The translations under genes and the position numbers were made by a program. Below, piece by piece: positions 1 through 39,712 of a stretch of 39,712 nucleotides of DNA (positions are counted from its first letter, which is position 1; each line of letters starts with the position of its first letter). The notes under the pieces are model-generated. The model was not told where the DNA came from. It ran no database searches and worked only from the letters and a program-made list of their open reading frames with translations. Source of the stretch: Bacteroidia bacterium (GTDB lineage: Bacteria > Bacteroidota > Bacteroidia > SpSt-205); the NCBI GenBank assembly GCA_025062295.1, contig JANXAJ010000007.1, positions 21,589-61,300 of the forward strand, written 5' to 3'.

Positions 1-120
1 CCTTTATTCTAAAAAAACCAAAACCCCTTTTTTTTTTTATAAAAAACTTTCTCTATTGGTTTTTGTATGATTTACCTAAATTAATAATGTGGGGGCGCCG
101 GGGTTTGGGGCGGGGCCCCA
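1..120. other. Low-complexity A/T and G/C homopolymer-rich window edge, possible contig-end artefact
   Basis: Runs of A, T and G/C (ttttttttttat, gggggcgccggggtttggggcggggcccc) unlike the rest of the window. Confidence 0.35.
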
Positions 121-381
121 CCTTCACCCTCTAAAGGAGCTGTACCCTCTAATTCGCAGCGTGCTAAAATAACTACTATGCTCAGGTAAGGCTGATGGGG
201 CCCTACTTGAGAGTGCCTAAGCCATATGCCCCTAAGACTTCCCCTAACCTACACACTCACATTCCTGCCGCTGGATAGCCTAATCTACAGTCTCGGCTCA
301 TGAAAACTACCCCCAGGATGGCTCTTAGCCGCTAAAGCCGTTCTCAATTTAGTTTAGGGATTCATCACATCCCCCCTCCTC

Positions 382-732
382 ATGATTCTCAGGCGAAGTC
401 TTCAAAAAACAAGCTTTTACGACTCCATACAAGCTTTCTTTCTCGCTCACATGCTGATATTAGAAGCTGGCCCTTCTGCAGAAGAAAGTCTTGAAGAGTT
501 GGCTGCTTCCTCGCTAAGCACCACTTAGAGGACTTTTACTGCTTTTGCCTTTCTCTTAGAGGGAGAGGAATTCATTATGCCGACTCTGTAAGAGTTTCCA
601 GCTTTAGAATAGCTAAATTTGATATAGCCTTTCTTTCTGGAAAAATCGCCTATCCTTCAGAAGATACCTGCCAAAGTGAGACCCTTTTACCTCTTGGTCT
701 CAAGCCCTGAAGACATGTATTTGCAGGACCTG
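382..732 (+). pseudogene. Possible decayed coding sequence, product unknown
   Basis: One plus frame reads MILRRSLQKTSFYDSIQAFFLAHMLILEAGPSAEESLEELAASSLSTT*RTFTAFAFLLEGEEFIMPTL*EFPALE*...SPILQKIPAKVRPFYLLVSSPEDMYLQDL*; protein-like segments broken by in-frame stops. Confidence 0.3.
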
Positions 733-779
733 TAAACCACGCTCCCCACTTGAATAAGGTTAGGGGCTTTCTCCTCTAT

Positions 780-1937
780 TTACAATCCTTCTTCAACTAA
801 CTGGATAGGCTGTCCATCTGAAAGAAGGGCAGCACCTGCGGTTACGAGGGTATCTCCTGCTTTGATGGGGCCAGCGAGAGCGACCTCTCCTCGCTCTGTT
901 CCTACCACAGAGACCCGCAAGCGGCGAGCAATGTCTCCTCTCACCACATACACATAAGCCGCTGTATCCTGAAACTCTACAGCATCTATAGGAACCACCA
1001 GAGCATCAGTTACTTCGCTCTGAGGGAGGCGCAAGTAAGCCACTAGATTCGGACGCAGAAGTCGCTGCACCTCAGCGGGAATCTCTCGGACCGTCACTGT
1101 AAAAGCGCGACTCAAGGGATTGATATTAGTCGCAACCACGCCGAGTCGGCTCTGAAAGGACACATTCAGATCAGGGATATACACTTCTACCTTTTTTCCA
1201 GGAGCGGCAAGAGTGAGAAAACTTTCTGGCACTTCCATCTTAATCTCCCACTCCCCACTGCTGACGAGACGAACCGCAGGCAAACCTGGCGAAGCTAACT
1301 CTCCAATACGAACTAGGATAGCATCCACTCGCCCAGCAAAAGGAGCCCGAATCTGGGCATTGCGAAGCTGCTCTTCTATCGTAGCAATAGAGGCTTCCAG
1401 TGATTCCTTCGTGTTTTTTGCTGTTAGAAACTGTACCTCTGTTCCAATCCCTTCTTCATAAAGTCTTTTTTGCTTTTCGTAAAGCTCGCGAGCCAGCTCT
1501 AACCGGGTCCGCAGTTCTTGAAGATTTTTTCGCAAAACCTCAGCCTCTTGCTCTATAAGGAGCTGTCCAGACCTGACGAACTCCCCCTCCCGAACATAAA
1601 CTCGGACCACTGGTGCGGGTATCTTTGCACTAAGGGTTACAACTGCTCGATTCTCCACGCTTCCCTGAAACTGAAGGTATGAAGTAAAAGGACGAGGATG
1701 CAGAATGATATAGCTCACGGGAATTCTTCGCTTTCTACCGAAGGTAGTATCTTGAGCTTGAATAGATTCTTCCAGCTCAGCGATTTGCGCCTGAAGCCGG
1801 AAAAGCTCCTGCCGAAGGCTTTCCAGCCGCCGTTTTTTCTCCTCCAATGAGAGGGACCCTTCACTACGCGACGACGACTGACAAGCAAGAAGTGCAAAAG
1901 CTGCGCCCACGAGGAAAGCGATGGTTCTCATAAGCAT
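780..1937 (-). CDS. Efflux RND transporter periplasmic adaptor (HlyD/AcrA-type) lipoprotein
   Basis: Lipoprotein signal MLMRTIAFLVGAAFALLACQ, coiled coil, barrel-sandwich motifs (VYVREGEFVRSGQLLIEQE, RAPFAGRVDAILVRIGE). The 1997 start in the ORF track is probably too long; start revised to the signal peptide. Confidence 0.88.
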   Translation of the reverse strand: MLMRTIAFLVGAAFALLACQSSSRSEGSLSLEEKKRRLESLRQELFRLQAQIAELEESIQAQDTTFGRKRRIPVSYIILHPRPFTSYLQFQGSVENRAVVTLSAKIPAPVVRVYVREGEFVRSGQLLIEQEAEVLRKNLQELRTRLELARELYEKQKRLYEEGIGTEVQFLTAKNTKESLEASIATIEEQLRNAQIRAPFAGRVDAILVRIGELASPGLPAVRLVSSGEWEIKMEVPESFLTLAAPGKKVEVYIPDLNVSFQSRLGVVATNINPLSRAFTVTVREIPAEVQRLLRPNLVAYLRLPQSEVTDALVVPIDAVEFQDTAAYVYVVRGDIARRLRVSVVGTERGEVALAGPIKAGDTLVTAGAALLSDGQPIQLVEEGL

Positions 1938-1953
1938 ATAGTATGAGAAGGAT

Positions 1954-3288
1954 TTACTCTTCAGAAAGGGTGCCTGTCGCCTTTTGCCAGTCCACATATG
2001 CCAGATATACCTCTAATAAGGCAGTGGCATAGTTGGTTTGAGCCTGTTCATAGCTAGTTTGAGCTTGCAGAAGCTCTACGGTAGAGCCGACACCAAGCTC
2101 CTGCTTACGGCGAGTGGTCTGAAGGACCTCTTCCGCAAGAGCCAAATTGCGCTGTTGGATATTTAGAGCCCGAAGGCTATTCAGTAATTGGCGGCGAGCG
2201 GTCTCTGCTTCTAAAGTCAATGCCTGCTTGAGCTGAAAAAGATCATTCGCATTCTTCTGCAATTCAATCCGAGCTTGACTGATTTGACTGGATCGACGCA
2301 GCCCATCAAAGAGCGGCACTTGAAGCTGAAGCCCCACGAAAGCGATCGGAAACCATTGCCGACGAGGGTTGAAGAAGTCAAATTCGCGTCGCTGAGCCTG
2401 AGTCGCTATACTCCCTACCGCCGCAAGCGTAGGCAGATAACTTACTTGATAGCGACGCAGATTCAGCTCTAAAGCCCGACGCTGCTGAAGAAGGATTTGA
2501 TACTCCCATCGGCGGGATGGATCAAATCTCACCTCTACAATAGTGTCTGGAAGAAAGGGCAGCTTCTCTGGAGCTATTAGCGTGTCACTCAAAACAATCG
2601 GCATCTCCAAAGGAATGCCCATCTGAAGCTTGAGAGCTAAATATGCCAGAGCTACCTGCTCAGCTACCCGACTTTGCTCAGTGCGTAAATTATTCAAACT
2701 AACCTCTAAGCGCTGGTAATCCAGCTTCTCTGCAAATCCAGTCTCATACAGACGACGAGTCTGCCCAACAAGAAGCTCTATTTGCTGAATATTCTGCGAG
2801 AGAAGACGAAGCCTTTCCTGAGCAACTAAGGCCGTGTAATATGCCTTCGTAACAGCTGCAATTGCATCTGTACGGGAACGCTGATAGCTACGATAAGTGA
2901 TTTCCTTGACCGATCGGGCAGCTTGAAGCCCCACAAAATAAGTCCCATCAAAAATTAGCTGAGTTCCACTTATGCTAAACTCTAAGTTATATGGCACTCC
3001 AAATTGAACTGGAATAAAAGTACCCCGAGGCGCTCCGAAGAATTCCCCAGGTACAAGCGAGGTAGGAATTTCTATAAAATACCGAAATGACCCATTACCA
3101 TTGAGCTGAAGCAGGCCAGCAGACCGAACCTCCGCAATTTTCTGGCGAGCAGAGAGGTAATCCAGATAGGCGTTCTGGACAGTAGGTGAGTGAGTGAGAG
3201 CATATTGAATGCATTCCTTCAGGCTAAAGGCTCGTGGAGACTGAGCCCCTACTAATCCTATCCCTATCATTAACCACCTTTTACGCAT
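1954..3288 (-). CDS. TolC family outer membrane efflux protein
   Basis: N-terminal signal then SLKECIQYALTHSPTVQNAYLDYLSARQKIAEVRSAGL and a repeated TolC-like C-terminal half; operon context. Confidence 0.9.
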   Translation of the reverse strand: MRKRWLMIGIGLVGAQSPRAFSLKECIQYALTHSPTVQNAYLDYLSARQKIAEVRSAGLLQLNGNGSFRYFIEIPTSLVPGEFFGAPRGTFIPVQFGVPYNLEFSISGTQLIFDGTYFVGLQAARSVKEITYRSYQRSRTDAIAAVTKAYYTALVAQERLRLLSQNIQQIELLVGQTRRLYETGFAEKLDYQRLEVSLNNLRTEQSRVAEQVALAYLALKLQMGIPLEMPIVLSDTLIAPEKLPFLPDTIVEVRFDPSRRWEYQILLQQRRALELNLRRYQVSYLPTLAAVGSIATQAQRREFDFFNPRRQWFPIAFVGLQLQVPLFDGLRRSSQISQARIELQKNANDLFQLKQALTLEAETARRQLLNSLRALNIQQRNLALAEEVLQTTRRKQELGVGSTVELLQAQTSYEQAQTNYATALLEVYLAYVDWQKATGTLSEE

Positions 3289-3901
3289 AGGACTTCCGAA
3301 TGTGAGTTTTATAGAGTTCTAAGAGAGCTCGCCCTTTCTCTGTCGTAAAGCTGTATAGCAAAAGGAGAATAGTTTCCGCATAAATCTCAGCCACACTTCG
3401 TTTTGCCTGTTCGGCAAAAGAAGGATTAAGCACGACCAGCAAGATGATATAACTGACCCACAGAGGTAAAAAATCAAGGGGAAGGTCTGAGCGAAATATC
3501 CCACTTTGAATCCCCTCTCTGAGGGAGAGGGTGAGCTGCCGCTGGACAATCTCCTGAATCTGAGGGATGATCTGCGCTCGCGCATGAGGAAGCACTCGCC
3601 TCAGCTCTGCAAAGAGCACAGGATTGAGAGAAGTCAAAAGCTCATACACATAATTCGCAGTCGCTATCATAGATAAGACTATATCCTTGCGATGATTCTG
3701 CCTAATCTCATCAAGCTTTTTCTCCATATCCTGCAGGAAAGCTTCTGCACATTTTTCTACAAGAGCATCTTTTGAGGCAAAGTGTTCATAGAGAGTCTTC
3801 TTAGAGATGCCCAGCTCCTCAGCAATATGATCCATCGTAGTGGCCCGGATTCCCTGCTGCATGAAGAGGCGCTGAGCTGTCTCTAATATAGCTTTCTGCA
3901 T
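3281..3901 (-). CDS. TetR/AcrR family transcriptional regulator
   Basis: HTH ILETAQRLFMQQGIRATTMDHIAEELGISKKTLYEHFASKDALV; start revised to MQKAILETAQ. Longer start at 3946 would overlap the divergent promoter. Confidence 0.9.
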   Translation of the reverse strand: MQKAILETAQRLFMQQGIRATTMDHIAEELGISKKTLYEHFASKDALVEKCAEAFLQDMEKKLDEIRQNHRKDIVLSMIATANYVYELLTSLNPVLFAELRRVLPHARAQIIPQIQEIVQRQLTLSLREGIQSGIFRSDLPLDFLPLWVSYIILLVVLNPSFAEQAKRSVAEIYAETILLLLYSFTTEKGRALLELYKTHIRKSYA

Positions 3902-3945
3902 GCTTGTGGAAACGCAATAAACTTCTAAAAAGTTCCGAGTTCCCA

Positions 3946-3953
3946 TAGTTTTG
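3946..3953 (+). promoter_or_regulatory. Candidate -7 box TAGTTTTG, 4 nt before ATG at 3958
   Basis: Matches Bacteroidota TAnnTTTG -7 consensus. Confidence 0.6.
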
Positions 3954-3957
3954 CTAA

Positions 3958-4743
3958 ATGGCTACACTTCAAGTTGGCTGGGTTCAGATGGACATCCAAT
4001 GGGAAGATGCAGCTGCCAACATTGAGCGGGTTGAAAGGCTTCTTCGGGGTGAGGCGGCAATATGGGTGCTACCAGAGATGTGGAGCTCAGGCTTCAGTAT
4101 GGCAGGTGAAAAAGCAGAGACAGAAGAGGGCCTTTCCCTTCAAGCGCTGCGCCGATGGGCAGAGCAGCATCAAGCGCTTTTCATTGGAAGCCTTAGGATT
4201 CAAGCTGGTGGAGGGCTCTACAACCGAGCATATGTGGTCTTTCCTGATGGACGCTGGATGCATTATGACAAAAGGCACCTTTTTCGGATGGCTGGAGAGG
4301 AGCGAGTATATTCAGCGGGCAGGACTCGGCTGGTGGTGGAATGGAAAGGATGGCGCATAGCTCCTCTCATTTGTTATGATCTACGATTTCCTGTGTGGAG
4401 CCGGCGCACCCCTACCTATGATTATGATCTTCTTCTCTACTTGGCAAACTGGCCTCGGGTTCGTCATGCTCACTGGGAAGCCTTGCTAACAGCTCGGGCC
4501 ATAGAAAATCAAGCATATGTTTTGGGAGTGAACCGTATCGGATATGACGGCAATGGTCACGCCTACAGCGGAGGAAGCATGCTTATAGACTATCAGGGGA
4601 GAACTATCCTTCATTCGGGCGAGACAGAAGGCAGCTTCGTCCAAGAAATCTCTCGGGAAGCTCTTCAAGCATACCGTCTGAGCTTCCCCACTTGGCGTGA
4701 TGCCGATGCCTTTGAACTTATGCCCACCCCTCTCTGGCCATAG
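3958..4743 (+). CDS. Carbon-nitrogen hydrolase (nitrilase superfamily, omega-amidase-like)
   Basis: Catalytic-type motifs WVLPEMWSSGFS, YDKRHLF, IAPLICYDLRFPVWSR. Confidence 0.9.
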   Translation: MATLQVGWVQMDIQWEDAAANIERVERLLRGEAAIWVLPEMWSSGFSMAGEKAETEEGLSLQALRRWAEQHQALFIGSLRIQAGGGLYNRAYVVFPDGRWMHYDKRHLFRMAGEERVYSAGRTRLVVEWKGWRIAPLICYDLRFPVWSRRTPTYDYDLLLYLANWPRVRHAHWEALLTARAIENQAYVLGVNRIGYDGNGHAYSGGSMLIDYQGRTILHSGETEGSFVQEISREALQAYRLSFPTWRDADAFELMPTPLWP

Positions 4744-4748
4744 GAAAT

Positions 4749-4757
4749 TTATCCACA
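4749..4757 (+). promoter_or_regulatory. Single perfect DnaA-box consensus TTATCCACA
   Basis: Exact 9-mer in the intergenic gap before ftsW. Confidence 0.3.
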
Positions 4758-4784
4758 GGAAGGCTCCCCTAATGGAAGAGCTTT

Positions 4785-4792
4785 TACTTTCG
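4785..4792 (+). promoter_or_regulatory. Candidate -7 box variant TACTTTCG, 4 nt before GTG at 4797
   Basis: TAnnTTCG, one mismatch to consensus. Confidence 0.4.
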
Positions 4793-4796
4793 GTAA

Positions 4797-5888
4797 GTGC
4801 AGATAGAGCTAAGGGGGGATAAGCTTCTGTGGGTAGCAGCTGTAAGCCTCGGTGTGGTCGGCCTTCTTGTAGTGTATAGTGCGACAGTGGGATTGGTCCT
4901 AAGACATCACCCCACCATGCCAGAATACTACCTTGTCAAGCAAGCACTGACACTGCTCTTGGCCTTATTCTTGGCATATGCAATCCATTTTTCTGATTAT
5001 CGGAGGTGGGGACCTCTTTTTGAATGGTTATGGTGGGGGTCTATTGGGTTTTTGGCTTATGCTTTTTTCCGAGGCAGTGGGTCTCAGCGCTGGCTCTATA
5101 TCGGAGGTCTGTCATTCCAGCCCTCTGAGTTTGCCCGCTTTGCCCTAATGGGACTTTTAGCGTATCGTATGGCACGAGACCCCGAAGCTCTGCGAAGTTG
5201 GAGAGGACTTTTTCCGCTTCTGTGGCGCATTGGCCTCACCTTTACCCTAATTGCTCCCCTCAACTTGAGTAATGGGCTCATGGTTCTGACCCTGACTGGC
5301 ATCTTTTTGTATGTCGGCGGAGCTTCGCTTGGAAAGCTCATTCGGCTCTCGCTCTTAGGAGGGATAGGAATTCTTTTTCTGTTTCTCACTGCTCCCCGAG
5401 CGACAATTTGGCGGCAGCGGCTGATAAACTACTTTCGGCAAGAGCCGTCTGCCTCTCGAGCTGCTGACGATTATCAACGAGCACATGCCTCCCTGGCAGT
5501 TTACTCCGGAGGGCTATGGGGAAAAGGACCTGGTCGCAGCACCCAACGCTACTATCTGCCTCAATCCTATTCAGACTTTGCCTTCTCTATCCTCATAGAA
5601 GAGTATGGACTACTTGGGGGAATAGTCATTTTGGGATTGTATGGACTCTACCTCTGGCGGCTTGCTGCCCTTGCCACCAGTGCCCAAGGCTTTGCACAAC
5701 TCTTTCTGATTGGGGGATTTCTTCAGCTTCTTTTTCAAGTAGGCATTCATGTGGGAGTAAGCTTAGAACTTCTCCCAATTACGGGGATTCCTCTGCCTTG
5801 GATCAGTCTGGGAGGCAGCGCTCTCCTCGTACAGGCGATAGGGCTTGGTATCTCGGCTGCGATTAGTCGAGCCCTTCTTGAGTCTTGA
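4797..5888 (+). CDS. ftsW: FtsW/RodA/SpoVE family peptidoglycan polymerase
   Basis: Multi-TM; GSQRWLYIGGLSFQPSEFARFALMGLLAY, KGPGRSTQRYYLPQSYSDFAFSILIEEYGLLGG, GIPLPWISLGGSALL. GTG start. Confidence 0.85.
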   Translation: MQIELRGDKLLWVAAVSLGVVGLLVVYSATVGLVLRHHPTMPEYYLVKQALTLLLALFLAYAIHFSDYRRWGPLFEWLWWGSIGFLAYAFFRGSGSQRWLYIGGLSFQPSEFARFALMGLLAYRMARDPEALRSWRGLFPLLWRIGLTFTLIAPLNLSNGLMVLTLTGIFLYVGGASLGKLIRLSLLGGIGILFLFLTAPRATIWRQRLINYFRQEPSASRAADDYQRAHASLAVYSGGLWGKGPGRSTQRYYLPQSYSDFAFSILIEEYGLLGGIVILGLYGLYLWRLAALATSAQGFAQLFLIGGFLQLLFQVGIHVGVSLELLPITGIPLPWISLGGSALLVQAIGLGISAAISRALLES

Positions 5889-5895
5889 AAACGAG

Positions 5896-5903
5896 TAGAT
5901 TTG
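5896..5903 (+). promoter_or_regulatory. Candidate -7 box TAGATTTG, 14 nt before ATG at 5918
   Basis: Matches TAnnTTTG. Confidence 0.5.
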
Positions 5904-5917
5904 TATGAGCTTACTTC

Positions 5918-6562
5918 ATGGACCCTGCTCCCGTTCTTCTTTTCTGGAGCTCAGGAAAAGACAGTGCCTGGGCACTCAGTCGTCTTCGCCAAGCAGGATA
6001 TAGCGTCGGCGCGCTCCTCACTACCTGCAGCGAGGAAGGAAGGGTACCCTTTCACGAAATCCCCATTGAGTGGGTAGAGCTCCAAGCAAAAGCGATAGGC
6101 ATCCCTCTTTGGGTCGTCCCTCTCCCTTTCCCCACCTCCAATTCTTGCTACGAAGAGGTCATCCTTCGTCAGCTTCAGCACGCTCGGCAAAAGGGATTCC
6201 GCTTCGTCGCCTATGGAGACCTATACCTTGACGATATTCGAGCTTATCGGGAAAGGCTGACCGAAAAAGCCGGACTGAGCCCCTTATTTCCTGTTTGGAC
6301 AGGATCACCCGAAGCTTCCCACTCAGTAGCCTCTGCCATCCTCCAAGCAGGCATTCGTGCCTATCTCACTTGGGCAGACCCTCACCTTTTTCCAACTTTT
6401 CGTTTTGGCACGCCTTACACGGAGAGATGGATTAAGTCTTTGCCTGCCTCTGTGGACCCCTGTGGAGAGCGTGGAGAATTCCACACCTTCTGTAGCTATT
6501 CCCCAGATTTTCAGTATGAGGTGGGGCCCCAAATAGGTTTCTCACCTGATTCAGAAGAATAG
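5918..6562 (+). CDS. Dph6-related PP-loop ATP pyrophosphatase (diphthine-ammonia ligase family)
   Basis: LFWSSGKDSAWALSRLRQAGY (SGGKDS-like PP-loop), VAYGDLYLDDIRAYRERL. Confidence 0.85.
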   Translation: MDPAPVLLFWSSGKDSAWALSRLRQAGYSVGALLTTCSEEGRVPFHEIPIEWVELQAKAIGIPLWVVPLPFPTSNSCYEEVILRQLQHARQKGFRFVAYGDLYLDDIRAYRERLTEKAGLSPLFPVWTGSPEASHSVASAILQAGIRAYLTWADPHLFPTFRFGTPYTERWIKSLPASVDPCGERGEFHTFCSYSPDFQYEVGPQIGFSPDSEE

Positions 6563-6577
6563 TGTTATTTTACAAGG

Positions 6578-7045
6578 ATGTCAGCAAGTCTTCAAAGTCT
6601 CTATCAGGAGCTTATCCTCGAACATAATCGCTATCCTCGCAACTATGGGCGATTAGAAGAGCCGACCCATGAAGGACATGGCTATAATCCCTTATGCGGG
6701 GATGAAGTCCATCTCACACTCAAAGTGCAGGAGAATTATCTTCAGGATATCAAGTTTGAAGGGAAAGGATGTGCAATCTGCCGAGCCTCTGCTTCTATGA
6801 TGACTACCCTTGTCAAGGGTCAATCTATATCTGATATTGATTATCTCTTTGAAGCCTTCCACGAGTTAGTTACTCAGGAAGAGGCGCCTACCTACACTCA
6901 GCTTGCCCCTGCTACTCAGGAGAAGCTTCAGATTTTCGCCACCGTTCGAAACTTTCCTGTGCGGGTCAAATGTGCTACTCTCCCCTGGCATACCCTCCAC
7001 ACAGCTCTCCACCGGCCAGTCGGGACAATAGCCACTACTGAATGA
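6578..7045 (+). CDS. sufU: SufU/IscU-type iron-sulfur cluster assembly scaffold
   Basis: YNPLCGDEVHLTLKV, FEGKGCAICRASASMMT, RVKCATLPWHTL conserved Cys motifs. Confidence 0.92.
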   Translation: MSASLQSLYQELILEHNRYPRNYGRLEEPTHEGHGYNPLCGDEVHLTLKVQENYLQDIKFEGKGCAICRASASMMTTLVKGQSISDIDYLFEAFHELVTQEEAPTYTQLAPATQEKLQIFATVRNFPVRVKCATLPWHTLHTALHRPVGTIATTE

Positions 7046-7052
7046 AAGAGGT

Positions 7053-7376
7053 ATGATGCCCCTCCATGACCCTGCTGCCCTTCAGGAAGCTATTATCCGA
7101 GCCCTGAAAGAGGTGTATGACCCCGAGATTCCCGTAGATATCTATGAATTAGGATTAATCTATCATATAGAGGTCAGCCCCACAGGGCAAGCCAAAATCC
7201 TCATGACCCTCACATCGGCTTTTTGTCCAGCTGCCCAGCACTTGCCGGAGGATGTCAAGAAAGCCGTGGAAGCCGTCCCCGGAATCCAAAGTGCAGAGGT
7301 AGAAGTTACCTTTGATCCCCCCTGGGACATGAGCCGAATGAGTGAAAACGCTCGGATTCAATTGGGTCTTCTCTAA
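7053..7376 (+). CDS. MIP18/DUF59 family metal-sulfur cluster assembly protein
   Basis: ALKEVYDPEIPVDIYELGLIYHIEV, CPAAQHLPEDVKKAVE, DPPWDMSRMSENARIQLGLL. Confidence 0.92.
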   Translation: MMPLHDPAALQEAIIRALKEVYDPEIPVDIYELGLIYHIEVSPTGQAKILMTLTSAFCPAAQHLPEDVKKAVEAVPGIQSAEVEVTFDPPWDMSRMSENARIQLGLL

Positions 7377-7386
7377 GAAGAATATG

Positions 7387-7394
7387 TATCTTTG
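7387..7394 (+). promoter_or_regulatory. Candidate -7 box TATCTTTG, 4 nt before ATG at 7399; TTG at 7362-7364 as possible -33
   Basis: Matches TAnnTTTG with an upstream TTG at plausible spacing. Confidence 0.6.
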
Positions 7395-7398
7395 AAAG

Positions 7399-8016
7399 AT
7401 GAGGCATTTCTTCTTTACAGGCTATCTCTTAGCCCTCGCATGGGGACAGAATGCCCAGTGCATCTTTATCAAGCTGAAGCGCTCACCAGAACTGACCTCT
7501 GATAATGCTCTTCATTCCTCTTGGGAAGAGAAATCTATCCGCCTCAAGCTCTCACAGAGTTGGGAAGATATATTTTTTGCAGTAGATGATGAGCAGTCCG
7601 ACCAATCGATCGCGGAATGTTTCATACCTCAATTCAAGGTCATCTCTGAAAGATATACTTACATCATTAGCATAGCTTGCCAGAACTTGTTAGCTTTCCA
7701 AAATGAAGCTCCCTACAAGCCATCTTCTGTGCGGGTACAAAGTCCCATTAGCTTCACAGAGGATATGAGATACTTTGTAGAAGAGATGGCTAAGCGGCAC
7801 TTCAAGATTCCACCTCGTCGGCTCTATGCTGAATACGCTCAGACCTATGTGCCACCCATTCAAGATGCTATCAAATATGAGGAGTTAGAAATTCTCCTCA
7901 ATCAAGCCCAGCTTATAGACGAAGAGGAGGAGACTGATGATGAGATAGAAGTGGAAGAATCCCCCGAATCGCCAATTGATGATGCCGACGAAGAAGAGTT
8001 AGATATTGCTGACTGA
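7399..8016 (+). CDS. Hypothetical protein with signal peptide and highly acidic C-terminus
   Basis: Open frame with own promoter-like box; signal MRHFFFTGYLLALAWGQ; acidic tail DEEEETDDEIEVEESPESPIDDADEEELDIAD. Confidence 0.75.
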   Translation: MRHFFFTGYLLALAWGQNAQCIFIKLKRSPELTSDNALHSSWEEKSIRLKLSQSWEDIFFAVDDEQSDQSIAECFIPQFKVISERYTYIISIACQNLLAFQNEAPYKPSSVRVQSPISFTEDMRYFVEEMAKRHFKIPPRRLYAEYAQTYVPPIQDAIKYEELEILLNQAQLIDEEEETDDEIEVEESPESPIDDADEEELDIAD

Positions 8017-8032
8017 TTTTGTTTATAGGCAC

Positions 8033-8494
8033 ATGGGGGAGCTTCTAAGTATTGGCGAAAAAGCACCGGATTTTACAGGGGTGGATCAGCAAGGACAGCC
8101 CATCCGACTTTCAGACTTTCGGGGGAAGAAAGTTATTCTCTACTTTTATCCGAAAGATGATACCCCCGGCTGTACTAAAGAGGCTTGCAATCTTCGCGAC
8201 CATTATCAGAGACTTCAAGCTGCTGGATATGTGGTGCTAGGAGTCAGTGCTGATGATGTGGCTTCTCATCGGCGCTTTGCTGAAAAGTACAATCTGCCAT
8301 TCTCTTTGATTGCTGACCCAGAGAAGCAGATCATCAAGGCATATGGGGCTTGGGGAATCAAACGAATGTATGGCAAAGAATATGAAGGAACTCAACGCAT
8401 CACTTACATTATAGATGAAGAGGGACGAGTCCAGAATGTGATTACCAAAGTCAAGCCAGAACTTCATGCAGAGCAGATTCTCGGTGAAGCATGA
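8033..8494 (+). CDS. bcp: Thioredoxin-dependent peroxiredoxin, Bcp/PrxQ family
   Basis: GEKAPDFTGVDQQGQPIRLSDFRGKKVILYFYPKDDTPGCTKEACNLRD. ATG 8033 preferred over the TTG at 8006. Confidence 0.93.
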   Translation: MGELLSIGEKAPDFTGVDQQGQPIRLSDFRGKKVILYFYPKDDTPGCTKEACNLRDHYQRLQAAGYVVLGVSADDVASHRRFAEKYNLPFSLIADPEKQIIKAYGAWGIKRMYGKEYEGTQRITYIIDEEGRVQNVITKVKPELHAEQILGEA

Positions 8495-9189
8495 AGCTTC
8501 CTATTCGGTTTATTGGAGCAGGAGGGGCTCATGAAGTGCACTGGGGCAACTCCTCTGCTCTCATAGAATGGCAAGGTTCTAATTTCCTGATTGATTGCGG
8601 CTTCACCGTCTACCCTCGGCTCCTTCAAGCTAATCTCGTGGATAAAATAGATGCAGTGTGCATTACTCACCTGCATGATGACCATATTGGCAGTCTCTCA
8701 GTCCTCCTCTATCATAGACACTTCATTAGCCGCCTCCCTCCCCTTCCAGTGATAGTTGGCACTTCTGAGCTCTATGCGAAGCTCTACACTTATCTTCACT
8801 TCCTGATGGGGGAAGTAGAGCTATTTGCTGAGGTAAAGCTGGCTGAAGATTATAAGCCTTTTCTTCAGGCTCTTTCCACTGCACGCCTCCATGCTCCTCA
8901 TATGCCCAGCTGCGCCTATCTCTTCCTTTCAGATGAAGCAAACGTGCTCTATAGTGGAGATATAGCAGAGCCTCTCCCGATTCTGCGAGATAGGGAATGG
9001 GTGGCTCAACACCAACCGCTTTTTGTTTTTCATGATGTAAGTTTTCAGCGTTCTGCCTCCCACTGCTATTACGAGGATTTATATCCATTTTTAGAACGAG
9101 CCTCTATATGGGGTTACCACTGTGATCCAGCTCAAGCCCCAGCAAATAATCAGATTCCCCTTGTCCATCATACCTTTATGCTTGCATGA
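8491..9189 (+). CDS. MBL-fold metallo-hydrolase
   Basis: ITHLHDDHIGSL metal-binding motif, LIDCGF, LYSGDIAEP. Confidence 0.9.
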   Translation: MKLPIRFIGAGGAHEVHWGNSSALIEWQGSNFLIDCGFTVYPRLLQANLVDKIDAVCITHLHDDHIGSLSVLLYHRHFISRLPPLPVIVGTSELYAKLYTYLHFLMGEVELFAEVKLAEDYKPFLQALSTARLHAPHMPSCAYLFLSDEANVLYSGDIAEPLPILRDREWVAQHQPLFVFHDVSFQRSASHCYYEDLYPFLERASIWGYHCDPAQAPANNQIPLVHHTFMLA

Positions 9190-9506
9190 AGTCCTTCCCA
9201 AAAGATAGACTTGTATTTTCTACCAAAGGTATTCAGGAAGAAGAAGTGAAAGAACCCTCTTCTCCCCCTCGACAGAACCTGCGCGTCTTACGCCGAAAAA
9301 TTGCGGGTGGAAAGGAGGTAACAGAGATTACAGGCTTCGTGGGACCCTTGGCTGAATTAGAAGCTTTAGCAAAGCGCCTTCGGCAGATGTGCGCTACTGG
9401 CGGTAGCATAGCAGAAGGAAAAATTATCCTTCAAGGGAATCAGGTAGATAGAATCATCTGTATTCTTACAAAAGAGGGACATATCGTCAAGAGAAGTGGG
9501 GGCTAA
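9186..9506 (+). CDS. SUI1/eIF1-like (YciH) translation factor family protein
   Basis: RKIAGGKEVTEITGF...LAKRLRQMCATGGSIAEGKIILQGNQVDRIICILTKEGH. Confidence 0.85.
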   Translation: MKSFPKDRLVFSTKGIQEEEVKEPSSPPRQNLRVLRRKIAGGKEVTEITGFVGPLAELEALAKRLRQMCATGGSIAEGKIILQGNQVDRIICILTKEGHIVKRSGG

Positions 9507-10062
9507 GTGGGTTTTCGCTACTAAAAATCCTCACAAACTGGCAGAGGTACAAAATCTATTAGAGGGAATATTGGATATAGAGGGATTGCCCTCGGATGTG
9601 CCAGAAGCCCCTGAACCGCATGCCGATCTTTATGGGAATGCTCTCGCCAAAGCTACTTTTTATGCTCAACACTTGGGTCTACCCGTGATAGCAGAAGATA
9701 GTGGTCTCTTTGTACCTGCATTAGGGGGGCAACCGGGGGTTCAAAGTGCTCACTTTGGTGGTCCGGCCCGTCTCTTAGAGGCGATGCGGGACCTTTCAGA
9801 CCGAAGAGCCTACTTCACGGCTGTAGTAGTAGCCTATATCTCCTCTCGCAAGTACTTCTTTTCAACAGGCTTTTGGCAGGGGGAAATCGCTGAAACCCCA
9901 CGGGGAAGTGAAGGCTTCGGCTACGATCCTGTGTTCATACCTGCGGGAAGAAAAGAAACTGTCGCCGAATTGGGACAAGCATGGAAGCAACATCACTCCC
10001 ACAGAAGCCGAGCTTTTCGGAAGCTTGTGAAAATGCTTCAAGGGATTTCCCCACAAGAGTGA
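9496..10062 (+). CDS. rdgB: RdgB/HAM1 family non-canonical purine NTP pyrophosphatase
   Basis: FATKNPHKLAEVQNLL, AEDSGLFVPALGGQPGVQSAHFGG, GSEGFGYDPVFIPAG, SHRSRAFRKL. Start codon uncertain; the ORF-track 9496 start is non-ATG. Confidence 0.92.
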   Translation: MGAKWVFATKNPHKLAEVQNLLEGILDIEGLPSDVPEAPEPHADLYGNALAKATFYAQHLGLPVIAEDSGLFVPALGGQPGVQSAHFGGPARLLEAMRDLSDRRAYFTAVVVAYISSRKYFFSTGFWQGEIAETPRGSEGFGYDPVFIPAGRKETVAELGQAWKQHHSHRSRAFRKLVKMLQGISPQE

Positions 10063-10084
10063 GGGAGTGAGGAAGGTAGCACTC

Positions 10085-10570
10085 CTCCCCGCTCTACGAA
10101 CGACTCACTGCACTAGGACACGCTAGGAGTCCTTCTTCTCTCACAGTTGAGACAGGTCATTATCAGATAAGCAGACATAGTCTCTTTCCCAAAGCTACTC
10201 TTACCAGCTGAGGAGGGTAAAGCTCAACCCCATTGCACCCCTAATCCCCATTAATCCTGTAGAGGTTCGGGTTTTTATTTAGTCCGTATCCCAAAAAGCT
10301 CAGGGCTTTGCCATAGCTGCCCCATACTGCCTCTGGCCCAGGTATTAGTTACACTGATTTGTTCTCTATTTCCGAGGCACTCGCTAAACGCAGTTGAAAG
10401 TAGAGGCTCGCTCTTCTTCCGAGGCGGAGCGAGAGCTCAGCACCTCCAATCCACGTCATAGGTCTGCTTCACGATCTGCGCCTGAGCGGCTAATGAAATC
10501 ACAGAATGACCCGCTGACCTATGATTTGTCCTTCTTCAATTGTCCCTAATTGCCAGAAAGAAGGGTTCAG
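10085..10570 (-). pseudogene. Probable decayed gene, possibly an outer-membrane protein
   Basis: One minus frame reads LNPSFWQLGTIEEGQIIGQRVIL*...TWIGGAELSLRLGRRASLYFQLRLASASEIENKSV*LIPGPEAVWGSYGKALSFLGYGLNKNPNLYRINGD*GCNGVELYPPQLVRVALGKRLCLLI**; protein-like with dispersed stops. Confidence 0.42.
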
Positions 10571-10649
10571 AACATATAACAAAAGGAAGACTTTAAAGCC
10601 CACATGAAGCAAGAGGGGGAGAAAAAGGTTATAATCGGCCAGGATTGGC

Positions 10650-11501
10650 ATGATGTATGCGGAATATCTCTATGGTATGTTGAGAGGTGGAATAATCCTT
10701 CTTGTGGGAGGATGGATTCAGGCGACACCCATTTTTATAGCAGAGCGCTATCCAGAGGATACCTCTCGGCGTCATCGCTTCCCTCCTCGGACTTTCACTA
10801 AGCCAGCCCCGTTTCAGCCCGGGGAAAAGCTTGTGTATCGGGTGCATTACGGTTGGCTAACTGCAGGAGAAGCTGTATTTGAAGTCTACCCAAAAATATA
10901 CATAGTCTACGGTCAGCCAGCCTACGTTTTCCGAGGAAGTGGCAAAACAGCCGCTGCATTTGAATGGTTTTATAAGGTTCGGGATTACATGGATGCATAT
11001 GTAGATACAGCCTTTATGCGCTCTCTCCTTTATTACCGCTGGGTCAATGAGGGAGATTTTCATTTCACTGACACGGTATTTTTTGATTATGAACGATATG
11101 AGATTCGAGGGAGAAAAGGAACTTTTCCAATGACAACATGGGTGATGGATATGCTAGGCGCCTTTTATTACGCTCGCCGACTTGATGTCCATCAAATGCC
11201 AGATGGCACAGTCGTACCCATCCCTGTCTTTCTGGATGATAAGATTTATGACCTGGGAATGAAAATCCTGGGACGAGAAACGATCCGTACAGAATTAGGA
11301 ACCTTCCGGTGTATCAAAATCACTCCCCTTGTAGTGGCGGACCGGGTCTTCCGAGGGCGAGAGGAAATGATAATGTGGGTAACTGATGATGAAAATCTGA
11401 TTCCAGTCAAAATTACTTCCCCTCTGATTGTAGGAAGTGTTTCAGCGACATTGAAGTCTTATGAAAATTTGAAGTATCCTTTGACTGCTCGATTGAAGTA
11501 A
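10650..11501 (+). CDS. DUF3108 domain-containing protein
   Basis: FQPGEKLVYRVHYGWLTAGEAVFEVYP and DUF3108-like C-terminus; N-terminal hydrophobic segment. Confidence 0.82.
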   Translation: MMYAEYLYGMLRGGIILLVGGWIQATPIFIAERYPEDTSRRHRFPPRTFTKPAPFQPGEKLVYRVHYGWLTAGEAVFEVYPKIYIVYGQPAYVFRGSGKTAAAFEWFYKVRDYMDAYVDTAFMRSLLYYRWVNEGDFHFTDTVFFDYERYEIRGRKGTFPMTTWVMDMLGAFYYARRLDVHQMPDGTVVPIPVFLDDKIYDLGMKILGRETIRTELGTFRCIKITPLVVADRVFRGREEMIMWVTDDENLIPVKITSPLIVGSVSATLKSYENLKYPLTARLK

Positions 11502-11551
11502 AGAGAGGATGGGCTTCTCTGTGCGCTAAGTGAAGACATTTTCTCGTCTCT

Positions 11552-11559
11552 TACCTTTG
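11552..11559 (+). promoter_or_regulatory. Candidate -7 box TACCTTTG, 5 nt before GTG start of gmk
   Basis: Matches TAnnTTTG. Confidence 0.6.
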
Positions 11560-11564
11560 TAAGG

Positions 11565-12122
11565 GTGAAAGCCCTTCTTTTGACAGGTCCCAGCGGAGCT
11601 GGTAAATCAACAATTGCCCAGCTTCTTTTACAGAGACAGAAGGAGCTCGCTTTTTCGCTCTCAGCGACGACGCGACCACCACGACCAGGAGAAGTTCATG
11701 GGAGGGACTACTATTTTCTTACAGAAGAAGAGTTTGACGCCGAGATAAAGCATCAAGGGTTTATTGAGTGGGAGCGCCTTTTCTCAGGCTATAGATATGG
11801 TACTCTCTGGCGCGAAATAGCTCGGCTTCAGAGCTTGGGACAAATTCCCCTCTTCATAAAAGATGTAAAAGGTGCTCTTTCTCTCAAGCAGGCTTTGGGA
11901 AAGGAACTTCTGACCGTGATAGTTGTTCCTCCTTCATTAGAGGCGTTGCAGGCTCGTTTGCTTGCCCGCGGCCACCTAAGCAAAGAGGATTTGGAGCAAA
12001 GACTCAAACGCGCCGAAGACGAGCTTAAGATGGCAGCTCACTTTGATTTTATTCTTTACAACGAAGATGTAATGCGAGCCGTAGAACGCTTAGAAAGACT
12101 CCTCAAGCAAAAACTTCTATGA
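11565..12122 (+). CDS. gmk: Guanylate kinase
   Basis: LLTGPSGAGKSTIAQLL, FSLSATTRPPRPGEVHGRDYYFLTEEEF; GTG start. Confidence 0.95.
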   Translation: MKALLLTGPSGAGKSTIAQLLLQRQKELAFSLSATTRPPRPGEVHGRDYYFLTEEEFDAEIKHQGFIEWERLFSGYRYGTLWREIARLQSLGQIPLFIKDVKGALSLKQALGKELLTVIVVPPSLEALQARLLARGHLSKEDLEQRLKRAEDELKMAAHFDFILYNEDVMRAVERLERLLKQKLL

Positions 12123-12709
12123 GTATTGGTCTCCTTTTTGGCTCTTTCAATCCCATTCATATGGGGCATTTGATAGCAGCCCGATATTGGCTCAATGAGA
12201 CGGACTTATCTCAGATTTGGCTTGTTGTTTCGCCTCAGAATCCTCACAAACCTGCGGTTGGTTTAGCTCCAGCTTATCACCGCATTCAGATGGCTCGTTT
12301 AGCGTCAGAGGGGGATCCGCGTCTCCTTGTCAGCGATATAGAGTTTGCCCGAACAGGACCCTCCTATACAATTGATACCCTCCGGCTTCTCAAGGAGCTC
12401 TATGAAGATGTAGAATGGATCCTTCTTTTAGGTTCAGATGCAGCTGCGAACTTAGAGAAATGGAAAGAGGGACCTCTCATTTTGAGAGAATGGAGAATAT
12501 GGATATATCCCCGCCGCCATGTACCTTTGGAACGGCTACCTAAGGGAGCTAAGATAGAATTTTTTCCAGAGGCACCTCAAATAGACCTTTCTGCGACTCA
12601 AATTCGGGCTTATTGTCAAGCTGGTAAATCCATCCGGTATTTAGTGCCCCCTCTCGTAGAAAGCTACATCTATAGACATGATTTATATGTGGCGACATCT
12701 CCTACCTAA
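12119..12709 (+). CDS. nadD: Nicotinate-nucleotide adenylyltransferase
   Basis: GLLFGSFNPIHMGHLIAARYW, SPQNPHKP, PQIDLSATQIR. Confidence 0.94.
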   Translation: MSIGLLFGSFNPIHMGHLIAARYWLNETDLSQIWLVVSPQNPHKPAVGLAPAYHRIQMARLASEGDPRLLVSDIEFARTGPSYTIDTLRLLKELYEDVEWILLLGSDAAANLEKWKEGPLILREWRIWIYPRRHVPLERLPKGAKIEFFPEAPQIDLSATQIRAYCQAGKSIRYLVPPLVESYIYRHDLYVATSPT

Positions 12710-13376
12710 TCTCTTGACTTTAGGGAACTTAGCTTTAGGTAGCTGGGCCATTGCTCTGAGTTATGAAAGGGAATGGGTACTCTTTAGTGGGGCGATGGGA
12801 GGGGCTCTTCTATGCGACTGGTTGGATGGATGGGTAGCCAGGGCCCTGCGGAGTGAATCGCCCCTCGGTAAGGAGTTGGACGCACTTGCTGACTTGGTCA
12901 GCTTTGGAATTGCCCCAGCTTTTGCGCTATATAACTACTTGCGCCCGTTTCTGCCTGCTCTTCCTTACAGTCGGGAAGCTCGGTTTTGGATGGTTATTAC
13001 TCCCTTTATTTTACCTCTATTAGCTGCTTGGCGCTTAGCTCGCTTCAATACAGAATCTTCAGAAACTTCCCTTCGCTTCTTTCAGGGGCTTCCCACTCCT
13101 GCCCATGCAGCGGCTTGGACTCTATGGATCCTCAGTGAGCCTCCCCTCCCCTGGCTACATCCAGCTCTCTGGATAGGTCTCATCCTTCTTGTGGGAGGCC
13201 TAATGGTCAGCTCTCTGCCTTTCCTCTCCCTTAAGACCCCTCAAAATATCCCCTGGCTTTTTGGGCTTCTCCTTTTGATTGGGACGAGCGCAGTGTGGGT
13301 GCCAGCCTCCCCTCTCATTCTTCTTGGATTGTGTGCCTATACAGGGATAAGTTATCTCGCTTCTCGCCTTGGCTGA
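12678..13376 (+). CDS. pssA: CDP-diacylglycerol--serine O-phosphatidyltransferase
   Basis: LPNLLTLGNLALGSWAI, CDWLDGWVARALRSESPLGKELDALADLVSFGIAP (CDP-alcohol phosphotransferase motif). Confidence 0.92.
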   Translation: MIYMWRHLLPNLLTLGNLALGSWAIALSYEREWVLFSGAMGGALLCDWLDGWVARALRSESPLGKELDALADLVSFGIAPAFALYNYLRPFLPALPYSREARFWMVITPFILPLLAAWRLARFNTESSETSLRFFQGLPTPAHAAAWTLWILSEPPLPWLHPALWIGLILLVGGLMVSSLPFLSLKTPQNIPWLFGLLLLIGTSAVWVPASPLILLGLCAYTGISYLASRLG

Positions 13377-14643
13377 TATAGGACTGCTGTGGTGCGTATC
13401 GGAAGAAAGTCCACGACTGGAGTACGTCCTCCGAGTGCTGTGTCAAGAGTGGTTGCAAATTCCCTATAAGGTAGTGCGAGCTAAGGCCTACCAGCCGCAT
13501 CAGAAGCCTACTGGCTGGCGAGTTATTGCCTATGGTCCTGAACCCATTCCTGAGACTGACTTAGAGATTCCCTATACGGGGTTTATCACTCGAACGGGCA
13601 CAGCGTGGATGCTCCCTCCATGGAATGAAGGGGGTTTCTTTCCAAGCGAAGGGGACTTTCCATGGGATTTGCCCGCGATGGCTTTTTACGTCCTTACCCT
13701 TTATCCCCTTTATCAGTGGGCATATGGATACGACGAATGGGGACTCTATGCATGGGATCGAGCCCCCTTTTATAGAGCGCCCTTCTGGAATGAGCCTTTT
13801 GTGCTTTTGCGATGGTATGAGCTGCTGGCACGACTTGGACTGAATGTGCCTCGCCCTCCCTTTACATGGGAAGTAGGATGGGATATTGACCATCTGTATG
13901 CATGGAAAGGACGGAAGGGACTGCGATGGATAGGGGGGGGAGTTTGGCGAGGGAACCTCTGTCAGCGCTTGAGAGTACGATACGGCGGTGAAAGAGACCC
14001 TTATGACACCATTTCAGCGATTACCGCCCATTTCTCCCCAGCTCACAGTCGTTTCTTCTTCCTCTTGTCCAACACTCACCCTCGCGACAACCAAAAACCA
14101 CCCAAACAACCAGACTTGCGCCAAACGATCCGATCTCTAGTAGAAAGGGGATACTCGGTGGGACTTCACCCCTCCTTCACCACCCGAGACGCTCCCCTGC
14201 GCCTCAAAAAAGAGAAGGCTCTTTTAGAGACTTACGCGGGACAATCCATCCGAGAGAGCCGCCAGCATTACCTGCGCTTCTGGATGCCCTCAACGTTTCA
14301 AAACCTGAGTGAAGCGGGGATTGAAGAAGATTTTACCCTCGCTTTTCCGAAACGAAGCGGCTTTCTGCTCGGTACGACCTTATCTGTGCCTTTCTATCGA
14401 GTAGACAAAGAGAAAGAGCTGCCCCTTCGCCTTTGGAGCCCCGTACTTATGGATAGGGTCTATGTGCAAGGAGAGGTAGCTTTCTCCTCGCCTAAAGAGG
14501 ATAGAACCATAGGCCCTCCCCCCGAGCTAACCGAAGAGATAAAGAGACTCCTCAGGGTAGGCGCTCAAGTTGGAGGGCGCCTCCACTTCATCTGGCATAA
14601 CTCCACCTGGAACTCTTTTCCTCTTGAAGTATTCAGAGAATAG
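13369..14643 (+). CDS. Polysaccharide deacetylase-like protein (Bacteroidota DUF7033-type)
   Basis: TWEVGWDIDHLYAWKG, YSVGLHPSFTTRD, ESRQHYLRFWMPSTFQNLSEAGIEEDFTLAFPKRSGFLLGTT. Non-ATG start overlapping the pssA end. Confidence 0.75.
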   Translation: MADIGLLWCVSEESPRLEYVLRVLCQEWLQIPYKVVRAKAYQPHQKPTGWRVIAYGPEPIPETDLEIPYTGFITRTGTAWMLPPWNEGGFFPSEGDFPWDLPAMAFYVLTLYPLYQWAYGYDEWGLYAWDRAPFYRAPFWNEPFVLLRWYELLARLGLNVPRPPFTWEVGWDIDHLYAWKGRKGLRWIGGGVWRGNLCQRLRVRYGGERDPYDTISAITAHFSPAHSRFFFLLSNTHPRDNQKPPKQPDLRQTIRSLVERGYSVGLHPSFTTRDAPLRLKKEKALLETYAGQSIRESRQHYLRFWMPSTFQNLSEAGIEEDFTLAFPKRSGFLLGTTLSVPFYRVDKEKELPLRLWSPVLMDRVYVQGEVAFSSPKEDRTIGPPPELTEEIKRLLRVGAQVGGRLHFIWHNSTWNSFPLEVFRE

Positions 14644-15844
14644 GCACTTGCTCACGAGCATAAATATTGAGTGCCGCTCGCAAGATTTCTACCGACTGCT
14701 CCAGATAAGGAATATCCAAGACGTAGGCGAGTCGGACGAACTGCTCTCCTCTCTTAGACTCTGAGTAGAAACCCGTTCCTGGCGCTACCATGACAGTTAC
14801 CCCTTCCACATCAAACCGCTCTAAAAGCCACTGAGCGAAAGCGTCACTATCAGAAATAGGAAGACGAGGCATAAGGTAAAAAGCTCCCTGAACGGTAGCT
14901 ACTTGAACGCCTGGAATAGTGCGCAGCCCCTGAAGAAGAACATCCCGTCTTTTTTGAAAGGTCTCTCGCACATAATCGTAGTAAGCCTTAGGCAAAGAGA
15001 GAAGAGCCATACCTGCAATTTGTCCAAGGGTAGGAGGAGCTAATCGAGCTTGAGCCCACTTGAGTGATGCCTCTATTACCGCTTTATTCCGAGAGATAAG
15101 CGCTCCAATACGGGCACCACATACAGAGTATCGCTTGGAAAGGGTATCTACCACTACCACTAGCTCCTCTGTCCCCTCCACCTCCAAGGCTGAAAAGAAT
15201 CGCTGTCCATCGTAACAGTAGTCACGATAGGACTCATCGCTCAGAAGGAACAGATCATACTGGCGACAAATGTGGGCAATCTGGCGTACTTCTTTTTCAG
15301 AATATAGCTTGCCTGTCGGATTTGAAGGATTACACAGAAGAATTCCCTTGGTTTTTTCGGTGATAGCCATTTCTAATTGAGAGGGATCCGGCAAAGCAAA
15401 GTCCTCTTCAATATAGCTCTGAATGGGACGAAGGCGCACCCCTGTCGCCCATGCAATGCCAATATAGTTTGCATAAGTAGGCTCGATGACAATGACCTCC
15501 TCTCCTGGCGAGAATAGTGTCAGAAATGCAAAGAGGAGGGCTTCTGAGCCGCCAGTTGTCGTCAGCAAATGAGCTGGCTCCAAGGAAATACCGTAAATCT
15601 CTTCATAGAAGCGCGCATATGCTTCTCGAAAAGCAGGCATCCCCCCAGACTCCGTGTAATCAAGTACGGCGATTTTAGCTTCGTGAAGGGCTTTCCAAAA
15701 CTCTGGGGGCGTTGGAAGGTCAGGCTGTCCAATGTTGAGGTGAAGGACTTTCTTTCCACGAGCTTTGGCTGCATTCGCATAGGGCACCAGTTTCCGAATC
15801 GGAGAGGGAGGGACTCTCTGAGCCCGCTCTGAGATCATCGGCAT
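14633..15844 (-). CDS. Pyridoxal-phosphate aminotransferase class I/II
   Basis: HLNIGQPDLPTPPEFW, LLCNPSNPTGKLYS, DESYRDYCYDG, DTLSKRYSVCGARIGAL. Start revised to MPMISERAQ; 15904 is the longest start. Confidence 0.93.
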   Translation of the reverse strand: MPMISERAQRVPPSPIRKLVPYANAAKARGKKVLHLNIGQPDLPTPPEFWKALHEAKIAVLDYTESGGMPAFREAYARFYEEIYGISLEPAHLLTTTGGSEALLFAFLTLFSPGEEVIVIEPTYANYIGIAWATGVRLRPIQSYIEEDFALPDPSQLEMAITEKTKGILLCNPSNPTGKLYSEKEVRQIAHICRQYDLFLLSDESYRDYCYDGQRFFSALEVEGTEELVVVVDTLSKRYSVCGARIGALISRNKAVIEASLKWAQARLAPPTLGQIAGMALLSLPKAYYDYVRETFQKRRDVLLQGLRTIPGVQVATVQGAFYLMPRLPISDSDAFAQWLLERFDVEGVTVMVAPGTGFYSESKRGEQFVRLAYVLDIPYLEQSVEILRAALNIYAREQVPIL

Positions 15845-15867
15845 ACCCAAAGGTAAGCATATAGGGT

Positions 15868-16602
15868 TCAAATAGGCAAAGCTTTCGCCGACTCTGCTGC
15901 CCACTCCCTAATAGAAGAGGGAGAACGAAGAATAGCTCGCCCTACTACAATCAGAGCAGGATAGAGAGGGAGAAGTGGGTTGAGCCTCCCCCCTTGTAGG
16001 CCGAAACCAGGCATTAGAAGCCAATCCTCAGGGTACTCCTTACGAAGCGTCCAAAGCTCCTCCTCATGCTGAGCCCCCCACACCCAGCCAATATATGCTG
16101 ATGAATGCGTTGGCTTCTCCTGAAGGATATGCCTCCATACTTGTTCCTGCCATGGAGAAGATTCTGTGGTACGCAAAAGCACAAAGACCCACTTGCCAGC
16201 CCTCTGTGTAAAAGGCTCAAGCGCTTCCCATCCTAAATATGGATGGACAGTAATGGCGTCAAACCCCAGCTCATCAAAAAAAGCCTCGGCGTAAGCTTGG
16301 CTGGTGTGCCGAATATCGCCTCGCTTAGCATCTGCAATCGTCAAAGTCTCAGACGGCAAGGTCAACCGAATTCGCTTAAGTAGATCCCACCCCGCTGATC
16401 CCCATCGCTCATAAAAAGCGATGTTAGCCTTGTAAGCGATGGCATAAGGAAGGCTCTCTTCTATAACCCGGTAGAGGAGAGACTCAGCTACCGCTGGAGT
16501 GAGCCTCTCTCTTGTGCCAAAAGCATCATCTGCAGGGTCCAAAGCTACGCACAGAAGGCTACGCTTCTGCCGAGCCAGAGCCGCTAGCTCCTCTGGCGTC
16601 AT
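15868..16602 (-). CDS. pyrF: Orotidine-5'-phosphate decarboxylase (long type)
   Basis: LCVALDPADD, AYKANIAFYERWG, IADAKRGDIRHTSQAYAEAFF, DAITVHPYLGWEAL. Confidence 0.92.
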   Translation of the reverse strand: MTPEELAALARQKRSLLCVALDPADDAFGTRERLTPAVAESLLYRVIEESLPYAIAYKANIAFYERWGSAGWDLLKRIRLTLPSETLTIADAKRGDIRHTSQAYAEAFFDELGFDAITVHPYLGWEALEPFTQRAGKWVFVLLRTTESSPWQEQVWRHILQEKPTHSSAYIGWVWGAQHEEELWTLRKEYPEDWLLMPGFGLQGGRLNPLLPLYPALIVVGRAILRSPSSIREWAAESAKALPI

Positions 16603-17228
16603 CTCAGGTCTATCACTCTCACATCAGGATGAGCCTTCGTATCAAAGACAAAGACAGAATCTGGAATAGGTCGTGTATCGTATTTCTTGAGCTCATACTC
16701 TACCACCGTACCATCTCGATGAGAGATGCGCATCCGCTGAGGCAGCTCTGTCCGAGCTTCTATCCAAACCTCTACCCGAAAGTAGTCCGTCCCATCACTG
16801 ATAGGAAAAAGAGAGACTTTATAGATAGTTTGCCCTTGGAAGGTTTCAGTCTTATCTAACCTTACTTTCATATCCTCTTCATAGATGCGAAATATCCGCT
16901 CTATACTGAAACTCTCTTTTGGATCAAAATTTGAAATATTGACTTCTTTCTCTTTCCTAAGAAACTGCCAAATGGTCTTCCCATCAGATAAAATGGCGAC
17001 ATCACCTAAGTCCACAGCAAACTTATTCTGCTTGGGACGAGAGCGAAAAGTGCCAATCCGATGGATACGAGTATGCGTAGTGTCGGCGCGATTTTCTACG
17101 GTGTAGGAAAATTGGACAGTGAGATAGTCCATGGACTTGATTTTCTTGCGAGAACTTCGGACTAAATGGTCAGCCTTTGGATCTACCTGAGCCAAGAGAA
17201 GGGACAGGCAGAGAGAGAGGGAGTACAT
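16599..17228 (-). CDS. lolA: LolA-like outer membrane lipoprotein carrier protein
   Basis: Signal peptide; YTVENRADTTHTRIHRIGTFRSRPKQNKFAVDLGDVAILSDGKTIWQFLRKEKEVNISNFDP. Confidence 0.85.
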   Translation of the reverse strand: MYSLSLCLSLLLAQVDPKADHLVRSSRKKIKSMDYLTVQFSYTVENRADTTHTRIHRIGTFRSRPKQNKFAVDLGDVAILSDGKTIWQFLRKEKEVNISNFDPKESFSIERIFRIYEEDMKVRLDKTETFQGQTIYKVSLFPISDGTDYFRVEVWIEARTELPQRMRISHRDGTVVEYELKKYDTRPIPDSVFVFDTKAHPDVRVIDLR

Positions 17229-17232
17229 GGGT

Positions 17233-17240
17233 CAAAAATA
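17233..17240 (-). promoter_or_regulatory. Candidate -7 box TATTTTTG (minus strand), 4 nt before the lolA ATG
   Basis: Reverse complement of caaaaata. Confidence 0.6.
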
Positions 17241-17254
17241 GAGAGAAAAGATTG

Positions 17255-17262
17255 TATCTTTG
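17255..17262 (+). promoter_or_regulatory. Candidate -7 box TATCTTTG, 7 nt before tRNA-Thr
   Basis: Matches TAnnTTTG. Confidence 0.65.
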
Positions 17263-17269
17263 CAGAAGT

Positions 17270-17341
<72 letters not shown>

Positions 17342-17344
17342 CGT

Positions 17345-17950
17345 ATGCAGAAGTGGGCGCTTGTTTTTATAGGAGCGCTTCTATGGGCTCAAGTGCGGAT
17401 AGGAGCAGTGATCGCTCCTCAGGCTACCACAGCGAAGGGCGAAATGGATAAGGATTACTTTATCACAGGTGTGGCGACAGGTCTATCAGGAGAAATTGCC
17501 TTTCCAGACTACTATGCGGCTATTGGGATGGACCTCCTGACCTCGTTTGCTGGATGGAGAGAGGAAGAGCGAGGCTATGGGGAGGTCTATAAGCGCGCAG
17601 ATCATCGCTTGACCACTCTTCAAGTTCCTCTCTATGTGCGCGCTCAATGGCTTCCCATCGGAGGAGCAGGGGCAGGTCTCACCGCTATCGTCGGCACACA
17701 ATCAGATGTACTCCTGGGAGCTCGGGTCCGTCCTGAAGGGGGTAGCTTTACAAGAAATACATCTAACTATGGGCGATTTGCAGGAGCCCTGCTGGGAGGG
17801 CTTGGCTTTTCCTACGAAGGTGAGATGGATTATGCAATGACAGTTGACCTACGCATATCCTACAGCTTTATCAACCTAAAAAAAGCGAAAGGAGGACGAA
17901 TCAATCCCGCCTGGTTCATGCTACGCGTTGCTTTCTACTTAGCCCAATAG
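17345..17950 (+). CDS. Outer-membrane beta-barrel-like protein, hypothetical
   Basis: Signal peptide MQKWALVFIGALLWAQ, glycine-rich barrel-like strands. Start revised from 17300, which lies inside the tRNA. Confidence 0.7.
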   Translation: MQKWALVFIGALLWAQVRIGAVIAPQATTAKGEMDKDYFITGVATGLSGEIAFPDYYAAIGMDLLTSFAGWREEERGYGEVYKRADHRLTTLQVPLYVRAQWLPIGGAGAGLTAIVGTQSDVLLGARVRPEGGSFTRNTSNYGRFAGALLGGLGFSYEGEMDYAMTVDLRISYSFINLKKAKGGRINPAWFMLRVAFYLAQ

Positions 17951-17977
17951 TTTCGTTACACATCTGGATTTTTTCTC

Positions 17978-17985
17978 TACCTTTG
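17978..17985 (+). promoter_or_regulatory. Candidate -7 box TACCTTTG, 11 nt before the tRNA-like element
   Basis: Matches TAnnTTTG. Confidence 0.6.
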
Positions 17986-17996
17986 CAGCGCTCATT

Positions 17997-18057
17997 GCTG
18001 TCAAGCTCGGGGGAGCCACCAGTAGGGGTGTCTCCGGTTCGACTCCGGAGGGCAGCA
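17997..18057 (+). ncRNA. tRNA-like structure in the tuf leader; degenerate tRNA or regulatory tRNA mimic
   Basis: GCTGTC (17997-18002) pairs with GGCAGC (18051-18056); D-like hairpin GCTC-GGGG-GAGC (18005-18016); short CACC-AGTAGG-GGTG hairpin (18017-18030); canonical T-arm TCCGG-TTCGACT-CCGGA (18033-18049); A at 18057. Confidence 0.55.
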
Positions 18058-18061
18058 CTAT

Positions 18062-19249
18062 ATGGCGAAGGAAGTTTTTGTCCGAGACAAAGAACATGTA
18101 AATGTCGGCACAATCGGTCATGTGGACCATGGCAAAACCACATTGACTGCTGCTATTACAAAAGTCTTAGCCAAAAAAGGGCTAGCGCAGGAGCGAACCT
18201 ACGATTCTATTGACAATGCTCCCGAAGAGCGCGAGCGAGGGATTACAATCAATACTGCCCATGTGGAGTATAATAGCGACAAGCGCCATTATGCTCATAT
18301 TGACTGCCCAGGCCATGCTGATTATGTGAAAAACATGGTAACGGGTGCCGCTCAAATGGATGCGGCGATTCTCGTAGTGGCTGCCACAGATGGTCCTAAG
18401 GCTCAGACTCGCGAACATATTCTTCTTGCTCGTCAGGTAGGGGTGCCTTACATCGTGGTCTTCTTGAATAAGGTGGACATGGTGGATGATGAAGAACTTT
18501 TAGAGCTAGCGGAGATGGAGATTCGGGATCTTCTGAACTTTTATGGGTATCCTGGGGATACTACACCGATCATCCGCGGATCTGCTCTCGGCGCACTAAA
18601 TGGGGACCCCAAATGGGAAGCCAAAGTGTTAGAACTCATAGAGACGCTGGACACTTATATTCCTACTCCCCAGCGCATCATTGACAAGCCTTTTCTAATG
18701 CCTATAGAAGACGTAGTATCTATCACTGGACGCGGCACGGTAGTTACAGGACGAATTGAGCGGGGACGCATTCGGCTCAATGAACCAGTCGACATTGTGG
18801 GGCTTCGGGAGGAGAAACTGACCTCCGTAGTAACAGGCATTGAAATGTTTCGGAAGCTCTTAGAAGAAGGGCAAGCTGGTGATAATGTGGGGCTGCTTTT
18901 GCGTGGGATTGATAAAGACCAGGTGCGGCGAGGTATGGTCGTCTGCGCACCGAATACCGTTACCCCCCACAAGCGTTTCAAGGCTGAGGCTTATATTCTC
19001 ACCAAAGAAGAAGGAGGACGCCACACCCCCTTCACTACAGGGTATCGTCCCCAGTTCTTTTTCCGAACAGCGGATGTAACAGGTGTCATTACTCTTCCGC
19101 CAGATGTACCGATGGTGATGCCTGGAGACAATGTGAGCATAGAGGCGGAGCTTATTTACCCTATTGCAATGGAGAAAAACTTGCGCTTCGCTATCCGAGA
19201 GGGAGGGCGCACCATCGGTGCTGGTCAAGTAACGGAAATTTTAGACTAA
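18062..19249 (+). CDS. tuf: Elongation factor Tu
   Basis: [33 protein letters not shown]; full-length 395 aa. Confidence 0.99.
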
Positions 19250-19254
19250 CTTTG
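19247..19254 (+). promoter_or_regulatory. Candidate -7 box TAACTTTG overlapping the tuf stop codon
   Basis: TAA of the box is the tuf stop; 9 nt before tRNA-Trp. Confidence 0.5.
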
Positions 19255-19263
19255 TCCCTTTAC

Positions 19264-19336
<73 letters not shown>

Positions 19337-19338
19337 CC

Positions 19339-19533
19339 ATGCGTGCCAAGCTCCTCAAGCTGTGGAAGGAATACTATGGAGAGTGGCGTGAAAAGGTGGA
19401 ATGGCCTTCCTTCCCTCAGCTTTTTAGTACGACAGTTACGGTGCTCGTAGGTAGCCTTCTTTTGGCTATCGTCATAGGATTGATTGATCTGGTTTTTAGC
19501 ACAGTGATGCGTGGTGTATATTCGCTCTTCTAA
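19339..19533 (+). CDS. secE: Preprotein translocase subunit SecE
   Basis: MRAKLLKLWKEYYGEWREKVEWPSFPQLFSTTVTVLVGSLLLAIVIGLIDLVFSTVMRGVYSLF; synteny tuf-trnW-secE-nusG. The ORF-track start at 19252 reads through the tRNA. Confidence 0.93.
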   Translation: MRAKLLKLWKEYYGEWREKVEWPSFPQLFSTTVTVLVGSLLLAIVIGLIDLVFSTVMRGVYSLF

Positions 19534-19537
19534 GGCA

Positions 19538-20080
19538 ATGGCGTGGTACGCAGTAAAGGTTCGCGTATCTCAAGAGAAAAAAGTCTCTGACCGAATTCGG
19601 CATGAACTGGCTCGGCAGGGAATGGAACATCAGGTCAAGGACATTCTCGTACCTGCGGAAAGGGTATTAGAGGAGCGCCGAGGAGCAAAAAAGCGAGAGA
19701 GAGAACGGGTCTTTCTGCCAGGATACCTCTTCTTAGAAGTAGCCTCAGATGAGTATTTACCTGAGCTGATGCAGATGCTGCGAGGAGTGCCCGACGTGAT
19801 GTATTTTGTCTCCCCTGCGCGAGGATCTCGTCCCATCCCATTGAGTGAAAGTGAAATTGCGCCTATTCTTTCTCGTGCCCGAGCGCTTACCCTCGCTTCA
19901 GAAGGAGTTGAGAGTTTTGAATCAGGACAGCTTGTGCGTATCGTAGAGGGACCCTTCTCGGGCTTTGAAGGGTATATCGCTGAGGTCTACCCTGAAAAGC
20001 AGCGCGTCCAAGTACGAGTCAAGATATTCAATCGGGAAACCCCTGTAGAACTTCCTTATTCCCATATTCAAAGGATATGA
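19538..20080 (+). CDS. nusG: Transcription termination/antitermination protein NusG
   Basis: [16 protein letters not shown]...[10 protein letters not shown]...[38 protein letters not shown]. Confidence 0.97.
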
Positions 20081-20505
20081 AAGAGGTAGCTGCCATTGTA
20101 AAGCTTCAAATCAAAGGAGGTCAAGCTAATCCTGCCCCTCCAATAGGGCCAGCTCTCGGCTCTAAGGGAGTCAATATCATGGAATTTTGCAAGCAGTTCA
20201 ACGCTCGCACCCAAGACCGCCCTGGTGAAGTGCTACCGGTGATTGTTACCATTTACAAGGATAAAAGCTTTGAGTTTGTCATCAAGACGCCTCCTACAGC
20301 TGAGCTGCTCAAAAAAGCAGCGAAGATAGAACGGGGGTCCGCTGAGCCTAACCGTAAAAAGGCGGGGAGTGTAACATGGGCTCAAATCCGTGAAATCGCT
20401 GAGAAAAAGATGCCTGATCTGAATTGTTATAGTATTGAAGCAGCTATGCGGATGGTAGCAGGGACCGCTCGTAGTTTGGGGCTTCTCATTTCGGACGAAA
20501 AGTAA
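20077..20505 (+). CDS. rplK: 50S ribosomal protein L11
   Basis: [32 protein letters not shown]. Confidence 0.98.
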
Positions 20506-20508
20506 GCT

Positions 20509-21195
20509 ATGGCTCACCGTGGAAAGAAATACTTGACAGCTCTCAAGTCTATTGAATCTCGACCGTATCCTCTCACTGAGGCTATAGAGGTGCTGAAAAA
20601 GGTACGCTTTGAGCGCTTTGATGCTACATTTGAGCTGGCTGTGGACCTCAACATTGACCCTCGTCAAGCTAATCAGCTTGTTCGTGGCACTGTTACCCTT
20701 CCTCACGGAACAGGAAAGCCTGTCCGTGTGCTTGCCTTAGTGCCGCCAGACAAGGAAAAAGAGGCTCTGCAAGCAGGAGCAGACTATGCAGGATTGGATG
20801 AGTATCTGCCAAAGATTGAACAAGGCTGGCTTGACTTTGATGTAGTGGTCTGTACGCCTGATGTTATGCCAAAAGTCGCTCGTCTTGGAAAAATCCTCGG
20901 TCCTCGTGGCCTTATGCCTAATCCAAAAAGTGGCACAGTCACACCCGACATCACCCGAGCAGTGAAAGAGCTCAAAGCAGGGAAAATAGAGATTCGCAAC
21001 GATAAAACAGGAGTCGTTCATATCCCTATTGGCAAGGCTTCATTTGACACGCAAAAGCTTCGGGAAAATGCTGTAGAAGCTATAAAAGCGATTGAAGCTC
21101 TCCGCCCCCAAGGCGTCAAAGGCACTTATATCCTTTCAGTGTATCTTTCTACCACAATGAGTCCTTCTATCTTATTGGATCGGAATCGCCTATGA
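20509..21195 (+). CDS. rplA: 50S ribosomal protein L1
   Basis: LPHGTGKPVRVLAL, PRGLMPNPKSGTVTPDI. Confidence 0.98.
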   Translation: MAHRGKKYLTALKSIESRPYPLTEAIEVLKKVRFERFDATFELAVDLNIDPRQANQLVRGTVTLPHGTGKPVRVLALVPPDKEKEALQAGADYAGLDEYLPKIEQGWLDFDVVVCTPDVMPKVARLGKILGPRGLMPNPKSGTVTPDITRAVKELKAGKIEIRNDKTGVVHIPIGKASFDTQKLRENAVEAIKAIEALRPQGVKGTYILSVYLSTTMSPSILLDRNRL

Positions 21196-21731
21196 CACGA
21201 GAGGAAAAAACTCAAGTGATTGCAGAATTGACCGAACTCCTTCGGTCGGCTCCTGGGTTTTACCTTGTCAACCCTGGGCCGCTGAATGCAGCAGAGATGG
21301 GAGCATTTCGACGACGCCTTCATGAACAGGGGCTCCAGCTCCGAGTTGTGAAAAATACTCTTTTAGCTAAAGCTTTTAGGAATGTAGGCATAGTGCATAT
21401 GGAGGCTCTTGAGCCCGCCCTGCGAGAGATGACCGCCGTAGTGGTGTGCCAGCAAGACCCAAAGGTTCCAGCTCAGGTCTTAGAGGCTTTTCGGAAGGAA
21501 TCCAAAAAGGAGTATCCCATCCTCAAAGCTGCCTATGTAGAAGAGGCTATTTTCATTGGCGACCAACACTTAGAAGCACTAACTCAGCTCAAATCCAAAC
21601 GTGATCTTATTGCGGAGCTGATGGTTCGGCTCACCTCTCCGCTGAACCGACTCATGGGTGCCCTTCAGAGTGCAGGGCACACTCTCTCTGGTCTCATCAA
21701 GACTCTATCTGAACGAAATCACATATCGTAA
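21192..21731 (+). CDS. rplJ: 50S ribosomal protein L10
   Basis: FRRRLHEQGLQLRVVKNTLLAKAF; synteny. Confidence 0.96.
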   Translation: MTREEKTQVIAELTELLRSAPGFYLVNPGPLNAAEMGAFRRRLHEQGLQLRVVKNTLLAKAFRNVGIVHMEALEPALREMTAVVVCQQDPKVPAQVLEAFRKESKKEYPILKAAYVEEAIFIGDQHLEALTQLKSKRDLIAELMVRLTSPLNRLMGALQSAGHTLSGLIKTLSERNHIS

Positions 21732-21734
21732 CCT

Positions 21735-22118
21735 ATGGCTGACCTGAAAGCACTTGCAGAAACACTGGTGAATCTCACCGTCAAAGAGGTAAATGAATTA
21801 GCTATGATTTTAGAGCAGGAGTATGGGATCAAGCCAGCAGCAGCTGCTCCTGTCATGGTTGCAGCTGGACCCGCCGCTCCCGCTCAGGAAGCTCCAGCAC
21901 CCGTCAAGACGGAATTTGACGTCATCCTAAAAGCCCCTGGGGAAAGAAAACTGGATGTCGTCAAAGTCGTCAAAAACATTACGGGTCTGGGTCTGAAAGA
22001 AGCAAAGGAACTTGTTGACAAAGCCCCCCAACCTATTAAGGAAAAAATCTCCAAAGAAGAAGCCGAGCAAATCCGTCAGCAGCTTGCTGAATTAGGAGCT
22101 GACGTTGAGGTCAAATAA
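21735..22118 (+). CDS. rplL: 50S ribosomal protein L7/L12
   Basis: [44 protein letters not shown]. Confidence 0.98.
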
Positions 22119-22138
22119 GTGCGTGCTCCTACCTTTTG

Positions 22139-22181
22139 CTTCACCTTGATCCGAGCCTCCCTTCGAGGTGAAGGAGGGAGG
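22139..22181 (+). promoter_or_regulatory. Inverted-repeat leader between rplL and rpoB, possible attenuator or processing site
   Basis: CTTCACCT (22139-22146) / AGGTGAAG (22166-22173) 8-bp stem; overlapping competing hairpin CCTTC-GAGGT-GAAGG (22160-22174). Confidence 0.45.
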
Positions 22182-22209
22182 ATGATTTGGTTCTCTCCTA
22201 AATCCTGCT

Positions 22210-25200
22210 ATGAGTATGAATGAGAAGCGCCTTCGTTTTTCACGACACAGGGTAGCTGTCCCTGTGCCCGACCTTCTCTCTATTCAGTTAGATTCCTTCC
22301 GAAAATTCATGGATCTCTCCACACCCCCAGAGCGGCAGGAGTCCGAAGGGCTCTACAAGGCATTTAAAGAGCATTTCCCTGTCCGGGACAGTCGGGAGGA
22401 ATATGAGATGGACTTTGCAGGGTATGTTTTAGAGCCCCCTCGCTACACTCCAGAGGAGTGTAAAATACGCGGGCAAACCTATGGAGTTCAGCTCAAGGTC
22501 AAATTCACTTTGAGAGCACTTAAACCTGATAATACGGTCTTCACGCCAAAGGAAGAGTGGGTATATCTGGGGATTGTTCCCTATATGACTCCTCAAGGCA
22601 CTTTCATCGTAAATGGAGTAGAGCGGATAGTCATCAATCAGCTCCACCGTTCGCCAGGTATTCTTTTCACAGCAGCCTCTCGGACGGGAACAGCCGATAT
22701 GACTTTCGGGGCACGAGTTATTCCTCAGAAAGGCACATGGATTGAATTCGCAACAGATGCAACAGGCTATACGAGGGTATATTTTGACCGAAAGAAGGCT
22801 GTTCCTGTTACCTTGCTCTTACGAGCCATGGGGCTCAGTTCGGATGCAGAGATTGTGAGCTACTTTGGATTAGCGGACGAAGTCAAGCTAAGCCAAATCC
22901 GCTCCGAGAAGCATTTTGCTCCTTATGTAGGACGCAAGCTCGCAACTCGCATTTCCAGTGTTCATCAGCAGGATTATACTGATCCTGAGACGGGTGAGAC
23001 TTCTCGCGTCTCAAGGGTAGATACTATTTTTGAAGTGGGGCATATTTTGACCCCTCAAGATTGGGAGGTGCTACGGCAGCATCCCCTTATTGACACGCTC
23101 TACCTCATCAAGCCCGAATATGTAGATGAGAAACACATCATTTTAGCTACGCTGGCTCGGGACCCCAGTCATTCGCTTTCTTCTGCCTGTATAGAGATTT
23201 ACAAACTTTTGAGAGGAATAGAAAATGCGTCGGATGAAGAGGCGGCTCGGGCTTTCGTAGAGAAACAGGTACTATCGGATAAACGATACGATTTAGGGAC
23301 GGTCGGGCGATTTCAGCTCAATCGCAAGCTCTACGGAGAGCAGCGATATACAGACCCCATTCTGCGACTGGAAGACATTGCAGCGATTATCCGTCATCTT
23401 CAAAAGCTACTCCAACGAGAAGTAGAAGGTGATGAAGAGGACCACCTAAGCCATCGCCGAGTCCGAACGGTTGGCGAGCAGATCTACTTGCAGGTTTCCA
23501 CGGGAGTGGCTAGACTTGCCAGAACCATTCGCGAGAAAATGAGCACTTATGAATCGGAAGATTTTAGCCCTTCTGAAGTGATTACTCAGCGTCCTTTTCT
23601 TAGTGTGATTGGAGCCTTCTTTAGCCAAGGTCAGCTTAGCCAACTCTTAGATCAGACGAATCCCCTTTCAGAATTGGCTCATAAGCGGCGCATAACAGCT
23701 GTCGGACCAGGCGGGCTTTCTCGCGAACATGCAGGCTTTGAGGCCCGAGATGTGCACTACTCGCACTATGGCCGAATCTGTCCTATAGAGACTCCTGAGG
23801 GAGCGAATATCGGATTGATCAATTCCCTTGCCATTTACGCCCGAGTGAATGAGCTGGGCTTTATAGAGACGCCTTATCATCCCGTAGAAAAGGGAAAGCC
23901 TCGCTTTGATAAGGTGTCATATCTGGCTCCTGACCAAGATGAAAAGTATCCTATTGCGCCTTTGAGTCCCTTTCTGAATGGGCAACCTCCTTCTGAGCTG
24001 CAAGTGAGGTATGAAGGCGAATATCCAGAAGTACCTTTGGAGAAGGTTAGTTACACTGACGTTGCGACAGACCAACTCCTTGGACTTTCAGCGAGTCTTA
24101 TCCCTTTCTTAGAGCATGATGATGCTAACCGGGCTCTGATGGGCTCTAATATGCAGCGTCAAGCTGTGCCGCTCTTGCGCCCAGAAGCGCCAATTGTAGG
24201 GACTGGAATGGAAAAGCATGTAGCTCGCGACAGCCGTGTGCTGATCTATGCTGAATATCCAGGAGTTGTTGAGTATGTAGATGCAAAGCGGATAATGATT
24301 CGGTACGAGCGTCCTCCTGAAGAGGAGCTCGTCAGTTTTTCGCCCCCTGTCGTGTGTTATGAGATTCCAAAGTTTCGTCGCACGAATGAAAACACCTGCA
24401 TGAACCTAAAACCAATCGTACGGAAAGGACAGCGAGTGGAAAAAGGACAGCCCCTTGTTGAGGGATTCTCCATAGAAGGCGGAGAATTGGCTCTGGGCAA
24501 GAACCTATTAGTAGCTTTCATGCCTTGGCAAGGATACAACTTTGAAGATGCGATTGTGATTTCCCAGCGTCTAGTGCAGGATGATGTCTTGACTAGCATT
24601 ACAATCCAAGAATATGAGGCAGAAGTACGAGAAACCAAAGCTGGACCAGAGGAGCTGAGTCGGGAACTTCCAAATGAAAGTGAAGATAGAGTGCGATTTT
24701 TAGACGAGAATGGAATCGTGGCAGTTGGCACAGAGGTACGAGAAGGAGACATTCTGGTAGGGAAAGTAACCCCCAAGGGGCAAAGTGCTGAGCTCACTCC
24801 TGAAGAAAAGCTCCTTCGTCAGATTTTCGGAGAACGCAGTGCCGAAGTCAAAAGCACTCCCTTAGTTATGCCGCCAGCTTCCCACGGCTACGTCATTGCC
24901 ACCTACCTCTATCGCAAAGATCGTCGTCCCCCTACCACAGAAGAAAGACGCCAAAAAGAAAGAGAAATAGAGGAAAGACTCAATCAGCAGCTTCAGGAGC
25001 TGCGCCGACAAATGATACAGAAGCTTCTCGTCCTCTTAGAGGAGAAGAAGCTGGCAGAAGTTCGGAACAAATTTGGTAAGGATGTCTCTCCGCCCAACAA
25101 AAAGGTTACAGAGAAATGGCTTGCCTCACTCCGATTTGAAGACTTGAATCCAAGCGGATGGACGACCGACCCTCACACCAATGCCCTCATAGAACGGCTT

Positions 25201-26019
25201 TTTGAAAACTACATGGTCCTCTACAGCCGTTATCAGAGCGATGCTCAGCGGGAGAAACAATATCTCGGTTCAGGAGACGAGCTACCCCTGGGCGTCCTCA
25301 AAATGGCAAAAGTATATGTAGCTACAAAGCGAAAAATCAAGGTAGGGGATAAGTTAGCTGGACGCCACGGCAATAAGGGGGTTATCGCCAAGGTTGCTCC
25401 CATAGAAGACATGCCGTATTTAGAGGACGGGACGCCGGTAGATATTGTACTCAATCCGCTTGGGGTTCCTTCTCGTATGAATATCGGGCAGATCTACGAG
25501 GCTATCTTAGGATGGGCTGGTCAAAAGTTAGGAGTGAAATTTGAGGTGCCTCCTTTTGCAGGGGCCACTTACGAGGAAGTGAATGAGTGGCTTCAGCGGG
25601 CTGGACTTCCGCCTGATGGACGAGTGTATCTATACGATGGGCAAACGGGAGAACGCTTTGATCAGCCAGCGACAGTAGGAGTTATCTACATGCTCAAGCT
25701 GGATCACATGGTGGATGACAAGATGCACGCTCGCTCTGTCGGGCCGTATGGGGTGGTCACTTCTCAGCCGCTTGGGGGGCGCTCTCATTTTGGTGGCCAG
25801 CGCTTTGGCGAAATGGAAGTCTGGGCCTTGGAAGCCTTTGGCGCTGCAACCCTCCTCCAAGAAATGCTTACTATCAAGTCTGATGACATTGAGGGGCGAA
25901 TGAAGGCACACGAAGCGATCATCAAAGGGGAAAACATCTCTTATTTCGGCGTGCCTGATTCCTTCCAGGTCCTTGTCAACGAGCTACGCGGACTCTGCTT
26001 AGATGTCAAATTTGACTAA
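22210..26019 (+). CDS. rpoB: DNA-directed RNA polymerase subunit beta
   Basis: 1269 aa; RRITAVGPGGLSREHAGFEARDVHYSHYGRICPIETPEGANIGLI. Confidence 0.99.
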   Translation: MSMNEKRLRFSRHRVAVPVPDLLSIQLDSFRKFMDLSTPPERQESEGLYKAFKEHFPVRDSREEYEMDFAGYVLEPPRYTPEECKIRGQTYGVQLKVKFTLRALKPDNTVFTPKEEWVYLGIVPYMTPQGTFIVNGVERIVINQLHRSPGILFTAASRTGTADMTFGARVIPQKGTWIEFATDATGYTRVYFDRKKAVPVTLLLRAMGLSSDAEIVSYFGLADEVKLSQIRSEKHFAPYVGRKLATRISSVHQQDYTDPETGETSRVSRVDTIFEVGHILTPQDWEVLRQHPLIDTLYLIKPEYVDEKHIILATLARDPSHSLSSACIEIYKLLRGIENASDEEAARAFVEKQVLSDKRYDLGTVGRFQLNRKLYGEQRYTDPILRLEDIAAIIRHLQKLLQREVEGDEEDHLSHRRVRTVGEQIYLQVSTGVARLARTIREKMSTYESEDFSPSEVITQRPFLSVIGAFFSQGQLSQLLDQTNPLSELAHKRRITAVGPGGLSREHAGFEARDVHYSHYGRICPIETPEGANIGLINSLAIYARVNELGFIETPYHPVEKGKPRFDKVSYLAPDQDEKYPIAPLSPFLNGQPPSELQVRYEGEYPEVPLEKVSYTDVATDQLLGLSASLIPFLEHDDANRALMGSNMQRQAVPLLRPEAPIVGTGMEKHVARDSRVLIYAEYPGVVEYVDAKRIMIRYERPPEEELVSFSPPVVCYEIPKFRRTNENTCMNLKPIVRKGQRVEKGQPLVEGFSIEGGELALGKNLLVAFMPWQGYNFEDAIVISQRLVQDDVLTSITIQEYEAEVRETKAGPEELSRELPNESEDRVRFLDENGIVAVGTEVREGDILVGKVTPKGQSAELTPEEKLLRQIFGERSAEVKSTPLVMPPASHGYVIATYLYRKDRRPPTTEERRQKEREIEERLNQQLQELRRQMIQKLLVLLEEKKLAEVRNKFGKDVSPPNKKVTEKWLASLRFEDLNPSGWTTDPHTNALIERLFENYMVLYSRYQSDAQREKQYLGSGDELPLGVLKMAKVYVATKRKIKVGDKLAGRHGNKGVIAKVAPIEDMPYLEDGTPVDIVLNPLGVPSRMNIGQIYEAILGWAGQKLGVKFEVPPFAGATYEEVNEWLQRAGLPPDGRVYLYDGQTGERFDQPATVGVIYMLKLDHMVDDKMHARSVGPYGVVTSQPLGGRSHFGGQRFGEMEVWALEAFGAATLLQEMLTIKSDDIEGRMKAHEAIIKGENISYFGVPDSFQVLVNELRGLCLDVKFD

Positions 26020-26041
26020 TCCTAAACTTATATCATAACCT

Positions 26042-29000
26042 ATGGAACAAACGAAAACGCAGACAGCTTCGCGACATTCGGTTGTTACAATACCCGTTCC
26101 TATCCGTCGTGTAACTTTGGCACTGGCTTCTCCTGACCGCATTTTGGAATGGAGTCGAGGGGAAGTCGTACGAGCAGAAACAATTGACTACAGGACGCAT
26201 AAGCCCGAAATGGGTGGGCTCTTTTGCGAGCGTATTTTCGGTCCAGTCAAAGATTATGAATGTGCTTGCGGCAAGTATAAAGGGGCTCGGTATAAAGGCA
26301 TACGATGCGATCGCTGCGGTGTAGAGGTAATTGAAAAGAAGTGGCGGCGAGTTCGCATGGGACATGTCTCCCTCCAGGAACCCGTTGTTCATCCTTGGTA
26401 CTTCCGGCATAATCCATCTAAGCTTGGAGCCCTCCTCAACTACAACTCAAAGAAGCTGGAGCAAATCGTCTATTACGATCGGTATGTCGTGATAGAAGTG
26501 GGAGATGCGATTCATGTCATTAAGCAAGTGCGACGCAGCAAAGAGGCTCGGGACAGTAAAACAATAGAAGTTGGGGACCTTCTCACACCAGAGGAGTACC
26601 AAGAAATCCTCCGACTCTTACGCAATTTAGCGAAAGAGAATCCGGCTATTCGTCCCGAGTCTTTTGTTGCAAAAATGGGGGCTCAGGCGCTGGATATCCT
26701 GCTGAGTCGGCTAAATTTAGATAAGCTTTCGGCTGAATTGCGAGCTCAGTTAGAAAATGAAGTATCTGTCCAGCGCCGAAGCGATATTTTGCGTCGGCTC
26801 AAGACGGTAGAAGAGTTTCGGGCTGCCAATCGGCGCGTCGAAAACAGGCCTGAGTGGATGATTCTGCGGGTGATTCCGGTGGTTCCACCCGAGCTGCGCC
26901 CCCTTATTCCTCTGCCTGGGGGACGATTTACCGCCGCAGACCTCAATGACCTCTACAGGCGCCTTATCCAACGCAACAATCGCCTCAAGCGGATGATGGA
27001 AAACCGAACCCCCGAAATTCTCCTCAATAATGAGCGCCGCATGTTACAGGAATCTGTAGATGCTCTATTGGATAGTGCGCGCAAGCGCAATCAAACGCGA
27101 GCCTCCGCCGAAAGTGCCTCCGGACGCATTCTCCGCTCTTTGAGCGAAAATATCAAGGGTAAGCAGGGGCGTTTCCGTCAGAATCTCTTAGGTAAGCGGG
27201 TAGATTACTCAGGGCGCTCTGTTATTGTCGTAGGTCCTCACCTCAAGCTCCATGAATGTGGGCTTCCTAAAGACATGGCAGTAGAGCTATTCAAGCCTTT
27301 CATCATCCGAGACCTTCTGGCACAGCGGATAGCTCGGACTGAAAAAAGTGCTCGACGCTTAGTTGAACGGAAAGACCCCCGAATCTGGCCTATTTTAGAG
27401 AATGCACTGCAGGGACATCCAGTTCTCTTGAACCGAGCGCCAACCCTTCACCGTTTGGGTATCCAAGCCTTTCAGCCTCGCCTCGTTGAAGGTAAAGCCA
27501 TCCAACTGCATCCTCTCGTTTGCACAGGATATAATGCTGACTTTGACGGGGATCAAATGGCAGTGCATGTTCCCCTCAGTCAAGCTGCTATTATGGAGGC
27601 TCAAGTACTTCTGCTCTCCAGCCACAATATCCTTCACCCTGCTAATGGTGCCCCAATAGCTGTTCCTTCTCAAGACATGGTCTTGGGATTATATTACATC
27701 ACAAAGCTGCGCCGCGGAGCAAAAGGCGAAGGCATGAAGCTTGCCGACCCTCAGGATGCCCTTCAGGCATACGATGCAGGTAGAATAGACATGCACGCTA
27801 TTATTGAGGTAAGACTTCCTGTTGAGAAGGAGGTTTGGGTCCTCGGGGATGAACCAGAAGACAAATATCAGCAGATTATCGGACGATGGAAACGAATCAC
27901 TACTACAGTTGGACGAGTGATGTTCAATCAGACTCTTCCCCCTGAAATGCCATATGTGAATGGGCTTCTTACTAAAACTGCCATTCGGGATGTGATTATG
28001 GAGGTCTTTCGCCGAACAGATCACCGCCGCACCGCCGAGTTTTTGGATAAAATCAAAGAATTGGGCTTTCAGTCTGCCTTCAAAGGAGGACTTTCCTTTA
28101 CCCTCCACGATGTTATTGTTCCTTCCAATAGAGAACGACTTATTCAGGAGAGCTTCCAACGACGAGAAGAGATCCGTCAAGAATATGCGATGGGACTCAT
28201 CAGTGATGGAGAAAGGTATAACAAGATTATAGACCTCTGGACTCGCACTTCTAATGAGATTACAGACCAACTTATCCGAGAACTCAAAGTACATGAAGGA
28301 GGCTTCAACCCCATTTACATGATGATGCATTCAGGGGCTCGGGGCTCTCGAGAGCAGGTCAGGCAGTTATGCGCTCTACGAGGACTTATGAATAAGCCCC
28401 AACGCCGCTTGGGTGCTCGGGAAATTATTGAAACTCCTATCCTCTCTAGCTTACGAGAGGGCCTGAATGTGATAGAATACTTTATTTCCACTCACGGAGC
28501 CCGTAAAGGATTAGCTGACACTGCTCTCAAGACAGCCGATGCAGGCTATCTTACTCGTAAGTTAGTTGATGTTGCGCAAGATGTGGTGATTACGGAGGAA
28601 GACTGCGGAACGCTCCGAGGTCTGCGACTTACAGCTCTCTATGATGAGAACGAAGAGCTAATAGAAACGCTTGCCTTTCGGATTGCAGGTCGCTTCGCCC
28701 TAAATGACATTTATCATCCTCTCACAGGTGAGAAGCTCTGTGGTGCGAGTGAGGAGATTACTGATGAGATCGCTAAAGCCATAGAAGGGGCTGGCATAGA
28801 AGCAGTAGAGGTCCGCTCGCCCATTACCTGTGAAGCTGAACGAGGCATCTGCCAAAAGTGCTACGGACGCCACTTAGCCATTGGACGCTTAGTGGAAATC
28901 GGAGAGGCGGTAGGAATCATTGCTGCCCAATCCATCGGCGAACCAGGAACTCAGCTCACCCTCCGAACCTTTCACACAGGAGGAACCGCCCAGCGCATCA

Positions 29001-30499
29001 CCGGACAGAGTGCCCTCAAAGCGAAATACGATGGGATAGTAGAATTTAGTGAGGATCTCCGAACTGTGGAGCGTCTCTACCGAGGAGAAAGGGAAAATGT
29101 GGTCTTGAGTCGGACAAGTGAGGTATTTCTCCGTCATCCTCAGACAGGGCAAATCATCTGGCGAGCTGACTTGCCGTACGCTTCTGTCCTAAGAGTGAAA
29201 AATGGAGAAATGCTCTCTAAAGGACAGGAAATCTGTGTGTGGGACCCCTATGCCCGACACATCCTCGCTGGAGAGTCCGGTATTGTTCGCTGGCAAAACC
29301 TCATAGAAGGCAAAACATTTCGAAAGGAACATATAGAGGAGTCTCAGCAAGACGAATACATTGTAATTGAGTCTTCTGACCGATTCCTCACCCCTTCCAT
29401 AGAGATAAGAAGTCAGTATTATGATGAGGTGTTAGAATCATTTACCCTCCCTGTGGGGGCTCGTCTCATGGTCAAAGATGGGGAAGAGGTTAGCGCTGGG
29501 GCTATTTTAGCCCGCACACCGATTCAAGCTGCTCGTACAGCGGACATTACGGGAGGATTGCCGCGGGTAACTGAGCTATTTGAGGCTCGATCGCCAAATG
29601 GAGCCGCTGTTTTAGCTGAAATAGACGGGATTGTGCGTATGCAAAGCCGTCGCCGCTCAACCCGTCACGAAATAGAGATAGAATCACCCGATGGCAAGAT
29701 CTCAGTTGCTCACCAAGTGCCGACCGCCCGCCTCCTTTTCGTCCAAGACGGTGATAAGGTGCGTGCAGGGCAGCCCCTCTGTGATGGACCGATCAGCCCC
29801 CATGACATCTTACGCATCTTGGGAGTCTCTGCTGTCGCAGAGTACCTCTTGCGCAATATCCAGCTTATCTATGCCCCTCAAGCTGTCCGCATCAGTACGA
29901 AACATTTGGAAATTATCCTCCGTCAAATGCTTCAAAAAGTAGAGATCGTTGACCCCGGTGATACGATATTCCTTCCAGAAGAAGTGGTAGATAAGTCTGA
30001 ATACTTCCAGGAAAATGCACTTCTGATGGGGAAATACATTGTAATTGATCCTGGAGGGTCTGTAGAGTTTCAGAAAGGCGCCTTTATCACTCAGTCCCAG
30101 TTAGAAGAGGCAAACGAAGCATTACGGGCTCAAGGGCGAGCGGAGATTCAGGCTCGCCCAGCTCGCCCTGCTATTGCTCAGCCAAAACTTCTTGGGATTT
30201 CTCGGGCAGCTGCTACGACTCGCAGTTGGCTCTCCGCTGCTTCCTTCCAAGAGACTATCCGGGTGCTCATAGATGCAGCCGTTACAGCTCGTACGGATGA
30301 GCTTGTAGGACTCAAAGAGAATGTCATTACAGGTCAAAAGATACCAGCTGGTACAGGGTATATTGACCGGCTTCGCGAGCGGACAGAGTACAAATTACCG
30401 GTTCCGGAGCTACTCGAACCTCTTCCTGAGCCTAAGCCTGCCCCTAAGCGGAAAGCTGCTACTACCGCTCGTAAAAAGAAAGGAGCGACTGAATCGTGA
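26042..30499 (+). CDS. rpoC: DNA-directed RNA polymerase subunit beta'
   Basis: 1485 aa; [41 protein letters not shown]. Confidence 0.99.
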
Positions 30500-31275
30500 T
30501 TTCCCTTCAGACGGTCATTGAGGCTTTAGAGCGCTGGGTACCTTCTCACTGGGCTGAATCCTACGATACTGTAGGGCTCCTATGGGGCGACCCTACCCAA
30601 TCTCTCACCGGCATCCTCACCACACTTGATATTACGCCAGAGCTCATAGATGAGGCCCAAGCCGTAGGAGCTAACCTCCTTATCGCCCATCACCCCATTT
30701 GGTTCGGACAGAAACAGCGTCTATCCTGGGATAATTTTGCTGATCAGGTGATCCAGCGGCTTATTCGGGCTGATATTGCTGTTTATGCCCTTCATACCAA
30801 TCTTGACCAAGCTCGGGAAGGCGTAAGCTATGTTCTTTGTCAAGTAGTGGGACTCACTCCACGGTCATTCCTCCAAGGTGAAGGAGAGTATGGCATGGGC
30901 TACATTGGAGAGGGAGCCATTCCTCTTCCCCCTGAGGATTTTCTTAATCACCTCAAAAGAAGCCTGCAGATTCCGGTCCTTCGGTATGCCAGAGGCCCGC
31001 AAACCGCTATCCAAAGAGTAGCGGTATGTGGAGGAGCAGGGAGCTTTCTCCTGCCACAAGCTATAAAGGCCAAAGTAGACGCTTTTGTTACAGCTGATAT
31101 TCCTTATCATCGGTTTTTTGAAGCTCGGGGGAAGCTCTGGCTCATAGATATTGGGCATTATGAGTCGGAAGTGTGGATTAGCGACCAGATTGCCCGCTAT
31201 CTTCATGGTCTTTTTCCAGACCTGCCCATCTTTTCTACTCGTCTCAGAACCAATCCAATTGATTACTGGATATGA
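30496..31275 (+). CDS. Nif3-like dinuclear metal center protein
   Basis: SYDTVGLLWGDPTQSLTGILTTLDIT, LIAHHPIWFGQ, YALHTNLDQAREGVSYVLC; GTG start overlapping the rpoC stop. Confidence 0.93.
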   Translation: MISLQTVIEALERWVPSHWAESYDTVGLLWGDPTQSLTGILTTLDITPELIDEAQAVGANLLIAHHPIWFGQKQRLSWDNFADQVIQRLIRADIAVYALHTNLDQAREGVSYVLCQVVGLTPRSFLQGEGEYGMGYIGEGAIPLPPEDFLNHLKRSLQIPVLRYARGPQTAIQRVAVCGGAGSFLLPQAIKAKVDAFVTADIPYHRFFEARGKLWLIDIGHYESEVWISDQIARYLHGLFPDLPIFSTRLRTNPIDYWI

Positions 31276-32063
31276 GCCTCATAGAAACAGCACATGTACG
31301 CGAGCGGCTGGTAGAACTTATTCAACTCCAAGTATTATACGACCGCCTCTATACCGTCCGTTCTCGTCAGGGCGACCTTCCCCAGCAGATAGAGGACTTG
31401 AGAGATAAAGCGCTCACTCTTCATCGAGAGCTGAAAGAGTTAGGCGAAACGATTCGGCAAATAGAGGCAGAAGCTCGCTCGCTCTATGTGAGTAATGACA
31501 GCTTACGCGATCATGAGCAGAAGTTGCGTAAAAAATTAGAAGCTGTCCGAACTAATCAGGAGTACTTTGATATTGAGGTGGAAATCAAAGAGACGCGCCT
31601 AACGATTGAGAAGAACAATCAGGACATTCGCCGTTTGCAACAAAAGGCAGAGGCGCTGCGTCAACGCTATGCCGAAGATGAATCTCATCTCCATGAACTT
31701 GAAGCGCGCATCACCGAAAAAGAGAAAAGGTTAGAGGAGATTAAGCATCTAACAGCTGAGCAGGAAGCCTACCTTTTAGAGCAGATAGAGGGGCTGAGCC
31801 AGCACCTGAATCGGCAGGATCCGCGCTTATTTCAGCTATTTGAGCGCCGACGCCGTTCTCTACGAGGAGGAAAGGCTGTAGTCCCTATCACACCAGTGGA
31901 GCGAGTAAAGGGGCGATATGCCTGTAGCGGGTGCTATACCCTCCTCCCTCGCCAACTCTACTGGGAGCTCATTCAGCGAGACAAAATCATCATTTGTGAA
32001 AGCTGTGGCCGTTTCCTCATAGATGAGACATTTTACGCTGAAGTGGCTCGGTCTATGGTGTAG
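31272..32063 (+). CDS. Coiled-coil zinc-ribbon (C4-type) protein
   Basis: Long coiled coil, then CSGCYTLLPRQLYWELIQRDKIIICESCGRFL. Confidence 0.88.
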   Translation: MSLIETAHVRERLVELIQLQVLYDRLYTVRSRQGDLPQQIEDLRDKALTLHRELKELGETIRQIEAEARSLYVSNDSLRDHEQKLRKKLEAVRTNQEYFDIEVEIKETRLTIEKNNQDIRRLQQKAEALRQRYAEDESHLHELEARITEKEKRLEEIKHLTAEQEAYLLEQIEGLSQHLNRQDPRLFQLFERRRRSLRGGKAVVPITPVERVKGRYACSGCYTLLPRQLYWELIQRDKIIICESCGRFLIDETFYAEVARSMV

Positions 32064-33507
32064 CAGCGTCTGGGCACAGCGGGCTGCTTTCTTGTATGCC
32101 CTTTGGGACCTGAACTTGGAAAGAGCAGAGAAGGAAATAATGTGGGAGTGGAACCATGCCTACATCACATGGGCACATCACCGCTTAGCTTTCTTCAAGG
32201 CTTTATTTCCCCTTCACCCTACTGAGCGAAAAGCCTTCTGGGAGGTGAGCACCCTCAGTGAAAGGCTTTTTGAGCGTCAGATTGCCCCTGCTCTCCCAGA
32301 ACTGGCAGCCGATATGTACGCTCAGCGGGCTATCCTTCATGTGCTGGAAGAAAACTGGTTCTCTGCTGGGTATGCTGCTTGGAAAAGCTGGCGCCTCCTT
32401 CAAAAAGGACTCTCTACAGACCCCCTCACTCACCAATGGAGTGGCTTATGGCAGGTCATATTTGCGACTTTGCCTCCTCCTTACGGGGATTGGCTCCCAG
32501 GTACGCCCGAGAGTCGGTGGCATGCCGCTTTCCAAGCACTCCGATTCGCCAGTAATCCTTCCTCCTACACTTTCTGGGAATCAAGCTTGCTCTATTTCTA
32601 TGCACTTCGCCACATGGACACCCTTGCCAATGCTTGGTTAGACAGTTGTACGAAAATATTCTTTATGAATCAAGAGCCGCCCTACTTATGGCGCTTCTCT
32701 ATTGCGCTCCATCGGTTAGAGGAAGGGGCCTTCTCTCAAGCCGAATCTCTCCTCCTCGCTTTGACTTCTCAACCTCAGATTAGACGATTTCCTTACCCCT
32801 ACTATTGGCTGGGGAAGTTGTACCTCTACACAGGCAAATGGGAGGAAGCCCATCGGATGTGGCAGCACTTCATGGACATGCAGCTGCAGCCTTTCGGGAT
32901 TACCGCTCAATATGCTTGGAGGGGATATATGAGCTGGTGTAGAGGAGATTCTACTCAAGCCTTTGCGCTCTGGAAAAAAGCAACAGCTTTTGAAGGTCTC
33001 CTTTGGGAAGAAGATCAAATAGCCCAGAGCCTGGCAAAAGGATGGATTGCTTCCCCGCCTGACTCGGTGGAACGGCTTCTGTGGCAAGCCCGATGGCTCT
33101 TACATGGACAAGCATACGAATCCGCCCAACAAGCCTTAGAGCCTCTCAGACAACGATTAACCTCTCTAACAGGGGACCAACGCACCGCCCTTTACTATGT
33201 GTATGGACGCCTCTATCACCGATGGGGACGAGAAGAAGCAGCCCGCTTTGCTTACTTTCAAGCCACTAAGCAAGCAGCCTACAAAAATATCTGGATGCAA
33301 GCATACGCCGCCTATTACTTAGCTCAGCTTTATGAGAAGTTAGGTGATTGGCATAATGCTCGAATCTATTATCAGGAAGCTGATAAGCTCGGAACCCAAG
33401 CAGGACGAACTGGGATCGTCCAAAAAGCGCGAGGAGGATATGCTCGGGTAAAAGACAAAAGATACCTCATCCCCGAAGAGAAACTTCTAAAAGGAAATTC
33501 GGAGTAA
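32023..33507 (+). CDS. TPR-repeat-like exported protein
   Basis: Signal peptide MRHFTLKWLGLWCSSVWA; repeated helical TPR-like units (YYLAQLYEKLGDWHNARIYYQEADKLG). Confidence 0.8.
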   Translation: MRHFTLKWLGLWCSSVWAQRAAFLYALWDLNLERAEKEIMWEWNHAYITWAHHRLAFFKALFPLHPTERKAFWEVSTLSERLFERQIAPALPELAADMYAQRAILHVLEENWFSAGYAAWKSWRLLQKGLSTDPLTHQWSGLWQVIFATLPPPYGDWLPGTPESRWHAAFQALRFASNPSSYTFWESSLLYFYALRHMDTLANAWLDSCTKIFFMNQEPPYLWRFSIALHRLEEGAFSQAESLLLALTSQPQIRRFPYPYYWLGKLYLYTGKWEEAHRMWQHFMDMQLQPFGITAQYAWRGYMSWCRGDSTQAFALWKKATAFEGLLWEEDQIAQSLAKGWIASPPDSVERLLWQARWLLHGQAYESAQQALEPLRQRLTSLTGDQRTALYYVYGRLYHRWGREEAARFAYFQATKQAAYKNIWMQAYAAYYLAQLYEKLGDWHNARIYYQEADKLGTQAGRTGIVQKARGGYARVKDKRYLIPEEKLLKGNSE

Positions 33508-33564
33508 AAGCAGAGAGTGCAAAATGGAAATAGTCCACTTGAACTTCATTCCCAGAGATAATTT

Positions 33565-34503
33565 TCATTCAATTGGATCATCTGGCAGGGAACGACGAAG
33601 TCCCCATGCATATTCATAGTATTTCAGCTTGAGCCGTACCTTTGTCCAGAAGCCCCACGGTACAGGTATATCCTGCTCGTAGGCTAAGTTGGGTTGAACC
33701 CACAATGGTCCTTCTCCTCTCTGCCATCGCTGAAGAGGCAAAAAGCTCATCCAGTTTTTCTTTCTAATATTCACAGCCAGAGGATGACCATGTCCAAGAT
33801 TCCGGACTAAATTCTGAGTAGGTATGACATTGAGGTGTCCTTCTCGCAGAAGGAGTAAAGAAAGGTGATAGTCCCATGTATCTATTTTACCTTCCATTAC
33901 TCTTTGTGTCATTTCCCAGAGGTATCTTGCATAAGGGCCAAGGGAACTGAGCCGATGCTCTGGAAATCCTTCGGCTCGGAGGCGAGCCCACCATGAAGGT
34001 TCCAACTCATATTTAGCCCAGACACGACGCCAACTCCCCCATCCCCATATCACCCCTATCCGAATAAAATCCCAGCCTGGCGCTAAAGCAGGATGATTGG
34101 GAAAAAGCTGAGTACCACTAACCATTCCTATACGATCATCATCGGCATACCGCTCTAACATCTCGCTCATGAACTCAAAAAAGGAAGGATGAGGAAGTGT
34201 ATCATCCTCAAGAACGATACCTCTCTCCACTTGAGAAAAAAACCAAGAAAGACCTTGAGCGACGGCTCGCCGACAGCCTAAATTCTCTGGGATAAAGTGA
34301 AAGTATGCTTCACAGGGCCAGTCTATGTGAGACTGGACAAAAGTTCGGACGGCCTGAGTCCGTATTTGGTCAGGCTCATTTGGTTTGGGTCCATCCGCAC
34401 TGATAAAAAGGAGGCGAGGTTTTACCCGCCTAAGCATCTCCCACACATGCTGGAGGGTATCAAGACGATTATACACAAGCAGGAGAACGGGCTCTGAAAC
34501 CAC
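33565..34503 (-). CDS. Glycosyltransferase (GT2-like/HlpA-like)
   Basis: VLLLVYNRLDTLQHVWEML, ENLGCRRAVAQGLSWFF, GIVLEDDTLPHPSFFEFM. GTG 34503 preferred because the TTG at 34512 lies inside a -7 box. Confidence 0.85.
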   Translation of the reverse strand: MVSEPVLLLVYNRLDTLQHVWEMLRRVKPRLLFISADGPKPNEPDQIRTQAVRTFVQSHIDWPCEAYFHFIPENLGCRRAVAQGLSWFFSQVERGIVLEDDTLPHPSFFEFMSEMLERYADDDRIGMVSGTQLFPNHPALAPGWDFIRIGVIWGWGSWRRVWAKYELEPSWWARLRAEGFPEHRLSSLGPYARYLWEMTQRVMEGKIDTWDYHLSLLLLREGHLNVIPTQNLVRNLGHGHPLAVNIRKKNWMSFLPLQRWQRGEGPLWVQPNLAYEQDIPVPWGFWTKVRLKLKYYEYAWGLRRSLPDDPIE

Positions 34504-34509
34504 TGCGCG

Positions 34510-34517
34510 CAAAGATA
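34510..34517 (-). promoter_or_regulatory. Candidate -7 box TATCTTTG (minus), 6 nt before GTG 34503
   Basis: Reverse complement of caaagata. Confidence 0.55.
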
Positions 34518-34663
34518 GGGACTTATCCTCCGGTTATGGGCACATATCCAATTCCATCTGCCTTTTACTCAAATCCTATTAGATTTTTTTCCCGCAAAAG
34601 GAGGCATCCAACACCGCGATCAACCCAAGAAAGGAGAGCTATTCCTCCAGGAGAGATGGAAAC

Positions 34664-35824
34664 TCAGGTTTCTGTTTCAGATTTTACTCGTCCCTGAAAA
34701 CGCAGAAAAGAGCGTAAAAGATTTATTATTGCCGAATAAAGCGCCTCAATATTTTCCCGCTGAGCAGCGGAGATAAACACTGTTGGGTAAGGACTCTGGG
34801 CTCGCCAGCTCTCTTCTACAAGCTCACGCTGCTGAGGAGAAAGGCGATCCATTTTGTTCATCACAACGAGAATCGGTATATCTCCTGCCCCAATCGTTTC
34901 TAAAGTGCGTTCAACAGTCCGAATCTGCTCTATGTACCCGGGGCTACTTGCATCTACAACGAGAAGGAGAAGGTCTGCCTCCCGCACTTCGGCAAGGGTC
35001 GTATGAAATGCTTGAAGCAGATTAGGAGGAAGTTTCCGAATGAATCCAACCGTATCGGAGAGAAGAAAAGGCATGTCACTGAGCACTACTTTTCGCGTGG
35101 TGGTGTCTAAGGTGGCAAAAAGACGATCCTCAACTAAAACGGGAGCCTTTGTGATAAGTCTCATGAGAGTAGATTTGCCGACATTAGTATATCCAACAAG
35201 GGCGACACGAGGCAGGGAATCGCGCCCCTTACGCCGAATTTCGGCTTGCCGTTCAAACTCTCGAAGGACCTTGCGCAGACGAGCGATGCGCTCACGCATT
35301 TTTCGCCGGTCAATCTCAAGCTGCTGCTCTCCTCCGCCGCCCCGTAAGCCTATGCCCCCGCGCTCACGGGATAAATGCGTCCATTGGTGTGCAAGGCGCG
35401 GCAGCTCATATTCTAATCGTGCCAGCTCTACCTGCGCTTTCGCCTGAGCCGTGCGCGCACTGCGAGCAAAAATCTCTAAAATGAGCCCCTCTCGGTCCAC
35501 GACAGGTTTCCCCCAAGCTTTTTCTAAATTTCTCACCTGAACCGGAGAAACCTCTGCATCAACCAGTACAAAGTCTATCTTTTCGCTCTGCTGGGCAAGT
35601 ATTCCTTTTACCTCCTCTACGCGACCGCTTGTCAGAAAGGTGGCAGGGTCAGGTCGTCGCCAACCGAAGCTGATTGCCCGAGCTACTTCATATCCCGCAC
35701 TTCTCACAAGAAATAGTAGTTCCTCCAGGTATTCCTCACTCTGCTCTGGTCCTTCGCTAATGCCTTCTACCCGTATGACTAATCCTCGTAGAGTTTGTGA
35801 GTCATGATTAGATGAGAGGCTCAT
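34664..35824 (-). CDS. hflX: GTPase HflX
   Basis: RERGGIGLRGGGGEQQLEIDRR, VALVGYTNVGKSTLMRLIT, LSDTVGFIRKLPPNLLQAFHTTLAEV. Confidence 0.97.
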   Translation of the reverse strand: MSLSSNHDSQTLRGLVIRVEGISEGPEQSEEYLEELLFLVRSAGYEVARAISFGWRRPDPATFLTSGRVEEVKGILAQQSEKIDFVLVDAEVSPVQVRNLEKAWGKPVVDREGLILEIFARSARTAQAKAQVELARLEYELPRLAHQWTHLSRERGGIGLRGGGGEQQLEIDRRKMRERIARLRKVLREFERQAEIRRKGRDSLPRVALVGYTNVGKSTLMRLITKAPVLVEDRLFATLDTTTRKVVLSDMPFLLSDTVGFIRKLPPNLLQAFHTTLAEVREADLLLLVVDASSPGYIEQIRTVERTLETIGAGDIPILVVMNKMDRLSPQQRELVEESWRAQSPYPTVFISAAQRENIEALYSAIINLLRSFLRFQGRVKSETET

Positions 35825-37821
35825 TCAGCGGCGAGAGAATAGACGCGCAGTTTATTTTTCTCTATCGTATAGAGCCGACGGTCTATCGGGTCTACCTCAT
35901 ACTGGGGATTCTGAAATATGCTTAGAGGACCTAATCCTTTCTGAAAAGCCAAGGTGCATTTTTGCTTGTCGTAGGCGTAGAGCGTAACAGTATTGCCTTC
36001 CATGCCTAATAGAAAGACCATGTTTTCAGCTTCTTTCATTCGGGCACGGCGAGCTTTCACCAGAGCAGCCCATGCGGCATCCGCTACAAGGGCAGCTCCG
36101 ACCGCACCTAATCCATAAGCAGCCGCTTCAAGCGACTTTTTCAGAGAGGTAGAGGCATCTGGACGGTCCCACGGGCGCTCGGGATCATACGATACCGTCT
36201 GAAGCATCTTATAAGTGAGATAGGCAGAGGTAAGGTACCCTGCGGCAGATATCGTAGCGCCTAAGATACGCAGAGCAGCTGGTTGAGCAGGCACCGGACG
36301 CTGAAACTCACAGATAACTTTACCCTCGGGAGTCAGAGCATATATTGTAGAGCCGCCCCATATCCACACTTTGCCTGCATCGTAGATGATGCCCTGAGGA
36401 GGGTCTGCTTGAAAGGCTGAAAGTCTGTCTCCTATTGGACGCGCTTCGGTACCAGGCCCATCCCAGCGAAAGACCTGCCCTGTCTCATCTATCAGAAAAG
36501 CTTGAAATACGCCTCCTTCTTCTCGCACTGCGAAGGGCAATTGGAAGGGGCGCTTAATAGGCTTTTCCCAGAGGACCTGACCATCCTCGCTGAGATACTG
36601 CAAGCGCCGGACCGTTTGCACTAAAAAGCCTCCTGGCACGGTCTGTGCATTCAATAGGGCGCCTTTGAGGGAAATAGGACGCTTGAACATGAAATCTCCT
36701 CTCTGAATATCCAGTACATCTACTTCTACTGCCCACTCATCTGCTGGGCGACTGGCTGTCCATGTTCGCTCCCGTTGGAAAAGGCAGAGTAGGCGGTTCT
36801 CATCCAGCGGAATATAGCCACTCAGCAGTCCTGGAAGTTTCAGCCGCTCTCCCCACAAATTTATTCCATTTTCATAGCTCAATAAGACGGCTATTGGCGG
36901 AAAGAACAGATTCCGCCCTGTGGCTCGCTCAGCCGAGCCGGGCTGTAAGTCGTCGGTGAATAGCAAGATTCCTTTGGGCGTGCTGAATGCATGTAAGATG
37001 TTATCTCTCGGCACATCTACGGGCTTTTGCCAGACAGGCTGACCATCAGAGCGACGCACAGCGGTAACTCGCCCGCGCCCGAAAGCCACCACCCATTCTT
37101 TCTCCTCATCTATGAAGATATAGGTGCCTGTCATCGCCCGAAGGCTAATCCCCTTTACAATCTCCGTCCGCCACAGGGTATTGCCCGAGGTAGCATCTAC
37201 GGCATAAAGAGCCCGATTGGTGAGGAAATACACTTTGCCGTCATATGCGGCGAGATTGCTTTGGAGCTGCTCGCTACTGGGCTTTTCACCTGCTGGACGG
37301 TGCCAGCGCCGCTCGCCCGTGCGCAGATCATAGGCAGCTATGATGGACGTCTGCAAACTGAGAAACTTAGAAGGGTCCTTGGCGCCGACGCCAAAAACGA
37401 CCAAAAGTCCCTGATTAGGCAAAACGGCGCGACCACTCACCCACGCCCAAGATTCCCCCTTCGCTAAGGCGTCAAATATCACCTTTCCCGTTATGGCATT
37501 TAGTACCAGGTAGCCTTGCATGCTCCAGAAAGGATGCAGCTTTCGCACGCTATCCACGGAGAGACTGGGGTCTGCGGTGATAAGCCTACCTGCTTCCCAC
37601 AGCAGAGCATCTCCAATGGGACGCCACTCACTGGAGGGAAAGCGACCACATGAGCTGCATTCCCATAGTTTCTCGCCCTTCGCCGCACTTAGAGCATAGG
37701 GACGCTTGTCAAAAACAATTACATTCCCATCTGGGAGCAGGGATATGCGAGCAGAGCTGGATACAGAGGCTTCCCATAAAGGAGACTGCAACCATATGAG
37801 ACCGACCCACCAAGTGAGCAT
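35821..37821 (-). CDS. PQQ-like beta-propeller repeat protein, exported or membrane
   Basis: Repeated LYAVDATSGNTLWRTEIV / AYDLRTGERRWHRPAGE type blades; signal MLTWWVGLIWLQS. Start revised from TTG 37827 to ATG 37821. Confidence 0.85.
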   Translation of the reverse strand: MLTWWVGLIWLQSPLWEASVSSSARISLLPDGNVIVFDKRPYALSAAKGEKLWECSSCGRFPSSEWRPIGDALLWEAGRLITADPSLSVDSVRKLHPFWSMQGYLVLNAITGKVIFDALAKGESWAWVSGRAVLPNQGLLVVFGVGAKDPSKFLSLQTSIIAAYDLRTGERRWHRPAGEKPSSEQLQSNLAAYDGKVYFLTNRALYAVDATSGNTLWRTEIVKGISLRAMTGTYIFIDEEKEWVVAFGRGRVTAVRRSDGQPVWQKPVDVPRDNILHAFSTPKGILLFTDDLQPGSAERATGRNLFFPPIAVLLSYENGINLWGERLKLPGLLSGYIPLDENRLLCLFQRERTWTASRPADEWAVEVDVLDIQRGDFMFKRPISLKGALLNAQTVPGGFLVQTVRRLQYLSEDGQVLWEKPIKRPFQLPFAVREEGGVFQAFLIDETGQVFRWDGPGTEARPIGDRLSAFQADPPQGIIYDAGKVWIWGGSTIYALTPEGKVICEFQRPVPAQPAALRILGATISAAGYLTSAYLTYKMLQTVSYDPERPWDRPDASTSLKKSLEAAAYGLGAVGAALVADAAWAALVKARRARMKEAENMVFLLGMEGNTVTLYAYDKQKCTLAFQKGLGPLSIFQNPQYEVDPIDRRLYTIEKNKLRVYSLAAE

Positions 37822-37824
37822 ATG

Positions 37825-37832
37825 CAAATATA
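37825..37832 (-). promoter_or_regulatory. Candidate -7 box TATATTTG (minus), 3 nt before ATG 37821
   Basis: Reverse complement of caaatata. Confidence 0.55.
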
Positions 37833-37857
37833 CGCGTAGGCTCAGTCGGGCTCTCGG

Positions 37858-37930
37858 TGGAGAGTAGCGGATTCGAACCGCTGGCCTTCGGCTTGCAAAG
37901 CCGACGCTCTACCATCTGAGCTAACTCCCC
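37858..37930 (-). tRNA. tRNA-Ala(UGC)
   Basis: GGGGAGT/ACTCTCC acceptor containing a G3-U70 wobble (Ala identity), anticodon arm TCGGC-TTTGCAA-GCCGA, T-arm AGCGG-TTCGAAT-CCGCT. Confidence 0.95.
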
Positions 37931-37931
37931 G

Positions 37932-38005
37932 TGGGCCTGCGTGGACTCGAACCACGGACCTCAACATTATCAGTGTTGCGCTCTAACCACCTGAGCTACA
38001 GGCCC
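37932..38005 (-). tRNA. tRNA-Ile(GAU)
   Basis: GGGCCTG/CAGGCCC acceptor, anticodon arm CAACA-CTGATAA-TGTTG, T-arm CGTGG-TTCGAGT-CCACG. Confidence 0.95.
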
Positions 38006-38012
38006 AGCTTCG

Positions 38013-38020
38013 CAAAGGTA
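38013..38020 (-). promoter_or_regulatory. Candidate -7 box TACCTTTG (minus), 7 nt before tRNA-Ile
   Basis: Reverse complement of caaaggta. Confidence 0.65.
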
Positions 38021-38059
38021 ATACATTTCTCATTTCTCCTCATCTATTCTACCCTCCGC

Positions 38060-38067
38060 TACCTTCG
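38060..38067 (+). promoter_or_regulatory. Candidate -7 box variant TACCTTCG, 4 nt before ATG 38072
   Basis: TAnnTTCG, one mismatch. Confidence 0.4.
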
Positions 38068-38071
38068 CATA

Positions 38072-39712
38072 ATGGAGCTTAAGCAGGAAGTGCTCAATGT
38101 GCGTTTGGCCCAGTTTTTTGCTCAGATGGGGCTTTTGGCACATCCTGAGTTGCAACTCAAAGAGCGGCGTAGCATTCCTGACATATATGTGCAGCTGGGA
38201 GGGCTTCCGATTGTCATAGAAGCTGAAGTAGAAACCACGCCCAATGCGCGCCAGAAAGCCTGGGAAAAGATTCTTCAGCGGCTTGGGCAGCGGTTATGCC
38301 ATGCAGGGGTAGCAGTGGTATATCCCAAAGAATGGCGCCAGCTTTCTCATCTCTATGCTGAAGAGGCTCTGAAAAAGCAAAGTCTTGATTTTGCCATAGC
38401 CCTTTCTGAAAAAAGTGAGGCGCGCTGGCAAACCGGCTCTGCCGAGGAGCTGGTAGAGATTATTCGTCAGCTTCCTACGCGTATTTTATCGGAGGAGGAC
38501 CTCAAATTAGCCGTAGAAACGCTAAAAGAGGGCGTGCGGATTCTCAGTCAGTCTTTTCTCCCGCTGCGGGGCATAGAGGAGCGTTTAGCGGAGATTCTGG
38601 GGATGGACCCTGAAACTGTAAGCCCGCATAAAACTAAACAAGCCGCCGCTGTGCGAGATATTGCAGGGCTTATCCTTATGAATGCTTTGCTTTTTCATGA
38701 GGAGCTGAGCCGATGGCACAAAGATGTGTCTCCTTTAGCTAAGTACGAAATAAAACCTTCTCTACAATCTCTCTTACGGGCGGAATGGCGTCGTATTCTT
38801 CAATCAATCAACTACCATGCGGTCTTTGACTTAGCGGTTAGAGTGTTACAGGAGCTACCTACAGACCCAGGGATAGACGAGGCGCTACGCCAAGCTATGC
38901 GAAAAGCCCAAGACCTTTCCCGACAGCGGGCTATTCTTCGGCATGATGTAGCAGGGCGCATTTATCACCTGCTGTTAGGGGATATTGCGAAGCCCTTGGG
39001 CACGTACTATACTTCGGTAGCGGCGGCTACCCTTCTTTTGCGGCTAGCCTTAGCGCCAGAACGCTGGGAGTTAAACTGGGCAGACCCCCAGGCTGTAGGC
39101 GCTTTCAAGGTGGCGGACTTCGCATGCGGCACAGGTACACTCCTCATGGCAGCCGTCCAAACCTTGGTAGATAATCATCTCTCCACAGGCCAAGCAAACG
39201 AAGAAACTCGGAAAGCACTCCTCAAAGCTTTGTTAGAAGAGAGCGTATGGGGCTTTGATGTGCTGCAGTCGGCTTTGCATATTACGGCTACTACTTTGGC
39301 TTTACCGATGCCGGAGGTCATGCTTAAGGGCATGCGGCTTTATGCCATGCCTTTGGGGCTGCAGGAGGGGCAACCTCGCTTGGGCAGCTTAGAGTTTCTG
39401 CGCAGCAGCCAGTCCGAAGCCTAACTGGCTCTTTTCCCTTACGCCCCCGAAGGCGAAGTCGTAACCGACCCCAACCCCACTAAAATCCCCGTACACCCGC
39501 CCCTCATGCAACTCATCTGCATGAATCCCCCTTTTACGCGCAGTAGCATAGATAACCTCCTTTTTGGTTCGGTTCCGATTAGCCATCGCCCCAAGCTCTC
39601 CGTCTCCCTCCAGAAACTCCTTGACCAGCGCGATCTCAAAGCATCCGTTCAAGCAGGTCTGGCAGCAGTATTTTTAGCCCAAGCAGACCAATACCTCGAG
39701 CGTGAAGGCAGA
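38072..39712 (+). pseudogene. N6-adenine DNA methylase with N-terminal nuclease-like domain (Type IIG/I-like), interrupted by in-frame TAA at 39422-39424 and running off the window
   Basis: MELKQEVLNVRL start; PDIYVQLGGLPIVIEAEV nuclease-like motif; GTYYTS, DFACGTGTLL (motif I); after the TAA the same frame stays open for 96 codons and contains ICMNPPFTRSS (NPPF motif IV). Confidence 0.8.

Follow-up and report, generated by a model that had tools for sequence, protein, structure and literature searches.

A conserved tRNA-like structure directly upstream of the EF-Tu gene in a genus of Bacteroidia

Results

In this study, the surroundings of tuf, the gene of EF-Tu, were analysed in a window of 39,712 nucleotides from a Bacteroidia bacterium (GenBank assembly GCA_025062295.1, contig JANXAJ010000007.1). 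The gene is closely bracketed, with a tRNA-like structure (TLS) on its upstream side, 4 nt of spacer, tuf itself, 14 nt, tRNA-Trp and then secE (Table 1). An earlier note on this DNA had folded 17997-18057 on paper, and the same four arms were obtained when the minimum free energy (MFE) structure of 17992-18062 was computed, namely a four-arm cloverleaf of -30.5 kcal/mol with a z-score of -2.7, to which none of 200 shuffles was equal (0/200). An optional outer pair, U17996-A18057, extends beyond the acceptor stem in this structure. The 4-nt gap before the start codon (CTAT, with the tuf ATG at 18062) and the separate box ahead of the structure (TACCTTTG at 17978-17985) were also found as the note had described them.

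Table 1. Features of the tuf region in the window (window coordinates)
Feature	Position	Strand	Remarks
tRNA-Thr(GGT)	17270..17342	+	ATG of the next ORF (17345) 3 nt past its position 73
ORF between tRNA-Thr and TLS, outer membrane beta-barrel protein (Pfam PF13568)	17345..17950	+	
Bacteroidota-type -7 promoter box TACCTTTG of tuf	17978..17985	+	from sequence
Putative short 5' leader of the tuf transcript	17990..17996	+	from -7 box spacing; would be lost if RNase P cuts before G17997
tRNA-like structure (TLS)	17997..18057	+	G1 = 17997, discriminator-like A73 = 18057
Acceptor-like stem, 5' strand GCTGTC	17997..18002	+	partner GGCAGC 18051-18056
D-like arm GCTC-GGGG-GAGC	18005..18016	+	pairing 18005-18008/18013-18016
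Middle hairpin replacing the anticodon arm, CACC-AGTAGG-GGTG	18017..18030	+	pairing 18017-18020/18027-18030, 6-nt loop
T-arm CTCCGG-TTCGACT-CCGGAG	18032..18050	+	pairing 18032-18037/18045-18050
Acceptor-like stem, 3' strand GGCAGC, and discriminator-like A	18051..18057	+	
Spacer CTAT	18058..18061	+	if cleaved, predicted start of the mature tuf mRNA
tuf, EF-Tu, 395 aa	18062..19249	+	
tRNA-Trp(CCA)	19264..19339	+	14 nt past the tuf stop; secE ATG starts at 19339 = tRNA position 76

The comparison set comprised 11 species of one genus, and we observed a TLS 3-4 nt before tuf in every one of them (11/11). Folding of the single sequences returned the four arms as the MFE structure in 10 of the 11 species, the exception being genome G005 (83% complete), whose MFE structure is not the cloverleaf. 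Since the single-sequence z-scores are modest (-0.9 to -2.7 across the 11 species), the proof of the TLS has to be comparative. The acceptor stems read GCTGTC/GGCAGC, GCTATTG/CAATAGC, GCCACT/AGTGGC, GCCGTTG/CGATGGC and others in the different species. Covariation was counted along a tree of tuf, the terminal branches of which measure 0.2-0.4 substitutions per site; both partners of an acceptor pair changed on about 8.4 branches and were still paired on 7.6, against 1.6 for deranged partners. The observed acceptor covariation was reached by none of the 766 deranged-partner sets, and the observed co-occurrence was reached in 0.45% under a null that re-dealt the changes over the branches. An independent count of the acceptor gave 13 double-change cells compared with 4.5 after shuffling (0/500), and the stem is 97% paired in register as against 28-50% when slid.

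These compensatory changes are visible already in a plain MAFFT alignment that was not fitted to the structure, though RNAalifold placed the D-arm wrongly on it because the D-loops differ by one base. The earlier note had proposed exactly such an alignment of the tuf upstream regions, with a search for compensatory changes, and it turned out that the acceptor covaries and that drift is confined to the middle hairpin. A chance origin of the fold is excluded by this comparison, that is, by its occurrence in all 11 species, by the four arms recovered in 10 of them and by the acceptor covariation. Across the genus, little or no variation is seen in the T-arm core CCGG-TTCGANT-CCGG or in the pairs G1-C72 and C2-G71, and the D-loop, 3-4 nt long, contains GG in every species. 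The C found at tRNA position 74 is present in 11/11 TLS sequences, and 28 of the 30 real tRNA genes that were examined carry it as well. Mismatches (G.A and others) are frequent at the junction pairs 49:65 and 7:66, occurring at 49:65 in most species, and genomes G003 and G008 show a C.U mismatch at acceptor pair 6. The TLS is a conserved four-arm tRNA-like structure. The beta-barrel ORF between tRNA-Thr and the TLS is absent in genomes G007, G008 and G010, where tRNA-Thr lies about 50-200 nt from the TLS; as this ORF occurs in some species only, it is not part of the TLS unit.

With reference to its identity, no functional tRNA was called at the TLS by ARAGORN or by Rfam RF00005 at the gathering threshold, and four ordinary tRNAs were recorded elsewhere in the window by these means. 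The suspicion of the earlier note that this is not a normal tRNA was thereby upheld, and the check for a standard tRNA call that it had suggested favours the finding. A loose-threshold Rfam scan of 17900-18120 (E<=10) gave only a weak tRNA-Sec alignment of 13.9 bits at the TLS. The combination of a 5-bp anticodon stem, a 7-nt loop and an anticodon is absent from the TLS of 11/11 species, and its place is taken by a middle hairpin with a stem of 3-9 bp, a loop of 3-12 nt and no common loop sequence. What the TLS shares with tRNA is the acceptor stem, the T-arm with a loop of the TTCRANY type and a distance of 11-12 nt from the T-loop to position 73, which is the same as in tRNA; its D-loop is shorter than that of a tRNA. 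A standard tRNA was rejected as its identity on the grounds of the missing calls and the missing anticodon.

The earlier note had also offered a decayed ancestral tRNA, which we took in the sense of a neutral relic, a tRNA pseudogene on its way out. The lack of an anticodon, the shortened D-arm and the likely origin from tRNA-Thr would suit such a relic, but the acceptor covariation and the near-invariance of the T-arm over 11 divergent species, at terminal branches of the length given above, speak against it together with the constant spacing to the promoter and to the ATG, and we accord it hardly any probability. For the genus, the covariation refutes it. The TLS is thus not a tRNA, and it is not a pseudogene in decay either.

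The TTTG of the promoter box lies 11 nt before G1 of the TLS in 10 of the 11 species and 9 nt before it in the remaining one. Transcription in Flavobacterium johnsoniae starts 4-5 nt downstream of the -7 box (PMC6847099), and from this distance the start site of tuf would be expected around 17990, with about 7 nt left ahead of the TLS, so that the tuf leader would essentially be the TLS itself. The motif TAnnTTTG was noticed 3-6 nt before the start codon of 7 window genes, against 1 for eight altered control motifs together, and leaderless transcripts therefore seem to be common in this lineage, which would be unusual for Bacteroidota; 87% of the leaders of F. johnsoniae are longer than 10 nt (PMC6847099). 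Boxes of this kind close to starts lie at window positions 3946, 7387, 11552, 37832(-), 34517(-), 17240(-) and 15855(-). The stop codon TAA of tuf also opens a TAnnTTTG box (TAACTTTG, 19247-19254 of the window), which would drive tRNA-Trp-secE, and this overlap of stop and box occurs in 9/11 species.

On the other side of tuf, the secE ATG was found 2-4 nt past position 73 of tRNA-Trp in 11/11 species, compared with 11-136 nt between tRNA-Trp and secE at 54 loci from other genomes, most of them of Bacteroidota. In genomes G000, G006 and G007, the last letter of CCA doubles as the first letter of the secE ATG. Open frames of genome G000 start 0-3 nt after tRNA-Thr(GGT), tRNA-Asp, tRNA-Val(CAC), tRNA-Arg(TCG) and others. 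Starts directly after tRNA 3' ends, the mark of tRNA punctuation, are thus conserved in 11/11 species for tRNA-Trp and secE, and several tRNAs of G000 display them as well.

A covariance model of the TLS (R1), the E-values of which are rough, was run over 395 genomes of the class and detected 11/11 of the genus and none of the 384 others. Over 395 genomes of the phylum, its matches were the window's own genome and one real tRNA-Thr, and nothing else; because the strict search filters in this draw may lose weak or distant relatives of the TLS, the upstream regions of tuf loci were also read directly. No TLS was seen in these tuf loci, which number more than 60, come almost entirely from Bacteroidota and mostly harbor tRNA-Thr(GGT) and then an A-rich leader. 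Genome G012, of the same order and another family, has tRNA-Thr with tuf 22 nt later, and no tuf was found in genome G011 (66% complete), the sole other genome of the family. Based on the distribution of R1 matches and on the TLS-free tuf loci, including that of G012, the TLS is an innovation of the genus, or of its family. A second TLS was not found in the genus genomes, where the other R1 matches that came with the loci were real tRNAs. Our literature searches, covering open-licence papers, yielded no bacterial tRNA-like tuf leader and no bacterial counterpart.

tRNA-Thr(GGT) also precedes tuf in other Bacteroidota, and among the 30 tRNAs examined in the window's own genome it alone has the CCGG/CCGG T-stem in common with the TLS; it is also located just upstream of it. 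Judging from the shared T-stem and this position, the TLS may plausibly have derived from tRNA-Thr(GGT) by tandem duplication. Residues 59-60 of the T-loop are CT/GT in the TLS, as in tmRNA and one tRNA-Phe, and TC in tRNA-Thr, a disagreement which makes the descent from tRNA-Thr less than certain. An origin from tmRNA was rejected, as the T-loop agrees and the T-stem does not.

Discussion

We consider, with a probability of roughly 0.6, that the TLS is a tRNA-derived, non-decoding processing module, whose cleavage would yield a nearly leaderless tuf mRNA. Transcription would begin about 7 nt before G1, and the intact, stable TLS, only 4 nt from the AUG, would hinder the ribosome. RNase P would cleave on the 5' side of G1, and RNase Z would cleave past position 73 (or 74); the latter cleavage would free a tuf mRNA that starts with 5'-(C)UAU-AUG or (C)UU-AUG and keeps a leader of about 3-4 nt. 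The product would be an almost leaderless message, a type which is seemingly general in the genus. Structured initiation regions are known to be translated less (PMC6847099); as an intact fold near the AUG would hinder initiation, a loss of cutting would cost the cell EF-Tu, and the selection on the TLS could be explained in this way. The elbow, made of the T-loop and two guanines of the D-loop, is what RNase P and RNase Z recognise, and both measure along the acceptor/T helix (PMC11693755). The conserved parts of the TLS are exactly those which these two enzymes read, and the part that serves decoding only has been released; as the anticodon arm takes no part in decoding, it would be able to drift.

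The near-invariant T-arm and the covarying acceptor support the co-opted tRNA mimic that the earlier note had put forward as its alternative to decay. Two roles had been proposed for such a mimic, an RNase P/Z processing signal for a leaderless tuf mRNA and EF-Tu autoregulation, and the former appears to fit the genus best. The part of this proposal that stood is its setting, with real tRNAs abutting start codons and leaderless promoters in the same lineage, whereas the cleavage itself is what we infer. A plain leaderless promoter is, however, a simpler route to the same job, and processing alone explains the retention of the TLS incompletely. A more far-reaching reading, which we regard as possible yet doubtful, is that the lineage runs a mitochondrion-like, tRNA-punctuated and leaderless mode of expression, in which one punctuation tRNA turned into a non-decoding element that couples EF-Tu synthesis to tRNA-processing capacity. 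If so, pre-tRNA saturating RNase P and RNase Z would leave the tuf mRNA capped and untranslated, and the output of EF-Tu would track the supply of mature tRNA.

As regards the second role, the TLS may be bound by EF-Tu, or by some other protein that binds tRNA (for example an aminoacyl-tRNA synthetase or the CCA-adding enzyme), which would repress tuf in a feedback loop. The acceptor/T-arm helix, through which EF-Tu contacts tRNA, is the conserved part of the TLS, and the structure is found on tuf only, with no second copy in the genomes. Nevertheless, EF-Tu.GTP binds tightly to aminoacylated ends only, and an uncut TLS continues into the mRNA; most species have a mismatch at T-stem pair 49:65, and a synthetase would have neither an anticodon nor a conserved middle hairpin to recognize. 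The TLS also lacks a conserved anticodon-arm mimic of the kind by which a synthetase autoregulates at operators of the thrS type; its middle hairpin shows the least conservation of all its parts. We therefore hold a cis-regulatory mimic to be unlikely. It is also improbable, in our opinion, that the TLS merely caps the 5' end of the transcript uncut, blocking mRNA decay or setting the initiation rate. A stable, compact fold at the expected 5' end would do for this, but plain protection needs no invariant TTCGANT loop, no GG in the D-loop, no G1-C72 pair and no 12-nt ruler.

Compared with known systems, the TLS comes close to the t-elements of plant mitochondria (for instance 5' of cox1 and 3' of ccmC in Arabidopsis), which are homologous to tRNA genes, have no encoded CCA and, though RNase P, RNase Z and the CCA enzyme recognise them, are not aminoacylated (PMC11658184). 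Both are tRNA-like, non-decoding structures which abut an mRNA end, provided that the tuf mRNA ends where we predict; t-elements, however, belong to an organelle with a protein-only RNase P, while the host of the TLS is a bacterium with an RNA-based one, and the TLS is a single element fixed on tuf with the start codon 3-4 nt away and cleavage predicted. In a similar manner, mascRNA (human MALAT1) and menRNA (MEN beta) are cut by RNase P and RNase Z, and consist of an acceptor stem, a T-arm, a reduced D stem-loop with two conserved G, an altered anticodon-equivalent stem and few linkers (PMC11693755). The TLS displays the same reduced GG D-arm, altered anticodon-equivalent stem and tRNA-like acceptor and T-arm (compared with PMC11693755), but the two RNAs lie on the 3' side of nuclear lncRNAs, and Rfam gave no mascRNA match to 17900-18120 at E<=10. 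The TLS would thus work like the t-elements and mascRNA/menRNA, and by sequence it is a member of neither. That the TLS is set free as a stable small RNA and has a separate function, as with mascRNA, its position at tuf being secondary, is very unlikely; the tRNA-like ends (A73, C74) could receive a CCA tail as in t-elements and mascRNA (PMC11658184, PMC11693755), but the middle hairpin, the part free to differ from tRNA, is unconserved and the position before tuf is fixed.

In animal mitochondria, tRNAs between the reading frames are excised by RNase P and RNase Z (PMC10941002). The mitochondrial mRNAs are left nearly without a leader, and tuf, too, is closely flanked, by the TLS at 4 nt and by tRNA-Trp at 14 nt; the difference is that in the genus one punctuation mark is no longer a tRNA, and the genome has ordinary promoters as well. 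Bacteria also cotranscribe tRNA and tuf, as in tRNA-Thr(GGT)-tuf of Bacteroidota and thrU-tufB of E. coli, with a tRNA directly upstream of tuf as in G012, but there the tRNA is functional and the leader has tens of nucleotides (at least 40 nt in the Bacteroidota loci read). The tRNA-like domain of tmRNA resembles the TLS in having the acceptor and T-arm without a decoding arm, and the T-loop TTCGACT; the TLS, however, has no tag-encoding part, and the genome's own tmRNA lies elsewhere and has another T-stem. In plant mitochondria and two human lncRNAs, RNA ends are known to be set by tRNA-like elements. The TLS belongs to a gene that ranks among the most highly expressed in the cell, and in its genus tRNAs directly adjoin start codons. 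The genus is a natural system for how tRNA maturation enzymes make mRNAs and whether EF-Tu is thereby coupled to tRNA supply, and the natural variation of the TLS separates the requirements of RNase P and RNase Z (acceptor, T-arm, GG elbow and ruler) from those of decoding.

The window's own genome has the RNase P RNA as well as an RNase Z-like gene, whose match scores 273 bits, just below the NCBIfam cut-off of 293. The RNase P RNA is of Class A (L186, 1501-1802), and its P15/L15 region, viewed by eye, lacks the GGU that pairs with the CCA of tRNA, which is in keeping with tRNAs without an encoded CCA; most of the 28 among the 30 tRNA genes that encode C74 do so without the rest of CCA. Long frames opening with GTG, TTG or ATG were also observed in this genome 0-1 nt past position 74 of tRNA-Thr(CGT), tRNA-Asp, tRNA-Val(CAC), tRNA-Arg(TCG) and tRNA-Leu(TAG), and the N-termini of those after tRNA-Asp and tRNA-Val(CAC) resemble, by eye, DNA ligase and DXP reductoisomerase, respectively.
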